Positions 1 through 64,000 of a DNA stretch of 64,000 nt are shown one piece after another. Positions within the stretch are counted from its first letter, which is position 1; each line of letters starts with the position of its first letter. The position numbers and the translations under genes are program-made. The notes under the pieces were generated by a model. That model made no database searches, had not been told where the DNA came from, and was given only the letters and a program-made list of their open reading frames with translations. Source of the DNA: Hymenobacter ruricola (GTDB lineage: Bacteria; Bacteroidota; Bacteroidia; Cytophagales; Hymenobacteraceae); the NCBI RefSeq assembly GCF_015694525.1, contig NZ_JADQDM010000001.1, forward strand, positions 310,001 through 374,000. Direction: 5' to 3'.

Positions 1-1
1 T

Positions 2-1258
2 TCCGGCGCGCGCGAGCACGCCCTGGCCGAAAAGCTGACCCGCGACGGGGCCACGGTGCACGTGCTGCCCGGCAACGCCGGCATCCCCAACAGCCACCCC
101 GAGGTCAATCCGCTGGATTTTGAGGCGGTGCGCGCCTTCGCGCAAGCCCACGATTCCAAGCTGATTGTGGTGGGGCCCGAAGCGCCGCTGGCGGCTGGCA
201 TCACCGACTTTTTTGCCGGTTCCAATATCCAGGTTTTTGGCCCGACCCGCTCGGCGGCGCGGCTGGAAAGCTCGAAGGTGTGGAGCAAGGAATTCATGCG
301 CCGCCACGGCGTGGCTACCGCGCAGGCCTGGCCGTTCCGGAGCGACAACATTGCCGCCGCCCGCGCCAAAGCGGCCGAGCTAGGTGGGCACGTAGTGGTG
401 AAATACGACGGCCTGGCCGCTGGCAAAGGCGTGTATGTGTGCTCGTCGCCGGAAGAAGCGGAAGCGGCTTTCGACGACCTGCAAACGAGCTATTCGGGCT
501 GGTTTTCCTTCCTGCTGGAAGAGAAGCTGACCGGTCCCGAAATCAGCATCATCGGCCTCACCGATGGCCATGTTATTCGCCTGTTGGCTACTTCGCAGGA
601 CCACAAGCAGCTGCTGGCTGGCGACCAGGGCCCCAACACCGGCGGCATGGGCGCCTACTGCCCCGTGCCCTTCGCCGATGCCAACGTGCTGGCCGCCATC
701 CGCCGCGACATCGTGGACCCTACCCTGCGCGGCCTGCAAAATGAGCAGTTCGAGTTCCGGGGCTTCCTGTACTTCGGCATCATGCTCACGCCCACCGGCC
801 CCAAGCTGCTGGAATACAACGTGCGCCTTGGCGACCCCGAAGCCGAAGTCCTGCTGCCTGCCCTCGACAGCAGCCTGCTCACGCTGATTGAGGCCACCCT
901 CAACGGCACCCTTTCCAAGCAAGGCGTGGTGCAGCGGCCCGGCGCGTTTGTGGGCGTGGTGTTGGCCTCGGGCGGCTACCCGGCCCCGAAATTCCCCACC
1001 GGATTCCCCATCACCGGCCTCGACAACCTGCCCACCGGCGTGCGCGCCTTCCACGGCGCCACCCGGCGCAACGAGGCCGGCGAACTGGTGACCAACGGCG
1101 GCCGCGTCCTCGTACTCTCCGCCTACGGCCACGACCTGGAGGAAGCCACCGCCCGCGCCTACGAAGCCTGCGCCCGCGTCACGTTCGAGGGCGCCTACTT
1201 CCGCCCGGACATTGCCCAGCGCCCGGAGCCCGTGCTAACCGCTGCCGTTGTAAATTGA
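2..1258 (+). CDS. purD: Phosphoribosylamine-glycine ligase (GARS), 5' truncated by window edge
   Basis: Catalyses ATP-dependent joining of glycine to phosphoribosylamine, step two of de novo purine synthesis, in the cytosol. The reading frame is already open at base 2, where it encodes SGAREHALAEKL, the usual PurD N-terminal signature lacking only the first few residues, so the true start lies just outside the window. An ATP-grasp core is visible (KYDGLAAGKGVYV, then GPNTGGMGAYCPVP, then the LEYNVRLGDPEAEV metal-binding stretch). The C-terminal domain is complete. The stop overlaps the TTG at 1255, and purN follows at once in the same direction, so the two are probably co-transcribed with purF and purM downstream. 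Confidence 0.97.
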   Translation, partial: SGAREHALAEKLTRDGATVHVLPGNAGIPNSHPEVNPLDFEAVRAFAQAHDSKLIVVGPEAPLAAGITDFFAGSNIQVFGPTRSAARLESSKVWSKEFMRRHGVATAQAWPFRSDNIAAARAKAAELGGHVVVKYDGLAAGKGVYVCSSPEEAEAAFDDLQTSYSGWFSFLLEEKLTGPEISIIGLTDGHVIRLLATSQDHKQLLAGDQGPNTGGMGAYCPVPFADANVLAAIRRDIVDPTLRGLQNEQFEFRGFLYFGIMLTPTGPKLLEYNVRLGDPEAEVLLPALDSSLLTLIEATLNGTLSKQGVVQRPGAFVGVVLASGGYPAPKFPTGFPITGLDNLPTGVRAFHGATRRNEAGELVTNGGRVLVLSAYGHDLEEATARAYEACARVTFEGAYFRPDIAQRPEPVLTAAVVN

Positions 1259-1281
1259 GACCAGAAGCCCAACTGAAACTG

Positions 1282-1965
1282 ATGAAGCTCCTCGCCTCCT
1301 TTGAGCAATTCCGGCTGGCGCCCTTTTCAGAGGGCGCGGAGGAAAGGAAAGCACGGCTGGCCATCCTGCTGTCGGGCCGGGGCTCCAACATGCTGGCGCT
1401 GGTAGAAGCCACCAAAACCGGCGTGCTGAAAGACCTGGCCGAAGTGGTGGTTGTGTTCAGCAACAAGCCCGATGCGCCCGGCTTGGCCTTCGCGGCGGAG
1501 CAGGGTTGCCCCGTGGCCTCGTTGCCCAGCCAGGGCCGCAAGCGGGAAGCTTTCGATGCCGAAGCTGCCCAGTTGCTTCAGCAGTATCGGCCCGATTTCG
1601 TAGTGCTGGCGGGCTACATGCGCATTCTCTCGCCGGCTTTCATTCAGCCGTTTGCGGGCCGCATTCTCAATATTCACCCCGCTGACACTCATCAGCACCA
1701 AGGTTTGCATGCCTATGAGTGGGCCTTTGAAAACCAGCTGTCCGAAACCAAAATCACCGTTCATCTGGTTGACGAAGGCCTCGACACGGGTCCCATTCTC
1801 GCCCAGCAAACCGTGGATTTGTGCGGAGTTGATACGCTGGCGGAAGTGGAGCGCCGCGGCCTGGCCGTGGAGCATGAGCTGTATGCCCAAACGCTGGCCG
1901 AATTAATCAAAAGCCAACAGAACGTCATGTCGAGCGCAGCCGAGACATCCCGCGTGCCGAAGTAA
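1282..1965 (+). CDS. purN: Phosphoribosylglycinamide formyltransferase
   Basis: Transfers a formyl group from 10-formyl-THF to GAR in purine synthesis. Family hallmarks are AILLSGRGSNMLALVEA, the NIHPADTHQHQGLHAYEW region carrying the catalytic Asn/His, and HLVDEGLDTGPIL with the catalytic Asp. I chose the ATG at 1282, 23 bp after the purD stop; an in-frame TTG at 1255 overlapping that stop is an alternative. Either start gives about 30 residues before the beta strand where most PurN proteins begin. The last 15 or so residues (after LAELIKSQQ) are encoded by the left arm of a palindromic intergenic repeat (1921-2019), so the native C-terminus seems to have been replaced by repeat-derived sequence. 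This lies outside the catalytic core and is probably tolerated. Confidence 0.93.
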   Translation: MKLLASFEQFRLAPFSEGAEERKARLAILLSGRGSNMLALVEATKTGVLKDLAEVVVVFSNKPDAPGLAFAAEQGCPVASLPSQGRKREAFDAEAAQLLQQYRPDFVVLAGYMRILSPAFIQPFAGRILNIHPADTHQHQGLHAYEWAFENQLSETKITVHLVDEGLDTGPILAQQTVDLCGVDTLAEVERRGLAVEHELYAQTLAELIKSQQNVMSSAAETSRVPK

Positions 1966-2019
1966 ATCAATCGTTAGACGACGCGCGCGAGATGTCTCGG
2001 CTGCGCTCGACATGACGTT
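1921..2019. repeat. Palindromic repeat, family A (GTCATGYCGAGCGCAGC)
   Basis: Perfect 29-bp inverted arms at 1921-1949 and 1991-2019 around a 41-bp centre. The left arm and the purN stop codon overlap: purN ends inside the element at 1965. The same core recurs at 14417, 36851, 43070, 47904 and 56343. Confidence 0.9.
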
Positions 2020-2049
2020 CTTAATTGACCAGAAATAACCCCATTTGAT

Positions 2050-3552
2050 ATGTGCGGAATAGTAGGTTTTCACGGTCCTGACGATGTAGTGGCCGACATG
2101 GTGGTGGGCCTCACCGCCCTGCAGCACCGCGGGCAGGACGCAGCGGGCATCGCCACCTTCGACGGCTCCGCTTTCCACTTGCACAAGGGGCAGGGGCTGG
2201 TGAACGACGTGTTCAAGAAGAAGCAGGTGAAGAAGCTCAAGGGCCACAGCGGCATCGGCCACGTGCGCTACACCACCCAGGGCGCCAACGACTCCAACCT
2301 GGCCCAGCCCTTCACCACGAGCTACCCGTTTGGCCTGGCGATGGTGCACAACGGCAACGTCATCAACTTCCGCGACGTGGCCAAGCGCCTGCACGACCAG
2401 TACCACGTGCTGCCCAAAACCACCAACGACCTGGAACTCATCATGTACACCTTCGCCTCGGAGCTGCGCGTGAAAGACCTCGACCACCTCTCCGTGGTCG
2501 ACATTTTCGACGCCGTCGAAACCACCCAGGAGTTGGTAGAAGGGGCCTACGCCACCATCACGCTCATTGCCGGCCACGGCCTGCTGGCTTTCACCGACCG
2601 CCTCGGCATCCGGCCCCTGGTGCTGGGCCGCCGCGACACGGAGGCCGGCCCTATTTACGCGTTTGCGTCGGAAAGCACGTGCTTTGACTTTCTGGGCTTT
2701 GAGTTCGTGAAAAACGTAGGGCCGGGCCAAGCTGTGTTCATTGACAACGATTTTCAGGTTCACTTCAAGAACCCTTACGCGCTGCCGAAAGCCTTCTGCG
2801 CCTTCGAGCAGATTTACTTCGCCCGCGAAGATTCCGTGATTCACGGGCGGCTGGTGGCCCGCGAGCGGGTGCGCCTGGGCAAGGTGCTGGCCCGCAAAGT
2901 GGCCAACGCCGGCCTGCGGCCCGACATGGTGATTGACGTGCCCAGCAGCGGCTACTTCGCCGCCTCCGGTCTGGCCGAGGCAATTGGCGTGCCCTACCGC
3001 CGGGCCCTGGTGAAGAACAACCACATGGGTCGTTCCTTCATCGTGGCCACGCAGGCCGGGCGCGAGGACGTGGTGAAGAAAAAGCTGAACCCCATTCGCG
3101 AGTTTGTGGAAGGCAAAAAGGTGGCCGTGGTCGACGACAGCATCGTGCGCGGCACCACCTCGCGCCGCATCGTGCGCCTGCTACGCGACGCCGGCGCTGC
3201 GGAGGTGTACTTCATCAGCAGCGCGCCGCCCATCGTGTCGCCCTGCATCTACGGCATCGACATGGCCATGAGCACCGAGCTGATTGCGGCCAACTACACG
3301 GAGGACGAAATCTGCCGCTACATTGAAGCCGACAAAGTCATTTATCAGGATTTGGAGGACTTGCAGGAGCTTTTCGCCGAAGAAAAAGGCCACGGCGGCA
3401 GTTGCTTCGCCTGCTTCTCGGGCCGGTACCCCACCGGCGACGTGACCCACTACCTGCGCCACGTGCAGGAGGAGCGCGCCAGCCACCGCAGCGGCAAAGA
3501 CAAGAAAACCCAGTCGGTGAGCGCCAAGGCACCCGCACCCACGGAGCACTAA
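2050..3552 (+). CDS. purF: Amidophosphoribosyltransferase
   Basis: First committed step of purine synthesis: glutamine plus PRPP gives phosphoribosylamine. The protein begins MCGIVGFHG, so Cys2 becomes the N-terminal nucleophile of the class II glutaminase domain (about residues 2-230) after Met removal. The phosphoribosyltransferase domain follows, with the PRPP loop VAVVDDSIVRGTTS and the PSSGYFAASGLAEA region. The CxxC-like GGSCFACFSGRYPTGD near the C-terminus fits the extended Bacteroidota form; whether it binds a cluster is not decidable here. At 500 residues the length is normal. It starts 31 bp after the repeat at 1921-2019, so its expression may be partly uncoupled from purN. Confidence 0.97.
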   Translation: MCGIVGFHGPDDVVADMVVGLTALQHRGQDAAGIATFDGSAFHLHKGQGLVNDVFKKKQVKKLKGHSGIGHVRYTTQGANDSNLAQPFTTSYPFGLAMVHNGNVINFRDVAKRLHDQYHVLPKTTNDLELIMYTFASELRVKDLDHLSVVDIFDAVETTQELVEGAYATITLIAGHGLLAFTDRLGIRPLVLGRRDTEAGPIYAFASESTCFDFLGFEFVKNVGPGQAVFIDNDFQVHFKNPYALPKAFCAFEQIYFAREDSVIHGRLVARERVRLGKVLARKVANAGLRPDMVIDVPSSGYFAASGLAEAIGVPYRRALVKNNHMGRSFIVATQAGREDVVKKKLNPIREFVEGKKVAVVDDSIVRGTTSRRIVRLLRDAGAAEVYFISSAPPIVSPCIYGIDMAMSTELIAANYTEDEICRYIEADKVIYQDLEDLQELFAEEKGHGGSCFACFSGRYPTGDVTHYLRHVQEERASHRSGKDKKTQSVSAKAPAPTEH

Positions 3553-3572
3553 TTCATTTCCCATAAACACCC

Positions 3573-3613
3573 GAACGTCATGCTTCGCTGCGCGCTGCAT
3601 GACGTTCTTTTTT
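3573..3613 (+). terminator. Hairpin terminator made from a short family A palindrome
   Basis: Arms 3573-3583 and 3597-3607 (GAACGTCATGC and its complement) are followed by a run of Ts, 20 bp after the purF stop. It reads as an intrinsic terminator built from the same core as the longer repeats. Confidence 0.7.
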
Positions 3614-3633
3614 CTTCTCGCCAACGCACCACC

Positions 3634-4809
3634 ATGTCCGCTTCCCCCGAAAACCCCGCCAGCTACTCCATCGAAGAAGGCAACGCCGCTTCCCGCAACG
3701 CCTACGGCTGGGCCAAAAAAACCTTCGCCAACCGCGCCGGCAAGCCCGGCGAAGCCGCCCCGGACCTCGACGGCGGCTTTGCCAACGAAATCCGCTTCGG
3801 CAACGCCCGCCTCGGCATCAGCTCCGACGGCATCGGGACCAAGATTGAGGTGGCCGAGCGCACCGGCCGCTACGACACCCTGGGCTTCGACCTGGTGGCC
3901 ATGACCGCCGACGACCTCATCGTGGCCGGCTTCGTGCCCACCAACCTCTCCAACATCATCGACGTGAACCACCTCGACTACGACGTGGTGGACCAGATGA
4001 TGCGCGGCCTGCACGACGCCTGCAACTTTGCCCAAATTGCCATCACCGGCGGCGAAATCGCGGAGCTCGGCAACCGCATCGGCGGCTGGCCCGGCGCGGC
4101 CATGAACTTCAACTGGTGCTCCACGGCCATCGGCAGCCTGCACCCCAGCCTGGCGCGCCCCCTGAGCGGGCACACCGCCCGGGCCGGCATGGCCGTGGTG
4201 GCGCTGCAGTCGCCCTCGTTCCGCTCCAACGGCTACTCGCTGGCCCGCAAAACCCTCACCCGCCTCTTCGGCGACAACTGGCACGAGGCGCCGTTTGAGT
4301 TAGGAGCTAAGAGTGAAGAGTTAAGAGTTGATGCTGCTGAAACCGCCGCAGCCACAGATTCAACTCTTAACTCTCAACTCTTAACTCCTGACTCACCCAA
4401 AACCTGGGGCGACGCCCTGCTGGCGCCTTCGCTCATCTATTCGCCCGGCGTAGCGGCCCTGCTCGATGCCGGCTTGCCGTTGCACGGTGCCGCCCACATC
4501 ACCGGCGGCGGCGTGGCCGACAACTTCAAGCGGGTACTCAAAAACGGCCTCGGCGCGGTGCTCGACAACCTGTTTGAGCCCCTGCCCGCCATGCAGCGCC
4601 TGATGGAAATCGGCGGCATCGACGCCGAAACGGCCTACCTCTACTGGAACATGGGCACCGGCATGCTCCTCGTGACCGAAGAAGCCCGCGCCGCCGCCGT
4701 GGTGGCCGCGCTGCAAGCCAGCGGCTACCGGGCGCAGGTAGCGGGCCGCCTCACCGCCGAGCCCGGCGTGACGCTGCGCGTGGGCGCGGGGGAGCTGCGG
4801 TATGCGTAG
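3634..4809 (+). CDS. purM: Phosphoribosylformylglycinamidine cyclo-ligase (AIR synthetase) with an in-frame repeat insertion
   Basis: ATP-dependent closure of FGAM to AIR. The N-terminal half shows the AIRS fold (SSDGIGTKIEVAERTGRYDT, AMTADDLIVAGFVPTNLSNI, AITGGEIAELGNRIGG). The C-terminal half shows HITGGGVADNFKRVLKN and NMGTGMLLVTEEA. I took the ATG at 3634 (MSASPENPAS); the longer frame from 3580 only translates the terminator hairpin. Residues about 222-254 are encoded by an AT-richer palindrome (4297-4394) of the same family as intergenic repeats elsewhere in this window. It reads through without a stop, inserting some 33 Ser/Glu/Leu-rich residues between HEAPF and KTWGDALL. The gene is otherwise intact and probably functional if this surface loop tolerates the insert. 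Confidence 0.95.
   Translation: MSASPENPASYSIEEGNAASRNAYGWAKKTFANRAGKPGEAAPDLDGGFANEIRFGNARLGISSDGIGTKIEVAERTGRYDTLGFDLVAMTADDLIVAGFVPTNLSNIIDVNHLDYDVVDQMMRGLHDACNFAQIAITGGEIAELGNRIGGWPGAAMNFNWCSTAIGSLHPSLARPLSGHTARAGMAVVALQSPSFRSNGYSLARKTLTRLFGDNWHEAPFELGAKSEELRVDAAETAAATDSTLNSQLLTPDSPKTWGDALLAPSLIYSPGVAALLDAGLPLHGAAHITGGGVADNFKRVLKNGLGAVLDNLFEPLPAMQRLMEIGGIDAETAYLYWNMGTGMLLVTEEARAAAVVAALQASGYRAQVAGRLTAEPGVTLRVGAGELRYA
4297..4394. repeat. Palindromic repeat, family F, inserted in frame inside purM
   Basis: Arms 4297-4330 and 4361-4394 are inverted copies with about four mismatches in 34 bp (core AGTTAAGAGTTG). The sequence is far richer in A/T than flanking purM codons. It matches the family seen between genes at 18277-18370. 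The about 98-bp element keeps the reading frame open. Confidence 0.88.
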
Positions 4810-4820
4810 CCGCGAGTGGA

Positions 4821-5070
4821 ACCAGAACATCGACTGCCGAATATGGTACAACCACCAACGGTTATGGCGCAACCGGCAGTAGTTTATGGCGCAGCACGTA
4901 TGCGTTATGGCTCAAGTGGCTGTGACAATTGGAACAGTCACTGCGTGAAATGGCGCACACCGGTGCAGAAATAGGTACAACGCGGTGGTGTTTGTGTCCA
5001 TACGGCTATACTACTGGCACATCCGGCTGCGGATATGGCACAGCTGGCCAGTGTTTGTGACGTAGTTTAG
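4821..5070. repeat. Degenerate 21/22-bp tandem array after purM
   Basis: This gene-free stretch between purM and the next gene is not random. A motif close to ATGGYRCANC recurs with TGG-type anchors at 4843, 4864, 4886, 4907, 4929, 4950, 4972, 5014 and 5035. The spacing alternates 21 and 22 bp, and weaker units sit at the expected positions 4993 and 5056. Units are diverged outside the anchor. The roughly 21.4-bp period is close to two helical turns. No ORF or hairpin explains it. Confidence 0.65.
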
Positions 5071-5102
5071 TGGCCTGGCCCGCCTCACGGGCCTTGCCGT
5101 GC

Positions 5103-5522
5103 ATGAACTCCGTCCCAACACCCACTGCCACGCCCTTGCTCGATGGCCTAGCCGAACGCATTGCCCGCCGCGACCAGCCCCCGCTACCCGCCCTCGACCC
5201 CTATGCGCCGGAGCAGGTGATGCAGCGCCTGCTGGCGGCGCTGCCCCCCCTGGTGCCGGGCCGCAACCAGCGCGGCCGAACCGTGCAGGCCCGGATGCTT
5301 TACTGCTTCCTCGTGCACGAAGCCCTCACGGCCCGCAACCTAGCCGATGCCGCCAACATCGAGCGCGTAGCGGGCGGCCGGGCCACCGCCGGGCTGGTGG
5401 CCGCCGGCCTGCTCCGTTGGGCCTACGAGGGCCCGCGTCGGGTGTACCGCCTCACCCGCTGGGGCGAGGACTGGCTGCTGGCCATCGGGCGGGGCGAGGG
5501 GCCGCCGGCGCGGCCGGTATAA
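5103..5522 (+). CDS. Hypothetical protein with winged-helix-like C-terminus
   Basis: 139-residue soluble protein, not recognised as a named family. The N-terminal third is Pro/Ala-rich. From about residue 45 it is helical (PEQVMQRLLAALPPLV). The C-terminal part (AGLVAAGLLRWAYEGPRRV, then YRLTRWGEDWL) looks like the recognition helix and wing of a wHTH or replication-type domain. I took the ATG at 5103; a GTG at 5070 would add eleven residues that fall in the tandem array. Codon use matches the high-GC neighbours. Function unknown; a small DNA-binding role is only an inference. Confidence 0.6.
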   Translation: MNSVPTPTATPLLDGLAERIARRDQPPLPALDPYAPEQVMQRLLAALPPLVPGRNQRGRTVQARMLYCFLVHEALTARNLADAANIERVAGGRATAGLVAAGLLRWAYEGPRRVYRLTRWGEDWLLAIGRGEGPPARPV

Positions 5523-5661
5523 GCGTAGCTGCTACTTGGGTACTGTGCCGACAATAGCACGTACATTCGATGAACAAGTTTGCTTGTTGGATGTCTTTCC
5601 TATGCCTTGCGGAACCGAGGGCGTAGAACCTTTCATCGCCCTATGTTGTCGAATAATCACT

Positions 5662-5826
5662 ATGGATACGCTCAATAAAAAAGACGCAAAAGTTCTCAGC
5701 GAAGCTCGCCGAAAGGCCGCTTCTGCGGCGCTTACCGCCCGCTACGCCGAATTAGACCGTTTGACCGGGCAGACTGCGGCAGAGCGCATAAAGGAATTAA
5801 ACACCACTAAAAATGTTGGAAAGTGA
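5662..5826 (+). CDS. Small AT-rich hypothetical protein
   Basis: 54 residues, beginning MDTLNKKDAKVLSEARRKA, charged and predicted helical, ending NTTKNVGK. Base composition is clearly more AT-rich than the surroundings, suggesting transfer. The frame is open upstream to 5536 but this ATG gives the natural compact protein. Its stop lies inside the start region of the following broken gene (ATG 5813, 14-bp overlap), a two-gene arrangement typical of small coupled pairs such as toxin-antitoxin or phage modules. I do not recognise either family, so that remains speculation. Confidence 0.55.
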   Translation: MDTLNKKDAKVLSEARRKAASAALTARYAELDRLTGQTAAERIKELNTTKNVGK

Positions 5827-6264
5827 CAGAATAATAACCAATGACTGGACGGAGGAATATTAGAATATGATATCAGCGACTTGCATCCTGAGCTAGGGGC
5901 GTTGGTGCAGGAATACCGAATCAACACAACGACCTACGAAGGGAAACGAATTTATCAAAGTGATTTTTCTCTTTTTGGCCCCGACAGCGTGGTTCCTGGC
6001 AATTTCGACCATCTGCCCGCAGCCGTTAAAACCCATTTATGGAAGATAATATTTGCCGTTAAGCGTAAGTTTTTCGAGGAAATAAAGCCGGAAATAGTTG
6101 AGCACTTTATCAGTCAGGAATATTCGGTAGAGCATCGATACCAACTCTACTGTCGGCAACTGGCTTTGCCGAATTATAACATTGATATAGAAAGAACAAA
6201 ACGCACGATTGTGTATCAAAAGAAAACGACCCCCACCGACAACGGTGGGGGTCGTTCGTTGTAA
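5813..6264 (+). pseudogene. Frameshifted AT-rich hypothetical gene
   Basis: The ATG at 5813 reads MLESDRIITNDWTEEY and stops at 5861. The next frame is open from 5845 (LDGGILEYDISDLHPELG) to 6264, so a single-base change near 5848-5860 would give one continuous protein of about 150 residues. It would read SDFSLFGPDSVVPGNFDH and then KIIFAVKRKFFEEIKPEIV. The open part is AT-rich like its upstream partner. The last residues (TTPTDNGGGRSL) come from the terminator hairpin at 6225-6256, so the original stop may also be lost. It is either a decayed gene, a sequencing error or a frameshift-expressed gene; the family is not recognised. Confidence 0.55.
6225..6256 (-). terminator. Rho-independent terminator of pncB
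   Basis: Perfect 14-bp stem AACGACCCCCACCG (6225-6238 with 6243-6256) and 4-base loop. On the minus strand it is followed by TTTTCTTTT, 31 bp after the pncB stop. It also overlaps the end of the convergent broken gene. Confidence 0.85.
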
Positions 6265-6286
6265 TAAGTTTTTACTGGCAACCGTC

Positions 6287-7777
6287 TTACGCCCCGCGCA
6301 CCGGCTTCTTCTCCAGAATGAGCTGCGTGCGGTAGTCGAACAGGTCTTTCTCGAGGCCCACGGGGTAGGTGTGGGGGTTGAGGAAGCGCCGGATGCTGGG
6401 GTCGAGGCTTTGCACTTCGCGCTGGGCGTGGGCGCGGCTGTCGGCCAGCGTGGGCAGCTCCCGCACGCGCTGGCCGGCGCGGAATACCGGCTCCAGCAGC
6501 TCGCGGAACGTCGTTTCGGGGCGGATGGCGAGGCGGCGCGTGATGTCGGCCGGGTCGATGATGGTGAGCTGGTCGGGGAGGGGCGCGGCGGTGTTGTAGA
6601 GCATGTCGGCGCGGGGCTTGCCGTGCTCGTTCAGGTAGCGGCGCACCTGCAGGATGCCCGGCACGCTGGTTTTGGCCACTTGCTCCGAGAGCTTGATGGT
6701 GAAATCCCAGCCCGAGTCGTCGGCCTTGCGCAGCGCGGCCAGCTTGTACACTCCCCCCAACGCCGCCTGGTTGTAGGCCGTGATGAGCTGCGTGCCCACG
6801 CCCCAGGTGTCGATGCGGGCGCCCTGCTGCTTGAGGCTGGTGATGAGGTTTTCCTCCAAATCGTTGCTGGCCACGATGCGCGTTGCCGTGAAGCCGGCCT
6901 CGTCCAGCACCGCCCGGGCCTCCCGGCTCAGGTAGGCCAGGTCGCCCGAATCGAGCCGGATGCCGGCCAGCTCGTGGCTGTTGGCACGCATCTCGCGGGC
7001 CACTTTGATGGCCTGCCGCACGCCGTCCAGCGTGTCATACGTATCCACCAGAAACACCGAGTCGTCGGGAAACGCCTTCGCGTAGGCCCCAAACGCCGCC
7101 ACCTCGTCCTCAAACGACATCACCCAGCTATGCGCGTGCGTGCCGCGCACCGGAATGCCGTAGCGCTGCCCCGCCAGCACGTTGCTCGTCGCATCGGCCC
7201 CGCCCAAAAAAGCCGCCCGGCTGGCCCCCAGGCCCCCGTCGAAGCCCTGGGCCCGGCGCAGGCCAAACTCCAGAATCTGGTCCGTCGGCCCGGCCGCTTC
7301 CCGAATGCGGGCCGCCTTGGTGGCAATGAGCGTCTGAAAATTAACGAGCGTAAGCAGGGCCGTTTCCAGCAGCTGGGCCTGCAAAAGCGGCCCGCGCACC
7401 CGAATCAGCGGCTCGTTGCCGAACACCACGGTGCCTTCGGGCACGGCGTCGATGTCGCAGGTAAATTTCAGCTGGCGCAGGTAATCCAGGAACTCCGTTG
7501 GGAACAGGGCGCCGCCCTTGCTGCCGCGCAGGCTGCCGAGGTAGGCGAGGTCATCGTCGGAGAAATGCAGGTTTTCGACCCAATCCACGGCCAGGGCCAG
7601 GCCCGCCGCCACCGCGTAGCCGCCCTGGAACGGCGCTTTGCGGAAGTACAGGTGAAACACGGCCTCGCGGTCCTGCATGCCCTGCTGCCAGTAGCCGTAG
7701 GCCATGGTGAGCTGGTACAAATCGGTGACGAGGGCGAGCGAGGGCGCGTAGAGGCCGGAAAGGGGCGCTGCATTCAT
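6287..7777 (-). CDS. pncB: Nicotinate phosphoribosyltransferase
   Basis: Makes nicotinate mononucleotide from nicotinate and PRPP in NAD salvage. The protein has 496 residues, a full family length. Recognisable stretches include SLALVTDLYQLTMAYGYW at the N-terminus, the RGTHAHSWVMSF segment with the catalytic His, GIRLDSGDLAYLSREAR, and GVGTQLITAYNQAALGGVYK in the phosphoribosyl-binding barrel. It is transcribed alone on the minus strand with its own terminator (6225-6256). About 100 bp separate it from the divergent DUF1345 gene, so both promoters lie in 7778-7880. Confidence 0.95.
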   Translation of the reverse strand: MNAAPLSGLYAPSLALVTDLYQLTMAYGYWQQGMQDREAVFHLYFRKAPFQGGYAVAAGLALAVDWVENLHFSDDDLAYLGSLRGSKGGALFPTEFLDYLRQLKFTCDIDAVPEGTVVFGNEPLIRVRGPLLQAQLLETALLTLVNFQTLIATKAARIREAAGPTDQILEFGLRRAQGFDGGLGASRAAFLGGADATSNVLAGQRYGIPVRGTHAHSWVMSFEDEVAAFGAYAKAFPDDSVFLVDTYDTLDGVRQAIKVAREMRANSHELAGIRLDSGDLAYLSREARAVLDEAGFTATRIVASNDLEENLITSLKQQGARIDTWGVGTQLITAYNQAALGGVYKLAALRKADDSGWDFTIKLSEQVAKTSVPGILQVRRYLNEHGKPRADMLYNTAAPLPDQLTIIDPADITRRLAIRPETTFRELLEPVFRAGQRVRELPTLADSRAHAQREVQSLDPSIRRFLNPHTYPVGLEKDLFDYRTQLILEKKPVRGA

Positions 7778-7880
7778 AAGCTAAGGCGGATAAGGCGCCA
7801 GCAGCCGCTGGCCCCGCAAAGGAAGCAACAGCCGGGGCAAAAGTTTCGGCCGGCCGGGCGCCGCGGCCGTACTTTGTGCC

Positions 7881-8576
7881 GTGCCAACGCCTTCCTCTTC
7901 CGCTCTTTTTCGTCTGGTGCACCGCGTGGGCCGCATCTCGGCGCGCTACCGGCTGCTGACCGGCGTGGCCCTGGGTGCGCTGGCCTGGACCTGCACGCCG
8001 GCCAGCCCCCGCCACGTCAGCCAGTGGGTGGCGGCCTGGGATGCCTTCGCGGCCGTGACGCTGCTGCTCATCGCGGCGGCCATTTTCACCGCCAACGCCG
8101 CCCGCATCCGCGAAGTGGCCAACGACGAAGACCCCAGCCGGGCGGTGGCCTTCATCTTCGTGCTGGTGGCCGCCGTGGCCAGCCTGCTGGGCGTGGTGGC
8201 CCTGCTCAGCACCACCAAAGGCCTGAGCACGGGCGGGTTCTCGCAGCACGTGCTGCTGAGCATGGCGGCCGTGTTCGAGTCGTGGCTGCTGGTGCACACC
8301 ATCTTCACGCTGCGCTACGCCCACATTTTTTACGACACCGACGACGATGCCGGCGGCGACACCGGTGGCCTGGAGTTTCCCGGCCAGGACCCCGAGCCCG
8401 ACTATCTGGACTTCGCCTATTTCGCCTTCACCATCGGCATGGCCGCCCAAACGGCCGACGTCACCATTCCCGGCCGGCGGCAGCGCCGCACCGCCCTGCT
8501 GCACGCCCTCTTGTCCTTCGGCTTCAACACCGCCATCGTGGCCCTCAGCATCAGCGCCATCGGTGGACTGCTGTAG
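7881..8576 (+). CDS. DUF1345 family membrane protein
   Basis: 231 residues with four or five hydrophobic segments (about 25-45, 55-70, 90-115, 130-150 and 205-230). The pattern ARYRLLTGVALGALAW near the N-terminus and YFAFTIGMAAQTADV near the C-terminus is characteristic of DUF1345 proteins of unknown role. The start is GTG; upstream, GTACTTTG (7869-7876) resembles a -7 element but sits only a few bases before the start, implying a nearly leaderless mRNA. It is followed directly by a palindromic repeat that separates it from the convergent regulator. Confidence 0.8.
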   Translation: MPTPSSSALFRLVHRVGRISARYRLLTGVALGALAWTCTPASPRHVSQWVAAWDAFAAVTLLLIAAAIFTANAARIREVANDEDPSRAVAFIFVLVAAVASLLGVVALLSTTKGLSTGGFSQHVLLSMAAVFESWLLVHTIFTLRYAHIFYDTDDDAGGDTGGLEFPGQDPEPDYLDFAYFAFTIGMAAQTADVTIPGRRQRRTALLHALLSFGFNTAIVALSISAIGGLL

Positions 8577-8579
8577 GGG

Positions 8580-8666
8580 AATTATAAATTATGAGTTATG
8601 AATTGAAACAGGCTCCTAAAGGCCCCGGCTTTTCAATTCGTAACTCATAATTTATCATTCATAATT
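8580..8666. repeat. AT-rich palindromic repeat between convergent genes
   Basis: Left arm about 8580-8608 (AATTATAAATTATGAGTTATG) pairs imperfectly with 8631-8666. The sequence is strikingly AT-rich against the background. The right arm runs into the stop codon of the minus-strand regulator. It could terminate transcription from both sides. Confidence 0.75.
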
Positions 8667-9327
8667 ACGAAATCAGCCCCCGGCCCACGGCGAGCTTGAT
8701 GAGGGCGGCCGTGTTCTTGGCCTGGGTTTTGGCGATGATGTTCTGGCGGTGGGTTTCGATGGTGCGCTTGCTGGTGAAAAGCTTGTCGGCAATTTCGCCG
8801 TTGGTGAGGCCTTCGGCGATGAGCTTGAGCACTTCCAGCTCGCGGGCGGTGAGGTCGGCGCCGGAGGGCGAGCTGCCGTCGTCGGAAGGGGTGGGGGTGC
8901 CGGCCGAGCTGGCCACGGCCTTGTAGAGCATGTTCAGGCCAATTTCGGTGCACAGAAACGGGTTGCCGGCCGCCACCGTCCGGATGGCGTAGGTGATTTC
9001 GCTGATGGCCGCGTTTTTGAGCACGTAGCCCAAGGCGCCGGCTTCCAGCATGCGCACCACGTAGTTTTCGTGGTCGAGCATAGTGAGCACCAGCACGTGC
9101 ACGTCGGGGAAGCGGCGGCGCAGCTCGGGCATGGTGGCAAAACCGTCCATGACGGGCATTTGCACGTCCATCAGCACCACGTCGGCGGGGGTGGTTTCGA
9201 GCATGGCCAGCAACTCGGCGCCGTTGCTGGCCTCGCCCACCACGTCCAGGTCGGCATCGGCGGAAAGCAGCGCCCGGATGCCGTCGCGCAAGATGGTGTG
9301 GTCGTCGGCAAGCAGAATGCGAGTCAT
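8665..9327 (-). CDS. NarL/FixJ-type response regulator
   Basis: 220-residue two-domain regulator. The receiver domain (1-120) has the acidic pair in LLADDH, phospho-acceptor Asp54 (VVLMDVQMPVMDGF), switch Thr in VLVLTMLD and Lys in YVLKNAA. A Ser/Pro-rich linker leads to a LuxR-type helix-turn-helix (LTARELEVLKLIAEGLTNGEI, then LFTSKRTIETHRQN). The sensor kinase is not adjacent. It faces away from a closely related regulator at 9594, and the 266-bp gap between them (9328-9593) holds the divergent promoters. The near-identical recognition helices of the two suggest overlapping targets. Confidence 0.93.
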   Translation of the reverse strand: MTRILLADDHTILRDGIRALLSADADLDVVGEASNGAELLAMLETTPADVVLMDVQMPVMDGFATMPELRRRFPDVHVLVLTMLDHENYVVRMLEAGALGYVLKNAAISEITYAIRTVAAGNPFLCTEIGLNMLYKAVASSAGTPTPSDDGSSPSGADLTARELEVLKLIAEGLTNGEIADKLFTSKRTIETHRQNIIAKTQAKNTAALIKLAVGRGLIS

Positions 9328-9557
9328 AGCGGGGAAGGTTAGAAGGCGTATCGAAAAGGAGGGATGGCCGCAAAGTTGGGGCGAGTCCCATATACGGGAA
9401 AAGGGGCTACGTATTTCTACCCTTTCGGCGCGTTTCCCCCCGTTTTTTCAAGGGATTTATACGGCTTTTGCGGCCATTTTTAGGGTTCAGCTTGGCCCGG
9501 CCTGTATTTTCGGGGTGCTAAAAGCCAGTTTTTTTTGCCTGCCGTTTCGCAATCGGG

Positions 9558-9565
9558 TAACTTCG
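9558..9565 (+). promoter_or_regulatory. Candidate -7 element (TAACTTCG)
   Basis: TAACTTCG fits the Bacteroidota TAnnTTYG -7 pattern and lies 28 bp before the ATG of the response regulator at 9594. No convincing TTG/TTTG -33 box was identified at the usual distance. Confidence 0.4.
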
Positions 9566-9593
9566 GCACTCCCGTTTGCCCCGTTTCCTTTCT

Positions 9594-10247
9594 ATGATTC
9601 GCCTATTGCTCTCCGACGGCCACGCTCCCACCCGCGCGGCGCTGCGCCAGGAGTTGGCAGGGATGGCCGGCATAGAAATAGTGGGCGAGGCCGGCCACGG
9701 CGACGACCTGCTGGCGCAGTTGGGCCCGGCCGCGCCCACCGCCGTGCTGCTCGACCTGGCCCTGCCCGGGCCCGACGCCTTTGCGCTGCTGCCGGCCTTG
9801 CGCGACCAGTACCCCCGGCTGCGCGTGCTGGCGCGCGGCGATTTCACCAACGAGCAGTACGTGGCCCGGGCGTTCGACCTCGGCGCCCACGGCTACCTCC
9901 TGAAAAACGCCCAGCCCGGCGAGCTGGCGCACGGCCTGAGCACCGTGGCCGGCGGGCGGCCGTTTCTGTGCGTGGCCATTGGGCTGGCGCTGCTGGGCCG
10001 CCTGCGCACGGCAGGCCCGGTGCCCGACGCCGCGGCCGCCCGCCTGGCCCTGGGCCTGAGCAAGCGCGAGCTGGAAGTGCTGGGCCTGGTGGCCGAGGGC
10101 CTCACCAACGCCGAAATCGCGCTGAAGCTCTTCACCAGCAAGCGCACCGTCGAAACCCACCGCCAAAACATCATGGACAAGACCCAGGCCAAGAACACGG
10201 CCGCCCTCATCCGGCTGGCTGCCAGCCAGGGCCTGTTGCCGGAATGA
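9594..10247 (+). CDS. NarL-type response regulator with atypical receiver
   Basis: 217 residues from the ATG at 9594 (MIRLLLSDGHAPTRAALRQ). Phospho-acceptor Asp54 is kept (AVLLDLALPGPDAF), but the acidic pair is SDGH instead of DDH, and the switch Thr position reads VLARGDFTN, so Thr/Ser is replaced. The conserved Lys is present (YLLKNAQ). The C-terminal LuxR-type HTH (LSKRELEVLGLVAEGL, then LFTSKRTVETHRQNIM) nearly matches that of the divergent neighbour at 8665-9327, pointing to a duplication. The changed pocket suggests weak or phosphorylation-independent control. It ends 26 bp before a bidirectional terminator. Confidence 0.9.
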   Translation: MIRLLLSDGHAPTRAALRQELAGMAGIEIVGEAGHGDDLLAQLGPAAPTAVLLDLALPGPDAFALLPALRDQYPRLRVLARGDFTNEQYVARAFDLGAHGYLLKNAQPGELAHGLSTVAGGRPFLCVAIGLALLGRLRTAGPVPDAAAARLALGLSKRELEVLGLVAEGLTNAEIALKLFTSKRTVETHRQNIMDKTQAKNTAALIRLAASQGLLPE

Positions 10248-10273
10248 TGAGAGGGTAGGAGGATATAGGAAAC

Positions 10274-10318
10274 AAAAAGCCCGTCATGCTTCGCTGCGCG
10301 CTGCATGACGGGCTTTTT
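10274..10318. terminator. Bidirectional hairpin terminator
   Basis: Perfect 16-bp arms (AAAAAGCCCGTCATGC at 10274-10289, complement at 10303-10318) give A/T tracts on both sides. It sits between convergent genes and uses the family A core GTCATGC. Confidence 0.85.
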
Positions 10319-10321
10319 CAC

Positions 10322-10825
10322 TCATTCGCCGCTCTGTGCGGCAATGATGAACTCGGCCAGCTCGCGGAAGCAGCCGTGGCCGCCGGCGGTTTGGCAGTGG
10401 AAATGGGCCGCCGCGCGGGCAAAGGAAGTAGCATCGCCAGGGCAGGCCGAAAAGCCCACCATGCCCAGGATTTCGAGGTCGTTGGTGTCGTCGCCGATGA
10501 AGGCAATCTCGTCGGCGGCCAGCCCGGTGCGGGCCATGATTTCGCGCAGGCAGGCGGGCTTGTCCTTGATGCCCAGGTGCAGCTCCTCGATGCGCAGCTT
10601 GGCGGCGCGGGTGCGCACCGAGGGCGAGACTTCGCCCGTGACGATGCCCGTGGCAATGCCGTGGTGGCGCAGGCGCTCCACGCCCATGCCGTCGCGGATG
10701 TTGAAGCGCTTCATTTCTTCGCCGCGCTCGGAGTAGTACACGCCGCCGTCGGTGAGCACGCCGTCGCAGTCGGTGAGCACGAGGCGGACGCGCCGGGCGC
10801 TGGCAGTGAGGTCGGCTAGTTTCAT
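10322..10825 (-). CDS. KdsC-like HAD phosphatase (3-deoxy-manno-octulosonate 8-phosphatase type)
   Basis: 167 residues from the ATG at 10825 (MKLADLTASARRVRLVLT); a longer frame to 10891 is unsupported. HAD motif I is DCDGVLTDGG with nucleophile Asp19. IVTGEVSPSVRTRA supplies motif II, the Lys lies in GIKDKPACL, and IGDDTNDLEILG is motif IV. This compact cap-less layout is that of KdsC, which removes phosphate from KDO-8-P for LPS core synthesis, and of the related acylneuraminate phosphatases. No kds or sugar gene adjoins it, so the exact sugar is uncertain. Confidence 0.85.
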   Translation of the reverse strand: MKLADLTASARRVRLVLTDCDGVLTDGGVYYSERGEEMKRFNIRDGMGVERLRHHGIATGIVTGEVSPSVRTRAAKLRIEELHLGIKDKPACLREIMARTGLAADEIAFIGDDTNDLEILGMVGFSACPGDATSFARAAAHFHCQTAGGHGCFRELAEFIIAAQSGE

Positions 10826-10997
10826 AAAAGCAAGGCAGGAAATAAAGTGAGGGGAAGCCGAAACGGGCGAAACCACGCGTTGCGGCCGCAAGAACGGCAG
10901 GAACGTGGGAATCAGAATTGCACTGCAATTATAATTATCCCGGAAAGTGTACCTTAGCGCCGAGAATACCCGCTAGAATCATTTTTGTTTGCATCCT

Positions 10998-11951
10998 ATG
11001 AAGAATCGGTATACTAAATACACTTTTATGGCGCTTTTGCTGCCGTTTACTTCCTTCGGCCAGGTCGCCAGCCAGTCGACTTACGATGCCGTAGTGGCCG
11101 CCGAAGACGCGTTTGTGGCCCAGATAAAACAAGCGGGCACGGCCGCGGCTTTTGTGGCCAACAGCGCCCCTACGGCCCTGGTGGCCGATGGCGGCAAGCT
11201 CGTGAACGCCCAGGACTACTGGCGGGCCCAGCCTTCTAAGCCGGGCACCCGCCTCACGTGGTACCCTTCGCTGGTGGACGTGGCCCAGTCGGGCGAGCTG
11301 GCCTACACCACCGGCCCCTGGACGATGCTGCAAAACGAAAAGCCCCAAACCGCCGGCGAGTACGTGACGGTGTGGCGCAAGCAGCCCGAAGGCGGCTGGA
11401 AATTTGTGGCCGACATGGGCATTGAGCGCATTGGCACGGCCCCGGCCCGGGCGGCCTTCATCCTGCAGCCGCACTTGTTTGCCGCGCAGGCCACGCCCAG
11501 CACCGCGCCGGCCAACATCGTGCTCGACGTGGACCGCAAATTCGCTACCGCCGAGCAGCTAAAGCCCGGCGAAACCTATGGAGAATTCCTCAGCGCCGAG
11601 GCCCGCCTCTACCGCCCCGGCCTCTCGATGATGCAGGGCGCGGCCGCCGCGGCCAACATGAAAACCCTCGACCGCCCCTACGAATTTAAGGCCACCACCG
11701 GCTACCTCGCCGCCGCCGGCGACCTGGGCTACGTGGTGGGCACCCTGCACCGCGCCAGTGCCGGCGCCAAAAACCCCGAAGAAAACGGCAGCTACCTGCG
11801 CATCTGGCGGCGCGAGGCCGCGGCCGGCTGGCGCGTGGTGCTGGAAATCTTCAACCTCACCCCCTCGGCCAACGCGGCCGCTTCGCCCGTTCCCACGCCC
11901 CAAAGCGTGAGCGGCGCCGCCGGCCAGGCCCCCGTGAAGCGCGTGGAGTAA
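10998..11951 (+). CDS. Secreted protein with two SnoaL/DUF4440-like repeats
   Basis: 317 residues. The N-terminus (KYTFMALLLPFTSFG) is a signal peptide with likely cleavage before QVASQS. Two similar halves follow. Each starts with a helical part (YDAVVAAEDAFVAQIKQAG and FATAEQLKPGETYGEFLSAE) and ends with a beta-rich part containing an IWRR/VWRK motif (YVTVWRKQPEGGWKFVAD and YLRIWRREAAAGWRVVLEI). That is the pattern of NTF2-like DUF4440 domains. Function unknown; probably periplasmic ligand binding. Monocistronic, with its own terminator at 11978-12010. The ATG at 10998 is preferred to an in-frame TTG at 10989. Confidence 0.75.
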   Translation: MKNRYTKYTFMALLLPFTSFGQVASQSTYDAVVAAEDAFVAQIKQAGTAAAFVANSAPTALVADGGKLVNAQDYWRAQPSKPGTRLTWYPSLVDVAQSGELAYTTGPWTMLQNEKPQTAGEYVTVWRKQPEGGWKFVADMGIERIGTAPARAAFILQPHLFAAQATPSTAPANIVLDVDRKFATAEQLKPGETYGEFLSAEARLYRPGLSMMQGAAAAANMKTLDRPYEFKATTGYLAAAGDLGYVVGTLHRASAGAKNPEENGSYLRIWRREAAAGWRVVLEIFNLTPSANAAASPVPTPQSVSGAAGQAPVKRVE

Positions 11952-11977
11952 GCAGGCAGGCATAGCAGTAACCCCAG

Positions 11978-12010
11978 AAGCCCTCGCCGCAGTTGCCGCG
12001 AGGGCTTTTT
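11978..12010 (+). terminator. Rho-independent terminator
   Basis: Stem AAGCCCTCGC (11978-11987) pairs with 11998-12007, and five Ts follow. It lies 27 bp after the stop of the DUF4440-like gene. Confidence 0.85.
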
Positions 12011-12133
12011 GCTGTGCGTTGGTTTCTTGTTTGGTCCCGAGGAGCCGGCCGGTGTAAGGCCATTGTCGCGGCCGCGTCCAGCACAGGGCATTGGCAATAG
12101 TGCCGGGCCCAGTCGCTCCTTTGCCTCCTACTC

Positions 12134-12895
12134 ATGAAACTCTATGTATTTCTGGCCCTGCTGCTGGCGGGCCTTTGCGCGGCGTGGGTTCCCGCGCCGA
12201 GTACGGCCGGGCCCAAAGCGGCCAGCCGGGTGCCGGTAGTGGTGGAGTTGTTTACTTCCGAAGGCTGCTCCAGTTGCCCCAGCGCCGATGCGGCCCTACG
12301 CGAGCTGGAAGCCGCCCAGGCCGTGCCCGGTGTTGAGGTCATTGCCCTCGGCGAACACGTCGACTACTGGAATCGGCTGGGCTGGAAGGACGTCTTTTCG
12401 TCGCCGGTTTACACTGAGCGCCAGCGCCAATACGCCCAGAGCTTCGGCACCGGCTCCTACACGCCGCAGGCCGTGGTGAACGGCCGCTACGAATTTGTGG
12501 GCAGCCGCACCGGCGAACTGGCCGCCACCGTGGCCCGGGCCGCCCAAGCCCCGCAAGCGGCCCTAAGCGTGGCCGTACGGGAAGGCCGGGCCAGCGTAGA
12601 AGTGCGCAGCTTGCCCGCCGGTACGCCCGCAGCGGAGGTGCTGCTGGCCATCACCGAGCGCGGGCTGTCGTCGCAAGTGGGACGGGGCGAGAACTCCGGG
12701 CAACTGCTGCGGCACGCGGCCGTGGTGCGGCGGCTCATCCCCCTGGGCCGGGTGCAGGCCGATGGTACTTTTAGCGCCACCACGGAGCTGGCGGTTGCAG
12801 CGGCCTGGCAACGGCCAAACCTGCGGGCCGTGGCCCTGGTGCAGGAAACGGCTTCGCGGCGCATTGTGGGCGTGGCGGCCGCCCCGGTACCGTAG
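12134..12895 (+). CDS. DUF1223 secreted thioredoxin-fold protein
   Basis: 253 residues with a signal peptide (MKLYVFLALLLAGLCAAW). The mature part opens with VVELFTSEGCSSCPSADAAL, the defining DUF1223 stretch with a CxxC pair like a thioredoxin active site. It continues with ALGEHVDYWNRLGWKDVFSS and YTPQAVVNGRYEFVGS. A redox or thiol-related role in the envelope is plausible from the fold, but the family is uncharacterised. The gene stands upstream of the sigma-factor pair in the same direction with a 96-bp gap. Confidence 0.88.
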   Translation: MKLYVFLALLLAGLCAAWVPAPSTAGPKAASRVPVVVELFTSEGCSSCPSADAALRELEAAQAVPGVEVIALGEHVDYWNRLGWKDVFSSPVYTERQRQYAQSFGTGSYTPQAVVNGRYEFVGSRTGELAATVARAAQAPQAALSVAVREGRASVEVRSLPAGTPAAEVLLAITERGLSSQVGRGENSGQLLRHAAVVRRLIPLGRVQADGTFSATTELAVAAAWQRPNLRAVALVQETASRRIVGVAAAPVP

Positions 12896-12991
12896 CCGGG
12901 CCGCGCGTTGCAGCAGCGCCGAAAGCGTGGTGTTCCCAGCGGCTGGCGTAATCTTGCGGAACGAGCCGGGCCCGGCTCCTTGCTGCTTTTC

Positions 12992-13570
12992 ATGACTCCA
13001 CCCACCCCCGTTCCCGCGCAGTGGCCCGAGCGCTACGGCGACGAGCTTTTCAGCTTTGCCCGCAGCCGCGTGAGCGACGCCGACGTGGCCGAAGAGCTGG
13101 TGCAGGAAACCTTCCTGAGCGCCCTCGACGGCTTGGCCACATTTCGGGCCGAAGCGTCGGAGCGGACGTGGCTATTCGTCATCCTGCGGCGCAAAATCAT
13201 CGACCATTACCGCCGTCAGGCCCGCGCCACGCAGGTCAGCCTCGACGAGCTCAGCGAAGGCGGCGCCACGGAAGCCGATTTTTTTGCGCCCGCCAACGGC
13301 CACTGGACCGGCCCGCAGGCGCCCGCCAGCTGGCTCAACGCCGACGCCGCGCTGGAGCAGCAGGAGCTGCACGACATCCTGCAGCGCTGCCAGCAGCGCC
13401 TGCCGCCGCAGCAGGAAGCCGTGTTTGCGCTGCGGTTTATTGAGGAATTATCTGCCGAAGAAATATGTCAGGAGCTCGGCCTGAGTTCTGCCAACTACTG
13501 GGTTATCGTGCACCGGGCCAAGCTGCAGCTGCGCCGTTGCCTCGAAAAACACGGCCTGGGCAAGAATTAA
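12992..13570 (+). CDS. ECF-type RNA polymerase sigma factor
   Basis: 192 residues from the ATG at 12992. Region 2 is clear (ELFSFARSRVSDADVAEELV, ETFLSALDGLATF, ERTWLFVILRRKIIDHYRR). Region 4 is LPPQQEAVFALRFIEELSAE with the HTH CQELGLSSANYWVIVHRAK. The linker (about 95-135) is longer than usual. The SANYWVIVHRAKLQLRRCL ending is typical of Bacteroidota ECF factors paired with a short zinc-binding partner, which is what follows 9 bp downstream. The regulon cannot be told from the sequence. Confidence 0.92.
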   Translation: MTPPTPVPAQWPERYGDELFSFARSRVSDADVAEELVQETFLSALDGLATFRAEASERTWLFVILRRKIIDHYRRQARATQVSLDELSEGGATEADFFAPANGHWTGPQAPASWLNADAALEQQELHDILQRCQQRLPPQQEAVFALRFIEELSAEEICQELGLSSANYWVIVHRAKLQLRRCLEKHGLGKN

Positions 13571-13579
13571 CCACTGGTT

Positions 13580-13834
13580 ATGCTACGAATTATTACCTGC
13601 CAAAACGCTACGCTGCTGCTGGAAAAGCAGGCCGACGATGCGCTGCCCACGGGCGCGCGGGCCAGCCTGTGGCTGCACCTGCGCTACTGCCCTTACTGCA
13701 AGCGCTACGCCCGGCAAACGGTGCTCATCGCGGAGTGGGCCCGCAGCGCCGCCGCCAGCCGGGCCAGCTCCGGCGCCAAGCTGTCGGCAGCGGCCAAGGA
13801 GCGGATGCGCCAGCGCCTGAGTGCCGCTGGGTAG
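13580..13834 (+). CDS. Short zinc-finger anti-sigma-like protein
   Basis: 84 residues. The segment WLHLRYCPYCKRYARQT contains the H-x3-C-x2-C arrangement of ZAS/zf-HC2 anti-sigma domains. Nine bases separate it from the ECF sigma gene, so it is very probably its co-expressed partner. There is no transmembrane segment, so it would act in the cytosol, possibly as a redox or metal-sensing anti-sigma factor; that sensing role is inference. Confidence 0.8.
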   Translation: MLRIITCQNATLLLEKQADDALPTGARASLWLHLRYCPYCKRYARQTVLIAEWARSAAASRASSGAKLSAAAKERMRQRLSAAG

Positions 13835-13840
13835 GTGTTT

Positions 13841-14031
13841 GTCATTGCGAAGCCGTAGGCCGTGGCAACTCATCTTCACGACACCAGACACGTCATTATT
13901 AATCAGAAAGGCCCGGCACTGCGTAGTGCCGGGCCTTTGTTTGGGCTTTGTCACAATCTTAGGTCTGGTCGCTGAGAACAGGACGGATTAGCTACGCTGT
14001 CCTTCGGGTGCCGCGCTGCGCTCGCAATGAC
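13841..14031. repeat. Palindromic repeat, family C (GTCATTGCGA) with internal terminator
   Basis: Outer arms start at 13841 (GTCATTGCGA) and end at 14031 (TCGCAATGAC). The arms are diverged between GTCATTGCGA and the GGACGGATT core. It fills the gap between convergent genes and encloses the hairpin at 13907-13938. Confidence 0.7.
13907..13938. terminator. Bidirectional hairpin terminator
   Basis: AAAGGCCCGGCACT (13907-13920) pairs with 13925-13938 around a 4-base loop, giving A and T tracts on both sides. It serves the sigma/anti-sigma pair and the convergent ferredoxin gene. Confidence 0.85.
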
Positions 14032-14058
14032 AGGTGGTGACTTGGCGCCAGCAGCCTT

Positions 14059-14385
14059 TTACGCGCCAGTGGGCGCCAGGCGCACCACCAGCCCGTCGGT
14101 GCGGGGGGTGAGGCGAATCTGGCAGCTCAGGCGCGAGCCCAGGTGCACCACGGGCAGCGTTTCGAGCATGTCGAGCTCGGCGTCTTCGGGCTCGGGCAGG
14201 GCGGGGCCGGCCAGCACTTCCACGTGGCAGGTGGCGCAGAGGGCCATGCCCCCGCAGGTGGCCATGATGTCGTAGCCGCTGGCTTTCAGCAGCTCCATCA
14301 GACTCAGGCCCATGTCGGTGGGCGCCATGATTTCGCGGCGCTGGCCCGGCGCTTCTTCAACGTAGATGCGGATGTCTTCTTGCAT
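14059..14385 (-). CDS. 2Fe-2S ferredoxin (adrenodoxin-like)
   Basis: 108 residues. Cluster ligands follow the C-x5-C-x2-C ... C order: CGGMALCATC, then LSCQI near residue 86. The acidic loop EPEDAELDML between them is typical of the vertebrate/bacterial adrenodoxin class. It is the second gene after a flavin reductase transcribed in the same direction, which would supply electrons. A family A repeat lies in the 133-bp gap between them, so coupling is by read-through at best. The electron acceptor is not evident nearby. Confidence 0.9.
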   Translation of the reverse strand: MQEDIRIYVEEAPGQRREIMAPTDMGLSLMELLKASGYDIMATCGGMALCATCHVEVLAGPALPEPEDAELDMLETLPVVHLGSRLSCQIRLTPRTDGLVVRLAPTGA

Positions 14386-14416
14386 AAGTGGATTGGGTTA
14401 TTAAGCACAAAAGAAC

Positions 14417-14502
14417 GTCATGCCGAGCGCAGCGAAGCATCTTTACCGTGGTGTATATTATTTACCACCACGGTAAAGATGCTTCGCTGCGCTCGGCATG
14501 AC
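14417..14502. repeat. Palindromic repeat, family A
   Basis: Perfect 37-bp arms at 14417-14453 and 14466-14502 (core GTCATGCCGAGCGCAGCGAA) with a 12-bp loop, between the ferredoxin reductase and ferredoxin genes. Confidence 0.92.
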
Positions 14503-14518
14503 TCGTCTTCAAGCCCAC

Positions 14519-15535
14519 TTACATGCTGGGCGCACCGTTGACGGTGGTGTACTTCAGCGTGTATTTTTTGTCGGGGAAAATGTATTTGAAGGCGCCCTGG
14601 CACATGAGCGCGGCCTCGTGAAAGCCGCAGAGAATGAGCTTGAGCTTGCCGGGGTAGGTGTTGATGTCGCCGATGGCAAACACGCCGGGCAGCGAGGTAC
14701 TGTAGTCCACCGTATCCACTTTCACGGCGTCATTCTCAATTTCCAGGCCCCACTCGCCGATGGGGCCGAGCTTGGGCGTGAGGCCGAAAAGCGGGATGAA
14801 GCAGTCGAGCGGGACGGTTTCGGCCTGGCCGTCGTTGCCGGTGATGGTCACTTCCTTCAGCATGCCGTTGCCGTGCAGGTGCGTCACGTTGGAGTTGAGC
14901 ACGAGCTTGATTTTGCCGGCTTCGGCCAGCGTCTTCACTTTTTCGGCCGAGTCGGCGGCGCCGCGAAAGGTGGTGCCGCGGTGCACCAGCGTCACGTCGG
15001 ACGCCACGTTGGCGAGGAAGTTGGTCCAGTCGAGGGCCGAGTCGCCGCCGCCGGCGATGACAATTTTTTTGTCGCGGAAGTGCTCGGGGTCGCGCACCAT
15101 GTAGTGCACGCCGCGGCCGCCCTCAAACTGCTCCAGGTTTTCCACGGCCGGCTTGCGCGGCTCGAAGGAGCCCAGGCCGCCGGCAATGGCCACGGCTTTG
15201 CAATGAATTTCGGAGCCGTCGGTGGTGAAAAGCTGGAACGAGCCGTCGTCGAGCTTCTGGAATTGTTCGACCCGTTCGCCCAGCGTGAAGGTGGGCTGGA
15301 AGGGCTCAATCTGCTTCATCAGGTTGTCGACCAAGTCGCCGGCCAGGATTTCGGGGAAGCCGGGGATGTCATAAATCGGCTTCTTGGGGTAAATCTCGGA
15401 GAGCTGGCCGCCGGGCTGGGGCAGGGCGTCCACCACGTGGCAGCGGAGCTTAAGCAAACCGGCTTCAAAAACGGCGAACAGGCCCACCGGGCCAGCCCCG
15501 ATGATGCAAATGTCAGTGGAAATGGGAGTGGACAT
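14519..15535 (-). CDS. Thioredoxin-reductase-like ferredoxin-NADP+ reductase
   Basis: 338 residues with two Rossmann folds: FAD-binding DICIIGAGPVGLFAVFEAG at the N-terminus and NADPH-binding KKIVIAGGGDSALDW mid-protein. The VFAIGDINTYPGKLKLILCG stretch closes the FAD site. There is no CxxC redox pair, which separates it from true thioredoxin reductases and fits the TrxR-like FNR group. The adjacent 2Fe-2S ferredoxin is the natural partner. The C-terminal extension after GFHEAAL (YTLKYTTVNGAP) matches the flexible tail that stacks on FAD in this group. Confidence 0.92.
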   Translation of the reverse strand: MSTPISTDICIIGAGPVGLFAVFEAGLLKLRCHVVDALPQPGGQLSEIYPKKPIYDIPGFPEILAGDLVDNLMKQIEPFQPTFTLGERVEQFQKLDDGSFQLFTTDGSEIHCKAVAIAGGLGSFEPRKPAVENLEQFEGGRGVHYMVRDPEHFRDKKIVIAGGGDSALDWTNFLANVASDVTLVHRGTTFRGAADSAEKVKTLAEAGKIKLVLNSNVTHLHGNGMLKEVTITGNDGQAETVPLDCFIPLFGLTPKLGPIGEWGLEIENDAVKVDTVDYSTSLPGVFAIGDINTYPGKLKLILCGFHEAALMCQGAFKYIFPDKKYTLKYTTVNGAPSM

Positions 15536-15711
15536 AGGATGAAATAAGTGCCTTTAACCGGGCGTCGGGTTGAAGCGGCCACAACGTAGGAAGCCGCTGG
15601 GGCAAAGGTACGGCCACCGGCCGGGGCCGCCAACGCAGCCTCGGGTTATAACAACGCGCCCGCCTAAATCGTTGGCCGAAAGCCCTTCAAAAAGCCCGGA
15701 ATCAGCCGGCG

Positions 15712-16125
15712 CTAAGCCGCCGTGTCGGTGCGAAGTTGTAGCTCGTCGAGAAACTGCGTGGCGTCCCAGATGTCGAGGAAATACTCGACGGGCATGGCCT
15801 GGCTGGTGGTCACGGCGTCGGAGTAGCGCCGCGTGGGCAGGCCGGGCACATGCACTTCGGCCACCAGGGTCACGCCGCGCTGCACGATGAGCTGCTCGAC
15901 GGCCTGAAACTCGCAGAGCAGGGCGGTGCCGTGCGCGTTCACCACCTGCATGTCGCTGAGGATGACGAAGCCCGGCCGCACTTCGGCCAGGGCGGCCGAC
16001 CAGTCGTGGCGGTAGTGGGGGAGGGATGCTGCCGCGCGCATTGCGCTGAAGTTCTGGTAGAAAATCCGGTTTTGGGCCCGGTCGACGGTTATTTGGTACT
16101 CGGGGCGGAAAGCAACAATGCGCAT
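15712..16125 (-). CDS. Hypothetical STAS-like cytosolic protein
   Basis: 137 residues from ATG 16125 (MRIVAFRPEYQITVDRAQN). The alternation of short beta and amphipathic segments (FVILSDMQVVNAHGTALLCE, GVTLVAEVHVPG, QFLDELQ) suggests an anti-anti-sigma/STAS fold, but no conserved phospho-Ser motif is clear. It is divergent from the motor operon starting at 16422, and the 296-bp gap 16126-16421 would carry both promoters. A regulatory role towards that operon is possible from position alone. Not recognised beyond this. Confidence 0.6.
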   Translation of the reverse strand: MRIVAFRPEYQITVDRAQNRIFYQNFSAMRAAASLPHYRHDWSAALAEVRPGFVILSDMQVVNAHGTALLCEFQAVEQLIVQRGVTLVAEVHVPGLPTRRYSDAVTTSQAMPVEYFLDIWDATQFLDELQLRTDTAA

Positions 16126-16421
16126 CAGACAACACAAACCGAACAACAACCTCCGGCCAATTTTTATGCAATATTACAAAATATTGCTGGCTATATACAA
16201 TCATAAGCTGGACAATGGCGCTGCGGGCCAGAAGTACCGCTCGCGGTTGGGCTTATGAGCACATGTTTTGCAGTAGCCGATTATTCGCGAAACCGCCTGC
16301 TGCGCGCCGGCACCATACCAAGCGCGGCCCGGCGGCGTTTACCGGCTCAGGTTTTCGGCCGTGGGGCATTTCGTTGCGTAATGCCTATACTTCGCCCAAA
16401 ATCCTGCCTAGCGCTTACTCC

Positions 16422-17759
16422 ATGCCGACATCTGTTTCCGCCGAGCCCCGGGCTTTGCGTTTTTTCCGGGGCTTCCGGCTAGCCGGCGCGCTGCTCGGGG
16501 CCATGGCCCTGGTGGCCAGCTGCGGCGGCTCTGAAACCGCCGAAACCACTGCTTCTAAACCTGCTAAGGGCGCCAAACCCGCCACCCCTGCGCCCACCGA
16601 GACCGAAGCCGCCCCGCTCAACGTGAGCGTTTTTCTGGAATATTCGGGCGGTATGAAAGGCTTCGTGCCCCGCGGCGGGGCCGACAAACCCGCCACCGAA
16701 TTTCAGCAGCGCATCGGCGCGCTTATCACCGAAACGCAGGTGAACGGCGCCGTGAACAGCCGCAAATACTACCTCTGCGAAAACGCCGCACCCAAGGCCG
16801 TGCCCTTTGCCGACCTGCGCAACCTGGTGCAGGGCAACGTGTCGCAAGCCGCCCTGGGCACCGAGCTGCCGCAGATGCTGGAAGGCATTTTGGCGCGCCC
16901 GCAGGCCGCGCAGGAGGTCAGTGTCGTCATTTCCGATTTCATTTATGGGCCCGAGGACCGGTCGGCGTTTTCGCAGCTGCCCAACCTCATTCGCACGTCC
17001 ATCGCGCCCGTGAGCCAGAAGCAACTGGCCGTGGCGGTGTTTGGCGAGACTTCGCGTTTTTACGGCAGCTACTTCCCGGCCGTGAAAACGCCGGTGCAAA
17101 AGCGCACGCTGAATGGCGAAAAAGTGCCCTACTACGTGTGGGTGATTGGGCCGCCCGCACTGGTGGCGCGCTTCACCGCCGAGGTGTTCCGGAACGCGCC
17201 GGCCCAGCAAGCCTTCTTCGGGTTGAAGACGAGCACGCCGGCTTTCGCGCCGTTGCTGGTGAAACTGACCGACCCCAAACTCAAGCCCAGCGGCAGCGTG
17301 TACGGCGAGGATAACGGCCTGACCATGAAAGTGTCGGACGACCCGGCCGAATTTACGGTGGGGCTGAACCTGAAAGAATTGCCCGCTGCGTGGCAGCAAA
17401 CGGCCTTTTTGGCCCAACATCTGCAGGTGCGCTTGCCCAACGGGCAAGCCGCGCTGGTGCCGGGCTCGGTGCGCGCCCTCACCGAAGAGCAGCAGAGCGG
17501 CCAGCCGGTGCTGGCGCCCTACACCCACGCCCTGCGCCTGCGGGTGAGCAAGCTGGCGGCCCCCACCGCCACGCTCAGCCTGGCTTTGCCCGCTCCGGAA
17601 ACGCCGGACTGGGTGGCGGCCTGGAGCACCACCAACGACAATACGCCCGCGCCGCGCACGTTTGGCCTCGACCAGATTCTGGCCGGCGTCCGCCAGTCGT
17701 ATCCCACGCCGCTGCCGCCCGTATTCACGGTTCAGCTTCCCCTCAAAAACGATAAATAA
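16422..17759 (+). CDS. Lipoprotein with vWA-like domain and degenerate MIDAS
   Basis: 445 residues from ATG 16422. The N-terminus (FRLAGALLGAMALVASC) is a lipoprotein signal with lipidated Cys34. After a Pro/Ala/Thr linker, residues 66-80 (LNVSVFLEYSGGMKGF) look like the first strand and metal site of a von Willebrand A domain, except that the usual DxSxS reads E-Y-S-G-G. Asp172 in VSVVISDFIYGP would be the later MIDAS acid. The rest has no family I recognise. It is the first gene of the tubulin/actin/motor set and would sit in the envelope. TATACTTCG at 16386 is a possible -7 element. The longer frame from 16215 is rejected because the signal would be buried. Confidence 0.75.
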   Translation: MPTSVSAEPRALRFFRGFRLAGALLGAMALVASCGGSETAETTASKPAKGAKPATPAPTETEAAPLNVSVFLEYSGGMKGFVPRGGADKPATEFQQRIGALITETQVNGAVNSRKYYLCENAAPKAVPFADLRNLVQGNVSQAALGTELPQMLEGILARPQAAQEVSVVISDFIYGPEDRSAFSQLPNLIRTSIAPVSQKQLAVAVFGETSRFYGSYFPAVKTPVQKRTLNGEKVPYYVWVIGPPALVARFTAEVFRNAPAQQAFFGLKTSTPAFAPLLVKLTDPKLKPSGSVYGEDNGLTMKVSDDPAEFTVGLNLKELPAAWQQTAFLAQHLQVRLPNGQAALVPGSVRALTEEQQSGQPVLAPYTHALRLRVSKLAAPTATLSLALPAPETPDWVAAWSTTNDNTPAPRTFGLDQILAGVRQSYPTPLPPVFTVQLPLKNDK

Positions 17760-17775
17760 AGGAGATACGAGTCAT

Positions 17776-17854
17776 TGAGAAGTGAGATAGGAGACAAGGC
17801 TTGTTCTCCATTCTTAGGTTTCTCACGTCTCAGTTCTCCCAGTCTCACTTCTCA
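17776..17854. repeat. Imperfect palindromic repeat between motor-operon genes 1 and 2
   Basis: TGAGAAGTGAGA at 17776-17787 pairs with 17843-17854. Inner parts match poorly. Composition resembles the family F elements. Confidence 0.6.
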
Positions 17855-17862
17855 CCTCTCCT

Positions 17863-18273
17863 ATGCAAACCTTCTTCACCAGCCTGTATTCGGCTCTGAT
17901 TTCCATCTTCCAGAACCAGCGCCCGGCCGACTACGGCTTGTATAAAACCGACATTTTCGCGGCCGTGGGCTGGAGCACGCTGGGCGTGGCGCTGCTGCTG
18001 GTGCTGGCGTTTTACTACGTGTTCAACTCGGCTTTGCGCACGGGCATGTTCCGGACCACGCACTGGGTGCTCACGCTGGCGTTGGCCGCCGGGCTGGGCG
18101 TGGCGCTGGCCCACCATTTCAGCACCAGCCACGGGGCCGAGTCCAGCACTTACCTGGGCTATTTCATGGTGGTGAACATGATTGTGGCGGCGCTGTGGTT
18201 CCTTATTTTCTCGGTGCTCTTGAAGCGCTGGAGCACCTACGCGCGCACCACGCCGTTTGTAGGGCCGTTTTAG
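17863..18273 (+). CDS. Small integral membrane protein of the motor operon
   Basis: 136 residues with three hydrophobic segments (about 32-52, 65-85 and 95-118: GWSTLGVALLLVLAFYYVF, HWVLTLALAAGLGVALAH, FMVVNMIVAALWFLIF). A short charged loop and a cytosolic tail (KRWSTYARTTPFVGPF) follow. No family recognised. Placed between the lipoprotein and the tubulin-like protein, it could couple envelope and cytosolic parts of the machine; this is inferred from position only. Confidence 0.75.
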   Translation: MQTFFTSLYSALISIFQNQRPADYGLYKTDIFAAVGWSTLGVALLLVLAFYYVFNSALRTGMFRTTHWVLTLALAAGLGVALAHHFSTSHGAESSTYLGYFMVVNMIVAALWFLIFSVLLKRWSTYARTTPFVGPF

Positions 18274-18276
18274 AGC

Positions 18277-18370
18277 AGTTAAGAGTTAAAAGTTAGGAGT
18301 GAAGAGTTGGCTAGGCGCCGATTCTAACTCCAGCTGGCAACTCTTCACTCCTAACTTTTAACTCTTAACT
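18277..18370. repeat. Palindromic repeat, family F
   Basis: Perfect 33-bp arms at 18277-18309 and 18338-18370 (core AGTTAAGAGTTAAAAG), filling the whole gap to the tubulin-like gene. The same family is inserted in purM. Confidence 0.9.
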
Positions 18371-18375
18371 CAGCT

Positions 18376-19857
18376 ATGTCCAAACTATTCATCTTCGCCG
18401 TGGGCGGCACCGGGGCCCGCGTGCTGCGCTCCCTCACCATGCTGCTGGCCTCGGGCGTGCGCATTCCGAACTGCGACCAGGTGGTGCCCGTCCTCATCGA
18501 CCCCGACACCCAGAACGGCGACGTGACCCGCACCGTGGCCCTGCTCAAGCGCTACGCCCGCATCCACGAGGCCCTGTACGGCGACGGCCAGAAGGAAAAA
18601 ACCGGCTTTTTCAGCCAGCCCATGAACACGCTGGCCCACCTCAACACCAGCGGCGGCGGCGAGGAGCTGCGCGACTCGTTCGTGTACGACTTCGGCGGCA
18701 TCAGCCAGCCCTTTCGCGACTACCTGAAATACAACGACCTCTCGGTGGAAACGCAGGGTTTGGTCGATTTGCTGTTCACGCAGGACAGCCTCGCGGCCAA
18801 CCTCGACGTGGGTTTCCGCGGCTCGCCCAACGTGGGCTCGGTGGTACTCAATGCCGTGGTGCAGTCCAAGGAAATGCGCTACCTCGCCCAGAGCCTGCAG
18901 GACGGCGACCGGGCGTTTTTCATTAGCTCGATTTTTGGCGGCACGGGCGCGGCCGGCTTCCCGCTGCTGGTGAAAAACCTGCGCGACGCCAACTCGCCGC
19001 TGGCCCACCCCGAAGTGCGCCGCCGCCTGAAAGCCGGCGCACTGGTGATGTTGCCTTACTTCAAGCTGCAGGAACCTTCGGCCGATGAAAAGGCCGCCGG
19101 GCAGGATTTCATCGATTCCAATACGTTCATTACGAAGACCAAAACGGCCCTGTCGTACTACGCCGACAACCTGCAAGGGCTGGAAGCCCTGTACTATCTC
19201 GGCGACCAGCCGGGCCAGCCGCTGGCCAACCACCCCGGCCGCGCCGAGCAGCGCAACCAGGCCCACCTGCTCGAAATGCTGGGCGCGCTGTCCATCCAGC
19301 ACTTCATGGAAGTGCCCGACAACCAGCTTGATGGTAACCAGCCGCTGTACCACGAGTACGGCCTGAAATCGGACAGCACCGACGTCGATTTCGGCCAGCT
19401 GCCCAGCGACTTGCGCCAGGAGGTGGCCCGCCCGCTCATTCAGTTGCACTACTTCGCCCGCTATTTCCTCAAGCACACGCCGGAGGATGAAAAAGCCCCC
19501 TACTACGAAGCCGGGGACTTGTCGGCCCAACTGCGCAACAACCGCGCCTTGCGCGAACTGTACGACTTTTTCGGTGAGTACAACGAGTGGATTCGGGAGC
19601 TGGGCGTGAACCAGCGCCGCTACACCGCCATTCGGGCCGACGAAATGGATTTCAACAAAATGGTGGCCGATAAAACGGTCGAAACCGGCATTTTCAGCAA
19701 AGGCATCACGCCGGGCTATTTCCGCGACGAGCTCACCAAAGCCGTGGGCAAGGCGACGCTGAAAAACCCCACCGAAAACGAGGCCCTGCGCTGGGTGGTA
19801 AAGGCCTTTGAAGACGCCACGGGCGAGATTCTGGACAAGAAGCTGCAATACTCGTAG
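18376..19857 (+). CDS. Tubulin/FtsZ-like GTPase family protein
   Basis: 493 residues. The protein opens KLFIFAVGGTGARVLRSLT, a Rossmann-type nucleotide-binding start. It carries the tubulin signature loop as IFGGTGAAGFPLL (GGTGAAG at 188-194; tubulin/FtsZ normally GGGTGSG). The N-terminal acidic strand end (VPVLIDPDTQNGD) and the later YNEWIRELGVNQRRY helix region fit the Tubulin_2-type families, distinct from cell-division FtsZ. Cytosolic; likely a GTP-dependent polymer or switch. It is the third gene of the set with an actin-fold protein downstream and a MotA/MotB-like pair further on. Family assignment is by motif only. Confidence 0.8.
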   Translation: MSKLFIFAVGGTGARVLRSLTMLLASGVRIPNCDQVVPVLIDPDTQNGDVTRTVALLKRYARIHEALYGDGQKEKTGFFSQPMNTLAHLNTSGGGEELRDSFVYDFGGISQPFRDYLKYNDLSVETQGLVDLLFTQDSLAANLDVGFRGSPNVGSVVLNAVVQSKEMRYLAQSLQDGDRAFFISSIFGGTGAAGFPLLVKNLRDANSPLAHPEVRRRLKAGALVMLPYFKLQEPSADEKAAGQDFIDSNTFITKTKTALSYYADNLQGLEALYYLGDQPGQPLANHPGRAEQRNQAHLLEMLGALSIQHFMEVPDNQLDGNQPLYHEYGLKSDSTDVDFGQLPSDLRQEVARPLIQLHYFARYFLKHTPEDEKAPYYEAGDLSAQLRNNRALRELYDFFGEYNEWIRELGVNQRRYTAIRADEMDFNKMVADKTVETGIFSKGITPGYFRDELTKAVGKATLKNPTENEALRWVVKAFEDATGEILDKKLQYS

Positions 19858-19863
19858 CCGTTT

Positions 19864-20030
19864 GTCATTGCGAGCGTAGCGCGGCAATCCGTCCTCTCAA
19901 TGCGACCAGCTTCGAGAAGTGACAAGCCTTAAGTCTTGGGTAGAGCCCTCAACAATTTTAACTTCATTACATTACTAAGTGACGCGCTGAGAACAGGACG
20001 GATTGCCAAGGGCTGCGCCCTCGCAATGAC
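19864..20030. repeat. Palindromic repeat, family C
   Basis: Left arm 19864-19895 (GTCATTGCGAGCGTAGCGCG then GGCAATCCGTCCT) is mirrored at 19996-20030 with mismatches in the middle. It occupies most of the 216-bp gap between the tubulin-like and actin-like genes. Confidence 0.82.
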
Positions 20031-20073
20031 CGCCGATTCAACAACTCGCGCCATTTGACCGAAAACAACCTTC

Positions 20074-23000
20074 ATGGCTAAAATCCTGCGTTTGCACGAT
20101 ACCGGCTCCAGCACCCACGAGGGCTGGGGACCGACTGGAAAAATTGGCCCCCACGAAGTGGAGCGCCTGCGCGACCCGCAGGGCGGCCGCGCGGCCAAGG
20201 TGGCCGTGTCCATTCCCTCGCCCTTCGCGCGCATGCACCTGGTGGAAACCGCGCTGCGGTTTGTGACGCAGGGCGGGGCCGCCCAGGATTCCGTTTACCA
20301 CCAGCTGGTAAGCCACTTCTGGGACGTGTGGGAGATGGTGTTCAACTTTCACCAGCGCAAGCTGGCCAGCCAACGCCTGCAAATCCGGGCCTGGCGCAAA
20401 GACGAGGAACTGGCCAAGCTGCGCCAAAACCCCGCCACCCGCCCGCTGGCCGACGTGCTGGCGCTGTACCTGGACGGCCGCTTTGCGAAGCTGACCGAGC
20501 TGCACCTGATTTATTTTCCCGGCCCAAACGGGGTGCCGCAGCTCATCGGCGGCACTTCGCCGCTCACGCTGTTTTTCCCGGCGCCCAACGTGCGCCCGCT
20601 GCCGGTACAGCGGCCCCAGGGCGGCGGCTATTATTTCGACAGCACCTACGTGCCGCTGGAAGCCCGCGAAACCGCTTTCCGCGACTACGTGTACCAGCTT
20701 TTCACCGGCGACCCGGCGCTGACGTCGCTGGCCCCGCTGGTGCGCGACACCCTCGACCGCAGCCAGTTGCAGAAGTGGGCCCTGGAAGGCTCGGCCAGCC
20801 TGAGCAACTTCCCGGTGCTGACGGATGCGTCGAACAACCAGATTGACGTGGCCGGCGTGCTGCTGCGCGTGCGGCCCGACGAAGGGACGGTGCGCAATTC
20901 GGACCTGTTCATCCGGCCCAGCCGGCCGGGCGTGGCGGGGCCGCTGCCCATCGTGCTGCGACCCGGGCTGAAGGCCGTGGGCAAGCGCTACTTCAACGAA
21001 ACCATGTTTGCCGACAGCGGCGCCATCGTGCCCGCCGCTGATGCGCGCCCGCTGAAGGAGCGCACCCTGCCCGGCCCGGAGCTGCCGTACCCCTACCTCA
21101 CGGTGAACGACTTGCTGGAAGACACGCTGCTCACGGTGCCGTACGAGGTGGACGACACCCGCTTTTTCAGCGGCAATTTGAAGGTTGCGCCGGGCTTCAA
21201 ACCCAGCAACTGGCCGCTGCTGCCCCTCAAGCCCACGTATTTTGACTATTTCACGGCCCAGGATTTGGCCGAGCACCTGACGGTGGAAATGGATTCGGCC
21301 AGCGTGCGGGTGCGGCTGCGCGTGCCGGTGAGCGGCGGCGACTACGTGGACTACGAGCGCGCCTACTACCCCAACCCACAGGGCGACAACATCGGCCGGC
21401 TGCTGGTGACCAACGTGGCGCTGTCTATTTTCCCGTTCGTGAAAGTGGCCGACGCACCGCAGTACAACGACTTCTACAAAGTCATGCTGGTGGATGCCAA
21501 CAACATCGACCCGAGCATGGTGACCAAGAAAGTCGACCTGAAATTCTGGGCCAACGGCCACCAGCTCAGCGAAACCGGCACCGACCAGAGCGCCACCCGC
21601 TACGAGCGCACCCCCAAAACCAGCCAGGACGAGGGCAGCACCTACTACGAGGTGCGCGGCACGCATTTCGACTACCTCGAAGTGCTGAACCCGGCCCCGG
21701 CCGAGGGCCGCGCGCTCATCATCCCGCGCTGGCCCGAAGTGCGCCAGGGCACCAAGGAGTACCGTTTTGCCATCGATTTCGGCACCACGAACACCCACGT
21801 GGCCATGCAGGACAGCCCCGGCCAGGAGCCCAGGCCCTTCAGCTTCGGCCTGACCGACACGCCCGTGGCCCTGCTCAAAAAGAGCACCGCTGAGCCCGAC
21901 CGCAGCACCTACGAGCGCCTGTACCGCGGCATCGACGATGACCCGGCCAACTTCGTGCAAATCAAGCGCTGGCAGCAGTACCAGGAGCGGGAGTTCGTGC
22001 CGCCCATCATCGGGGCCGACAATTCGCCCTACGCCTTCCCGGCCCGCACCGCTACCTACGAGGCCGTTAACTACGCCACCCAGGAACTGAGCGTGCTCGG
22101 CAACATCAACGTGGCCTTCGGCATCATCACCGAAGAGCAGCGCCGGCCGAATTACCACACCAATCTGAAGTGGGATAATTCGCTGAACATCGCCAACACC
22201 AACCGCGTGCGGGCGTTTTTCAAGGAAATCCTGCTGCTGTGCCGCGCCAAGGTGGCCCTGAACGGCGGCAACCTCGCGGCTACGCAAATCACCTGGTTTG
22301 CCCCGCTGAGCTTCTCGACTTACCAGCGCAACCTGTACCAGCGCGAGTGGGACACGCTGTTCCACGACGTTTTCCACACCACCGCGTCCATGCCCTGCAT
22401 GGTCGAGTCGACGGCGCCGTACTACTACCTCACGCGCCGCAATATTGTGACGCTGGGGCCGGGTGAGAATGCGGCCTTCATCGACATCGGCGGCGGCACT
22501 ACCGACGTGCTGCTGTATGCTGACCGCAAGCCGGTGTTGAGCACCTCGTTCCGCTTCGCCGGCAATGACTTGTGGGGCGACGGCGGCGCCGAAGTGCGCG
22601 GCTCGAAGGACAACGGCCTTGTGCGTTTCGGCGTGGCCGGGGTGCAAAGCGCCGTGCTTTCGCCCGCTGCCCGCCGGGCCCGCGAATACGTGCTGGTGGC
22701 CGAAGGAACCGACAATTTCGGCTCCGAGGACGTGGCCAGCTTCCTGTTCAACTACGACCAGCTGCTGGGCTTTAGCGAGCGGCTGCTGCGGGCTGAGCAC
22801 CTGCGGGTGCTGTTTTACCTGCACTTCGGTGCGCTCATTTACCACGTGGCGCAGGTGACGGTGGCCAATGGGCAGCAACTGCCGCGCTACCTGTGCTTCA
22901 CGGGGCGCGGCAGCCTCTATGTGCGCCTGCTGGCGGCTGGCTCTAACCTGCAGCCGGTGGAGAAGCTGGCTCGCCTCATCATGGAGAAAGCTACCGGCCA

Positions 23001-23481
23001 GCCCGTGCCGGCCGATTTCCGCATCAAGCTGGCCGACGACCCCAAGCAAACCACCGCCAACGGCGGTGTGCTCGCCACCGGCCAGATTCCGCAGGACCCG
23101 CCGCTGGTGCGCCCCGTGGGCGTTGCCCCCGATGCCGAAAACCCGCTGGCTGACAAAGGCGAGCACCACCTGGAAGCCGCGGCCGTGACTGACGAAATCA
23201 AGCAGGCCGTGCTGAGCAACGCCCGCGCCTGCCTCAAGCTGCTGCTCGAAGACCCCGAGCTGAAGCGCGTGCAGGCCGACCTGGGCGTGAAAAACGACCC
23301 CGGCCTGGTGATGACCACGCTGGAGCGCAGCCTCGGCGACTCGTTCAACCTCTACCGCCAGCAGTACGCCGACGTGCTGCGCGACGGCGACACCATCCCC
23401 GAAACCCTGTTCTTCCTGCCGTTCAAAAACGCCCTGTATGAGCTATCCAAGGTGCTTCATGACGCGCAGCCGCTCAACTAG
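20074..23481 (+). CDS. Large actin/Hsp70-fold ATPase-like protein
   Basis: 1135 residues. The C-terminal half is an actin/Hsp70-type ATPase. Phosphate-1 is FAIDFGTTNTHVAM (Asp568, TT at 571-572), phosphate-2 is FIDIGGGTTDVLLY (Asp804-Asp810), and a likely adenosine loop is LCFTGRGSLYVRLLA. The first 560 residues have no motif I recognise, though they look like structured mixed alpha/beta. Such very large actin-fold proteins include the SrfB-type group; I cannot confirm membership. It starts 217 bp after the tubulin-like gene and overlaps the next gene by 23 bp, implying translational coupling. Cytosolic; could assemble with the tubulin-like partner. Confidence 0.8.
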   Translation: MAKILRLHDTGSSTHEGWGPTGKIGPHEVERLRDPQGGRAAKVAVSIPSPFARMHLVETALRFVTQGGAAQDSVYHQLVSHFWDVWEMVFNFHQRKLASQRLQIRAWRKDEELAKLRQNPATRPLADVLALYLDGRFAKLTELHLIYFPGPNGVPQLIGGTSPLTLFFPAPNVRPLPVQRPQGGGYYFDSTYVPLEARETAFRDYVYQLFTGDPALTSLAPLVRDTLDRSQLQKWALEGSASLSNFPVLTDASNNQIDVAGVLLRVRPDEGTVRNSDLFIRPSRPGVAGPLPIVLRPGLKAVGKRYFNETMFADSGAIVPAADARPLKERTLPGPELPYPYLTVNDLLEDTLLTVPYEVDDTRFFSGNLKVAPGFKPSNWPLLPLKPTYFDYFTAQDLAEHLTVEMDSASVRVRLRVPVSGGDYVDYERAYYPNPQGDNIGRLLVTNVALSIFPFVKVADAPQYNDFYKVMLVDANNIDPSMVTKKVDLKFWANGHQLSETGTDQSATRYERTPKTSQDEGSTYYEVRGTHFDYLEVLNPAPAEGRALIIPRWPEVRQGTKEYRFAIDFGTTNTHVAMQDSPGQEPRPFSFGLTDTPVALLKKSTAEPDRSTYERLYRGIDDDPANFVQIKRWQQYQEREFVPPIIGADNSPYAFPARTATYEAVNYATQELSVLGNINVAFGIITEEQRRPNYHTNLKWDNSLNIANTNRVRAFFKEILLLCRAKVALNGGNLAATQITWFAPLSFSTYQRNLYQREWDTLFHDVFHTTASMPCMVESTAPYYYLTRRNIVTLGPGENAAFIDIGGGTTDVLLYADRKPVLSTSFRFAGNDLWGDGGAEVRGSKDNGLVRFGVAGVQSAVLSPAARRAREYVLVAEGTDNFGSEDVASFLFNYDQLLGFSERLLRAEHLRVLFYLHFGALIYHVAQVTVANGQQLPRYLCFTGRGSLYVRLLAAGSNLQPVEKLARLIMEKATGQPVPADFRIKLADDPKQTTANGGVLATGQIPQDPPLVRPVGVAPDAENPLADKGEHHLEAAAVTDEIKQAVLSNARACLKLLLEDPELKRVQADLGVKNDPGLVMTTLERSLGDSFNLYRQQYADVLRDGDTIPETLFFLPFKNALYELSKVLHDAQPLN

Positions 23482-24526
23482 CCCGTTGCGGCGGTGGGCG
23501 CTGCTGCTCCTGCTGGCCTTGGGCAGCGGGGCGGCCGCGCATGCCCAGCCCGCGGCTTCCGACTCGGTGGCTGGTGCGCCGGCCGCTTCGGCCTCCAACT
23601 GGCCCTGGATGCTGGGCCTGCTGGTGGGCGGCATTGCCATTGGCGTGCTGGGCGCGCGGTGGCTGGCCCGCCAGCCCCGGAAAGTGGCCGACGTTGCCGA
23701 CCCGCGCCCTGCGCCCGAGGCCCCGGTGCCGCGGAAACGCGCCGAGAACGTGCCCAGAGCATCGGCACGGCCGGCTGACCCGGCAGCGACGCAGGGGACA
23801 CCCAGAGCTGAGAACATATCCAAACCGGGCTCCTTTCAGTCGCTGAGCCAGTTGCAGGGCCGCGAGCCACGGCCTTCGGCTTCTGGCAAATCTTCTGCAA
23901 AGTCCTCGGGAACGTCAGGTAAATCAGGTCATCAACCGCGTAAAAATTCTTCCTCACGCGGCTCGCAGGACTGGACCGTTCCGCACCGCGCCACCGATAT
24001 GAACCCTACTTCGCCTTCCTCGCCCGACAGCCCGCCGCTGGAGCCGGGCCAAACCGTGGAATGGGCCGCGCCCACGTCCACGCCACCCGCCATTCAGGAG
24101 CTGATTGACTCGACCGTGGCCGGCAACGAGGTGCCCATTGACCGCGACGCCCGGGTAGAGGCGCTGACCGCGCTGGAAGCGGCCGCCACGCCCGTTGCCG
24201 CCAATGGCCCCGTGCATTACTACGCGCCGGCCCCCGATGTGCCCAGCATCGAGCACCGCAAGCTCAGCCCCAACCCGCTGCCGCAGATGCCGCTGCTCAT
24301 TACGCTGCCGCACGCCGAAGCCACGACGGCGCAGTTCTCGTTCAGCCCGCAGGCCGACCAGTCGCGCATCATCGGCAACGGCGTGCGGGAGCTTAAGGAG
24401 TTTTTCGCGTTCGAGCTGCCACCCACCGAGCAGTTCACCACCATTAAAAACCTGGCGCCCGGCAAGCTGGAAAAGCGCGACGACGCCTGGCACGTGGTGC
24501 AGAAGGCCGGCATCGCGCTGAGTTAA
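23459..24526 (+). CDS. Membrane-anchored linker protein of the motor operon
   Basis: 355 residues from ATG 23459, overlapping the actin-like gene by 23 bp. It has a signal-like segment (WALLLLLALGSGAAAHAQ) and a second hydrophobic segment at 49-68 (MLGLLVGGIAIGVLGARWLA). A long Pro/Ser/Lys low-complexity stretch (about 72-215) leads to a folded C-terminus (MPLLITLPHAEATTAQFSF, then GVRELKEFFAFELPPTEQF). The topology suggests an N-terminal membrane anchor with a cytosolic tail domain on a flexible tether. Not recognised as a known family; the overlap makes a partnership with the actin-like protein likely. Confidence 0.7.
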   Translation: MTRSRSTSPLRRWALLLLLALGSGAAAHAQPAASDSVAGAPAASASNWPWMLGLLVGGIAIGVLGARWLARQPRKVADVADPRPAPEAPVPRKRAENVPRASARPADPAATQGTPRAENISKPGSFQSLSQLQGREPRPSASGKSSAKSSGTSGKSGHQPRKNSSSRGSQDWTVPHRATDMNPTSPSSPDSPPLEPGQTVEWAAPTSTPPAIQELIDSTVAGNEVPIDRDARVEALTALEAAATPVAANGPVHYYAPAPDVPSIEHRKLSPNPLPQMPLLITLPHAEATTAQFSFSPQADQSRIIGNGVRELKEFFAFELPPTEQFTTIKNLAPGKLEKRDDAWHVVQKAGIALS

Positions 24527-24540
24527 TAATTAGTTTTGAG

Positions 24541-24568
24541 GTAGAGACGCAAAATCTTGCGTCTCTAC
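24541..24568. repeat. Short palindrome, family E
   Basis: GTAGAGACGCAA (24541-24552) pairs with 24557-24568 around AATC. The same core forms the larger element at 53942-54040. It is the only feature in the gap before the MotA-like gene. Confidence 0.85.
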
Positions 24569-24588
24569 CTTCGCTCTAAATCCCTGCT

Positions 24589-26082
24589 ATGCTCTTAGTT
24601 GAAATTGTATTGGTGCTGGCGCTGGTCGTCTGGCAGGGCGTGGTGTTCTGGCGCAACCGCCAGCTCACCGCGCGGGTGGGAGCGATGTACCCGGCCGCCG
24701 GGGCAGTGGCGGTGCAGCCCATCCCGTTTACGGCCGCCAATCCGGACCGGAATTTTGACGTGCAGTACGACGCGCTGATGACGCGCAACGCCTCGCCGGA
24801 ATTCAACCAAATCATCACCGATACCAACGAATACCTGCTCAACAACCGCGGCGCCGCGGCCGATTTTGGCATCCTGAAGGACATCTCCGAGCGCCACGCC
24901 GAAGCGCTGGACGAGGAGATTCAGGCGCAGATTTCGACGCCGCTGTACCTGGGCTTGCTGGGCACTTTCACGGGGGCCATTCTGGGCTTGGTGTCGCTGG
25001 TGGGCAACCCCTTTGCCGAGGCCGCGGCGGACCCGGCCAAGGACACCTCGTTCAGCAACGGCGACGTGCAGCACTTCCTCGGCGGCGTGCTCATCGCCAT
25101 GATTGGCAGCTTGTTTGGCCTGGCCTTCACGCTGGCCGGCAACCAGCTGCTGAAGCAGGCCCGCGCCGGGCGCGACCGCAACAAAAACGCCTACTACACC
25201 TTCCTGCAAAAGGCCCTGCTGCCCAAGCTGAACTCCGACATGCAGGCCGGCATGGCCAATCTGAAATCGGTGCTGGACACGTTCAACGCGGAGTTCTTCA
25301 GCCAGATTCAGAACGACTTTTTCAGCAAAATCCACGAGTTTACGCCGCTCATTGCCAGCATCACGGACAACGTGAGCGTGCAAAAACGCTTCCTGGAGCA
25401 GTTGGAGAAAATCGGCTATTCGGAGCTGGCCAATGCCACCATCAAGGTGTTTGATAGGGTGGACGAAAGCGCCCAGACTTTCGAAAAATTTCTGGGCTAC
25501 CAGCAGGCCCTGAACAACACCGTGACCCACGGCGCCGAAGTGGCGCAGGTGATTACCGCGCTGCTCAACCGCCTCACGGCCCTGGAGCAGGGCTTGGCCA
25601 GCGTGCCGCAGTACCTGCAGCAGCACGACGATGCTCTACGCCAGCAGGTGGCCTTCTTCAGCCAGCACGGCAAGCTGCTGGCCGACCTCGGCGCCCAAAT
25701 CCGCCAGGGCGTGAGCGAGGGCGTGCACCGCATGGACGTGGAGCTCGACGGCCGCCTGCTGGAGCTGCAAAAGGAAGCGACCGAGGCCCATGAGCAGTGG
25801 CAGCGTCACTTCCGCGAGCTCAACCAGAACAACGTCTACCAGAAAATCACCGAGTACCTCAACCCCTTCACCCAACTGCCAGTGCAGCAGCAGCAGCTCA
25901 ACAGCCTGCAGGAGCGCCAGGCCTCGGTGCTGGCCCAAGCCATGCAGCGCATGGAAGCCCGCCTGCAAGCCGACTCGCAGCTGCAGCAGGCGCTCTTGCA
26001 GCAAGTAGACCGGACTAACAAGGTGCTGGAAGAAATTACCCGGCCCAACTGGTTTCAGCGGAATATTTTGGGCAAGAAGTAG
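24589..26082 (+). CDS. MotA/TolQ/ExbB-type channel protein with long coiled-coil tail (ZorA-like architecture)
   Basis: 497 residues. TM1 is at 2-22 and a loop follows with YLLNNRGAAADFGILKDI. TM2 (118-139, STPLYLGLLGTFTGAILGLV) and TM3 (163-184, FLGGVLIAMIGSLFGLAFTL) carry the MotA/TolQ-type proton-channel signature, with Gly/Thr-rich packing faces. From about 190 to the end the protein is almost all helical and Gln/Leu-rich, ending NWFQRNILGKK. That is a long cytosolic tail as in ZorA-type motor proteins rather than flagellar MotA. The MotB/OmpA-like partner follows. Expected to form a proton-driven inner-membrane stator acting on the cytosolic tubulin/actin components; that coupling is inference. 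Confidence 0.85.
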   Translation: MLLVEIVLVLALVVWQGVVFWRNRQLTARVGAMYPAAGAVAVQPIPFTAANPDRNFDVQYDALMTRNASPEFNQIITDTNEYLLNNRGAAADFGILKDISERHAEALDEEIQAQISTPLYLGLLGTFTGAILGLVSLVGNPFAEAAADPAKDTSFSNGDVQHFLGGVLIAMIGSLFGLAFTLAGNQLLKQARAGRDRNKNAYYTFLQKALLPKLNSDMQAGMANLKSVLDTFNAEFFSQIQNDFFSKIHEFTPLIASITDNVSVQKRFLEQLEKIGYSELANATIKVFDRVDESAQTFEKFLGYQQALNNTVTHGAEVAQVITALLNRLTALEQGLASVPQYLQQHDDALRQQVAFFSQHGKLLADLGAQIRQGVSEGVHRMDVELDGRLLELQKEATEAHEQWQRHFRELNQNNVYQKITEYLNPFTQLPVQQQQLNSLQERQASVLAQAMQRMEARLQADSQLQQALLQQVDRTNKVLEEITRPNWFQRNILGKK

Positions 26083-26165
26083 CGCGAACTTTGTAGTTCG
26101 CGTTCCCGCGCCGTTAACAGTTGTTCGAGCATCGTTTGGGGACGCGAACTACAAAGTTCGCGCTA
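26080..26165. repeat. Nested palindromic repeat, family D
   Basis: Arms 26080-26103 and 26142-26165 (TAGCGCGAACTTTG core). Each arm is itself a smaller palindrome (CGCGAAC with GTTCGCG). The element begins at the stop codon of the MotA-like gene. Sister copies lie at 48507 and 53091. Confidence 0.9.
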
Positions 26166-26200
26166 CTAATCAGCCACCATAAGCCTCAATCTCCTCACCC

Positions 26201-26860
26201 ATGAAAGAAAGCAAGGACTTCTTCTGGCCCAGCTACGTGGACCTCATGACGGCCTTGTTCCTGACCATGCTGGTGCTGTTTGTGCTCAGCTACAAGCTGT
26301 TTAAAGACAAGCAGCGCGACAACGACAAGCTCATCTACGACCTCAAGGTGCAGGTGGCGGAGAAGCGCAAGCTCGACGAGATAAAAGCGGCTCTGAAGCG
26401 CTTAGAAAGCAATTATTTCATCTACAACGAGCGCTATAAGCGCTACGAGCTCAACTTCCCCGTCACGTTCTCGCCCCAAAGCGCGGTGCTGCCCGCCGAG
26501 GCGCAGGCCCCGCTGGTGAAGGCCGGCCGCTTTTTGCTGAGCCAGATGCAGGCCATCAAGAACGACGACAACGTGCAGTACCTCATTGTGGTGGAAGGCC
26601 GCGCCGCTAAAGACCTGCGCTACCCCGCCAACGACCCGCACAACGCCGACGGCCCCGGCGTGCGCCAGCTCAGCTACAACCGCGCCCTGGCCGTGATTCG
26701 GCTGTGGGAGCAGGCCGGCCTGCGCTTCCCCGCCAACCTGGAGGTGGTGGCGGCGGGCAGCGGCTTCCGCGGGGCCGGGCGCTACACGGGCAGCCAGGAG
26801 GCGCTGAACAAGCGGTTTATCATCCAGGTGCAGCCTAAGATTGGCTCGATTGGAAAGTAA
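26201..26860 (+). CDS. MotB/OmpA-type stator partner (ZorB-like)
   Basis: 219 residues. A single N-terminal transmembrane helix (YVDLMTALFLTMLVLFVLSY) carries Asp14 at the position of the proton-binding Asp of MotB/ExbD/ZorB. A helical stalk (about 35-70) leads to an OmpA/MotB-like domain: FPVTFSPQSAVLPAEAQAPL, YLIVVEGRAAKDLRYPAND, and QLSYNRALAVIRLWEQAG, the peptidoglycan-contact helix. Gene order MotA-like then MotB-like is conserved for such stators. It closes the operon and is followed by a terminator-bearing repeat. Periplasmic anchoring to peptidoglycan is expected from the domain. Confidence 0.85.
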   Translation: MKESKDFFWPSYVDLMTALFLTMLVLFVLSYKLFKDKQRDNDKLIYDLKVQVAEKRKLDEIKAALKRLESNYFIYNERYKRYELNFPVTFSPQSAVLPAEAQAPLVKAGRFLLSQMQAIKNDDNVQYLIVVEGRAAKDLRYPANDPHNADGPGVRQLSYNRALAVIRLWEQAGLRFPANLEVVAAGSGFRGAGRYTGSQEALNKRFIIQVQPKIGSIGK

Positions 26861-26871
26861 GCGGGCGGGGG

Positions 26872-27042
26872 CGGCTCTGTCATTGCGAGCGTAGCGCAGC
26901 AATCCGTCCTGCCAACACCAGCCCAGTTCTTTTACCAAAAAGCCCCGGCACCGCAATGGCGCCGGGGCTTTCTGTCTTAATTAGGACTTAGGAGTCGCTG
27001 AAAACAGGACGGATTGCCGCGCTGCGCTCGCAATGACAGAGC
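26872..27042. repeat. Palindromic repeat, family C, between convergent genes
   Basis: Arms about 26872-26911 and 27005-27042 (CTGTCATTGCGAGCG core) enclose a terminator hairpin (26939-26971). Confidence 0.88.
26939..26971. terminator. Hairpin terminator
   Basis: AAAGCCCCGGC pairs with GCCGGGGCTTT across a short loop, with A and T tracts on the two sides. It sits between the end of the motor operon and the end of fba, so it can serve both. Confidence 0.8.
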
Positions 27043-27054
27043 CGCGCCCGGCGC

Positions 27055-28140
27055 CTAGTACCGGCGGTTTACGCAGTTCAGGTCTTCAAAGGCTTCTTTC
27101 AGGCGCGCCACGAAGGTTTCTTCGCCTTTGCGCAGCCACACGCGCGGGTCGTAGTACTTCTTGTTGGGCGAGTCGGCGCCGGTAGGGTTGCCGATTTGGC
27201 CCTGCAGGAAGCCTTCGTTTTTCACGTAGTTGTCCTTGATGCCCTGCCAGAACGCCCACTGCAGGTCGGTGTCGAGGTTCATCTTGATGGCGCCGTAGCT
27301 GATGGCCTCGCGGATTTCCTCGCGGCTGGAGCCCGAGCCGCCGTGGAACACGAAGCTGATGGGCAACTGCTCCTCAATGTTGTGCTTCTGGCGCAGGAAT
27401 TCCTGCGAGTTGTGCAGAATCTTGGGCTGCAGCTTCACGTTGCCGGGCTTGTACACGCCGTGCACGTTGCCAAAAGCGGCCGCAATGGTGAAGCGCGGGC
27501 TGATTTCGCTCAGCTGCTCGTAGGCGAAGGCCACTTCCTCGGGCTGGGTGTAGAGCTTTGAGGAGTCCACGTCGGAGTTGTCCACGCCGTCTTCCTCGCC
27601 GCCGGTCACGCCGAGCTCGATTTCCAGCGTCATGCCGATTTTGGCCATGCGCTCCAGGTAGCGCTTGCAGATTTCGATGTTTTCTTCAATCGGCTCTTCC
27701 GACAAATCCAGCATGTGCGAGCTGTAGAGCGGCTGGCCGTACTGCTGGTAGTATTTCTCACCAGCGTCGAGCAGGCCGTCAATCCAGGGCAGGAGCTTTT
27801 TGGCGGCGTGGTCGGTGTGCAGCACCACGGGCACGTCGTAGAGGGCGGCCATCAGGTGCACGTGCTGGGCGCCCGAAATGGCGCCGGCGATGCTGGCCTG
27901 CTGCTTGTCGTTGGGCAACGACTTGCCGGCGTAGAACTGCGCGCCGCCGTTCGAGAACTGAATCATGACGGGCGAATTCACCGCCTTGGCGGTTTCGAGC
28001 ACGCCGTTCACGGTGTTGGTGCCGGTCACGTTCACGGCGGGCAGGGCGTAGGCGTGGGCCTTGGCGTGGGTAAAAAGCGCCTGCACTTCGTCGCCGTGCA
28101 GCACGCCGGCCCGCAGGCCGGTAAGGGTTTGGTCAGCCAT
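27055..28140 (-). CDS. fbaA: Class II fructose-bisphosphate aldolase
   Basis: 361 residues from ATG 28140 (MADQTLTGLRAGVLHGDEV); the longer frame to 28356 is not needed. It cleaves fructose-1,6-bisphosphate in glycolysis using Zn. Metal and substrate motifs include VVLHTDHAAKKLLPWIDG, LEIELGVTGGEEDG, AFGNVHGVYKPGNV and SFVFHGGSGSSREEI. Length and sequence fit the E. coli FbaA subgroup (IIA). Monocistronic on the minus strand. The 223-bp upstream stretch (28141-28363) holds its promoter and the terminator of the preceding gene. Confidence 0.95.
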   Translation of the reverse strand: MADQTLTGLRAGVLHGDEVQALFTHAKAHAYALPAVNVTGTNTVNGVLETAKAVNSPVMIQFSNGGAQFYAGKSLPNDKQQASIAGAISGAQHVHLMAALYDVPVVLHTDHAAKKLLPWIDGLLDAGEKYYQQYGQPLYSSHMLDLSEEPIEENIEICKRYLERMAKIGMTLEIELGVTGGEEDGVDNSDVDSSKLYTQPEEVAFAYEQLSEISPRFTIAAAFGNVHGVYKPGNVKLQPKILHNSQEFLRQKHNIEEQLPISFVFHGGSGSSREEIREAISYGAIKMNLDTDLQWAFWQGIKDNYVKNEGFLQGQIGNPTGADSPNKKYYDPRVWLRKGEETFVARLKEAFEDLNCVNRRY

Positions 28141-28301
28141 AAAATGGTTTTGATGCGGCGGGGCCGCGGTGGGAAGAGCAAAAGGAACAACGGGGACACC
28201 GCAGCGGCGTCCCGGGCAACAAAGTACGCTCGGGGCGGCGGAACCTAAAAGCGGCGCGCGGCCGCTTGGGGCACCAGGCCCCAGAATCGACGGCTGCGCA
28301 A

Positions 28302-28336
28302 CAAAAAGAGGCCGACCGTTGCAGCGGCCGGCCTCG
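28302..28336 (-). terminator. Terminator of the T9SS-tail gene
   Basis: On the minus strand a GAGGCCGGCCG/CGGTCGGCCTC stem is followed by TTTTTG, about 28 bp after the stop at 28364. Confidence 0.75.
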
Positions 28337-28363
28337 GGGGCTGTGCTCTCACGCACCCCAAAT

Positions 28364-28771
28364 CTATTCGGCCGTCATCAGCTTGCGCTGGCGGAACACG
28401 CCGTGGCGGTTCGTCACTTCGAGCTGGTAGGCGTAGTCGCCGGCGGCCAGGCCCAGGCCCACCAGGTTGAGCTTGATGCTTTGGGTGCCCGCGCCGCGGC
28501 CCTTGCGCACCACGCCGGCCACCTTGCGGCCCAGCATGTCGAAGAGGTCGAGGCGCACATCGGCGGCGGTGGCCAGGGTGAAGGGCACCGTGGTTTCGCC
28601 CACGAAGGGGTTGGGGTAATTCTGGTCGAGAATGAACTGGCCGCCGGTTTCGTGCGCCGAGTGGCGCAGGGCCAGCCGTTCGGTGTCGCTGATGGGGACA
28701 TCGGGCGAAACGGCGCAGCCGCTGCCGACGGCGGCCTGGTTAGCGTAAAAATCGTGCAAAAAATCAGGCAT
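28364..28771 (-). CDS. Short protein with T9SS type A C-terminal sorting domain, no visible signal peptide
   Basis: 135 residues from ATG 28771 (MPDFLHDFYANQAAVGSG). Residues about 52-135 are a textbook T9SS type A CTD (ILDQNYPNPFVGETTVPFTL, VRLDLFDMLGRKVAGVV, GLAAGDYAYQLEV, ending RQRKLMTAE). Proteins with this tail are exported through Sec and then the type IX machine, yet neither this start nor the upstream ATG at 28864 gives a convincing signal peptide. It may be the remnant of a larger cargo whose front was lost; the AT-rich stretch 28772-28890 would be the scar. Terminator at 28302. Confidence 0.65.
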   Translation of the reverse strand: MPDFLHDFYANQAAVGSGCAVSPDVPISDTERLALRHSAHETGGQFILDQNYPNPFVGETTVPFTLATAADVRLDLFDMLGRKVAGVVRKGRGAGTQSIKLNLVGLGLAAGDYAYQLEVTNRHGVFRQRKLMTAE

Positions 28772-29136
28772 AAGCCAGGCAGCAAAAGGGGGTAAGCCAG
28801 TCAGTTTGTTTTCAAAGCGTAAGTTAACCACGCCTTTACTGACAAGCAAATATTCAAAAACCACAGTGAATAGCCAAGCCCTAATCGATGACTGAGGTTA
28901 AAATGACGTTAAAATGGCCAAATGTTTCCATCAATGCCGGAGACAACGACGGGCCCCGCCGGAAATTGCCCGGAAGCCGAACTTGTCCCTGGGTGCCCGG
29001 TGGTCGGCGAAGAAGGCCCGTTGGCCGATTAAGGACCGGGCCCGCGAACGGGAAACGGACTTTTGGGGTCATTGGCCCGACGGCGCCCGGCTGGGCTGGC
29101 GCGCCGGCCGATGTTTCATTTATCCCCCCATTTCCG

Positions 29137-29271
29137 ATGTCCCGTTTTGAAGAAGATGAGGTAGATGCCCAGCTCCGCGCGGTGCTGAAGGCCGACGAAT
29201 ACGCCCGCCTGCAAGCCAAGCGCGCCGCCCGGCAACGGGCGAACAGGCCCGGCCGCCGGCCCAAGAATTAA
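29137..29271 (+). CDS. Small basic hypothetical protein
   Basis: 44 residues from ATG 29137: an acidic start (MSRFEEDEVDAQLRAVLKAD) followed by an Arg/Lys-rich tail (AKRAARQRANRPGRRPKN). The frame is open back to 28888, but the upstream part has no typical codon bias. It ends 8 bp from the convergent TPR gene. Its reality rests on length, charge pattern and position alone. Confidence 0.4.
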   Translation: MSRFEEDEVDAQLRAVLKADEYARLQAKRAARQRANRPGRRPKN

Positions 29272-29279
29272 GGATTGCG

Positions 29280-29888
29280 CTACAGCCGCTTGAGGCCGGC
29301 GGTGGCCGCCGCGTCGCCGGGCCGGATGAGCAGGGCCTTGGTGTAGAGGGCGCGGGCTTCGGCTTTTTTGCCGAGGTTGAGGTAGGCCCAGGCCAGCGAG
29401 ATGTTGGAGTCGTAGTCGAAGGGGTAGAGGTTGACCACGCGCTCGAAGTAGCGGGCGGCGGGGCCGTAGGCTTTGCGGTTGAGGTAGATGACGCCGGCCC
29501 AGTAGTTGGCCTGGGTGTTTTGGGGGTCTACTTTCAGCACGTCGGTGTAGAGGCCAAGCATTTTCTCAACCTGCCCCAGCGCGTTCAGCGGCTTGATGAG
29601 GCCGAACTTGGGCTCGATGGCGTAGGGGCGCTGCTCCACGGCTTTCTGGTAGTGAGCGGCGGCGGCGGTGTAGTTTTTGGCCAGGAAATAGAGCCAGCCC
29701 AGGCGCAGGTTCTGCTCGTAGGTGCCCGTGTAAATGGCCTTGAGGGGCGCGATGGCGTCGGCGTAGTCGGCCTTGGCTTCGGCGGCGTAGCTGCTGGCGA
29801 AGGCCGCCGCCTGGTCCTGGGCACGGGCCGCGGCCGGGGCCACGCAGGCCAGCGCGGCGGCGGAAAAGGTCAGCTTTACCAGGTCCAT
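29280..29888 (-). CDS. Exported TPR-repeat protein
   Basis: 202 residues. A signal peptide (LTFSAAALACVAPAAARAQ) precedes four to five tetratricopeptide repeats (NLRLGWLYFLAKNYTAAAAH, YAIEPKFGLIKPLNALGQV, ANYWAGVIYLNRKAYGPAAR, NISLAWAYLNLGKKAEARAL). Periplasmic protein-protein interaction scaffold. The start overlaps the end of the upstream TPR/barrel gene by 13 bp, so the two are translated together; they probably work as a pair at the outer membrane. It is the last gene of the minus-strand set that begins at 36804. Confidence 0.85.
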   Translation of the reverse strand: MDLVKLTFSAAALACVAPAAARAQDQAAAFASSYAAEAKADYADAIAPLKAIYTGTYEQNLRLGWLYFLAKNYTAAAAHYQKAVEQRPYAIEPKFGLIKPLNALGQVEKMLGLYTDVLKVDPQNTQANYWAGVIYLNRKAYGPAARYFERVVNLYPFDYDSNISLAWAYLNLGKKAEARALYTKALLIRPGDAAATAGLKRL

Positions 29889-31126
29889 GCGAGGGCGGTG
29901 CTAAGGGAGTGCAAGGAATAAAAGCGGCCGTCGATGCTGTCGCGGCGGCGCTCGGCGCCGTAGCTCAGGCGCAGCGACAGCGGGCGGCTCAGCAAAATAA
30001 GCAGGTTGGCGCCGCCGCGCTCGCGCACGGGGTCGAGGAGGTTGTAGACGTAGGTGCCGTCGAGTTCGGCCAGCGCGGGCGTCAGCCCCGTGCCGGCGTA
30101 GGCTTCGAGCCAGAGCTGGCGGCGCAGCCGGCCGCCGGCGCCCAGCACGCCGTGCGGGTAGCTGCGGCCGCCCGAGCGCAGCACGCTGGCCCGCCCGAAG
30201 CCGTAGAGGCGCAGGTTGCCCAGCGGGTAGGCGGTCAGGCGCAGGTCGGCTTGCAGGCGGGCGGTGTCGGTGAGGGTGCCGGCGAACACGCCGGCCTGCA
30301 CCGTCCAGTGGGGGCGGGCGTAGGCCAGGGCGGCGTAGCCGAGGTCGTCAGCGCGGTTGGTGAGCAGGCCCAGGTCGCTGCTGAGGTGGTTGTAGCCGAG
30401 CAGCGCGCGCCAGCGCGGGGCCAGCTGCGCGCCCAGCAGGGCGTGGTACTGCCCCTGGCGGAGCGGGTACCGGCGGCCGGCGCCGGGCCGGCGGCGGTCG
30501 GGCAGCTCCACGGTCTGGCCGAAGTAGCTCACGTTTTGGTTGAGGCTGACGCGGGCGCTGAGCCGGCTGCTGACGTCGAGCCGGCAGTAGCCGGCGTCGC
30601 CCCGGTGCGGGTTCTCGGCCCGCTGGCCGCTGGCTTCCACTTCCGCCTGGGTGAGGGCCTGGAAGGGCAGCAGGTGCAGGGGGCGGCGCAGGGAGTCGGG
30701 CAGGCGGGCGGCCAGCAGCGCGGCGGGGCCGCCCTGGTTGAGGCCGAGGTAGGCGAGGGCCAGGCCGTAGCGGGCGGCGGTGTCGAGCGGGTTTTCGCGC
30801 AGGGCGCGGCCGTAGTGGCGCAGGGCCAGGGCGGGCTTTTCGCGGGCCAGGGCGGCCTGGCCCAGCCGGCGGCGCAGGGCGGGGTAATCGGTGCCCAGGC
30901 GCAGGGCGGCGCGGCCCACCGAGTCCAATTCGGCCCAGCGGTACTCAGCGGCCAAGGTTTGGGTGAGGCTGTCGGCGTAGTGGAAGTCGGTCAGCTGCTG
31001 GCTTTGCGCGCGCAGCAGGCCGAGGCCGCAGCAACCCAGTAGCAGCGCCAGCCGCCACCAGCCGCGGGTGCCCCATTGCCAACGCGGCGGCCTGCTCTCC
31101 GCGAAAAAGTCCATTCCCCGCCTCAT
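29876..31126 (-). CDS. TPR plus outer-membrane beta-barrel protein
   Basis: 416 residues. Signal-like hydrophobic segment (WRLALLLGCCGLGLLRAQS), then a few TPR-like helices up to about residue 155 (ALRHYGRALRENPLDTAARY). The second half has alternating aromatic beta strands ([52 protein letters not shown]) ending in STALAWTW. That is a barrel with a terminal aromatic residue. The ATG overlaps the stop of the urea-transporter/M23 gene as ATGA, arguing for this start and for coupling. Likely an outer-membrane partner of the exported TPR protein downstream. Cargo unknown. Confidence 0.75.
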   Translation of the reverse strand: MRRGMDFFAESRPPRWQWGTRGWWRLALLLGCCGLGLLRAQSQQLTDFHYADSLTQTLAAEYRWAELDSVGRAALRLGTDYPALRRRLGQAALAREKPALALRHYGRALRENPLDTAARYGLALAYLGLNQGGPAALLAARLPDSLRRPLHLLPFQALTQAEVEASGQRAENPHRGDAGYCRLDVSSRLSARVSLNQNVSYFGQTVELPDRRRPGAGRRYPLRQGQYHALLGAQLAPRWRALLGYNHLSSDLGLLTNRADDLGYAALAYARPHWTVQAGVFAGTLTDTARLQADLRLTAYPLGNLRLYGFGRASVLRSGGRSYPHGVLGAGGRLRRQLWLEAYAGTGLTPALAELDGTYVYNLLDPVRERGGANLLILLSRPLSLRLSYGAERRRDSIDGRFYSLHSLSTALAWTW

Positions 31127-33810
31127 GCGCCCGCCACGGAAAAGGTGAGGTGGACGGCGGTGCCGGCCCGCTGCACGCGCAACTCGGAGATGCGTCCTTC
31201 CTGCACCAGCAAGGCGGCGGTTTGCGTCTCGCGCTCGCGGCCAAACCAGGCCACGGCCACGCGGCTGCGCAGCCGCACGGTGCGGCCAGCCCAGTCGCTG
31301 GCCTCGGTGGGGGCTTCGGCCAGCGAAAACGTGGGCTTCACAAACCGGTAGAACGGCGCCAGGAAGTCCTGCGCCCAGGTCAGGGCCGCATTGCCAACGA
31401 CGGTCAGCGGAAATTCATCCGTGGTGAGCTGGCCCGGCAGGCTCGCCAGCGGCACCCGGTAGGCGGCCCGGTACAGCAGGTAGAGCCACGACGCTTCGGA
31501 CCCATAAAAGGCCGTGAAATAGAACACGGACTCGTCGCCGCCGAAGTAGGCCACCGCGCCCGTGGCGTGGCAGCGCAGGTAGGGCAGGTTGTAGGCGTCG
31601 GTGAACACCTCCCAGCGCTGGGCCGGGGCGTCGGGCGCGTTCACGGCGCGCACGTCCAGCGCGTAACCGGGCGGGAAGCGAAAGGCCTGGGCCAGGGTGC
31701 GGTTGAAAGCGGGCGGGCGCACGGTTTCGCCCACCACGGGCACGGCGAAGTGGCGCAGCTCGGGCCTGGGCCGGGAATCCGGGGCCCCAACATCCCGCCC
31801 CGAAGCCATACCGGAAAACTCCGGGGTGGCCGCAACGTGGGTTTTTATCACCCCGGAGTTTTCCGGTATGGCAAAAATGTACGCCGAAGGCATGTCGGAG
31901 TTTTCCGGTATGGCCACAACGTACATTTTGGCCACTCCGAAGTTTTCCGGTATGGCTTCGACGTACATTTTGGCCACTCCGGAGTTTTCCGGTATGCCTT
32001 CGACGTAGGTTTTTGCCATACCGGAGTTTTCCGGTATGGCTTCGACGTACATTTTTGCCATTCCGGAGTTTTCCGGTATGGCTTCGACGTACATTTTTGC
32101 CATTCCGGAGTTTTCCGGTATGGCTTCGACGTAGGTTTTGGCCACTCCGGAGTTTTCCGGTATGGTTTCGACATGCGTTGCGGTCCTACCGGAAAACTCC
32201 GGGGAGCCCGCCCACCGCCCGGCCGCACGCTCTGGCCCCGCTGGCCGGCTGGGAGGCTCGGCCACGAAGTAGGCCAGCGGGTAGGCCACGGTGCGCGAGC
32301 CCACGTAGGGCGTGGCCTGCACCTGGAAGTGCAGATGGGGCTCGGGCGAGCGGCCGGAGTTGCCGCAGGTGCCCACAATGTCGCCCCGGCGCACGTGCTC
32401 GCCCACTTTCACCGGCACCGAGTGGGCCCGCAGGTGCGACAGCTGGGTGTAGAGGCCGGGCGCGTGGCGCAGCACCACGGTATTGCCCCAGTTCCGGGCC
32501 AGGTTCACGTCGCCCACGGCGTTGTCCTCAATGTGCTGCACGACCTCCGCCACCACGCCGTCGGCGGGGGCCAGCACCGGCTTGTTGTAGGCGTAGAAAT
32601 CGGAAACCGAGCGGCCAGCGCCCTGGTAGCTGCGGCCGTCGGCGTCGACGATGGCGAAGTCCAGCGCCTGGCCCCAGTCGCCGAGGTGGGTGGGCCCCCC
32701 GTCCTGGTACCCCTGGGTGCAGCGCCACGCGCCCAGGAAGGGCAGGGTGAGGGCCACCGCCCCCTGGTGGGCCAGCCGCACGCGGTCGGTGGCGTGGGCG
32801 TAGAGGTTGCGCTCGGGCGAGTAGCGCTGCACGGGCGTGAGCACGAGGCCCGCGCCGGGCCGCTCGCGCAGCAGCAGCACGTAGAGGAACAGCAGCGCCG
32901 TGACGCAGTAGGGCAGCGACAGCGCGGGCAGCCCCAGCTTGTCGAGCAGGGCCGTGAGGCCGGCCAGCAGCAGCACCGTCACGGGCACGCTGCCCAGGGC
33001 CCAGCCGTAGCTGGCCGCCGAGGGAATGACGAACACGCCGCCCACGGCCATGGCCGCCACCAGGTAATTAGCCCCGAGGTTGTACTCGTTGAGCCCGCCC
33101 GCCGCCGGCCCCGCCAGCGCGCTCAGCCCGTAGGCCACCAAAAACGCCAGCCCCGACAGCGAAAACGCAATGCGCGAGTGCCACAGCAGCCCGCCGGCCA
33201 CCAGCAGCCCGGCCAGGGCATTGTCCTGAAACAGCACCGCGCCCAGCGCCCGCAGGTAGGTGGCCAGCAGCGGCGGCCAGGGCCAGTCGGCCACCCACTG
33301 GGCCAAGCCCACCAGCCGCGGCCCGCCCACGGCGTACACGTCGTTCAGCCAGTACACGCTGCCCTCGGCGGCCGCCAGGTGCAGCAGCGGCCCGCTGCCC
33401 AGCAGCAAGAGCCACGTGGTGAGCAGGAAGGGCAGCGACAGAAACGGTAGTCCGCGCCCGCCCAGCCAGCCGCCGAGGGCCACGCTCAGCAGCAGGGCCA
33501 GGGCGGCGCCCACCGCCACCAGCCCCGCCAGCGCCCAGCCCGGCGCGTAGCAGGATGCCAGCGCCAGCCCGGTCAGCAGGGAGTTGAAGCTGTAGGCGCC
33601 CGCGTCGGTCCATTCCCTATTGAAGCCGGCCAGCCGGGCGCCGGCCACCGCCAGCGCCGCACCCGCCAGCCCCGCCACCCCGGCGGCCGGGTGGCTGAAC
33701 GTGACCAGCAGCAGCACCGCCGCAAAGCCCCGGTGCTGCGAAAAGAACAGCATGGCGTAGCTGTGCAGCACGGCGCGAAAGAAAGAAGGAATGGAAGAGG
33801 TGTTTGTCAT
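31123..33810 (-). CDS. Urea-transporter-like membrane domain fused to M23 metallopeptidase, with 42-bp coding repeats
   Basis: About 895 residues. The N-terminal 330 or so are a urea-transporter-type membrane domain (FFRAVLHSYAMLFFSQHRGF start, then AYSFNSLLTGLALA). The middle is an M23 endopeptidase (LGDWGQALDFAIVDADG, VLAPADGVVAEVV, CGNSGRSPEPHLHFQVQ with HLH zinc ligands) that would cut peptidoglycan peptides in the periplasm. Between it and a C-terminal beta-rich domain lie eight copies of a 14-residue unit (IPENSGMAKMYVEA), encoded by exact 42-bp repeats. I took ATG 33810; the longer frame to 33993 merely translates a repeat. ATGA overlap couples it to the barrel gene. The urea-transporter/M23 fusion is known in Bacteroidota; the substrate here is untested. 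Confidence 0.8.
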   Translation of the reverse strand: MTNTSSIPSFFRAVLHSYAMLFFSQHRGFAAVLLLVTFSHPAAGVAGLAGAALAVAGARLAGFNREWTDAGAYSFNSLLTGLALASCYAPGWALAGLVAVGAALALLLSVALGGWLGGRGLPFLSLPFLLTTWLLLLGSGPLLHLAAAEGSVYWLNDVYAVGGPRLVGLAQWVADWPWPPLLATYLRALGAVLFQDNALAGLLVAGGLLWHSRIAFSLSGLAFLVAYGLSALAGPAAGGLNEYNLGANYLVAAMAVGGVFVIPSAASYGWALGSVPVTVLLLAGLTALLDKLGLPALSLPYCVTALLFLYVLLLRERPGAGLVLTPVQRYSPERNLYAHATDRVRLAHQGAVALTLPFLGAWRCTQGYQDGGPTHLGDWGQALDFAIVDADGRSYQGAGRSVSDFYAYNKPVLAPADGVVAEVVQHIEDNAVGDVNLARNWGNTVVLRHAPGLYTQLSHLRAHSVPVKVGEHVRRGDIVGTCGNSGRSPEPHLHFQVQATPYVGSRTVAYPLAYFVAEPPSRPAGPERAAGRWAGSPEFSGRTATHVETIPENSGVAKTYVEAIPENSGMAKMYVEAIPENSGMAKMYVEAIPENSGMAKTYVEGIPENSGVAKMYVEAIPENFGVAKMYVVAIPENSDMPSAYIFAIPENSGVIKTHVAATPEFSGMASGRDVGAPDSRPRPELRHFAVPVVGETVRPPAFNRTLAQAFRFPPGYALDVRAVNAPDAPAQRWEVFTDAYNLPYLRCHATGAVAYFGGDESVFYFTAFYGSEASWLYLLYRAAYRVPLASLPGQLTTDEFPLTVVGNAALTWAQDFLAPFYRFVKPTFSLAEAPTEASDWAGRTVRLRSRVAVAWFGRERETQTAALLVQEGRISELRVQRAGTAVHLTFSVAGA
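31811..32202. repeat. Eight-unit 42-bp coding tandem repeat with inverted caps
   Basis: CCGGAGTTTTCCGG-type cores occur with TTTT at 31859, 31901, 31943, 31985, 32027, 32069, 32111 and 32153, exactly 42 bp apart. Copies of the core in opposite orientation flank the array (31811-31824 and 32189-32202). All lie in frame in the M23 fusion gene: forward units read PENSG and caps read PEFSG. Confidence 0.93.
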
Positions 33811-33990
33811 TGCGAGTGGAGCGCAGCGGAACGCGGCAATCCGTCCTGTAAATGCGACCAGCCTGATAACCTCAGACTGTTTTTTGAAGTGGTGAGTGGC
33901 TAATGAAGAACTTTCTGGGTTAGGCAAGTTGGTCGCATTGGGAGGACGGATTGCCGCGTTGCGCTGCGCTCCACTCGCAATGACAAACAC
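33800..33990. repeat. Palindromic repeat, family C
   Basis: Left arm begins near 33800 (GTGTTTGTCATTGCGAGTGG) and is mirrored up to 33990. The start codon of the urea-transporter/M23 gene (33808-33810) lies inside the left arm. It fills the gap to the decarboxylase gene. Confidence 0.88.
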
Positions 33991-33993
33991 CAC

Positions 33994-35337
33994 CTACCGC
34001 AGGTGTGCCGGCACCTGCTCCAGCTGCTGCAGGTATTCCAGCGTCTCGGCGGCTCTTATCAGGTGCACCTGGGCTGTCTGGTCAATCAGCACCACGTTGG
34101 GGCGCAGGTTGATGAACTGCTGCCACTGGCTGAGGTTGTAGGCGCCCACTTTGTGCACCAGCACGTGGTGGCCGGGCGCGAGCAGGGGCAGGGCAATGCT
34201 TTCGCGCAGCATATCAATGTTCATGCACAAAGGTCCGTAGAGCACCGTGGGCTCGGTTTGGTTGGAGAATTCGCGGGTGGGGCTGATGTGGTGGTCGTAC
34301 CAGAAAGAAGTGAAGAGCAGGTTCACGCCAAAGTCGAGGATGGTGGCGCGGCGGCCGTCGGCCAGGCGCTTATTCGCCAGCACCGTGCCGATGAGCGAGC
34401 CCGCGTCGTCCACCAGCGCCCGGCCCGCTTCCAGCACCAGCACGGGCAGCTCGCCGCTCCTGAAGCCCGCGCCCAGCAAGGCCCCGGTGATGGCTTCGGC
34501 GTACTCGTCCAGGCTCGGCACGGTATCGGAGGCGGGCAGGTAGGCGCCTTTCAGCGTGTTGGTGGAAGGAAAGCCGCCGCCCAGGTCGAGGTATTGAATG
34601 GAAGTATTCAGCTCCCGCTCGCAGCGCAGGGCCAGCGCCGCCAGCTTGGCGGCCGCCGTGGCGTAGGCCGCCGTTTGCAGGATGTACGTCCCGATGTGGC
34701 AGTGCAGGCCCACCAGTTCCAGCCGCCCCGGGGCCACGATGCGGCCCAGCGCCTGCCAGGCTTCGCCATTCTCCAGGTTGAAGCCGAACCGGTCCCACTG
34801 CGGCACAATGCCGGCGTCGAGGTTCACGCGCAGGGCCACGCGGGGGCGTTGAGGCCGGCCGGCGGCCACGTCCAGCAGCAGGTGCAGCTCGTCGGCGTGG
34901 TCGAGGTGAATCACGGCGTCGACTGCGCAGGCGCGTTCCAGGTCGGCGCGCCGCTTGCCGGGCCCGTTGAAGAGGATGTGCGGGCCGGGCACCCCGTTGA
35001 GCAAGGCCTTTTCCAGCTCCATGCCGCTCACCACCTCCGCCCAGGCGCCCTCCTGGTGGAAGGTGCGGCACACGGCATTCAGGTAGTTCGTCTTATAGGA
35101 CCACGCCAGCTGCACCTGCGGGTAGCGCGTGCCGAAGGCCCGCACGGCGGCCTGGTAGCTGCGCCGCAGCTGCCGCTCGCTCAGCACAAACAGCGGCGAG
35201 CCGAAGCGGGCCACCAGCTCGTCCACCGCCACGCCATCCAGGGCCGTCACGGCGCGGGCCCCGGCGCGCGGGCCAAACTTGTTCAGCGCGCCGGCCGTGA
35301 GCTTGCGCAGGGTGGGGCGTTCGTAGGGGAGTTTCAT
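33994..35337 (-). CDS. Type III (alanine-racemase-fold) PLP-dependent decarboxylase
   Basis: 447 residues of the DapDC/ornithine-decarboxylase class. The PLP Lys lies in LAWSYKTNYLNAV. HCHIGTYILQ, YLDLGGGFPSTNT and LVLEAGRALVDDAG form the barrel face, and YGPLCMNIDMLRES near the C-terminus supplies the partner-subunit Cys. It differs from housekeeping LysA in sequence and setting: PqqD-like and ATP-grasp genes lie upstream. The natural substrate could be a diamino acid or a ligated peptide product; not decidable here. Separated from the ATP-grasp gene by a family B repeat. Confidence 0.88.
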   Translation of the reverse strand: MKLPYERPTLRKLTAGALNKFGPRAGARAVTALDGVAVDELVARFGSPLFVLSERQLRRSYQAAVRAFGTRYPQVQLAWSYKTNYLNAVCRTFHQEGAWAEVVSGMELEKALLNGVPGPHILFNGPGKRRADLERACAVDAVIHLDHADELHLLLDVAAGRPQRPRVALRVNLDAGIVPQWDRFGFNLENGEAWQALGRIVAPGRLELVGLHCHIGTYILQTAAYATAAAKLAALALRCERELNTSIQYLDLGGGFPSTNTLKGAYLPASDTVPSLDEYAEAITGALLGAGFRSGELPVLVLEAGRALVDDAGSLIGTVLANKRLADGRRATILDFGVNLLFTSFWYDHHISPTREFSNQTEPTVLYGPLCMNIDMLRESIALPLLAPGHHVLVHKVGAYNLSQWQQFINLRPNVVLIDQTAQVHLIRAAETLEYLQQLEQVPAHLR

Positions 35338-35375
35338 GGGGTGTAATTAGGGGGCGGGCGAGGCGGAGAAGGCGC

Positions 35376-35478
35376 CTGTCATCCTGAGCGCAGCGAAGGA
35401 CCTTCTTCCCGATGAACAATTTGCCGTAAACAATTGCTGCGGACGTGAGAAGGTCCTTCGCTGCGCTCAGGATGACAG
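35376..35478. repeat. Palindromic repeat, family B (CTGTCATCCTGAGCG)
   Basis: Perfect 31-bp arms at 35376-35406 and 35448-35478 with a 41-bp centre, between the ATP-grasp and decarboxylase genes. Confidence 0.92.
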
Positions 35479-35499
35479 CCGCTCGCCCGCCATCACCCT

Positions 35500-36558
35500 T
35501 CAAAGCTCGCCCAGCGCCGCCGCTTGCTGGAACTGGGTGTGGTCGGTAATCAGGTCCCAGGCGTAGCGCACGAACATTTTGCCCACCGCGTAGCCGTCCA
35601 TCAGCGGCACGGGCAGGCCCAGCGCCAGGCGGAGCAGGGCCGCCGGCTGGTTCTGGCCGGCGGCGGCCGTGAGGTATATCCAGGCCGGGAAGCGCGGGTT
35701 GATTTCCATGATGAACAGTTCATCGCCCGGCGTGCGCATGATTTCCAGCTCGAAGCCGCCGCGCCAGCGCGTGGCCTCGGCAAAGCGGCGGGCCAGGGCC
35801 AGCAGAGCCTCGTCTTCGAGCGTGATGCCGGCCCAGGCCTTGCCCTTGTCCGTGATGGTGAGCTTGCGCATGGGCACCGCGCTCAGGGCCCGGCCGTGGC
35901 CGTCGCCCAGCCCGGCGATGTTGATTTCCTGTCCCGCCACGTACTGCTGCGCGATGAGCGGCACGCCCCACAGCCCGCTCAGCCTTAGAAAGGCCTGCTC
36001 CGCCTGGGCCAGCGAGTGCACCACGGCGGCATCGTAGTAGCGGCCCTTCAGCACCAGCGGCCAGCCCAGGGCCTCGGCTGCGCCCGCCACTTCGGCCACG
36101 GCGTGCAGCAGCCGGCCGGGCGGCACCCGCAGGCCGTGCGCCGCCCCGAAAGCCGGCAGGTTCAGCTTGTCGCGGGCCTCCAGCTGCGCCAGCGTGGGCA
36201 AAAAGGTCTGGATGCCCAGCGCCCGCAGCTCCGGCGCCAGCTTGATGAAGTTGTACAGCTCGGCGTCAAAATTCGGGATGAGCACGGCCACGTCCTCCTG
36301 CTCGCGCACGTAGCGCAGGCGCTCCAGCAGCGCCGCCGTGCCGGCCGAGGGGTAGGGCAGCTGGTAGGTGCGGTCCACCAGCTCGCGCAGGTAGATGCCC
36401 GGCTCCAGTGCCTCGTAGCTCAGCCCGATGATGCGCAGGTCGAAGTCCGGGCTTTCGCGCAGGGCGCGGATGACGGCCACGCCCGGGCCGGGGCTGTCGG
36501 TGGCGTTGAGGCCGGTCACGGCCACCGTGAGGCGGGGGCGGGCAGCGGGGAGGGGCAC
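35500..36558 (-). CDS. ATP-grasp ligase
   Basis: 352 residues. A pre-ATP-grasp domain begins LTVAVTGLNATDSPGPGVAV. The ATP-grasp fold follows: WPLVLKGRYYDAAVV (nucleotide-binding Lys), IAQQYVAGQEINIAGLGDG, and GGFELEIMRTPGDELFIMEI with NPRFPAWIYL (Mg-binding Glu/Asn). This resembles carbamoyl-phosphate-synthase-type and amino-acid or peptide ligases. Six bases separate it from the upstream PqqD-like gene, so the pair is surely co-translated. That pairing is typical of peptide-modifying or RiPP-like systems; the substrate is unknown. Confidence 0.87.
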   Translation of the reverse strand: MPLPAARPRLTVAVTGLNATDSPGPGVAVIRALRESPDFDLRIIGLSYEALEPGIYLRELVDRTYQLPYPSAGTAALLERLRYVREQEDVAVLIPNFDAELYNFIKLAPELRALGIQTFLPTLAQLEARDKLNLPAFGAAHGLRVPPGRLLHAVAEVAGAAEALGWPLVLKGRYYDAAVVHSLAQAEQAFLRLSGLWGVPLIAQQYVAGQEINIAGLGDGHGRALSAVPMRKLTITDKGKAWAGITLEDEALLALARRFAEATRWRGGFELEIMRTPGDELFIMEINPRFPAWIYLTAAAGQNQPAALLRLALGLPVPLMDGYAVGKMFVRYAWDLITDHTQFQQAAALGEL

Positions 36559-36564
36559 GGCGGG

Positions 36565-36804
36565 TTAGTCTAGCAGGTTGAATTCGCGCAGCTGGGCCAG
36601 CAGGTCGTCCCAGTCTTTTTCGAGTTGGCCCGGGGCCACGTCGTAGCGCTCCAGAATGTCGGCTTTGATGGCCACCGGGTCCAGGCCGTCCTTGGCGCGG
36701 GCCAGAATGTCGGCCGCCAGCGGGTTGGCCGAGAAGGAGTCGCCGGTGGCGGGGTTGAAGATGAAGCCGGATTCGCTGGTGGCAATGTTCTTTTTGAGCT
36801 TCAT
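36565..36804 (-). CDS. PqqD-like small protein (peptide-binding RRE type)
   Basis: 79 residues from ATG 36804 (MKLKKNIATSESGFIFNPAT); a start at 36819 would add five residues. The pattern GFIFNPATGDSFSANPLAAD, ADILERYDVAPGQLEKDW and AQLREFNLLD matches PqqD-family winged helices that hold leader peptides for RiPP enzymes. It is first in a row with an ATP-grasp ligase and a PLP decarboxylase. No obvious precursor peptide gene is seen next to it, but one too short to notice could lie in 36805-36962 or elsewhere. Confidence 0.75.
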   Translation of the reverse strand: MKLKKNIATSESGFIFNPATGDSFSANPLAADILARAKDGLDPVAIKADILERYDVAPGQLEKDWDDLLAQLREFNLLD

Positions 36805-36850
36805 GGGGGCAGTGGGCAACAGTGGGCTGATTGGGTTTCGAAAGAACGGC

Positions 36851-36936
36851 CATGCCGAGCGCAGCGAAGCATCTTGCCCGCCGCCACTAATTATTGATTA
36901 CTGACCCGGGCAAGATGCTTCGCTGCGCTCGGCATG
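36851..36936. repeat. Palindromic repeat, family A
   Basis: Perfect 30-bp arms 36851-36880 and 36907-36936 (CATGCCGAGCGCAGCG core), between the PqqD-like gene and the gliding-CTD gene. Confidence 0.92.
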
Positions 36937-36962
36937 ACGGGTAGTGCAGCTTGTTCAAATGA

Positions 36963-38897
36963 TTACGGCAGCACCTCCACCCAACCCTTGTACTTCTGGC
37001 CGTCGGTGTAGGTGACGAGGTAGTAGTACAGGCCGCCCGCGCCCGCGCCGTTCCACTGAAAGCCGCGCTCCGATGATGAAAACACGGGCTGGCCCCAGCG
37101 CGAGAAGATTTTGATGCTGGCAAACTTGTGGTCGCAGAAGTCCACCGGCAGGTCGGGCATCCGGAAGGAGTCGTTCAGGCCGTCGCCGTTGGGGGTGAAG
37201 ACGTTGGGCGGGCGGAAGGCCAGCGAGTCGCCCTTCGGCGCCACCACGAAGCGGATGAGGCGCTCCTGCGGCAGCGGCTCGCAGGGCCCGGCCTCGGCCA
37301 GCCGGAAGCGCACCAGCAGGCCGTTGTTGGCCCGGGCCGCCGCCACGGCGTCGCAGGTGGGCAGCCAGGAAAACGCGGCGTCGGCCCGGCCGTAGCCGTT
37401 GCGCGCCGCGAAGGCCATGCCCGCGTCGGCCAGGTTGAAGCCGGCGCCGGCGGCGCTCAGGGTGAGGGCATTCCGATTGGCATCAGTGCCGGTGAGGGTG
37501 GCATCGTAGCGCTCGCCCAGCGTCAGGCGCACCACGGCGGGCGCGTCGTCGGACACGGGCAGCGGCGCGGGCGGGAAAGTGGTGGCGAGCACCGGCGCCT
37601 GGTTGGGCAGGGAGGCGGCCGTGAAGGCAATGCGGATGGTGTCGTGCTTGGGCAGGCTGCAGCCGTTGTCGGCCACAATGACGTCGACCAGGTACACCCG
37701 GCCGCCCGTGTCGAGGCAGTCCGGGAAGCACAGCGTGGTGGTGAGGGTATCGGGGGCGCCCGCGCTGTGCACCGTGCCGCTGGTGGTGCTGGTGAAAACG
37801 GGCGCCGTGGCGGTGGTGAAATTGACCGCCCGGCTGGTCATGGTGAGCGTGGAGCTGGGGTCGGGGTCGGTGTAGCGAATGGCAAGGCAGCGGTTGCCGC
37901 CGGGCGTCAGGCGCAGCGTGTCGCGGCCGGGGCGGTAGGCGGCGGCGCTGCCCGGCGCGCGCACTTGCAGCGTGGGCGCCATGTTGGTGGGGCAGTTCAG
38001 TACGTAGAGCTGGAAGTCGCGCCGGGTTTCGCCGATTTTCACGCCCCGCCGAAACTCCGAGCAGCGCACCCCGAACACGAACAGTCCCAGGTCGCGGGGC
38101 CGCACCGTGAGGCGGCCCGTGTGCGCGTCGATGCCCAGGGCCGGGCTGCCCGGTATCTGGTTGCTGGTGCCCAGCCCGCGGTTCCAGTTGATGAGGGAGT
38201 ACGGCGCCGGGCCGGCCTGGGCGAGGATGGGGTTGGGGTTGGTGGCGTGGCCGTTGAGGGGCGTTACCATGTCGTAGGCCAGGGAGTCGCCGTCGGGGTC
38301 CTGCCCGCCAAAGTCGTAGTAAAACAGCTCGTCGCGGCAGGCATAGTCGCCCAAGGGCGGAAAGATGCGCGGCGTCGAGTCGAGGAAGGCCGCGCCGCTG
38401 CGGACGACGGCCGGAAATTCGAGGTAAAAAGTTTGGGCCGCGTTGTTGGGCGCCACGATGTTGCCGATGGTCACGTTGCGGCAGCAGCGCTCCACGGCCA
38501 CGTAGTAGCCGGCGGCGTTGGTGTAGGTGGCCGCGCTCAGGGTAATGTCCTTGGTGTACACCAGCTTGCGGGTGCTCAGCGAGCCCACGGTGCAGGCCGG
38601 GTTGGTGTAGTTCACGAAGGTGTCGCTAACGCGGGGCAGCACCACGTCGGCCATGCGCTGGTTGGTGGTTTTGTTGAAGATGCTGGCCGTGAGGTTGTCG
38701 TCCAGCGCGCCCGCGCTGCCGTTGATGGCGTCGAAGTACAGGTTCAGGCTCAAGGTGTAGGTGCTGCCGGACTTGTGCTGCAAGTCCAGCTCGCCGCCCA
38801 CGATGTGCGTGGCCGCGGCTGCCAGCGGGGCCAGCAGCGCGAGCAGGACCAGCGCCCACCCCCGAAAATCAGCCCGTGCCGTCCAGATACACTTCAT
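36963..38897 (-). CDS. Secreted adhesin-like protein with gliding-motility (T9SS type B) C-terminal domain
   Basis: 644 residues from ATG 38897. The signal peptide (WALVLLALLAPLAAAATHIV) leads directly into ATHIVGGELDLQHKSGSTYT, the usual start of these large secreted proteins. A beta-sandwich body follows with Cys-containing loops (VERCCRNVTIGNIV, VIVADNGCSLPKHD). The C-terminus (RPPNVFTPNGDGLNDSFRM, IKIFSRWGQPVFSSS, GLYYYLVTYTDGQKYKGWVE) is the gliding-motility-associated CTD used for type IX export and surface attachment. Extracellular. Likely an adhesin or surface matrix protein; ligand unknown. Confidence 0.93.
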   Translation of the reverse strand: MKCIWTARADFRGWALVLLALLAPLAAAATHIVGGELDLQHKSGSTYTLSLNLYFDAINGSAGALDDNLTASIFNKTTNQRMADVVLPRVSDTFVNYTNPACTVGSLSTRKLVYTKDITLSAATYTNAAGYYVAVERCCRNVTIGNIVAPNNAAQTFYLEFPAVVRSGAAFLDSTPRIFPPLGDYACRDELFYYDFGGQDPDGDSLAYDMVTPLNGHATNPNPILAQAGPAPYSLINWNRGLGTSNQIPGSPALGIDAHTGRLTVRPRDLGLFVFGVRCSEFRRGVKIGETRRDFQLYVLNCPTNMAPTLQVRAPGSAAAYRPGRDTLRLTPGGNRCLAIRYTDPDPSSTLTMTSRAVNFTTATAPVFTSTTSGTVHSAGAPDTLTTTLCFPDCLDTGGRVYLVDVIVADNGCSLPKHDTIRIAFTAASLPNQAPVLATTFPPAPLPVSDDAPAVVRLTLGERYDATLTGTDANRNALTLSAAGAGFNLADAGMAFAARNGYGRADAAFSWLPTCDAVAAARANNGLLVRFRLAEAGPCEPLPQERLIRFVVAPKGDSLAFRPPNVFTPNGDGLNDSFRMPDLPVDFCDHKFASIKIFSRWGQPVFSSSERGFQWNGAGAGGLYYYLVTYTDGQKYKGWVEVLP

Positions 38898-39010
38898 AAC
38901 AAATAGGATAGCGAAAAAAATAACCGACGCCCGGCCCAAGGCCCGGCCGCCCCTTGCAGAGAGCGGCCGGGCCCAACCAGGCCCGAACCGGCGGTTCGGT
39001 AATCAGCAAT

Positions 39011-39190
39011 TTAGCTCGCGCCGCCCGTTTTGGTGGTGTCGGCCGGCGGGGTCGTGGTCGGCGGGGTCGGCTTCTGACAGTTTTTGCCGCCGGCCGGGCG
39101 CACGCATTCTTTCTCGCAGCCCGAAAAGCTGCTCATGGAGCCCAGCAGCGCGGCGGCGCTGAGCAGGCGGAGGGTGGTGGATAGTCGCAT
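39011..39190 (-). CDS. Small lipoprotein
   Basis: 59 residues. The signal MRLSTTLRLLSAAALLGSMS ends in SFSGC, a lipobox with lipidated Cys25. The mature part is short, with Cys29 and Cys38 (CEKECVRPAGGKNC) and then a Pro/Thr-rich tail. It lies 113 bp upstream of, and in line with, the gliding-CTD gene, and may share its transcript. No family recognised. Confidence 0.65.
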   Translation of the reverse strand: MRLSTTLRLLSAAALLGSMSSFSGCEKECVRPAGGKNCQKPTPPTTTPPADTTKTGGAS

Positions 39191-39298
39191 GGTTGTTGAA
39201 AAAGAAAAGAGTGAAAAAATGAAAACCGGGAGAAGCGTAAGGGTAATGGAATAAGCGGAGGCGGAATAATGGAGAAAGAAGCGAAAAGGCCGGCCCTG

Positions 39299-40474
39299 CT
39301 AAATATTGCCGCCCACGGGCAGGCCGCTGGGCACGGCGGCGGGCACCGTGCGGTCGAAGCTGGCGGCAGTGAGGGACTGGAGGAAGGCGATGATGGCCTG
39401 CGGGTCCTGCACGCGGGCCGGAAACAGCGGGTCGCGCTGGCCGGGGGCTACGTGCGGGTTGGCGGGCGGTGGCGCCCCGCGGCCGGGGTCGTAGAAGTTG
39501 AGCACCGCGCCCAGGGTGGGCAGCGTGCCGCTGTGCATGTAGGGCGCCGTGAGGGCCACGTTGCGCAGGCTGGGCGTGCGGAAGGCGTAGGAGTTGTTGG
39601 CGCCCGCGTCGGAGGCGGCGTTCTTGGCATTGTCGGCCGCGCCCAGCACGTGCAACTGGTAGTCGGAGAGCATGGGGCCGCTGTGGCATTTGGCGCACCC
39701 GCTGCTCAGAAAGGCATTCAGCCCCTGCACCTGCTGGGCGCTGAGCGCCGTTTTATCGCCGCGCAGGTACTGGTCAAACGGCGCATCCGTGGCCAGCAGC
39801 GTGCGCTCGAAGCTGGCCAGGGCCTTGCCCATGTTGGTGGCCGTGACGGGTGCCGGCTCCGCGAAGGCGGCGCTGAACAGGGCCGCATACGCCGGGATGC
39901 GCCGCAGCCGGGCCACGGCGGTGTCGAGGGCGGCGCCTTCGCTGCACGCGGTGCCGCGCATTTCTTCCAGCGTGCCAATGGGCAGCAGCGACTGCGTTTC
40001 GAGCGACTGGGCCCGGCTGTCCCAGAACATGGCCGCGCGGGTGGGGTCGTAGCTGCCGCCGTTGGTCAGGCCGTTGAAAGCCGAATTGAGGACCGTGGGC
40101 GTGTTGCGCTTGTTGAAGGGAATGGCGTTGGGCTGGCGGAAATGGCGGGCGGTGCCCAGGCCGGTTCCGTTCACGCCAATGGCCAGGTCGAGGGCGTCGG
40201 CGTAGCCGTTGGCGGGGTGGTGGCAGCTGGCGCAGCTCACGTCCTTGCCGCCAGACAGCACCGGGTCCCAGAACAAGGCGCGGCCCAGCGCGATTTTGGC
40301 CGGGCTACTTGGGTTAGAGGCCGGTGCCGGGGCCGCGAGGGGCAGGGCGCCGAGCACGCTCAGGTCGTCATTGGAGGGCGTAGCGTTTTCCGATTCCTTG
40401 TGGCAGGCCACCGCCAGCAGCAGCGTGGCCGCCGCCAGCATCGAAGCAACCCGGGGAAGTAGTGAAGCGGCCAT
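39299..40474 (-). CDS. Dihaem cytochrome c peroxidase/MauG-like lipoprotein
   Basis: 391 residues from ATG 40474. A lipoprotein signal ends LLLAVACHKE (lipobox VAC). Two CxxCH haem sites are present: CASCHH in the N-terminal domain and CAKCHS in the C-terminal domain. Typical flanks are ALGRALFWDPVLSGGKDVSC and AFRTPSLRNVALTAPYMHSG. Periplasmic; reduces peroxide or oxidises a partner in the MauG/CcpA superfamily. Monocistronic on the minus strand, divergent from the LytS-like gene across a 391-bp gap. Confidence 0.92.
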   Translation of the reverse strand: MAASLLPRVASMLAAATLLLAVACHKESENATPSNDDLSVLGALPLAAPAPASNPSSPAKIALGRALFWDPVLSGGKDVSCASCHHPANGYADALDLAIGVNGTGLGTARHFRQPNAIPFNKRNTPTVLNSAFNGLTNGGSYDPTRAAMFWDSRAQSLETQSLLPIGTLEEMRGTACSEGAALDTAVARLRRIPAYAALFSAAFAEPAPVTATNMGKALASFERTLLATDAPFDQYLRGDKTALSAQQVQGLNAFLSSGCAKCHSGPMLSDYQLHVLGAADNAKNAASDAGANNSYAFRTPSLRNVALTAPYMHSGTLPTLGAVLNFYDPGRGAPPPANPHVAPGQRDPLFPARVQDPQAIIAFLQSLTAASFDRTVPAAVPSGLPVGGNI

Positions 40475-40865
40475 GAATGAGAGGGAAAGGGCGAAGCAGG
40501 CGGCGGGCAGGGCGGCCCGGTTGCTCAAAGTTGCGCAGCCCTTCTCCCCCTCACTCGGCGGAATCGCCGAGTGGGTTGGCTGCGTCGCCCATTTCCCGGT
40601 TTGGGCAGCCAAATCCGGCCGTCCATCTCACGGAAAGACCAGGCTTGCAGATAAATGCTCCAAAACCGCTGACTGGCCGGCAAACCCGCCGAGCTGGCCG
40701 ATTGGGGCACGCGCCGCCGTGGGCGCGGGTTGTAGCTTGCGACGCCTAAAAGGGATAAGGAAAAGTAAATAAGGGAGAGGGCACCCTATGTGCGGCCCGT
40801 TTTGATTTTCCTTGCTCCGCCCGCGCTAACCCCTTTCCTTATTCCCTGCTCCTCATTCCCTCAAA
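40475..40865. other. 391-bp divergent intergenic region
   Basis: No gene supported. A small perfect hairpin (CACTCGGCG with CGCCGAGTG, 40552-40573) is present, and 40580-40615 forms a weaker stem (GGCTGC ... GCAGCC). Both the peroxidase (minus) and LytS-like (plus) promoters should lie here, but no clear -7 box stood out. Confidence 0.6.
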
Positions 40866-41978
40866 ATGCCGCTACCGCCCCTCCGTTCTGCTTCCACGCT
40901 GCTGCTGCATGCCCTGGTGTGGGGGCTGGTGGCGGTGCTGCTGGTGGCCCAGCAGCCCGACTACCCCGGCCCGAAGCCGACGGAGTTCTGGCTGACCCAG
41001 GCCGTGGTGTTTGGGCTGCTGGCGGGCGTGTTTTACCTAAACGTGGGCTGGGCCGCGCCCAAGCTGCTCTACGCCAAAAAAGCCTGGGCCTACGTGCTGC
41101 TGAACGCCGGCGTGGTGCTGGTGGTGCTGCTCATCCACCATCAGGTAGAGCAGCGCCTGCGCGTGCCCGAACTGGTGGCCGCCGCCCGCGAAGCCGTCCT
41201 CAACCCGCCCAACCCGTGGTCGAGCCCGCGCCCGCACCCCCTCACCGGGCCCGAGGAAGGCAGCCCCGGCTTCAACACCGGTGTGCTGCTCATCACGCTG
41301 CTGGTGCTGGGCATTGCCACCAGCCTGGCGGCCATGCAAAAAGGCCAGCGCGACGCCGAAAGCCGCCTGGAGCTGGAGCGCCGCCAGGTGGCCACCGAGC
41401 TGAGTTTGCTCAAGGCTCAGATAAACCCGCACTTCTTCTTCAACACCCTCAACAACATCTACGCCCTCACGCTGCTCGACGGCGAGCAGGCCCGCGTGGC
41501 CCTGCACCGCCTCTCGCGCATGATGCGCTACGTGCTCTACGAGTCGCCGGCCGGCCACACCCGCCTGAGCCAGGAAATTAGCTTCTTGCAGGACTACATT
41601 GACCTCATGCACCTGCGCCTCACCACCAAAGTGCAGGTGCACTTCGAGCGGCCCGACCCGCTCAGCCCCGACCCGTTTATCGCGCCCATGCTTTTTCAGC
41701 CCTTCGTCGAGAATGCGTTTAAGCACGGCGTGAGCGCCACGGCGCCCAGCCGCATCACCATCCGGCTGCGCCAGCCCGCGGCCAATGCCGTGGAGCTGAG
41801 CGTGCGCAACACCGTATTTCCCGACCGCCCCGACGCCGACGAGGACGAGCCCGGCGGCATCGGCCTGGCCAACACCCAGCGTCGGCTCGATTTGCTTTAT
41901 CCGCGCGCCCACACCGTCACCGTCACGCCCCGCAACGCCTCCCACGAGTACGAAGTATGTCTCCAACTGACCCTGTAG
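40866..41978 (+). CDS. LytS/YehU-type sensor histidine kinase
   Basis: 370 residues. Four transmembrane segments (about 11-29, 43-60, 75-92 and 138-157) precede a His_kinase domain. AQINPHFFFNTLNNIY carries phospho-acceptor His189; a C-terminal HATPase shows MLFQPFVENAFKHGVS and GGIGLANTQRRLDLLY. The stop overlaps the response-regulator start by 22 bp, so the two form one translational unit. Signal unknown; proteins of this layout often sense envelope or small-molecule cues. Confidence 0.93.
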   Translation: MPLPPLRSASTLLLHALVWGLVAVLLVAQQPDYPGPKPTEFWLTQAVVFGLLAGVFYLNVGWAAPKLLYAKKAWAYVLLNAGVVLVVLLIHHQVEQRLRVPELVAAAREAVLNPPNPWSSPRPHPLTGPEEGSPGFNTGVLLITLLVLGIATSLAAMQKGQRDAESRLELERRQVATELSLLKAQINPHFFFNTLNNIYALTLLDGEQARVALHRLSRMMRYVLYESPAGHTRLSQEISFLQDYIDLMHLRLTTKVQVHFERPDPLSPDPFIAPMLFQPFVENAFKHGVSATAPSRITIRLRQPAANAVELSVRNTVFPDRPDADEDEPGGIGLANTQRRLDLLYPRAHTVTVTPRNASHEYEVCLQLTL

Positions 41979-42739
41979 CCCCGTTCGTCATCAACTGCGT
42001 GGCCGTCGACGACGAGCCCCTGGCCCTCGGGCTGGTGTGCTCCTTCATCGAGCGCACGCCCTTTCTGCGCCTGGTGGGGCGCCACGAAAGCGCCGTGGCC
42101 GCCCTGCGCTCCCTGCACGAGCGGCCCGACGCCCACCTGCTGTTTCTCGACATCAAGATGCCCGACCTCAGCGGCCTGGAACTGGCCCGGGTGCTGCAGC
42201 ACGGCCCGCGCGTCATCTTTACCACCGCCTTCAACCAGTACGCGCTGGAAGGCTTCCGCGTCGATGCGCTGGACTATTTGCTCAAGCCCTTCAACTACGA
42301 GGAGTTTCTGCGCGCCGCGCTCAAAACCAAGGCCTATTTCGAGATGAAGCAGGCCAGCGAATCCCCGGCCGCCGCGCCCGTTACGCCCCCAATCCACCCA
42401 CCCGCCGCTCCGCCGGCCGAGGACCACATCTACCTCAAAGTAGAATACCAGCTGGTGCGCGTGGCCCTGGCCGACATCGTGTACGTGGAGGGACTGAAAG
42501 ACTACGTGAAAGTGCATCTGGCCAGCGCCGCGCGGCCTTTGCTCTCGCTCACCAGCCTGCGCAGCATGGAGGAAAAGCTGCCCGCCGGCAAATTCCTGCG
42601 CATTCACCGCAGCTACATTGTGGGGCTGGGGCACATCCAGGCCGTGGGGCGCGGCACGGTCCAGATTCAGGGCGAAACCCTGCCCGTGAGCGACGGTTAT
42701 CGGGAGGCGTTCGACCAGTTTTTCAGCCGCTGGAAATAA
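41957..42739 (+). CDS. LytTR-family response regulator
   Basis: 260 residues. The receiver has Asp65 (LLFLDIKMPDLSGLE), the acidic pair in CVAVDDEP and Lys in DYLLKPFNYEEF. A linker (about 125-155) leads to a LytTR DNA-binding domain (HIYLKVEYQLVRVALADIVY, LKDYVKVHLASAARPLLSLT, FLRIHRSYIVGLGHIQAVGR). Partner of the LytS-type kinase it overlaps. Target genes cannot be read from here. Confidence 0.93.
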   Translation: MSPTDPVAPFVINCVAVDDEPLALGLVCSFIERTPFLRLVGRHESAVAALRSLHERPDAHLLFLDIKMPDLSGLELARVLQHGPRVIFTTAFNQYALEGFRVDALDYLLKPFNYEEFLRAALKTKAYFEMKQASESPAAAPVTPPIHPPAAPPAEDHIYLKVEYQLVRVALADIVYVEGLKDYVKVHLASAARPLLSLTSLRSMEEKLPAGKFLRIHRSYIVGLGHIQAVGRGTVQIQGETLPVSDGYREAFDQFFSRWK

Positions 42740-42812
42740 GTAAAAAGCGCGCCGCGAAATTGTCATAAATTCACGCCGACTTAATAAATAGCGACCTAAC
42801 TTGCAGGGGTCT

Positions 42813-43037
42813 ATGAGTGAGTCTTCGCCCAACTATTTCGACACCGACGGCCGCCCCGAACCGGCCCCCGACGCCAGCGCCGAAGCCGAGCGCCGGCTCA
42901 AGGTGTGGGCCGCCCTCAACGCCGTGGACCAGGGCCTGCTCAGCCCCGAGGAAGTGCTGTCGGCCTACGGCATCAGCGCCCAGGAAATGGACCAGCACCG
43001 CGCCGGCTGGATGGATTTTGAGGCCGGCAGCCGGTAG
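42813..43037 (+). CDS. Small acidic helical hypothetical protein
   Basis: 74 residues from ATG 42813 (MSESSPNYFDTDGRPEPAPD). The second half is helical (RRLKVWAALNAVDQGLLSPE, EVLSAYGISAQEMDQHRAGW) and looks like an HTH- or DUF1153-like fold, not certain. It lies 73 bp after the LytTR gene. The sequence TAACTTGC upstream (42793-42800) could be its -7 box. No function assigned. Confidence 0.55.
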   Translation: MSESSPNYFDTDGRPEPAPDASAEAERRLKVWAALNAVDQGLLSPEEVLSAYGISAQEMDQHRAGWMDFEAGSR

Positions 43038-43069
43038 GCGGAGCGCTAGCAGGCAATACAAAAAGCACG

Positions 43070-43167
43070 TCATGCCGAGCGCAGCCGGGGCATCGCGCGT
43101 GCAACAGTAATCCAATTGTAAGGATTTGCTTAAAGCACGCCAGATGCTTCGGCTGCGCTCGGCATGA
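43070..43167. repeat. Palindromic repeat, family A
   Basis: Arms 43070-43094 and 43143-43167 (TCATGCCGAGCGCAGCC core, a few mismatches), with a 48-bp centre, upstream of kaiC. Confidence 0.88.
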
Positions 43168-43230
43168 GCATTCTTGCGGGTTCCTGCGGGGCCCGAAGCA
43201 GTCAATTCCCCGCGGTGCCTTCCCACCAAC

Positions 43231-43238
43231 TAACTTTG
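43231..43238 (+). promoter_or_regulatory. kaiC candidate -7 element (TAACTTTG)
   Basis: Exact match to TAnnTTTG, 20 bp before the kaiC ATG at 43259. No TTTG was seen at the expected -33 distance. Confidence 0.5.
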
Positions 43239-43258
43239 CCGGGCTATCTTCCCTATCC

Positions 43259-45001
43259 ATGCCAGAGAATTCTTCTTCCGCTTCCGCTACCTTGCCCCAG
43301 CTACCCAAGGCGCCCACCGGCATCGAGGGCCTGGACGAAATCACCGAAGGCGGCCTGCCGCTGGGCCGCCCCACGCTCATCTGCGGCAGCGCGGGCTGCG
43401 GCAAAACCCTGATGGGCATCGAGTTCCTGGTGCGCGGCATCACGGAATTCAACGAGCCCGGCGTGCTCATGGCCTTCGAGGAAACGGCCGAAGAGTTGGC
43501 TGCCAACGTGGCCTCGCTGGGCTTCGATTTGAAGGATTTGCAGGCGCGCAAGCTGCTGCGCGTGGACCACGTGCACGTCGACCGCTCCGAGATTGAGGAA
43601 ACCGGCGAGTACGATTTGGAAGGCCTGTTCATTCGCCTGGGCTACGCCATCGACGCCGTCGGGGCCAAGCGCGTGGTGCTGGACACGATTGAGTCGCTGT
43701 TTTCGGGCTTCCCGAACGAGAGCGTGTTGCGCTCGGAAATTCGCCGGCTGTTTCGCTGGCTGAAGGACAAGGGCGTCACCACCATCATCACGGCCGAGCG
43801 CGGCGACGGCACGCTCACGCGCCAGGGCCTGGAAGAGTACGTGTCGGACTGCGTGATTCTGCTCGACAACCGCGTGATTGACCAGATTACGACCCGCCGC
43901 CTGCGCGTGGTGAAGTACCGCGGCAGCACCCACGGCACTAACGAATACCCCTACCTGATAACCGGCGAAGGCATTTCGGTGCTGCCCGTGACCTCCCTGC
44001 GCCTGGAGCACGAGGTGTCGAACAACATCGTGTCCTCCGGCGTGCCGGCGTTGGACGAGATGTTCGGCCGGCGCGGCTTTTACGAAGGCAGCAGCGTGCT
44101 GGTGACCGGCACCGCCGGCACCGCCAAAACCACCCTGGCCGCCGCCTTTGCCGAAAAAATCTGCGAAGAGAACAAGCGCTGCCTGTTTTTTGCCTTTGAA
44201 GAGTCCCCGCAGCAGCTCATCCGCAACATGGCTTCGGTGGGCATCGACCTGAGAGGACACGTAAACGAAGGCCGCTTGCGCATCGAAGCCTCGCGCCCCA
44301 CACTCAACGGCCTGGAGCAACACCTCGTGACCCTGCACCGCCTAGTGAAAGAGTTCAAGCCCGACGCCGTTGTCATCGACCCCATCACCAACCTCATCAC
44401 CGTCGGCAACATCTCCGAAGTGCGCAGCATGCTCACGCGCCTCATCGACTTCCTGAAGGTGAGCGGCATCACGGCCTATTTCACGGCCCTGATAAACGGC
44501 GGCGTGGGCCGCGCCGAGATGACCGAGGAAGGCGTGTCGTCGTTGGTCGACACGTGGATTTCGGTGCGCGACCTGGAGGGCGTGGGCGAGCGCAACCGTG
44601 GCCTGAGCATCCTCAAGTCGCGCGGCATGGCGCACTCCAACCAGGTGCGCGAGTTCATCGTGACCGAGCACGGCATCGAGCTGCTGGACGTGGTGCTGGG
44701 CCCGACGGGCATCGTGACCGGCGCCGGCCGCCTCACCCAGCAGCTGCAGGAGCACGCCCAGGCCCTGGCCTCCCAGCAGGAAACCGAGCGCCGCGACCGC
44801 GAGCTGGAGCGCCGCCGCCGCATGCTGGAAGCCAACATTGCCAACCTGCGCACCGAATTTGAGAGTGTGGAAGAGGAGCTGCGCCAAATCAGCACTCACG
44901 AGCAAAGCCGCAACGAGGCCCTGCAAAGCGGCAAACAGCGCATCACGGCGGCCAACCCGCCGGCGTTCAACGCGCCGCTATCCGGCGAAACCGGCAAGTA
45001 A
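43259..45001 (+). CDS. kaiC: KaiC-family dual ATPase
   Basis: 580 residues with two RecA-type domains: CI (about 18-245; Walker A GSAGCGKT at 43-50, catalytic FEET) and CII (about 255-495; Walker A GTAGTAKT at 284-291, FEES). In CII the stretch [11 protein letters not shown] puts Ser427-Ser428 where cyanobacterial KaiC has its phosphorylated Ser/Thr pair. A C-terminal coiled coil ([19 protein letters not shown] onward, about 500-560) extends beyond cyanobacterial KaiC and lacks an obvious KaiA-binding tail. Hexameric ATPase/autokinase expected. Heads a set with two kaiB genes, a histidine kinase and a receiver; no kaiA. Confidence 0.93.
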
Positions 45002-45048
45002 TCCGTACACCTGAGTTGCCTCCGGCCTCCGCTTTTAGTACCATTTCC

Positions 45049-45363
45049 ATGGCTGAAGATTTGAACGACCCTCTCGACGACGAAACCTGGGAGCTGCGCC
45101 TGTACGTGGCCGGCCAAACGCCCAAGTCGGTGACGGCCGTGGCCAACCTGCGCAAATACTGCGAACAGCACCTCAAGGGCCGCTACAAGCTGGAAGTCAT
45201 CGACCTGCTGGTGAACCCGCAATTGGCCGAGGGCGACCAGATTCTGGCCATTCCGACGCTGGTGCGCAAGGTGCCCGAGCCCATCCGCAAAATCATTGGC
45301 GACCTCTCGAACGAGGAAAAAGTGCTGGTGGGGCTCGACGTGCGCCCCGTCATCAGCAAATAA
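45049..45363 (+). CDS. kaiB: KaiB-family thioredoxin-fold protein (copy 1)
   Basis: 104 residues from ATG 45049. The stretch [20 protein letters not shown] starts the KaiB fold, followed by [20 protein letters not shown] and [20 protein letters not shown] with the cis-Pro segment. It would bind the KaiC CI ring. The protein is 47 bp after kaiC and 9 bp before the second copy. Whether it fold-switches as in cyanobacteria is not decidable from sequence. Confidence 0.9.
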
Positions 45364-45372
45364 CCCCGGCCA

Positions 45373-45711
45373 ATGGAACCTGAACCATCCCCCGGTTTTC
45401 GGGAGCCGGCCGCCCCGGAGTACCTCTTGCACCTGTACATTACGGGCGCCACCGTGAACTCGACGCGCGCCGTGCGCAACATCAAGGACATCTGCGAGCA
45501 GTACCTGAAAGGGCGCTACGAGCTGCTGATTATCGACATTTTTCAGCAGCCCGAGCTGGCCCAGCAGGAAGACCTCATCGGCGTGCCCACGCTCATCAAG
45601 CTGCGGCCCGGCCTGGTGCGCCGCCTCGTGGGCGACCTCTCGGACCGCGACCGGGTGCTGAAAGCCCTCGGCCTCGCTTCGCCCCCCGACGACCCCGCCG
45701 GCCATGAGTGA
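45373..45711 (+). CDS. kaiB: KaiB-family thioredoxin-fold protein (copy 2)
   Basis: 112 residues, clearly paralogous to the first copy but diverged (EYLLHLYITGATVNSTRAVR, YELLIIDIFQQPELAQQEDL, GVPTLIKLRPGLVRRLVGDL). Its N-terminus is longer and Pro/Glu-rich. The stop overlaps the histidine-kinase start by 8 bp, coupling the two. Two unlike KaiBs suggest separate roles, for example one for KaiC and one for the kinase; this is inference. Confidence 0.9.
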   Translation: MEPEPSPGFREPAAPEYLLHLYITGATVNSTRAVRNIKDICEQYLKGRYELLIIDIFQQPELAQQEDLIGVPTLIKLRPGLVRRLVGDLSDRDRVLKALGLASPPDDPAGHE

Positions 45712-47419
45712 GCCTACGCCTGCAGTTGACCTGGCCCGCGAAAACGAAGAGCTGCGCTACCAGCTGGAAGAGGCACAGGAGCTGATACATGCCATCCGCT
45801 CGGGGGCCGTGGACGCGCTGGCCGTGCAGGGCACCGAGGGGCCGCGCATTTTTACGCTGCAGGGCGCCGACCAAACCTACCGCACCCTCATCGAGCAGAT
45901 GAACGAGGGGGCCGTGTTGCTCAGCCACGACGCCACCGTGTTGTACTGCAACGCCTCGCTGGCCGGGCTGCTGGGCCTGACCCTGGGCGAAATCATGGGC
46001 AGCGCGTTCGAGAGCTTTGTGCCGCTGGCGTTTCAGGACTACTGGGCCGAGCTGCTGCGGCAGGGCTGGACGGGCAAAAGCCGGGGCGAGCTGCCGCTGA
46101 AGAACCGGGCCGGTGCCCTGGTGCCCTTTTCGGTGAGCATGAACGTGCTCAGCTTCAACGACGCGCCCACGCTGGCCCTGATTGTGACGGACCTCTCGGC
46201 CCAGCGCGAAATCACGGCCATCCGGGCGCAGGTGGAAGAGCAAAACGCCCTGCTCGACCGCCAGAGCGAGGAGCTCAAGCGCGAGGAAGCCGCCCGCCTG
46301 GCCGGCGAGCGCGCCGCCGCCGAAGCCAGCCGCCTGCTCGAAGGCATCTCGCAAATTGCCTGGACGGCCAGCGCGGCCGGCGAAAACACCTACCGCAACC
46401 GCCGCTGGTACGACTACATTGGCCACGCCCCGGGTGAGGGCGCGCCCTCCGACCGCTCCTGGCGCGCCCGCCTGCACCCCGACGACACCGCCGCTGCCCA
46501 GGCCCGCTGGCAGCACAGCCTCATCACCGGCGAGCCGTTTGAGGTAGAATGCCGCATCCGCAACCACGCCGATGAGTACCGCTGGATGCTGGGCCGCGCC
46601 CTGCCCTCGCGCAACGAGCAGGGCGACATCATGCAGTGGGTGGGCACCTACACCGACATCCACGAGCACAAGCTGGCCCTGGAGCGCATCGACCAGGGCC
46701 AGCGCCAGCTGCGCGAAAACAACGAGCAGCTCACCCGCGTGAACGTGGATTTGGACAACTTCATCTACACGGCCAGCCACGACCTCAAGGCCCCTATCAG
46801 CAACATCGAGGGTCTGCTCGATGCCCTGCTGAGCGAGCTGCCACTCGCCACCGTGCAGAGCGACCCCGTGCAGCCCATCCTAGAGCTGATGCAGGACTCG
46901 GTGAACCGCTTCAAGCGCACCATCGAGCAGCTCACCGACGTGAGCAAGCTGCAAAAAGAGCACGGCCTGCCCGCCGAGCCCGTGGACCTGGCCGCCGTGG
47001 TTCGCAACGTGCGCCTCGACCTGGAGCCGCTCATCCAGGGCACCGGCGCCGAGCTGCTGGTGGACGTGAAAGCCGTGCCCACGGTGCTGTTTTCCGAGAA
47101 AAACCTGCGCTCCGTCGTCTTCAACCTGCTCAGCAACGCCCTCAAGTACCGCGCCTCTGACCGCCTGCCGCTGGTGCGCCTGCAGGCCCGGCCCGAGGGC
47201 GCCGGCGCGGTGCTCGAAGTGGAAGACAACGGCCTGGGCCTGGACCCGGCCAACGAGCAGAAGCTCTTCGGCATGTTCCAGCGCTTTCACGACCACGTCG
47301 ATGGCTCGGGTATTGGGCTGTACATGGTGAAGAAAATGGTGGAAAACGCCGGCGGCCGCATCACCGTGCGCAGCCGGCTGGGGCAGGGCACCACATTTTC
47401 GGTGTACTTTAGCCGGTAA
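45704..47419 (+). CDS. PAS-PAS histidine kinase of the Kai cluster
   Basis: 571 residues, no transmembrane segment, so cytosolic. An N-terminal helix (ENEELRYQLEEAQELIHAIR) precedes a first PAS (about 55-165, VLYCNASLAGLLGLTLGEIM), a coiled coil, and a second PAS (about 210-325, YRNRRWYDYIGHAPGEG). A HisKA domain follows with His359 (IYTASHDLKAPISNIEG) and HATPase (FNLLSNALKYR, EDNGLGLDP, GSGIGLYMVKKMVE). Position and overlap with kaiB mark it as an output or input kinase of the Kai module, analogous to SasA in role only. Confidence 0.92.
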   Translation: MSEPTPAVDLARENEELRYQLEEAQELIHAIRSGAVDALAVQGTEGPRIFTLQGADQTYRTLIEQMNEGAVLLSHDATVLYCNASLAGLLGLTLGEIMGSAFESFVPLAFQDYWAELLRQGWTGKSRGELPLKNRAGALVPFSVSMNVLSFNDAPTLALIVTDLSAQREITAIRAQVEEQNALLDRQSEELKREEAARLAGERAAAEASRLLEGISQIAWTASAAGENTYRNRRWYDYIGHAPGEGAPSDRSWRARLHPDDTAAAQARWQHSLITGEPFEVECRIRNHADEYRWMLGRALPSRNEQGDIMQWVGTYTDIHEHKLALERIDQGQRQLRENNEQLTRVNVDLDNFIYTASHDLKAPISNIEGLLDALLSELPLATVQSDPVQPILELMQDSVNRFKRTIEQLTDVSKLQKEHGLPAEPVDLAAVVRNVRLDLEPLIQGTGAELLVDVKAVPTVLFSEKNLRSVVFNLLSNALKYRASDRLPLVRLQARPEGAGAVLEVEDNGLGLDPANEQKLFGMFQRFHDHVDGSGIGLYMVKKMVENAGGRITVRSRLGQGTTFSVYFSR

Positions 47420-47460
47420 TCGGCGCGCCGCCTGGCTGCCTGTTTTCGGCTGATTCGTTC

Positions 47461-47880
47461 ATGCAAAAGCTTACCTGCGTCCTGCTCGTCGACGACGACC
47501 AAACCACCAATTACCTCAACAAGCTGCTCATCAATCGGTTGGTGATGACCGATAAGCTGCTGGTGGCCCTCAATGGCCAGGAGGCGCTGGAGCAGGTAAA
47601 AATCCATTGCCGGGAAGCCCACCCCGACTGCCCGGCCCTGATTCTGCTGGATGTGAAAATGCCCGTCATGGATGGTTTCCAGTTCCTGGCCGCTTACAAC
47701 GAGCTGCCGCTGCCCGAAAAGCAGGCCATCATCATCGTGATGCTCACCACCTCGCTGCACCCGCAGGACGTGGACCGGGTGCAGCAGCTCAACATTGCCG
47801 GCTTTCTGAACAAACCCCTGACCCGCGAAAAACTGAACGACGTGCTGAAGACCCATTTCGACCGGCACTTGCCGGAGTAG
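47461..47880 (+). CDS. Single-domain response regulator (CheY-like)
   Basis: 139 residues. Acidic cluster CVLLVDDDQTTN, phospho-acceptor Asp64 (ALILLDVKMPVMDGFQ), switch Thr in VMLTTSLHP and Lys in GFLNKPLTREK. There is no output domain. It follows the PAS kinase by 41 bp and is its likely phosphorylation target, passing the signal to an unseen effector. A family A repeat lies after it. Confidence 0.92.
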   Translation: MQKLTCVLLVDDDQTTNYLNKLLINRLVMTDKLLVALNGQEALEQVKIHCREAHPDCPALILLDVKMPVMDGFQFLAAYNELPLPEKQAIIIVMLTTSLHPQDVDRVQQLNIAGFLNKPLTREKLNDVLKTHFDRHLPE

Positions 47881-47903
47881 GGTGGGGTAGGTCTAGGGCT
47901 GAA

Positions 47904-47998
47904 GAACGTCATGCAGAGCGCAGCGAAGCATCTTTACCGCGAGAGTAAATAAATAGTGGTGGCGGTAAAGATGCTTCGCTGCGCTCTGCATGACGTTC
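47904..47998. repeat. Palindromic repeat, family A
   Basis: Perfect 37-bp arms at 47904-47940 and 47962-47998 (GAACGTCATGCAGAGCGCAG core) after the Kai-cluster receiver gene. Could terminate the operon. Confidence 0.92.
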
Positions 47999-48046
47999 TA
48001 TTTGTAGCATATTATAGCACGACGTTCTTTATCCCCTTCTTCCACC

Positions 48047-48499
48047 ATGCTACGCCTTCTCCGAACCACGTCCGAAAACGCCGATTTCCGCGCCCTTGTG
48101 CAGCTGCTCGACCATGATTTGGCCCGTCGTGACGGGGACGACCACGCTTTTTACGCCCAGTACAACAAGGTTGATAAAATAAACCATGTGGTAGTGGCCT
48201 ATGTAGGCGAGGAGCCCGTAGGGTGCGGGGCCCTGAAGGAATTCGCATCCGGCCAGATGGAAGTCAAGCGCATCTTCGTGCAGCCCGCGCACCGGGGCAC
48301 CGGCGTGGCCCCCGCCGTGCTGGCCGAGCTGGAGCAGTGGGCCCAGGAACTGGGCTACGCCGCCTGCGTGCTGGAAACTGGTAAAAAGCAGCCGGAGGCC
48401 ATCCGCCTGTACGAGAAAAGCGGCTATGCCCTCACGCCCAACTACGGGCAGTACATCGGCGTGGAAAACAGCCTGTGCATGCGCAAGGAGCTACGCTAG
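48047..48499 (+). CDS. GNAT-family N-acetyltransferase
   Basis: 150 residues. The GNAT fold is shown by VVAYVGEEPVGCGALKEF (beta 2-3), MEVKRIFVQPAHRGTGVAPA (beta 4 and the acetyl-CoA pyrophosphate loop RGTGVA), and LETGKKQPEAIRLYEKSGYA near the end. Substrate unknown. It stands alone between two palindromic repeats. Confidence 0.9.
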   Translation: MLRLLRTTSENADFRALVQLLDHDLARRDGDDHAFYAQYNKVDKINHVVVAYVGEEPVGCGALKEFASGQMEVKRIFVQPAHRGTGVAPAVLAELEQWAQELGYAACVLETGKKQPEAIRLYEKSGYALTPNYGQYIGVENSLCMRKELR

Positions 48500-48506
48500 C
48501 GCAATA

Positions 48507-48609
48507 GGCGGACTGTAGCGCGGACTTTGTAGTCCGCGTCCTAGCGCCGCTAAAGCTGTTTTGGTATCCACCGGGGACGCGGACTACAAAGTCCGCGCTA
48601 CAGTCCGCC
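48507..48609. repeat. Nested palindromic repeat, family D
   Basis: Arms 48507-48541 and 48575-48609 (35 bp, core TAGCGCGGACTTTGTAGTCC). Each arm has its own inner palindrome. It reaches to 30 bp before the LysR gene. Confidence 0.9.
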
Positions 48610-48639
48610 AGCATCCGCCCACTCCCGTACCTTGCGCCC

Positions 48640-49551
48640 ATGTCCGATTTCCGTTTGCGCGTGTTTGCGGCCGTGGCCCGGCACCTGAGTTTCACCAAGG
48701 CGGCGCAGGAGCTGTTCGTGACCCAGCCCGCCGTGACCAAGCACCTGCACGAGCTGGAAAAGCAGCACGGCCAGCGCCTGCTGGAGCGCCGCGGCAACCG
48801 CGTGGCCCTCACCGAAGCCGGCCGCCTGCTGCAGGCCCACGCCGAGGCCGTGGCCGCCTCGGCCCAGCAGCTCGAAGACCAGCTGCTGGCCCTGCGCGAC
48901 CCCGACGAAGCCGCCGGCCGCCTGCGCCTGGGCGCCAGCACCACCCTCAGCCAATACGTGCTGCCGGGCCTGCTGCCCGCCTTCCAGGCCCGCCACCCCA
49001 AGGTGCGCCTCACCCTGCTCAACGCCAATTCCGAGCGCATTGCCGACGCCCTGCTGCGCCACGAGCTGGACCTGGGCTTCGTGGAAGGCCGCACCAAAAG
49101 CCGCGACCTGCACTACGAGCTGCTGCTGCCCGACGAGCTGGTGGCCGTGCGCCGGGCCGCGGCCGCCGGCCCGCCGGCCACGCCCGTGCCGCTGGCCGAG
49201 GCCCTGGCCCGCCCGCTGGTGCTGCGCGAGCGCGGCTCGGGCACGCTGGAAGTGCTGGAATTTGCCCTGCGCGAGCTGAAAATCAAGCTCAGCAGCCTGC
49301 AAGTGGCCTTTTATTTTGATAACACCGAAGCCATCAAGGCCTATCTGGAGGCGGCACCGGAGGCGTTGGGTTTTGTGTCGCGCCGGGCGCTGACGCGGGA
49401 GCTGGCCGCCGGCCTGCTCGAAATCGTGCCCATTGAGGGCCTGCACCTGGCCCGGCAATTCGAGGCAGTGTGGGTGCAGGGGCAGCCACTGGCGCGGGCG
49501 GCGCAACGATTTCTTGGGTTTGCACAGGCCGAGTGCAAGGAGCTTGCATAA
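48640..49551 (+). CDS. LysR-family transcription regulator
   Basis: 303 residues. Winged HTH at the N-terminus (LSFTKAAQELFVTQPAVTKH, LHELEKQHGQRLLERRGNRV). A periplasmic-binding-type effector domain follows (LRLGASTTLSQYVLPGLLPA, LDLGFVEGRTKSRDLHYELL). The YeiH-type exporter lies 85 bp downstream in the same direction, and LysR/YeiH pairing (YeiE-YeiH in enterics) is a known arrangement, so it probably controls that gene; the effector is unknown. Confidence 0.92.
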   Translation: MSDFRLRVFAAVARHLSFTKAAQELFVTQPAVTKHLHELEKQHGQRLLERRGNRVALTEAGRLLQAHAEAVAASAQQLEDQLLALRDPDEAAGRLRLGASTTLSQYVLPGLLPAFQARHPKVRLTLLNANSERIADALLRHELDLGFVEGRTKSRDLHYELLLPDELVAVRRAAAAGPPATPVPLAEALARPLVLRERGSGTLEVLEFALRELKIKLSSLQVAFYFDNTEAIKAYLEAAPEALGFVSRRALTRELAAGLLEIVPIEGLHLARQFEAVWVQGQPLARAAQRFLGFAQAECKELA

Positions 49552-49605
49552 CCAGAGGTTATTTGGAATAACATTTTGCCATTAACCAACGGGTAGGTAA
49601 GGGCG

Positions 49606-49613
49606 TAATTTTG
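49606..49613 (+). promoter_or_regulatory. YeiH-type exporter candidate -7 element (TAATTTTG)
   Basis: Exact TAnnTTTG match, 24 bp before the ATG at 49637. A TTTTG at 49574-49578 is too far for the usual -33 spacing. Confidence 0.45.
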
Positions 49614-49636
49614 GGGGACTAAATGCTTCCCACCCA

Positions 49637-50674
49637 ATGCCGCAGCTACTTACCAAAACTCCTGAGAATGCCGGAACGGGCCCGCTGACGTCAGCGGCCC
49701 CGGCGGGTCCGTTCCGGTCTTTTCACGCGCCACACACGCTGCTGGGGTTCACGTTCACGCTGCGGCAGGTGGTGTTTGGGTTGGTGTTGTTGTACTGCCT
49801 TTCGCCGTGGTCGTCGCCGCCGGTGGCGCTGGCGCTGGGCCTGGTGCTGGCCCAAACCACGGGCAACCCCTTCGGCGCCCAAACCAAAAAAGCCACGGCC
49901 AAGCTGCTGCAGTTCTCCGTCATCGGCCTGGGTTTCGGCATGAACGCGCACGCGGCGGTGCAGGCCGGGCGCGAGGGGCTGCTGTTCACGGTGGCGTCCA
50001 TTTGCGGCACGCTGGTACTGGGCTATTTCGCGGGCCGCTGGCTGAAGCTGAACCGCTCGGTGACGCACCTGATTTCGTGCGGCACGGCCATTTGCGGGGG
50101 CTCGGCCATTGCGGCGGTGGCGCCGGTGCTGCGGGCCAAGGATGAGGAAATATCGGTAGCCTTGGGCACGGTATTCGTGCTCAACGCGCTGGCGCTGTTT
50201 GCGTTTCCGCCCATCGGCCACGCCCTGGCCATGACGCAGAACCAGTTTGGGCTGTGGTGCGCCATTGCTATTCACGACACCAGCTCGGTGGTGGGCGCGG
50301 CGGCGGCCTACGGCGACCAAGCCCTGCAAGTGGCCACCACCGTAAAGCTGGCCCGCGCCCTCTGGATTATTCCAGTAGCGCTGGGCACGGCGTTGGCTTT
50401 CAAGCAGAAAGGCGTGAAGGTGAAGCTGCCCTATTTCATCCTGGGGTTCATCGTGGCCATGCTGCTCAATACCTGGCTGCCGGCCCTGCAGCCGGTGGGC
50501 GCGGTGCTGGTGCGGCTGGCCAAAATCGGCCTGACCGTAACGTTGTTTTTCATCGGCGCGGGGCTGTCAGCCGGGGTGCTGCGGGCGGTGGGCGCGCGAC
50601 CTTACGTGCTGGGCGTGCTGCTGTGGGGCGTGGTTTCCACGGTGTCGCTCTACGTTATTCTGCACGCCGTTTAG
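49637..50674 (+). CDS. YeiH-family putative sulfate exporter/transporter
   Basis: 345 residues with 9-10 hydrophobic segments. The conserved pattern GNPFGAQTKKATAKLLQFSV, FAGRWLKLNRSVTHLISCGT, AICGGSAIAAVAPVLRAKDE, AIHDTSSVVGAAAAYGDQAL is diagnostic for UPF0324/YeiH. Inner membrane; the sulfate-export assignment in the family name is not proven. Paired with the upstream LysR gene. Confidence 0.9.
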   Translation: MPQLLTKTPENAGTGPLTSAAPAGPFRSFHAPHTLLGFTFTLRQVVFGLVLLYCLSPWSSPPVALALGLVLAQTTGNPFGAQTKKATAKLLQFSVIGLGFGMNAHAAVQAGREGLLFTVASICGTLVLGYFAGRWLKLNRSVTHLISCGTAICGGSAIAAVAPVLRAKDEEISVALGTVFVLNALALFAFPPIGHALAMTQNQFGLWCAIAIHDTSSVVGAAAAYGDQALQVATTVKLARALWIIPVALGTALAFKQKGVKVKLPYFILGFIVAMLLNTWLPALQPVGAVLVRLAKIGLTVTLFFIGAGLSAGVLRAVGARPYVLGVLLWGVVSTVSLYVILHAV

Positions 50675-50812
50675 GCGGAAATTACGCAAGTCTGGCGCCG
50701 CATTTCGCACCGGTTTTGGGGCGGGCGGCTGGTTCCTTTGCAACGCGGTACGGGCCCTGGTTGTTAGGGGAGCGTACCGCCGTTCAGACGGACTATAGCC
50801 GTTGCTTGCGCC

Positions 50813-53074
50813 ATGTTTCCCTCTTCTGAAAATACCGAAACTGCCACCCTCGACATCGAAGGCATGAGCTGTGCCTCATGCGCGGCGGCCGTCGAAAAAT
50901 CGCTCAGCCGCGCGCCGGGCGTGCAAAGCGCGCTGGTCAACTTCGCCACCGAAAAAGCCACCGTGCACTACCGGCCCGGTCAGGCCAGCCCCGCCACGCT
51001 CAAAGAAGCGGTGGTAAATGCCGGTTTCGGCGTAACGGAACGCACCCCCGACACCAGCGCCGCCGACCGCCAAAAAGCCGAAGCCTATGCCGCGCTCAAG
51101 CGCCGCTTTTGGGTGGCCGTGGGCCTGGCCGCCGTCATCATGCCGCTGAGCATGCTCATGCTGTGGCCCACCGCCATGCAACACGTGAATGTGCAGGGGC
51201 TGAACTACGGCCTGCTGCTGCTCACGCTGCCCGTGCTGCTCTACAGCGGCCGCGAGTTCTACACTTCGGCCTGGAACAGCTTCCGACACCGCTCGGCCAC
51301 CATGGACACGCTCATTGCCATTGGCACGGGCGCCGCGTTTCTGTACAGCCTAGCGGCCACGCTGGTGCCCGGCTTTTTCATGCGCCACGGGCTGATGCCG
51401 GAGGTGTATTACGACACCACAGCCACCATTATTGCCCTCATTTTGCTGGGCAAGGTGCTGGAAATGCGGGCCAAGACCCGGACTTCGGCCTCAATTCGGG
51501 CCCTCATGGGTTTGCAGGCCAAAACCGCCCGCGTGGTCCGCCCCGGCGGCCAGGAAATCGATGTGCCCATCGAGCAGGTGCAGCCCGGCGACGTGGTGCT
51601 GGTGCGCCCCGGAGAGAAAGTGGCCACCGACGGCGTCATTACCGAAGGCCAGTCGGCCGTGGACGAGGCCATGCTCACCGGCGAAAGCCTGCCCGTGGCC
51701 AAGCGCGTGGGCGACGCCGTGTTCGGCGCCACGCTCAACAAAACCGGCGCTTTTCGCTTTCGCGTGACCAAAGTGGGCGCCGATACCCTGCTGGCCCAGA
51801 TTGTAAAGCTGGTGGAAGACGCCCAGGGCAGCCGCGCGCCCATTCAGCGGCTGGCCGATAAAATCAGCGCTGTTTTTGTGCCCACGGTGGTGGGCATGGC
51901 CGTGCTCACGTTCGCGCTGTGGTTTGCGCTGGGCCCCGAGGCCAGTCGCCTGCCCCTGGCCCTCACCAATTTCGTGGCCGTGCTCATCATTGCCTGCCCG
52001 TGCGCGCTGGGGTTGGCCACGCCCACGGCCATCATGGTGGGCACCGGCAAGGGGGCCGAGCACGGCGTCCTCATCCGCAACGCCGAGGCGCTGGAAAAAG
52101 CCCACCAGGTCGACACCGTGCTGCTCGACAAAACCGGTACCATCACCCGCGGCGAGCCCGCCGTGACCGATTTTCTGCCGGCTCCCGGTCAGGATACTGC
52201 GTCGCTGCTGCCGTTGGTGGCCGCTCTGGAACGGCAGAGCGAACACCCGCTGGCCGAGGCCGTGGTGCGCTACGCCGACGCTCGGAGCACGTCTGCGTTG
52301 CCTGCAATCGGTTTTCGGGCCATCGAAGGCAAGGGCGCGGCTGCCACGGTGAATGGCCAAGCCGCCCTCATCGGCAACCAGCGTTTGCTCGCAGAAGAAA
52401 ACGTGGCCGTTTCGGCTGACCTGACTGCCCACGCCGAGCAACTGTTGGCTCAGGCCAAAACGGTGCTCTATGTGGCCGTGGCCGGGCGGGCCGTAGCCGT
52501 CATCGGTGTGGCCGACGTGGTGCGCGAAACCTCCAAAGCCGCCATTCAGCAGCTGCAAGCCTTGGGCATTGAAGTGGTGATGATGACCGGCGACAACGCC
52601 CAAACCGCCGCCAAAGTGGCCGCGCAGGTCGGCATCACGCGCTACTTTGCCGAAGTGCTGCCAGCCGACAAATCCGTCAAAGTGAAGGAGCTGCAAGCCG
52701 AAGGCCGCACCGTGGCCATGGTCGGCGACGGCATCAACGACGCCCCAGCCCTGGCGCAGGCCGACGTGGGCCTGGCCATGGGCGGCGGCACCGACGTGGC
52801 CATGGAAGCCGCCGGCATCACCCTCATGCGCTCCGATTTGCAGGGCGTGGTGACGGCCATTGCGCTGTCGCGCCAAACCATGCGCACCATCAAGCAGAAC
52901 CTGTTTTTCGCGTTTGTGTACAACACGCTCGGCATTCCCATTGCGGCCGGGCTGCTGTATCCGGTGTTCGGCTGGCTGCTCTCGCCCATGCTGGCGGCCG
53001 GGGCCATGGCGCTGAGCTCGGTGTCGGTTCTGACCAACTCGCTGCGGTTGCGGGGCTTTTCGATTGGAAAGTAG
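50813..53074 (+). CDS. copA: Copper-type P1B ATPase
   Basis: 753 residues. An N-terminal heavy-metal domain with C20-x2-C23 ([10 protein letters not shown]), then the P-type core: TGES in [13 protein letters not shown], membrane metal site C395-P-C397 ([14 protein letters not shown]), phosphorylated Asp439 in [13 protein letters not shown] motif in [10 protein letters not shown] and [16 protein letters not shown] near the end. The CPC motif and the [18 protein letters not shown] stretch fit Cu(I) export. Single HMA domain, normal for Bacteroidota. Stands alone, with a repeat at its end; no copper regulator nearby. Confidence 0.95.
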
Positions 53075-53090
53075 AAGCTGCCGTAGCGTT

Positions 53091-53167
53091 GTAGCGCGAA
53101 CTTTGTAGTTCGCGTCCCCGCGCCATTAGGTGTCGTGCCGGTACGCGAACTACAAAGTTCGCGCTAC
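53091..53167. repeat. Nested palindromic repeat, family D
   Basis: Arms 53091-53115 and 53143-53167 (GTAGCGCGAACTTTGTAG core), between copA and rpiA; about 20 bp shorter overall than the 48507 copy. Confidence 0.9.
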
Positions 53168-53183
53168 GTTTGCCACTCCAATT

Positions 53184-53927
53184 ATGAACCCATCTTCCGA
53201 ACAACTCGCCCGCGAAAAACAATTAGCTGCCGCCGCCGCCCTGCGCTGGGTGCGCTCCGGCATGGTGCTGGGCCTGGGCAGCGGCAGCACGGCCGCCTGC
53301 TTCATCACGCTGCTGGGCGAGGCCGTGCGCGCGGGCCAGCTGAAAGTGCAGGCCACCGCTACGTCCCTGGCCAGCGAGGCCCTGGCCCGCGAAGGCGGCA
53401 TCCCGCTGCTGGAACCCCGGCGCGGCCTGCGCTTCGACCTGACCGTGGACGGCGCCGACGAGCTGGACCCGCACCTGCGCCTCGTGAAAGGCGGCGGCGG
53501 AGCCTTGCTGCGCGAAAAAGTGCTGGCCACGGCTTCCGACTATTGGCTCATTGTGGCCGATTCTTCCAAAGCAGTGGCGCAACTGGGCCGGTTTCCGCTG
53601 CCGTTGGAAGTCGTGCCTTTCGCTTTGCCGTGGGTGCTGGACGCCGTAGCGGCCCTGGGCGGCGCGCCGGTGCTGCGCATGGACAAAGCCACGCCCACCC
53701 ATCCTGCGCATTCAGACCAGGGCAACCTGCTGGTTGATTGCCATTTCAACGTGATAGCCGACCCGGAAAAGTTGGCTGCGCAGCTACAGAATATCCCTGG
53801 AATTGTGGAGCAGGGCTTGTTTCTGGGCCTAGCGCGGGCTGCGGTGGTGGCCCGGGGCGCAGAGGTGCAGGTGCTGCGGCCGGGGCAGACGCCGGTGGCC
53901 GCGGCCGGTTTCGCGCAGTTGCCGTGA
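53184..53927 (+). CDS. rpiA: Ribose-5-phosphate isomerase A
   Basis: 247 residues from ATG 53184 (MNPSSEQLAREKQLAAAAAL). Interconverts ribose-5-P and ribulose-5-P in the pentose phosphate pathway. Typical motifs: VLGLGSGSTAACFI, DLTVDGADELDPHLRLVKGG with the catalytic Asp/Glu, GGALLREKVLATAS, and NLLVDCHFNVIADP. The oxidative branch genes lie directly across (pgl, zwf, gnd on the minus strand), so the two convergent units together cover the pathway. The longer frame from 53130 only adds repeat-derived residues. Confidence 0.95.
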   Translation: MNPSSEQLAREKQLAAAAALRWVRSGMVLGLGSGSTAACFITLLGEAVRAGQLKVQATATSLASEALAREGGIPLLEPRRGLRFDLTVDGADELDPHLRLVKGGGGALLREKVLATASDYWLIVADSSKAVAQLGRFPLPLEVVPFALPWVLDAVAALGGAPVLRMDKATPTHPAHSDQGNLLVDCHFNVIADPEKLAAQLQNIPGIVEQGLFLGLARAAVVARGAEVQVLRPGQTPVAAAGFAQLP

Positions 53928-53941
53928 TGGGTTTGGGCGGG

Positions 53942-54040
53942 GTAGAGACGCAACATGTTGCGTCTGGTCGTTGAACAGTAGTCCCAGAACGGCGCGGTTC
54001 CGGACGTTCAACGACGAGACGCAAAATGTTGCGTCTCTAC
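53942..54040. repeat. Palindromic repeat, family E, between convergent genes
   Basis: 35-bp arms 53942-53976 and 54006-54040 (GTAGAGACGCAA core, one or two mismatches). Each arm carries an inner palindrome. Probably the terminator region for rpiA and pgl. Confidence 0.9.
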
Positions 54041-54045
54041 CCCGT

Positions 54046-54771
54046 TCAATTGTGCGGTAGGAGGGAAGCGGCGGCCTGGTCCAGAAACCAGTGCGCTTCC
54101 CCGGCCGGAGAAATCAGTTGGGCCGGGAATTCGTCTACGTCGCGCGCGTCGCGCAATACGTGCCGCACGGCCGCCGCTTTATCGGCGCCATAAACCAGGA
54201 AAGCCACGGCACGGGCCTGGTTGATAAGCGGAGCCGTGAGGGTGATGCGATACACTTGTTTATCTTCCAAAAACACTTCCCGCGCGCCCGCGCTGGCATC
54301 GTGCAGCACGGGCGTGTGAGGAAACAGCGAGGCCGTGTGCGAGTTGTCGCCGAGCCCGAGCAAAACCAAATCAAAGCGGGCTTCTTCGGCGCCAAAAAAT
54401 TCCTGGATGGTGCGCGTATAAGCCGCCGCCGCTTCGGCCGGTGGGAGGGAAGTGTCAACTGCAAAAACCTGAGCGGCGGCGATGTTCAGCGGCGCCAGCA
54501 GCGCTTCTTTGGCCATGCGGTAATTGCTTTCGGCGTCGGTGGCGGGCACGTTGCGCTCGTCGCCGAAGAAGAAATACACCTGCGGCCAGGCCACCTTTTC
54601 CCGGTAGGGGGGCGAGGCCAGCAGCTCGTACAATTTCCGGGGCGAGTTGCCGCCCGACAGCGCCACCACGAACCGGCCGCGCGCCGCAATGGCTTGGCCG
54701 GCCTGCGCCACAAAGTAATCGGCCAGTTCGGCCAGCACCTGCCCGGATGTGGGTTGAATGTGCAGCTGCAT
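54046..54771 (-). CDS. pgl: 6-Phosphogluconolactonase
   Basis: 241 residues of the DevB/SOL type. Motifs: RFVVALSGGNSPRKLYELLA, WPQVYFFFGDERNVPATDAE, ESNYRMAKEALLAPL and VLLGLGDNSHTASLFPHTPV with the catalytic His. Hydrolyses 6-phosphogluconolactone. It begins 4 bp after the zwf stop, so it is the third gene of gnd-zwf-pgl. Confidence 0.95.
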   Translation of the reverse strand: MQLHIQPTSGQVLAELADYFVAQAGQAIAARGRFVVALSGGNSPRKLYELLASPPYREKVAWPQVYFFFGDERNVPATDAESNYRMAKEALLAPLNIAAAQVFAVDTSLPPAEAAAAYTRTIQEFFGAEEARFDLVLLGLGDNSHTASLFPHTPVLHDASAGAREVFLEDKQVYRITLTAPLINQARAVAFLVYGADKAAAVRHVLRDARDVDEFPAQLISPAGEAHWFLDQAAASLLPHN

Positions 54772-54775
54772 GGCG

Positions 54776-56296
54776 CTAGTGCTTGCCGCCGTTTAGCGGC
54801 AGGGTGTACCAGTGGAAACCGTCGCGCGCAATCAGCGCTTCGGCCGATTCCGGGCCCCATGAGTCGGCCGAGTAATTGGGGAAATTCTGGCTGATGCGGC
54901 CCTGCCAGTAGTTCAGAATGGGCATCACCAGGTCCCAGGCCGCTTCCACCTGGTCGCCGCGCATGAACAGGGTCTGGTCGCCGAGCATGGTGTCGAGCAG
55001 CAGGGTTTCGTAGGCTTCGGGGGCCTCGCTGGTGTAGGTGCCTTTGTAGTCGAACACCATGTCCACGGTGTTGAGCATCATGTCGAGCCCCGGGCGCTTG
55101 GCCTGCACTTGCAGCCGAATGCTCATCTCGGGCTGAATGCTGATGATGAGGCGGTTCTGCTTCCAGCTTTCGGCCGTTTCGGGCGGGAAGATGTTGTGCG
55201 GCGCGTCCTTGAACTGTATCATGATGATGGACGCCGAGCGGTGCATGCGCTTGCCGGTGCGCGCGTAGAACGGCACGCCCTGCCAGCGCCAGTTGTCCAC
55301 GAAAAACTTCACCGCCGCGAAGGTTTCGGTGTTCGACGTGGGGTTGGCGTCCTTTTCCTGGCGGTAGCCGGGCACCTGCTCGCCCTGCATCCAGCCCTCG
55401 CCGTACTGTCCGCGCACCGCCGACTCGCGCACGTCTTCGCTGCGGAAGCGGCGCATGGCGCGCAGCACGTCCACCTTGCGGTTGCGCACCTCGTCGGCCG
55501 TGAAGTTGACGGGCGGCTCCATGGCCACCAGGCACAGCAGCTGCAGCAGGTGGTTCTGAATCATGTCGCGCAGGGCGCCGGCGCCGTCGTAGTAGCCGCT
55601 GCGGTCGCCCACGCCCAGCTGCTCGCTCACCGAAATCTGCACGTGGTCGATGTAGTTGCGGTTCCAGAGCGGCTCCAGCAGGGCGTTGGCGAAGCGGAAG
55701 GCCATGATGTTCTGCACCGTTTCCTTGCCCAGGTAGTGGTCGATGCGGTAAATCTGGCGCTCCTCAAAAATGTCGCCCAGCAGCTTATTCAGCGCCCGGG
55801 CCGAGTCTAAATCGTGCCCAAAGGGCTTTTCAATCACAATGCGCGTGCGGTCGGAGTCGTCGGTCAGCTTGCTTTTGGCCAGGTTGGAGGCGATGATGGG
55901 GAAGAACTCCGGCGCTACCGCCAGGTAGTAAATCACGTTGGCCGGCCCGTCCCACTGCTGCTCGTATTCTTTGATGCGCTTGCCGAAATCCTTGTAGGTG
56001 CCGGCGTCTTTCACGTCGGCCACCTGGTACACGATGTGCTGGCTGAAGGTGGTCCATTTGTCTTTGGCGGCCTTGCCGGTGCGCGAAAACTGGTTGATGC
56101 CGTCCAGGATTTTCTCCTGAAACTCTTCGTCCGAGAGCTTGGTGCGGCCCGTGCCGATGATGGCAAACTGCTCAGGCAGCCAGCCGTCCAGAAAAAGGTT
56201 GTAGAGGGCCGGCGCCAGCTTGCGGGCGTTCAAATCGCCGGTGCCGCCGAAAATGACGAAAATCGTAGGCGGAATTTTTTGGGAGGAAGAGCTCAT
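54776..56296 (-). CDS. zwf: Glucose-6-phosphate 1-dehydrogenase
   Basis: 506 residues from ATG 56296 ([20 protein letters not shown]). NADP-binding [17 protein letters not shown], substrate signature [15 protein letters not shown] with the catalytic His in the same strand, and [14 protein letters not shown]. First step of the oxidative pentose phosphate pathway. It lies 148 bp after the gnd stop, with a family A-like repeat in the gap, and 4 bp before pgl, so expression is probably linked. Confidence 0.96.
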
Positions 56297-56342
56297 GCGC
56301 AGAAGAGGGAAGCAGGTGCTTGTAATTGAATGTAATACAACG

Positions 56343-56435
56343 GTCATGTCGAGCTTGTCGAGACATCTCGCGTGCGGCAGTAATCCTTGTTGATTAGTGG
56401 TGGCACGCGAGATGTCTCGACAGGCTCGACATGAC
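56343..56435. repeat. Palindromic repeat, family A variant (GTCATGTCGAGCTTG)
   Basis: 33-bp arms 56343-56375 and 56403-56435, between gnd and zwf. Arms differ by about two bases. Confidence 0.9.
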
Positions 56436-56444
56436 GTTCTAACC

Positions 56445-57941
56445 TTAGGCGTTGGGCGTCACCGGCTCTTTGCCGGCGTTTTCCTCCGGCTGTACGTCCT
56501 TTTTATTGGCCGCGTCTTCGTGCTCCGGTGTCCATTGGGTGTGGAAAACACCCTCCTTGCCAATCAACTCGTAGGTGTGGGCGCCGAAGTAGTCGCGCTG
56601 GGCCTGAATCAGATTAGAAGGCAGGCGCGCGGTCCGGAAGGTGTCGAAGTAGCTCAGGCACGAGCAGTAACCCGGCAGGGCCAGTCCGGCCGTGACGGCA
56701 GCCGACACCACGGCCCGCGCGCCCGGCACGCTGCCTTTCACCAGTTCCTGCACCCGTCCATCAACCAACAAATGCTCTAGCTCCGGCTCCTGCTGGAAGG
56801 CGTTAAAAATGTCGTTCAAAAAAGTAGAGCGGATGATGCAGCCCCCGCGCCAGATTTTGGCAATTTCGGCCAGCTGCAGGTTGTAGGAAAAGTCTTTCGA
56901 GGCTTTGGCCAGCAGGTGCATGCCCTGGGCGTAGGTGATGACCATATTGAAATAGAACGCCTGCTCCAGGCTGGCCAAAAAGGCTTCCTTGTCTACTTCC
57001 AGCGGCGCGGCTTCCGGGCCGTAGAGGCCGGCCAGCTTTTCGCGCAGGGCCTTGTATTTCGACAAGTCGCGCATGGCCACGGCCGTATCGATGGTCGGGA
57101 TGGCCATTTCCAGGTCCATGGCCACCTGCGAGGTCCACTTGCCCGTGCCCTTCGAGCGCGCCTCGTCCTTGATGTCGTCAAGCAGTAAGTGGTCGGTGCC
57201 GGGCGCGATGAACCCGAAAATATCCTTCGTGATGTCGAGCAGAAAAGACTGCAGGCGGCCCTCGTTCCACTGCCTGAAGACCTGACCGATGGCGCCGTTG
57301 TCCAGGCCCAGGCCGCGCTGCATCACCGCATAAGTTTCGGCAATGAGCTGCATCAGCCCGTATTCGATGCCGTTGTGCACCATTTTCACGAAGTGGCCGG
57401 CGGCGCCGGGCCCGATGTACGTCACGCACGGCTGCCCGTCCACCTGCGCCGCAATGGCCTCGAACATGGGCCGCATGGCCTCGTAGGCCTGCTTATCGCC
57501 GCCGGGCATCATGCTGGGGCCGAAGCGGGCGCCTTCCTCGCCGCCCGAGATGCCCATGCCGAAAAAGTGAAAGCCCTCGGCGGCCAGGGCCGCGTCGCGG
57601 CGGTTGGTGTCGGTGAAGTGGGAGTTGCCGCCGTCGATGATGACGTCGCCGGGCGCGAGCAGGGGCCGCAGCTCGTCAATCACGCTGTCCACAATTTTGC
57701 CGGCCGGCACCAGCATCATGATGGCGCGCGGCCGGCTTAGGCTGTTGATGAAATCGGGCAGCTCGGTGAAGCCTTTCACGGGCTTGCCGGCGCCTTCCTG
57801 GGCCAACAGGTCGATTTTGGCGGCGTCCTTGTCATAGCCGGCGCCCGCAAAGTGGTGGTCGGCCAGGTTCAGCAGCAGGTTGCGGCCCATGGTGCCCAGG
57901 CCAATCATGCCAAAGGAGAAAGAAGTTGGCGTGTCGCTCAT
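56445..57941 (-). CDS. gnd: 6-Phosphogluconate dehydrogenase (decarboxylating)
   Basis: 498 residues. The Rossmann start is [20 protein letters not shown]. Substrate motifs include [38 protein letters not shown], and [18 protein letters not shown]-terminal tail after [13 protein letters not shown] is rich in Glu/Asn and longer than usual. Produces ribulose-5-P, the substrate of RpiA. First gene of the minus-strand set, its promoter in 57942-58332. Confidence 0.96.
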
Positions 57942-58332
57942 CGGAAAATCGGTTTCGGAATTAAGTGGTTACGAAGGCAAAAGGTAAGGCGGGCAGCCGC
58001 AAGAGCGGGGGCTGGCTCCGGCTAAAGCTAGGCGCCGCCCCTTCGCCTACTAAGTTTGCCGGCGCCGGGTTGTTTGAAGCGGAACAGTTTTCCGGACAAT
58101 TTGGCTTATTGAGTAGCGGCCGGGACGTGGCCTAAGTGGCGCCGGCAGCCTAAATTCGGCCCCGATTGGTATAGGTCGTCATGTAGAGCAAAGCATCTGG
58201 CTCGCGCCGTCTGTCATCCTGAGCGCAGCGAAGGACCTTTTCACGATTGAACAACTTATTCAATCGTGAAAAGGTCCTTCGCTGCGCTCAGGATGACAGA
58301 CGGCCTAACTTTCTAAAAAACCCCCACCCACC
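57942..58332. other. 391-bp divergent intergenic region before paaZ
   Basis: No gene supported. It carries a TAAGTTTG (58051-58058) and a TAAATTCG (58151-58158), both -7-like on the plus strand, half of a family A arm near 58177-58200, and the family B repeat at 58207-58303. Promoters for gnd (minus) and paaZ (plus) must lie here. Confidence 0.6.
58207..58303. repeat. Palindromic repeat, family B
   Basis: Perfect 43-bp arms 58207-58249 and 58261-58303 (CTGTCATCCTGAGCGCAGCG core), 11-bp loop. The longest perfect arm pair in the window, ending 29 bp before paaZ. Confidence 0.93.
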
Positions 58333-60396
58333 ATGCCCCATACCCTCGAAAACTACACCCTCGGCCGCTGGGCCGCCGGCGGCAATACGCCCCAGGAGCT
58401 GCTCGACGCCAGCACCGGCGAAGTCATTGCCCTGGCCAACACCGAAGGCTTCGACTTTGCCGCCATCCTCGACTACGGCCGCCGCGTGGGCAACCCCCAG
58501 CTGCGCCGCATGACCTTTCACGAGCGGGGCCGCATGCTCAAGGCGCTGGCCTTCCACTTGCAGGAAAAAAAAGAAATTTTCTACGAGCTCAGCTACCGCT
58601 CCGGCGCCACGCGGGCCGATTCCTGGATTGACATCGAGGGCGGCATCGGCAACCTGTTTGCCAACGCCTCCTTGCGCCGCAAGTTTCCCGACAAGCCGTT
58701 TTATGTGGAAGGCGAGCCGGTGGGCCTGAGCAAGGGCGGCACTTTCATGGCCCAGCACCTGCTGGTGCCGCGCGAGGGCGTGGCCGTGCACATCAACGCC
58801 TACAACTTTCCCATCTGGGGCATGCTGGAGAAAATTGCGGTGAACCTGCTGGCCGGCATGCCCGCCGTGGTGAAGCCCGCCGTGCCCTCGGCCTACCTCA
58901 CCGAGGCCGTGGTGCGCGAAATCATCGCCTCCGGCATCCTGCCCGAAGGTGCCCTGCAACTGGTGGTGGGCTCGGGCCAGGGCCTGCTCGACCACGTCAC
59001 CTACCAGGACGTGGTCACGTTCACTGGCTCGGCCAGCACCGGCCGCAAGCTGCGCGCCCACCCGCGCATCATCGAGGAAGCCGTGCCGTTCACCATGGAA
59101 GCCGACTCGCTCAACGCTGCTGTGCTGGGCGTGGATGCCCGGCCCGGCACCCCGGAATTCGACTTATTCATCAAGGAAATCCGCAAGGAGATGACGGCCA
59201 AGTGCGGGCAGAAATGCACCGCCATCCGCCGCGCCATTGTGCCCGAAGCCTACCTCGAAGACGTGCAGATTGCCTTAGGTAAGGCCCTGGCTCAAACCAC
59301 CGTGGGCCACCCGCAGGCCGAGGGCGTGCGCATGGGCGCGCTGGCCGGCCGGGCCCAGGCCGAGATTTTCCGCGAGCGGGTGCGCCACCTGGCCAAAAAT
59401 ACGCCCATCGTGTACGGCAACCTGGAAGAAGTGGAGTTGCTGGGCAAGGAGCGCGGCGCCGATTACGCCAAGGGCGCCTTTACCTCGCCCATCGTGCTGC
59501 GCAACGACGACCCGTTCAAGCACCTCGACAGCCACGAAATCGAAGCCTTCGGCCCGGTGGTGACGCTGATGCCCTACCGTGAAACCGAAGAAGCCGTGAC
59601 GCTGGCCAACCTGGGCAAAGGCTCGCTGGTGTGCTCGCTGGCCACCAACGACCCGCGCACGGCCCAGGACTTGGTGATGGGGACCGCCACCCACCACGGC
59701 CGCATCCTGGTGCTGAACGGCGAAATGGCCAAGGAAAGCACCGGGCACGGCTCGCCGCTGCCGCAACTCATCCACGGCGGCCCCGGCCGGGCCGGCGGCG
59801 GGCAGGAGATGGGCGGCATTCGTGGGGTGGAGCATTTTATGCAGCGCGTGGCCCTGCAAGGCTCGCCCAGCATGATTACGGCCATCACGGAGGTGTACCA
59901 GACCGGCGCCCGGCAGATTGAACGCGACAAGCACCCCTTCCAGCACTACTTCGAGGAGCTGGAAATCGGCCAGACCTACACCACGCACCGCCACACCGTG
60001 ACGGAGGCCGACATCACGGCCTTCGCCCAGGTGTCGGGCGATAATTTCTACGCCCACGTCGACGCCACCTCGCTGGAAGGCACGCTCTTCACCGGCCGCG
60101 TGGCCCACGGCTACTACATCCTGAGCAAGGCCGCCGGTATGTTCGTGGACCCGCGCAAAGGACCCGTGCTGCTCAACTACGGCCTCGACGAGTGCCGCTT
60201 CACCAAGCCCGTGTACCCCGGCATGACCATCGGCGTGACGTTGACGGTGAAGGAGAAAGTAGGACAGGAGAAGCGCGACGAAACCGACGTGGCCAAGGGC
60301 ATCGTGCGCTGGCTAGTGACCGTGACCGATGAAACCGCAGAGACGGTGGCCGTGGCCACGATTCTGACAATGGTGAAGAAGAAAAATCAGGAGTAA
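58333..60396 (+). CDS. paaZ: PaaZ-type bifunctional aldehyde dehydrogenase/enoyl-CoA hydratase
   Basis: 687 residues. An N-terminal aldehyde dehydrogenase has the nucleophile Cys295 (AKCGQKCTAIRRA) and INAYNFPIWGMLEKIAVNLL. A C-terminal MaoC-like hotdog domain (about 535-680) has the hydratase pair Asp570/His575 (VSGDNFYAHVDA). In phenylacetate catabolism PaaZ opens the oxepin-CoA ring and oxidises the aldehyde. No other paa gene is in the window, so it may serve another ring-CoA or the rest lies elsewhere. Confidence 0.93.
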   Translation: MPHTLENYTLGRWAAGGNTPQELLDASTGEVIALANTEGFDFAAILDYGRRVGNPQLRRMTFHERGRMLKALAFHLQEKKEIFYELSYRSGATRADSWIDIEGGIGNLFANASLRRKFPDKPFYVEGEPVGLSKGGTFMAQHLLVPREGVAVHINAYNFPIWGMLEKIAVNLLAGMPAVVKPAVPSAYLTEAVVREIIASGILPEGALQLVVGSGQGLLDHVTYQDVVTFTGSASTGRKLRAHPRIIEEAVPFTMEADSLNAAVLGVDARPGTPEFDLFIKEIRKEMTAKCGQKCTAIRRAIVPEAYLEDVQIALGKALAQTTVGHPQAEGVRMGALAGRAQAEIFRERVRHLAKNTPIVYGNLEEVELLGKERGADYAKGAFTSPIVLRNDDPFKHLDSHEIEAFGPVVTLMPYRETEEAVTLANLGKGSLVCSLATNDPRTAQDLVMGTATHHGRILVLNGEMAKESTGHGSPLPQLIHGGPGRAGGGQEMGGIRGVEHFMQRVALQGSPSMITAITEVYQTGARQIERDKHPFQHYFEELEIGQTYTTHRHTVTEADITAFAQVSGDNFYAHVDATSLEGTLFTGRVAHGYYILSKAAGMFVDPRKGPVLLNYGLDECRFTKPVYPGMTIGVTLTVKEKVGQEKRDETDVAKGIVRWLVTVTDETAETVAVATILTMVKKKNQE

Positions 60397-60426
60397 TACG
60401 GACTGGTTTTGTAAGTCGGATTAACT

Positions 60427-60478
60427 CTTAAACGAAACAGCCACCATGTTGCAAAGCATGGTGGCTGTTTCGTTTAAG
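60427..60478. terminator. Long perfect hairpin after paaZ
   Basis: 22-bp arms 60427-60448 and 60457-60478 (CTTAAACGAAACAGCCACCA core), 8-bp loop, 30 bp after the paaZ stop. Short T runs only, so termination is likely but not certain. Nothing else is visible in 60479-60694. Confidence 0.75.
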
Positions 60479-60694
60479 GCTATCTGTGAATTAAGAGTAA
60501 CACCAACTGACCCGGTTAGTCCTGATTGCCGTTGGGAATCTGGATACTATTAGGATAACAGCTGGGGCTCGGCTCACGGAGCTACTGGTGCCACTTGGGC
60601 ACTGAGGCCCTGAGCAGCTTTCACGAACGCCGGTGCACCTGCTGCGTAAGCCCTTGCGGCGCCCAGCGCGCCTGCCTCCACCCAACCCGATTGC

Positions 60695-61624
60695 ATGCAC
60701 CGAACCCTGGAACTGACCGTGCCGCCGACCGTCACCGACGCGCTGGCCGCGCAGCTCACTGATTTAGATGCCGTGATTGGCCTGGCCGTGCTGCGCGGGG
60801 CCTCGCGCAAGCCCGTCGGCGACGTGCTCACGGTGCACGTGCTCAACCGCGGGGCCGACGAGGTGCTGCGCCGGGCCCGGGCCGCCGTGGCCAACCCGCA
60901 GGACCTGAGCGTGGTGACCAGCGAAGTGGCCAGCTTCATTGCCCCGGCCGCCCACGAGGCCGTGGACGACGACCGCGACGAGGCCATTTGGGAAGAAATG
61001 GAAAGCGGCCTGCGCCACCAGGGTCGCATCACCACCAACTACTTGCTGCTCATGGGCCTGGGTGGCATCATCGCCGCCATCGGCTTGGTGGCGGAGCCCG
61101 TGCCGCAGGCCGTGGCGTTTGTGGCTTCGGCCGTCATCGCGCCCGGCTTCGACCCCATGACCAAAGTGCCGCTGGGCCTGGTGCTCCGGCGTTGGTCGTT
61201 GGTGCGGCGGGGCCTGGAATCGGCCGGGGCCGGCTACGCCGTGCTGGTGGCCGCGGCGGCCCTCACCATGTGGGCGCTGGTGGCGGCCGGCGAAACCAGC
61301 GCCGCTGCCCTCGCCGCCAACGGCGAGGTGCAGCACCTGGCCCACCCGAAGCTGCCGGAACTGCTGCTGGCCGCGGCGGGGGCCCTGGCCGGGGTGGTCA
61401 CCCTGGCCGCGTTTCGGCGCAGCTTTCAGGCCGGGCCGCTCATCGCCATGGCCTTTGTGCCGGCCGCCGCGCTCATCGGCGCGGGCCTGGTGGTGGGCCG
61501 CGCCGATTTGGCGCTGGAAGGCCTGGAGCGGTTTGGGGCCGACTGGGGCTTCATTGTCGGGCTGGGTGTGCCGTTCCTGTGGCTCAAGCAGCGCTTCGTG
61601 CACCGCCGGCCCCCACTGGTGTAG
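60695..61624 (+). CDS. DUF389 family membrane protein
   Basis: 309 residues. A soluble N-terminal part (about 1-90, MHRTLELTVPPTVTDALAAQ) precedes six hydrophobic segments (YLLLMGLGGIIAAIGLVAEP, AVAFVASAVIAPGFDPMTKV, LLAAAGALAGVVTLAAFRRS). The PxFDP motif (APGFDPMTKVPLG) is diagnostic for DUF389. Function unknown in the family. Alone between a hairpin and the convergent tssG. Confidence 0.85.
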   Translation: MHRTLELTVPPTVTDALAAQLTDLDAVIGLAVLRGASRKPVGDVLTVHVLNRGADEVLRRARAAVANPQDLSVVTSEVASFIAPAAHEAVDDDRDEAIWEEMESGLRHQGRITTNYLLLMGLGGIIAAIGLVAEPVPQAVAFVASAVIAPGFDPMTKVPLGLVLRRWSLVRRGLESAGAGYAVLVAAAALTMWALVAAGETSAAALAANGEVQHLAHPKLPELLLAAAGALAGVVTLAAFRRSFQAGPLIAMAFVPAAALIGAGLVVGRADLALEGLERFGADWGFIVGLGVPFLWLKQRFVHRRPPLV

Positions 61625-61654
61625 CTGGTTTGCTGCTGAGTGCCTTCGAGCAGG

Positions 61655-62644
61655 TCAGATGCCGGCCGTAGTGAAGCCCAGCACCGGCGCGTCTTCGCCT
61701 TCGCCTAGGTAGAAAGCCGGCTCGGCGGTGGCCATCTCATAGCGCACCACCACGTCGGTTTCAAAGGCCACGAAGTATTCACAGAGCAGCTCCAGGGCCT
61801 TGGCGGGCCACTCGCCGGCCAGGTAGGCTTCCAAGCTGGCCACGGAAAGGCCGTGCAGGCTGATTTCGAGGGCGGGCAGGGTTTCCTGGTAGTCGCCGCC
61901 CAGCACCAGGTCGCGGCCCAGGGCCAGGTGGCCGAGGGCGCCGCCGGACGTGGGTTGGGCCGCAGTGGCCGCGGGCGCGGGCAGGGCATGGCGCTGGGGG
62001 GCAATGGTGCGCAACTGCACGGGCAGGCCCAGCACGCTCTCGAAGCACAACTGCGTGCGGGCCAGGTCGCCGACGATGCCGTGGGCCAATGGCAACAGAT
62101 ACAGCAGATTGGTGAGCGGCTCGGGGGGCAGGCCGCAGTCGGCAATGCCCCAGAAACGGGCCAGCGCCTCGTTGTACCAGCGGGCCGAGAGGTTGGTGAA
62201 ATAGCGCCGTTCCTCCTGCTCGACGCGCACCCGAAACCGGAAAAACTCCTGCTCGAACGGCAGGAAAAACAGCCGGGTGGCCTTCTCCTTGCGGCGCTGC
62301 AGGTGGATGTCCTGAATCATGGTGCGCACGCCGGGCGGGGCGTCGGTGGTGGCGCTACCGGGCTGGTGAAACACCTGCTGCGGCAGGGCGTCGTAGAGGC
62401 CTTCGCGGTGCACCTCCAGCACGGTGCGCACCACGGGGCGACTGCCGCGCTCGAAGGGCTCGTCGCTCACGGCGCCCAGGTCGCGGCGGTAGCGCCGGGC
62501 AAACAGGCCCACCGGCCGCACCAGAAAGTCATCGAAGTCGTAGCCGAAAGCCAGCAATTCGGCCAGAATTACTTCCAGGCGCAAGTCGAAGGGCTGGCGG
62601 CGCAACTGGGCCAGCAGGCGATGAACGGAGATGGTATCGGACAC
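61655..62644 (-). CDS. tssG: T6SS baseplate protein TssG (subtype iii-like)
   Basis: 329 residues from GTG 62644 (VSDTISVHRLLAQLRRQPFD); the longer frame to 62824 reads through non-coding sequence. The pattern EVILAELLAFGYDFDDFLVR, RFRVRVEQEERRYFTNLSAR and RFWGIADCGLPPEPLTNLLY fits the divergent TssG of Bacteroidota T6SS, a baseplate wedge subunit next to TssF and TssK. The identification leans on its setting: tssN and tssK on the opposite strand. Promoter region 62645-62843 is shared with tssN. Confidence 0.65.
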   Translation of the reverse strand: MSDTISVHRLLAQLRRQPFDLRLEVILAELLAFGYDFDDFLVRPVGLFARRYRRDLGAVSDEPFERGSRPVVRTVLEVHREGLYDALPQQVFHQPGSATTDAPPGVRTMIQDIHLQRRKEKATRLFFLPFEQEFFRFRVRVEQEERRYFTNLSARWYNEALARFWGIADCGLPPEPLTNLLYLLPLAHGIVGDLARTQLCFESVLGLPVQLRTIAPQRHALPAPAATAAQPTSGGALGHLALGRDLVLGGDYQETLPALEISLHGLSVASLEAYLAGEWPAKALELLCEYFVAFETDVVVRYEMATAEPAFYLGEGEDAPVLGFTTAGI

Positions 62645-62843
62645 GGGCGAATACGTAAGCGGGCGAAGGCGCCCAAAGTAACCACTTCTTCGCTGCCTTA
62701 CGCCGCCCGCCGGGGCGGGGTTGGGCCGGCGGCCGGCCAAGGGAATGGCCCTGAGTTGATATTTTGCGTACATTGTTCGGCTGCCCATAACCGGGGCAGG
62801 GGAGGCCCGGCCGCCTTTGCCCAATCGATTATCCGTTTCCCTA

Positions 62844-63695
62844 ATGCTTCCAAACCCTGCTTCTCAGGCCAGTTCCGCCGCTTCCAGCACCTTGTCCAAC
62901 GCCAGTTCGCGGGTGCAGAACAGTAAGGTATTCATCAGTAGTTTTTTGTATGTGCTGGGCACGGTGCTCGTGTTCGGCTTGCTGGGGCTGGCGGCGGTGC
63001 GCAGCCCGCTCACGTTTCCGCCCACGCTGGCACTGCTGCAGCTGGCCGTGCTGTTGCTCGGCTGGCTCTACGCCGCCATGCTGCCGCGCTGGCTGGGCTG
63101 GTACGACCGCGACAGCCGCTGGCAAACCGCCCTTATTTTGCTGGTGACGGCCCTGCTGGGGGCCGGCGCCATCCTGGCGCTGCGCTGGGTGCCCTGGGCC
63201 AAAAACTACCTGCCGCCCGCCGGCTTTGTCACGGCCGTTATTCCGTTTTTGCTGCCGTATTTCTTCTGGCAGTCGTACCGGGCCTGGCGGGCCATTCCGT
63301 ACAAGCAGTACAAGCTGTGGCACTACAACCCGCTGGCCGCCAGCCCCGACCTTTCGCGCATGGACCTGAACAACTTCATGGTTGTTCATTTCTGGATGAC
63401 GCGACGTTACGGCGAGGCGCTCTACCACGACTTCTCCTCGAAAGCGCCCCACCAGATGCGGCTGAGCGATTTGTTCGCCATCTTCCTCACCGATTATAAC
63501 AAGCTCAAGCCCGACCAGGCCCTGCAGTACGTTGACAACCAGGGGCAGGCCTACGGCTGGCTGTTCTACGCCAAGCGCCCGTGGTGGCGCGGCCGTCATT
63601 ATTATGACCCGGACTACACGTTCCAAGACAATTTCCTGCGCCAGGGCAGCATCATCGTGGCCCAGCGCGTGCCCGCTCTGTCCGCCGCCGAATAA
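62844..63695 (+). CDS. tssN: TssN-like membrane protein of the subtype iii T6SS
   Basis: 283 residues from ATG 62844. Four hydrophobic segments (SSFLYVLGTVLVFGLLGLAA, LALLQLAVLLLGWLYAAMLP, TALILLVTALLGAGAILALR, GFVTAVIPFLLPYFFWQSYR) precede a soluble C-terminus (LNNFMVVHFWMTRRYGEALY, MRLSDLFAIFLTDYNKLKPD). TssN is a Bacteroidota-specific envelope subunit of this secretion type. The tssK start 56 bp downstream supports it. Confidence 0.7.
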   Translation: MLPNPASQASSAASSTLSNASSRVQNSKVFISSFLYVLGTVLVFGLLGLAAVRSPLTFPPTLALLQLAVLLLGWLYAAMLPRWLGWYDRDSRWQTALILLVTALLGAGAILALRWVPWAKNYLPPAGFVTAVIPFLLPYFFWQSYRAWRAIPYKQYKLWHYNPLAASPDLSRMDLNNFMVVHFWMTRRYGEALYHDFSSKAPHQMRLSDLFAIFLTDYNKLKPDQALQYVDNQGQAYGWLFYAKRPWWRGRHYYDPDYTFQDNFLRQGSIIVAQRVPALSAAE

Positions 63696-63723
63696 GCCTG
63701 CGGGCAAGCACGCCGGCTTTTTT
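63695..63723 (+). terminator. Hairpin terminator after tssN
   Basis: AGCCTGCG pairs with CGCCGGCT (one mismatch) and six Ts follow, directly at the tssN stop. Confidence 0.7.
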
Positions 63724-63727
63724 CGGT

Positions 63728-63735
63728 TACTTTCG
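63728..63735 (+). promoter_or_regulatory. tssK candidate -7 element (TACTTTCG)
   Basis: Matches TAnnTTYG, just after the tssN terminator and 16 bp before the tssK ATG. Suggests tssK has its own promoter. Confidence 0.5.
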
Positions 63736-63751
63736 CTTCTCTTTCCCGGCT

Positions 63752-64000
63752 ATGATTCCTGAAATTACTTACTATCCGGTGAATTGGGTCGACGGGATGA
63801 AAATCTCCCGCCGCCACTTCGCCGAAACCGAGCGGTTCACCACCGACCACCTGCGCGACGCCGTGGCCCTGCAGCTGCGCCCCGACAACTACGGCCTGCT
63901 GCCTGCCGCCAACGAGCTGGGCAGCCCCGCCGCTTTTGAGCTGCTGCTGAGCGTGGATGCCCAGAGCGAGGTGCAAGCCCGCCTCACGCAGTGCCGGGCC
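63752..64000 (+). CDS. tssK: T6SS baseplate protein TssK, 3' truncated by window edge
   Basis: First 83 residues only. The start YPVNWVDGMKISRRHFAETE is the conserved TssK/VasE opening of Bacteroidota. TssK links the baseplate to the membrane complex. The rest of the cluster should continue to the right of the window. Confidence 0.85.
   Translation, partial: MIPEITYYPVNWVDGMKISRRHFAETERFTTDHLRDAVALQLRPDNYGLLPAANELGSPAAFELLLSVDAQSEVQARLTQCRA

What the first reader, a model, noticed from the sequence alone, without database searches (positions are those of the whole stretch)
16422..26860. Seven-gene operon pairing tubulin-like and actin-like proteins with a MotA/MotB-type motor
Order: vWA-like lipoprotein, small membrane protein, tubulin/FtsZ-like (GGTGAAG at 188-194), 1135-residue actin/Hsp70-fold protein (Asp568, Asp804), membrane-anchored linker protein, MotA-like channel with long cytosolic tail, MotB/OmpA-like stator with Asp14. 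All seven genes face one way; genes 4 and 5 overlap. Family knowledge: MotA/MotB-type pairs turn proton flow into motion, and ZorA/ZorB in Zorya defence have this long-tail architecture. From memory, unverified, an FtsZ-like family linked to vWA and OmpA-type genes was proposed to remodel membranes. The combination of both cytoskeletal folds with a motor in one operon would be a distinct envelope machine; role (defence, membrane remodelling, surface process) is open.
Basis: partly seen in the sequence, partly recalled or inferred. Interest (0 to 1): 0.92.

Follow-up and report, generated by a model that had tools for sequence, protein, structure and literature searches.

The report
Tubulin–actin operon with rotary-motor genes
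Many Bacteroidota keep seven genes together for a tubulin-like protein, an actin-like protein, a cell-wall-anchored motor resembling the Zorya antiphage motor and an external sensor-like lipoprotein; related species swap the whole set for very different versions at one chromosomal site, which suggests a machine on the cell envelope that takes part in an arms race.

Summary
Seven same-strand genes (16422-26860) encode: a lipoprotein with a degenerate vWA domain, a 3-TM protein, a tubulin/FtsZ-fold protein, a 1135-aa protein with a C-terminal actin-fold ATPase, a membrane-anchored linker, a 3-TM MotA/TolQ/ExbB-type channel with a ~310-aa cytosolic tail, and a MotB/ZorB-type subunit (Asp14 invariant). 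The tubulin and actin folds survived structure comparison. The gene order is the same in 72 distinct operons from at least nine genera. In the family, tubulin (172/200 genomes) and motor (171/200) are present or absent together. Best reading: an envelope-spanning, Zorya-like conflict (antiphage or anti-competitor) machine; envelope remodelling is the main rival. It is not a Zorya system (no effector gene, other partners). Function is inferred, not tested.

The parts
16422..17759 (+). gene 1: lipoprotein (lipobox VASC, Cys34) with a degenerate vWA domain (E73-x-S-G-G-M, T144 region, S-D172-F)
   Evidence: Cys34, Ser75, Met78 and Asp172 invariant in 20 homologues; profile-profile match to vWA proteins of the same genome, probability 91%, against 0.8% for an unrelated profile
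17863..18273 (+). gene 2: small membrane protein, three hydrophobic helices
   Evidence: hydropathy; homologue in every seven-gene operon
18376..19857 (+). gene 3: tubulin/FtsZ-fold protein with two glycine loops (G10-G13, G188-G194)
   Evidence: AlphaFold pLDDT 81, pTM 0.87; Foldseek and VIA-align hits to FtsZ, CetZ, tubulin; Pfam Tubulin in 13 of 14 members
20074..23481 (+). gene 4: 1135 aa; residues ~560-1009 actin/MreB/Hsp70-fold ATPase; residues 1-560 of unidentified fold
   Evidence: AlphaFold pLDDT 72.6; Foldseek MreB E 1.3e-7; VIA Z 12.4 ParM, 11.3 MreB; Asp568, Glu778, Asp804 invariant
23438..24526 (+). gene 5: linker with signal peptide, one TM helix (~55-73) and conserved cytosolic C-terminal domain; overlaps gene 4 by 44 bp
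   Evidence: hydropathy with 4 K/R after the helix; C-terminal domain conserved with invariant G342 and W351
24589..26082 (+). gene 6: MotA/TolQ/ExbB-type channel subunit, 3 TM, ~310-residue cytosolic tail
   Evidence: Pfam MotA_ExbB in 7 of 15 members, best 2.6e-5; PDB profile hits 8vvn_C 3.1e-4, then ZorA and TolQ; topology
26201..26860 (+). gene 7: MotB/ZorB-type subunit, one TM with Asp14, OmpA-like C-terminal domain
   Evidence: Pfam OmpA 1.4e-6; PADLOC ZorB in 15 of 15 members, best 2.3e-15; PDB 8vvn_B 3.1e-8 and ZorB 8qyd_F 3e-5

Best explanation
The operon encodes one envelope-spanning machine. Genes 6 and 7 form a peptidoglycan-anchored, ion-driven motor of the 5:2 (MotAB/ZorAB/TolQR) kind whose long tail reaches into the cytoplasm. 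Genes 3 (tubulin-fold GTPase) and 4 (actin-fold ATPase) are cytosolic NTP-dependent assemblies held at the inner membrane by gene 5. Gene 1, a lipoprotein with a vWA domain, together with gene 2, is the outward-facing sensor or receptor. The likeliest use is conflict: an insult at the envelope (phage adsorption or DNA entry, or a competitor's attack) is sensed outside, changes motor activity, and the motor tail triggers or organises tubulin/actin-type assembly at the site; in some lineages extra lipoprotein proteases or nucleases from the same operon act in the periplasm. Shown: the folds and motor relationship, shared fate of the genes, cassette swapping, the variable protease/nuclease slot. 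Inferred: stoichiometry, ion flow, polymerisation, contact between motor and filaments, and the defensive role.
For: Unit: same order in 72 distinct operons; tubulin and motor present or absent in the same genomes, 172 and 171 of 200. Motor closest to Zorya: every gene-7 homologue hits PADLOC ZorB models, the PDB profile hits include ZorB and ZorA, long tail as in ZorA (ZorA tail and ZorB peptidoglycan binding are needed for defence, PMC11890865). Arms-race signature: at one site flanking genes are 85-96% identical (73-93% for one, F9) while the seven genes are 28-67%, nucleotide similarity largely stops ~330 bp before gene 1 and resumes after gene 7, and the tree puts those versions in different lineages across genera. 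Variable slot: retropepsin-type lipoprotein (Chitinophaga, Cryomorpha, Spirosoma; 4-8 bp overlap), trypsin-like lipoprotein (Nafulsella, Catalimonadaceae), SNase lipoprotein (Cryomorpha), non-specific endonuclease (viral-collection contigs). Distant branch carries TerD. GTPase-centred systems with tubulin or HSP70 were proposed as conflict systems on independent grounds (PMC7159879).
Against: All 37 and, by my count, all 116 sampled same-genus genomes carry it, which is unusual for defence; the sites examined have housekeeping neighbours; the window's operon has no protease or nuclease gene; no defence gene beyond the ZorB-like subunit was recognised. Cassette swapping also occurs in surface-structure loci. 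In the OmpA domain of gene 7 the Arg of LSxxRA is kept, but the canonical peptidoglycan-binding Asp is not obvious.
Confidence: 0.48

Rival explanations
1. Constitutive envelope remodelling machine: the motor pulls or stirs the envelope, Tol-like, while tubulin and actin assemblies position it; it serves outer-membrane or cell-wall upkeep, vesicle formation or trafficking, not conflict.
For: Near-universal single copy in the genus, housekeeping neighbours, FtsZl1 operons with vWA and OmpA genes proposed for membrane remodelling (PMC2875224), an L,D-transpeptidase gene follows the core in one relative.
Against: Cassette swapping with 28-67% identity between mostly 85-96% identical flanks; absent from 28 of 84 sampled family members outside the genus and from about 97% of the phylum; protease and nuclease genes in the slot.
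Confidence: 0.32
2. Surface motility, adhesion or secretion machine, analogous to GldLM of type 9 secretion, with gene 1 or a partner moved by the motor.
For: MotAB-like motors drive gliding and type 9 secretion (PMC12505986, PMC8986121); outward lipoprotein; variable exposed parts would fit a surface system.
Against: No adhesin, secretion pore or rotor gene in the conserved operon; Prevotella and Spirosoma-group operons keep genes 1-5 without motor genes.
Confidence: 0.1
3. No mechanical coupling: a conserved cluster in which the ZorAB-like pair is a separate module that travels with a vWA/tubulin/actin signalling set.
For: Genes 1-5 occur without motor genes in a dozen or so lineages; on the actin tree the motor label changes about 4 times.
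Against: Motor genes follow genes 1-5 immediately and in the same order wherever all were found; the motor profile matched only once in the window's genome, here.
Confidence: 0.08

Closest known systems
Zorya antiphage system (ZorAB motor with ZorCD or ZorE)
   Same: MotA-like subunit with long cytosolic tail, MotB-like subunit with membrane Asp and OmpA-type domain; closest named match of gene 7
   Different: No ZorC, ZorD or ZorE; instead tubulin, actin-fold ATPase, linker and vWA lipoprotein; tail about 310 residues; widely retained in one genus
FtsZ-like 1 (FtsZl1, Pfam Tubulin_2) operons of Makarova & Koonin 2010
   Same: Divergent tubulin-superfamily protein beside vWA and OmpA-type genes
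   Different: The window protein is below the Tubulin_2 cut-off (11.9 against 27 bits); no kinase or GTPase gene; an actin-fold protein and a MotA-type subunit, not named in the parts of that paper that I read, are present
GTPase-centred tubulin/HSP70 conflict systems (GAP1-N2, Kaur et al. 2020)
   Same: Tubulin and actin-fold/HSP70 proteins, vWA proteins, membrane location; variable protease effectors occur in the related systems of that paper
   Different: No GAP1 or TRAFAC GTPase was recognised in the seven; there tubulin and HSP70 are non-overlapping themes, here both folds sit together with a motor
TolQR, ExbBD and flagellar MotAB motors
   Same: Channel motif PLYxGLxGT and MotB-type WPSxxDLMT helix; 3-TM layout as in TolQ/ExbB
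   Different: No TolA, TonB, TolB or flagellar gene in the operon; OmpA domain on gene 7; long tail on gene 6

Membership tests
tubulin/FtsZ superfamily (gene 3) | tubulin fold of the GTPase domain | tested here: met
   VIA Z 15.2 to CetZ, 3.1 A over 199 residues; all 50 rows shown are FtsZ/tubulin; Foldseek top hit PhuZ E 1.2e-3, low TM
tubulin/FtsZ superfamily (gene 3) | glycine-rich GTP-binding loop | tested here: met
   FGGTGAAG with G188, G189, T190, G191 invariant; Pfam Tubulin in 13 of 14 members, best 4.8e-6
tubulin/FtsZ superfamily (gene 3) | GTP hydrolysis and polymerisation | not testable with these tools
   invariant Q292, N294, H297, E300 are a candidate catalytic loop only
FtsZl1 / Tubulin_2 | Pfam Tubulin_2 above cut-off | tested here: not met
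   11.9 bits against 27; none of 39 relatives over cut-off; yet 12 of 14 members match weakly, best 3.2e-9
actin/MreB/Hsp70 superfamily (gene 4) | actin-fold ATPase with phosphate-1 and phosphate-2 Asp | tested here: met
   Foldseek, VIA-align and invariant Asp568 and Asp804
SrfB | Pfam PF07520 above cut-off | tested here: not met
   one of 11 members at E 0.075; none in 39 genomes, though that search had no positive control
MotA/TolQ/ExbB (gene 6) | channel-domain profile | tested here: met
   PF01618 in 7 of 15 members, best 2.6e-5; PDB MotA/TolQ/ExbB hits; hhalign to own ExbB-like proteins 43% against 0.06% control
MotB/ZorB (gene 7) | single TM with conserved Asp, OmpA-type domain | tested here: met
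Zorya system | ZorC and ZorD, or ZorE, effector gene | tested here: not met
   no PADLOC match for genes 1-5
Zorya system | antiphage activity | not testable with these tools
   needs infection assays
GAP1-N2 GTPase-centred conflict system | GAP1 and TRAFAC GTPase genes | tested here: not met
   no such Pfam match in the seven genes
vWA domain (gene 1) | MIDAS motif DxSxS...T...D | tested here: inconclusive
   ExSGGM, T and D172 in place but the first Asp is Glu and the second Ser is Gly in the window; profile match 91%; no Pfam hit

The most novel reading that the evidence does not exclude
A kind of machine not described before: an ion-driven rotary motor in the inner membrane mechanically coupled to both a tubulin-type and an actin-type assembly, used as an envelope-level immune or anti-competitor system that diversifies by swapping the whole seven-gene cassette.
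Probability: 0.33. Interest if true: 0.95.

Novelty: new variant of a known kind. Interest (0 to 1): 0.8.

Why it matters
Bacterial tubulins and actins are known for division, shape and DNA segregation, and MotAB-type motors for flagella, Ton/Tol, gliding and Zorya. A conserved operon joining all three with an external sensor-like lipoprotein would link cytoskeleton to an ion-driven motor in bacteria and could extend Zorya-like defence to Bacteroidota. The natural swaps between near-identical flanks give a ready genetic test of what the machine is for.

Tried and rejected
Pfam and NCBIfam on the window proteins alone: only gene 7 passes a Pfam cut-off. SrfB rejected. Flagellar motor rejected: the genome's only two PF01618 hits over cut-off are ExbB-like proteins elsewhere, and gene 6 has three helices. 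LmuB hit of gene 6 (7.7e-5) taken as coiled-coil similarity; the full-length gene-6 profile against PDB gave mostly coiled coils, so the channel part was cut out. vWA profile against PDB gave nothing useful. Viral origin rejected for the window: five viral-collection contigs carry relatives, one beside an integrase, but the window is chromosomal with housekeeping flanks. A first vWA alignment used wrong strands and was replaced. Defence-island idea: the neighbours tested by Pfam at the Hymenobacter sites are housekeeping or unassigned, so rejected. No paper joining tubulin, actin-like and MotA genes was found, but the library is open-access only.
Full report
WHAT IS THERE. The window lies in the chromosome of a Hymenobacter-like bacterium (G000, contig C11). 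Seven + strand genes run from 16422 to 26860 with gaps of 103, 102, 216, -44, 62 and 118 bp.

TUBULIN. Alone, gene 3 scores only E 0.016 with Pfam Tubulin, but 13 of 14 family members match it (best 4.8e-6) and 12 match Tubulin_2 (best 3.2e-9). The AlphaFold model (pTM 0.87) matches only weakly by Foldseek (best E 1.2e-3, TM 0.26/0.37), yet VIA-align gives Z 15.2 to CetZ (3.1 A over 199 residues), and the 50 rows shown are all FtsZ or tubulin. The genome's own FtsZ is elsewhere (C28, E 2.4e-49), so this is an additional tubulin.

ACTIN. Gene 4 carries an actin/MreB/Hsp70-type ATPase in residues 560-1009: Foldseek MreB 1.3e-7 with 291 hits at E <= 1e-3, VIA Z 12.4 ParM and 11.3 MreB, profile hits to actin 8r2n (2.1e-5) and MreB. 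Its 560-residue N-terminal half was not identified; the model is less sure there.

MOTOR. The channel part of gene 6 is a MotA/TolQ/ExbB domain, with three helices and a ~310-residue cytosolic tail. Gene 7 has FFWPSYVDLMT with Asp14 and an OmpA-type domain; all 15 homologues match PADLOC ZorB models, and PDB profile hits are a MotB-related chain and ZorB. ZorA tail, ZorB peptidoglycan binding and ion flow are needed for Zorya defence (PMC11890865).

OUTSIDE PARTS AND LINKER. Gene 1 is a lipoprotein (invariant Cys34) with a vWA-like domain by motif and profile. Its MIDAS is degenerate in the window, so metal binding is open. Gene 2 has three helices. Gene 5 has a signal peptide, one TM helix and a conserved cytosolic end, which suits an anchor for the cytosolic proteins (inference).

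ONE UNIT. 85 loci (72 distinct operons) from Hymenobacter, Pontibacter, Rufibacter, Adhaeribacter, Sabulibacter, Solirubrum, Nafulsella, Chitinophaga and Cryomorpha hold all seven genes in one order. In 200 family genomes the tubulin is in 172 and the motor channel in 171; the listed genomes lacking one lack the other, with one exception (G595, tubulin without motor) (eight and nine genomes without a match are not listed by name). By my count all 116 sampled same-genus genomes have the tubulin and 56 of the other 84. In the wider phylum it is rare: 13 of 395.

CASSETTE SWAPPING. Hymenobacter operons sit at three or more chromosomal sites. At site B, flanking genes of strain pairs are mostly 85-96% identical (F9 73-93%), but the seven genes are g1 34-36, g2 38-40, g3 46-47, g4 39, g5 28-32, g6 45-46 and g7 61-67% (L115 against L067, L069, L070). 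Nucleotide alignment stops ~330 bp before gene 1 and, apart from short stretches and gene 7, resumes only past gene 7; a same-version pair aligns at 82-88% through most of the operon. On the actin tree the window version lies closer to Adhaeribacter and Pontibacter than to the L115 version from the same genus (supports 95-100, quick tree, SH-aLRT only). Rapid evolution alone would not give that; replacement by transfer would. Whole-unit replacement at a fixed site is typical of conflict or surface systems (inference).

VARIABLE ENDS. Behind the core, other genera carry lipoprotein or membrane-anchored enzymes, often with overlapping start and stop: retropepsin-type protease (Chitinophaga twice, Cryomorpha, Spirosoma, one MAG), trypsin-like protease (Nafulsella, Catalimonadaceae), SNase (Cryomorpha), non-specific endonuclease (two viral-collection contigs), L,D-transpeptidase (G074), hedgehog-type domain (L123). 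Most Hymenobacter and Pontibacter operons have no such enzyme behind gene 7. Prevotella and Spirosoma-group operons keep genes 1-5 without motor genes. A distant tubulin-actin pair (L036) is followed by two TerD genes (best E 1.4e-70).

COMPARISON. Makarova & Koonin (PMC2875224) described FtsZ-like proteins with vWA and OmpA genes and proposed membrane remodelling; a reviewer objected that a cytosolic FtsZ and periplasmic parts would not meet. The motor and linker here could be that link (inference). Kaur et al. (PMC7159879) proposed conflict systems with GTPases plus tubulin or HSP70, vWA proteins and variable protease effectors. This operon resembles both and Zorya but meets the full definition of none, so I file it as a new variant rather than a member.

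MECHANISM AND LIMITS. Shown: folds, motor relationship, co-inheritance, swapping, variable slot. Inferred: ion flow, 5:2 stoichiometry, polymerisation, physical coupling, defence. I put 0.48 on conflict, 0.32 on envelope upkeep, 0.10 on motility or secretion, 0.08 on no coupling. The strongest counter-evidence to defence is near-universal retention in the genus.

Noticed in passing
window 19866-20030 and 26881-27035: Dispersed element with inverted ends CATTGCGAGCGTAGCGCGGCAATCCGTCCT: one copy between genes 3 and 4, one after gene 7. It enlarges the gene 3-gene 4 gap.
   Followed up: partly
L073 near gene-3 codon 289; L090 near codon 302: Single-base deletions split the tubulin gene in two Hymenobacter genomes within about 13 codons of each other, by the conserved QxN..H..E stretch. 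Several other genomes also gave two matches. Sequencing error, decay or frameshifting not resolved.
   Followed up: partly
L044 and L068, just upstream of gene 1: An extra gene-5-like ORF (531-537 aa) points away from the operon.
   Followed up: no
L143 (viral contigs): A distant tubulin-actin pair lies near a phage-type integrase, suggesting carriage on an integrative element.
   Followed up: no
L141, L142 (viral contigs): Operons without a recognised gene 5 but with motor genes, a 500-aa protein overlapping gene 7 by 4 bp, and a membrane-anchored non-specific endonuclease.
   Followed up: partly
L125, L127, L129, L131, L133 (Prevotellaceae): The motor-less operon is followed in all five by a protein with a zinc-ribbon-like start and a TM helix.
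   Followed up: no
window 31123-33993, - strand: A run of near-identical repeats of about 12 residues (AIPENSGMAKMYVE-like) inside a long ORF.
   Followed up: no

Follow-up and report, generated by a model that had tools for sequence, protein, structure and literature searches.

The window, that is, the whole stretch of 64,000 nucleotides of Hymenobacter ruricola DNA that was analysed, carries an operon encoding a PqqD-like protein, an ATP-grasp ligase, a PLP-dependent decarboxylase, a urea-channel/M23 fusion, and outer-membrane and TPR proteins, all on the minus strand. The genes, and the residues to which we return below, are located as follows.

36565 to 36804, minus strand: PqqD-like protein, assigned as a discrete RRE; 79 aa, ATG start; PF05402
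36724 to 36726, minus strand: codon of Asn27 of the PqqD-like protein, equivalent by spacing to N33 of LppB
36613 to 36615, minus strand: codon of Asp64 of the PqqD-like protein, putative counterpart of the tag Tyr; an Asp of TbiB1 and TfuB1 aligns here
35500 to 36558, minus strand: ATP-grasp ligase; 352 aa, GTG start; PF15632
33994 to 35337, minus strand: PLP-dependent type III decarboxylase; 447 aa; PF02784 and PF00278
35272 to 35325, minus strand: leader-like tag, decarboxylase residues 5-22 (Y5 ... P8 ... L10 ... K20-F21-G22), from the motif of 146 rows
31123 to 33753, minus strand: fusion of urea transporter (UT) and M23 metallopeptidase, C-terminal domain unnamed; ATG at 33753 or 33810
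29876 to 31126, minus strand: TPR and outer-membrane beta-barrel-like protein; weak TPR matches
29280 to 29888, minus strand: TPR protein; TPR families

The stop codon of the PqqD-like gene is separated from the ATP-grasp frame by 6 bases. A sequence-only reading of this DNA had described the first three genes as a closely spaced trio that continues into membrane/M23 and outer-membrane genes. Both observations were confirmed, with PF05402 and PF15632 above their cut-offs, PF02784 and PF00278 matched by the decarboxylase, and the UT/M23, TPR/outer-membrane and TPR genes following on the same strand. That reading had staked its proposal on conservation of the trio, and tblastn with the operon proteins showed order and strand of the first four genes to be preserved in 39/39 other loci. 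PqqD, ATP-grasp and the tagged decarboxylase occurred together in each of the 80 additional loci that the scan retained. The TPR gene was present in 36 of the 39 loci and a homologue of the TPR/beta-barrel-like protein in the same place in 14; elsewhere, a different barrel-like protein followed the TPR gene. The conservation of the trio is beyond chance, and the trio heads a conserved Bacteroidota operon, found in 34 of 395 sampled genomes of the phylum (about 9%). On plasmids, the ATP-grasp protein had no match at E 1e-20. Full-text searches of openly licensed papers listed none that describes the operon or a decarboxylase tagged for an RRE; Iyer and colleagues may mention this neighbourhood in their 2009 survey of amidoligases.

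The UT/M23 fusion matched PF03253 with 160.8 bits (cut-off 25) and PF01551 with 64.3 bits (cut-off 28.7). Its metal-site residues His356, Asp365, His440, His473 and His475 (counting from the 33753 ATG) were retained in 96/96 homologues. Hydropathy and charge singled out neither membrane side for the M23 domain.

The PqqD-like protein scored 37.3 bits against PF05402 (cut-off 23.4) and was the only match to this family in the genome. With 79 aa from its ATG it has the make-up of a discrete RRE, a stand-alone domain of at most about 110 aa that exceeds the PF05402 cut-off. A profile built from 32 PqqD homologues found the lasso RREs TbiB1 (E 2.8e-13) and TfuB1 (E 2.9e-10) as best PDB matches, in agreement with the leader-binding character proposed earlier. 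LppB, according to PMC13381572, is an RRE of linear polyphosphorylated peptides in which N33 fixes a kink at the leader Pro. Residue spacing and HMM alignment place LppB N33 and D70 at N27 and D64 of the operon protein. Asn was found at position 27 in 119 of 120 aligned rows and Asp at position 64 in 115, the five exceptions being the five rows with a Phe tag (see below), and position 54 was Tyr or Phe throughout (120/120). The Pro- and Tyr-binding residues of the lasso RREs thus appear to be retained and, judged by these alignments, the PqqD-like protein is of the peptide-binding RRE kind. In the PqqD part of the structural model, helices span residues 28-38, 43-53 and 58-74, while pLDDT stays below 50 in the N-terminal hairpin, on a shallow alignment. 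A LysW-like carrier with a reactive C-terminus was rejected because the PqqD C-terminus differs in length and sequence across 40 rows.

The decarboxylase carries at its N-terminus a motif of the form [Y/F]xxPx[ILV]…K in all 146 non-duplicate operon decarboxylases. The consensus over these rows was Tyr (130) or Phe (16), Glu (144), Pro (146), Ile, Leu or Val (146), Lys at +15 from the aromatic residue (146) and Gly at +17 (145). Discrete lasso RREs bind the leader motif [Y/W]xxPx[L/V/I/F/A] (PMC13381572), and the tag fits this motif. Residues 1-26 of the decarboxylase model had pLDDT below 50, and the tail is predicted to be flexible or unstructured. The strict tag was absent from all 19 readable frames of LysA paralogues and from both decarboxylase paralogues in the Hymenobacter ruricola genome. 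The closest solved structure was that of an N-citrylornithine decarboxylase (7kh2, 303 bits); against the corresponding family NF041039 the protein reached 205.4 bits where 500 is the cut-off, and thus falls outside it.

Tag and RRE changed together. A Tyr tag was paired with Asp64 in 115/115 rows and then in 14/14 readable new rows (129/129 overall), and a Phe tag with Tyr or His at position 64 in 5/5 and then 11/11 rows (16/16 overall, all from one clade). For the new rows a stricter tag pattern was used and 13 rows that repeated loci or genomes counted before were dropped, as were L173, L175, L193, L194 and L195, in which one gene had no match in the fetched piece; Asp64 of L180 was set aside for a nonsense codon at PqqD position 63. 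The tags of L006, L007 and L166 read YERP, and under the stricter pattern no Tyr/Asp discordance occurred. The near-invariant columns lost in the Phe clade were PqqD 64 (1 of 6) and decarboxylase 5 (1 of 106), with 0 of 59 in the ATP-grasp protein; the stem of this clade makes up 0.5% of the tree length. Mutual information ranked the Tyr5-Asp64 pair 47 of 35,313, while tag and RRE columns showed no general enrichment, the tag-groove mean being that of the background. Since the change amounts to a single evolutionary event, the correlation may be coincidental. Lasso peptidase genes were at first seen in 3/5 Phe-tag genomes versus 0/26 others; 39 added genomes gave two Tyr-tag cases (G708 and G787) and no further Phe-tag case. 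Insulation from lasso pathways was discarded as an explanation.

The sequence-only reading had noted no precursor peptide, and the wider search bears this out: among 1849 small ORFs at 119 loci (about -4 to +8.5 kb), no phylum-wide family emerged other than PqqD and its antisense frame, and none of these loci yielded the precursor gene that marks a RiPP gene cluster. A lipoprotein-like small ORF occurred in 10 loci; lying about 2.6 kb upstream in those shown and confined to Hymenobacter-type loci, it was rejected as a RiPP precursor. The lasso B2 leader peptidase (PF13471) was absent from the Hymenobacter ruricola genome. Of 70 operon genomes, 65 lacked it; it was present in the other five, and in the three examined first it lay on a contig other than that of the operon, adjoining another PqqD. 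The proposed peptide-modifying pathway thus survives in its RRE and its conserved trio, while a RiPP pathway with a separate precursor is not supported, the leader-like sequence being found on the decarboxylase; the earlier interpretation is partly supported. By these sequence comparisons the operon is no ordinary RiPP cluster, and its 'missing precursor' is probably the decarboxylase tail.

The ATP-grasp protein matched PF15632 with 40.1 bits (cut-off 29.1) and, in NCBIfam, resembled carbamoyl-phosphate synthase with a score below cut-off; 27 homologues shared 51 invariant columns, EINPR included. In a read-through AlphaFold chain of RRE, ligase and decarboxylase (pTM 0.50, 11 rows deep at the RRE) the tag was unstructured and did not dock.

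What is observed is the operon, the tag, its absence from the paralogues examined, the kinship of the RRE, the conservation of its binding residues and the joint Tyr/Asp change. As a whole, we consider it moderately probable that the RRE grips the decarboxylase tail and docks this enzyme to the ATP-grasp ligase, with the products then moved or trimmed. The PqqD-like protein would be a free-standing RRE that takes as its client the decarboxylase encoded beside it in the operon, by way of that enzyme's N-terminal tail. Asp64 would hold Tyr5 in the first RRE pocket, Pro8 would be kinked against Asn27 and Ile/Leu10 would fill the second pocket, the tail pairing with the RRE as an added beta-strand. 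This grip would bring the decarboxylase to another partner, most likely the ligase, whose amide product could then be handed on for decarboxylation; the UT channel/M23 fusion, the beta-barrel and the TPR proteins may then move or trim the product. On this explanation, held with the same moderate confidence, the uncharacterised operon would serve to make and handle a small amide or amine, and the amino-acid-ligation logic proposed earlier fits the pairing of ATP-grasp and decarboxylase.

The decarboxylase might instead be leader-tagged precursor and enzyme at once, its RRE-presented tail being covalently modified by the ATP-grasp protein, for instance at Lys20, to give a tethered substrate or a matured N-terminus. 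We judge this unlikely, although the invariant Lys at +15 and the near-invariant Gly at +17 speak for it. In lasso leaders, according to PMC10368454, YxxPxL occupies -17 to -12; processing depends on the residue at -2, which is +15 from the Tyr, and the core starts at +17, the same register as the tag Lys and Gly. The distal part of an RRE-bound leader, moreover, shows no obvious RRE contact and is proposed to meet the modifying enzyme (PMC13381572). On the other hand, Lys and Gly could simply be ligase contacts, and cleavage at the look-alike junction would have no known enzyme, since 65 of the 70 operon genomes are devoid of the lasso peptidase family. A decidedly doubtful elaboration has the RRE clamp the tail and offer Lys20-Phe21-Gly22 to the ATP-grasp protein, which would attach an amino acid, the decarboxylase then acting on the tethered group with the tail as a ribosomally made carrier arm. 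Just as doubtfully, a metabolic enzyme serving as its own substrate would then have had a RiPP-style leader grafted on, with Lys20-Phe21-Gly22 in register with the junction between leader and core of a lasso precursor.

That the tag is not bound by the PqqD protein and is kept for folding, dimerisation or active-site closure of the decarboxylase seems very unlikely. It belongs to the enzyme, and AlphaFold, in a weak model, did not dock it on the RRE; yet the decarboxylase model leaves it unstructured, its sequence fits the RRE ligand motif, the related decarboxylases examined lack it, and it changes together with the RRE residue proposed to hold it. An ordinary RiPP pathway with its precursor gene elsewhere in the genome, and an incidental tag, is highly improbable. 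RRE and ATP-grasp are common RiPP parts and unlinked RiPP precursors exist, but the 119 loci yielded no conserved small ORF from about -4 to +8.5 kb, and an incidental tag would not be retained in 146/146 rows. Scarcely credible is a second diaminopimelate decarboxylase for lysine among unrelated neighbours: TIGR01048 is the best NCBIfam match, but its 218.8 bits lie under the curated cut-off of 297.9, as do the scores of the operon decarboxylase in 30/30 other genomes, 28 of which have a separate LysA above it, and the operon protein has Met372 where the aligned M. jannaschii DAPDC has Glu.

The docking explanation can be compared with known systems. With the discrete lasso RREs (TbiB1, TfuB1/FusB1) and LppB, the operon protein shares PF05402, the ligand motif, and the positions of the Asn and Asp by which Pro and Tyr of the leader are held. 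Here, by contrast, it is a metabolic enzyme and not a small precursor peptide that bears the motif, at its N-terminus, and no lasso peptidase is found in the operon or the genome. The closest solved relative, the N-citrylornithine decarboxylase FslC/FigC of rhizoferrin synthesis, acts on an amino acid that a ligase has linked as an amide. The alignment pairs Met355/Met372, Tyr383/Tyr400, Arg290/Arg306, Thr327/Thr343 and Tyr331/Tyr347 (FslC/operon), whereas the citrate contacts His357 and Arg387 are replaced by Ile374 and Gln404, and the ligase is ATP-grasp instead of an NIS synthetase. In butirosin logic BtrJ provides the ATP-grasp ligation step, followed by PLP decarboxylation by BtrK, itself among the solved relatives (148 bits); here, however, the operon genes scanned gave no match to an acyl carrier protein, and the small protein is an RRE. 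As in PqqD-PqqE of PQQ synthesis, a small free-standing PqqD-type protein adjoins its enzyme, but the operon genes include no radical-SAM enzyme and no conserved PqqA-like small ORF.

RiPP clusters are flagged by their RREs, and where a stand-alone PF05402 protein lacks a precursor gene, it is left unexplained or treated as a false positive. Our analysis suggests that a peptide-gripping trick from the making of peptide antibiotics has been borrowed to assemble ordinary enzymes. The leader-like enzyme tag gives these orphan RREs a testable role, that of docking adaptors in small-molecule pathways, and enzyme termini, beyond small ORFs, are worth searching for RRE ligands. For an operon carried by about 9% of the sampled genomes of the phylum, this poses a concrete biochemical question.

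The PqqD-like, ATP-grasp and decarboxylase genes lie as the sequence-only reading had reported them, followed by M23 and outer-membrane genes; all are on the minus strand:

36565-36804, minus strand, PqqD-like gene
35500-36558, minus strand, ATP-grasp gene, 6 bases past the PqqD-like gene
33994-35337, minus strand, type III PLP decarboxylase gene
31123-33753, minus strand, urea-transporter/M23 fusion gene (UT-M23)
29876-31126, minus strand, TPR/outer-membrane gene
29280-29888, minus strand, TPR gene

The closest named relatives are from Hymenobacter. Of 395 genomes sampled phylum-wide, 34 carry a close relative of the ATP-grasp (E 1e-20 or better), as do 31 of 390 from the order, and no plasmid record matched at E 1e-20. 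The PqqD protein is patchy in distribution: it turned up in 7 of the 59 near relatives (a count that includes the own genome), all 7 in the genus. Some 18 kb of neighbouring sequence (less where a contig ended) was compared for 39 loci, comprising all 33 other phylum-sample genomes with an ATP-grasp relative and six from the genus, at one place per genome (a second copy in genome G181 was left out). PqqD, ATP-grasp, decarboxylase and UT-M23 genes kept order and strand in 39/39, the TPR gene followed in 36/39, and overlapping or nearly touching genes were frequent; in the single loosened locus, L070, the PqqD gene stands 2 kb upstream. Among named GTDB genomes a scan gave at least 562 relatives, and the best 80 of these all had PqqD, ATP-grasp and decarboxylase together, so that the trio proves conserved in the neighbourhood comparison that the sequence-only reading had proposed. 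UT-M23 was matched in 71 of the same best 80, and most of the other nine lie on contigs that stop a short way further on.

In the window, three distinct palindromic repeats, with GAGCGCAGCG common to all, lie in the gaps ahead of the UT-M23 (33799-33991), decarboxylase (35372-35482) and PqqD (36851-36936) genes. They look like insertions because the same genes nearly touch in many other loci. In ten loci (L051, L053, L055-L058, L060-L062 and L066) a member of a secreted protein family precedes the PqqD gene on the same strand, about 1 kb ahead of the ATP-grasp. These proteins of about 280 residues bear a type IX secretion sorting tail and may be clients or cargo of the system. At 24589-26860 on the plus strand, a membrane protein gene is followed by a MotB-like protein with a weak match to ZorB of Zorya defence (E 2.8e-7).

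The UT domain aligns along its length with solved urea channels, and 96/96 homologues retain the five metal-site residues of M23; on these alignments both channel and M23 domain are probably active. At 31896-32172 an in-frame tandem repeat of 42 bases (6.6 copies, 91% match) separates the M23 domain from the C-terminal domain with an inserted 14-residue repeat of IPENSG type.

The decarboxylase was rejected as LysA (218.8 bits against a cut-off of 297.9); the operon copy was likewise under the cut-off in 30/30 other genomes, and 28 of these encode LysA separately. Among solved structures the nearest relative of the operon decarboxylase is the N-citrylornithine decarboxylase FslC/FigC, for which PMC7857480 describes an amide-linked amino acid as substrate. 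Several substrate-lining residues are shared by alignment (Met372, Tyr400, Arg306), whereas the two citrate contacts are replaced by Ile374 and Gln404, which suggests an acylated or otherwise conjugated, non-citryl amino acid as substrate. Ligation by the ATP-grasp and subsequent decarboxylation would then yield an amide-linked amine.

When solved structures were searched with a profile built from 32 PqqD proteins of the operon, TbiB1 (E 2.8e-13) and TfuB1 (2.9e-10) came out best, and true PqqD ranked behind them (1e-3). PMC13381572 describes for LppB an Asn33 that fixes the kinked Pro of the leader and an Asp70 that forms a hydrogen bond with the leader's Tyr. By residue spacing these correspond to Asn27, present in 119/120 aligned operon copies (rows), and Asp64, which aligns with an Asp of both TbiB1 and TfuB1; at the remaining pocket positions the type of residue is mostly kept. 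This kinship favours the peptide-binding idea of the sequence-only reading, but a free precursor did not emerge: clustering of 1849 small ORFs from 119 loci gave no phylum-wide family except PqqD and its antisense frame, in line with its remark that none was seen.

A leader-like sequence is instead found on the decarboxylase, whose N-terminal tail (Y5-E-R-P8-x-L10 ... G16 ... K20-F-G22) is without counterpart in the relatives examined. Among 146 non-duplicate rows the consensus is Y in 130 and F in 16, E in 144, P and [ILV] in 146 each, K at +15 in 146 and G at +17 in 145. It fits the motif [Y/W]xxPx[L/V/I/F/A] given for discrete lasso RREs in PMC13381572. Lasso leaders, according to PMC10368454, carry YxxPxL at −17 to −12 and a key processing residue at −2, with which the tag Lys shares its register. 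Of the other long ORFs in the 39 loci, roughly 650 in all, about nine match a loose form of the motif near the N-terminus; the strict tag occurred in 0/19 readable LysA frames (28 loci fetched, nine unparsed) and is missing from both paralogues of the own genome, LysA and an arginine-decarboxylase-like protein. AlphaFold of the decarboxylase alone placed residues 1-26 below pLDDT 50 with most of the enzyme body confident, which predicts a loose tail. Because the RRE, ATP-grasp and decarboxylase genes happen to share one frame, the window's read-through chain, with four stops read as Gly, was also folded; this poor model (pTM 0.50, RRE hairpin and tag below pLDDT 50) showed no docking and weighs slightly against it.

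In the first 120 rows, PqqD position 64 was Asp in 115/115 tag-Tyr rows and Tyr or His in 5/5 tag-Phe rows. The 26 further non-duplicate rows comprised 14 Tyr/Asp, 11 Phe/Tyr and one tag-Tyr row with a PqqD stop just before codon 64. All tag-Phe rows fall in a single clade (SH-aLRT 98 and 96), and the change is therefore one event and not a many-case statistic. It is nevertheless telling, since of the columns near-fixed outside the clade only PqqD 64 (1/6) and decarboxylase 5 (1/106), and none in the ATP-grasp (0/59), were lost inside it, and since its stem makes up 0.5% of tree length. In a general scan by mutual information the tag did not stand out, the Tyr5-Asp64 pair ranking 47 of 35,313. 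In locus L180 (genome G787) a nonsense codon interrupts the operon's PqqD gene at position 63, next to an ATP-grasp frame that is intact, and the genome also carries a lasso-type peptidase gene; three Phe-tag genomes carry separate lasso-type pairs, PF13471 beside another PqqD (contigs G176:C12, G392:C37 and G168:C6).

We conclude that the RRE probably binds the operon's own decarboxylase, not a free precursor. A bolder reading of the sequence, drawn from the invariant Lys and near-invariant Gly, would have the tail itself modified; the best reading is that the RRE serves as a docking adaptor.
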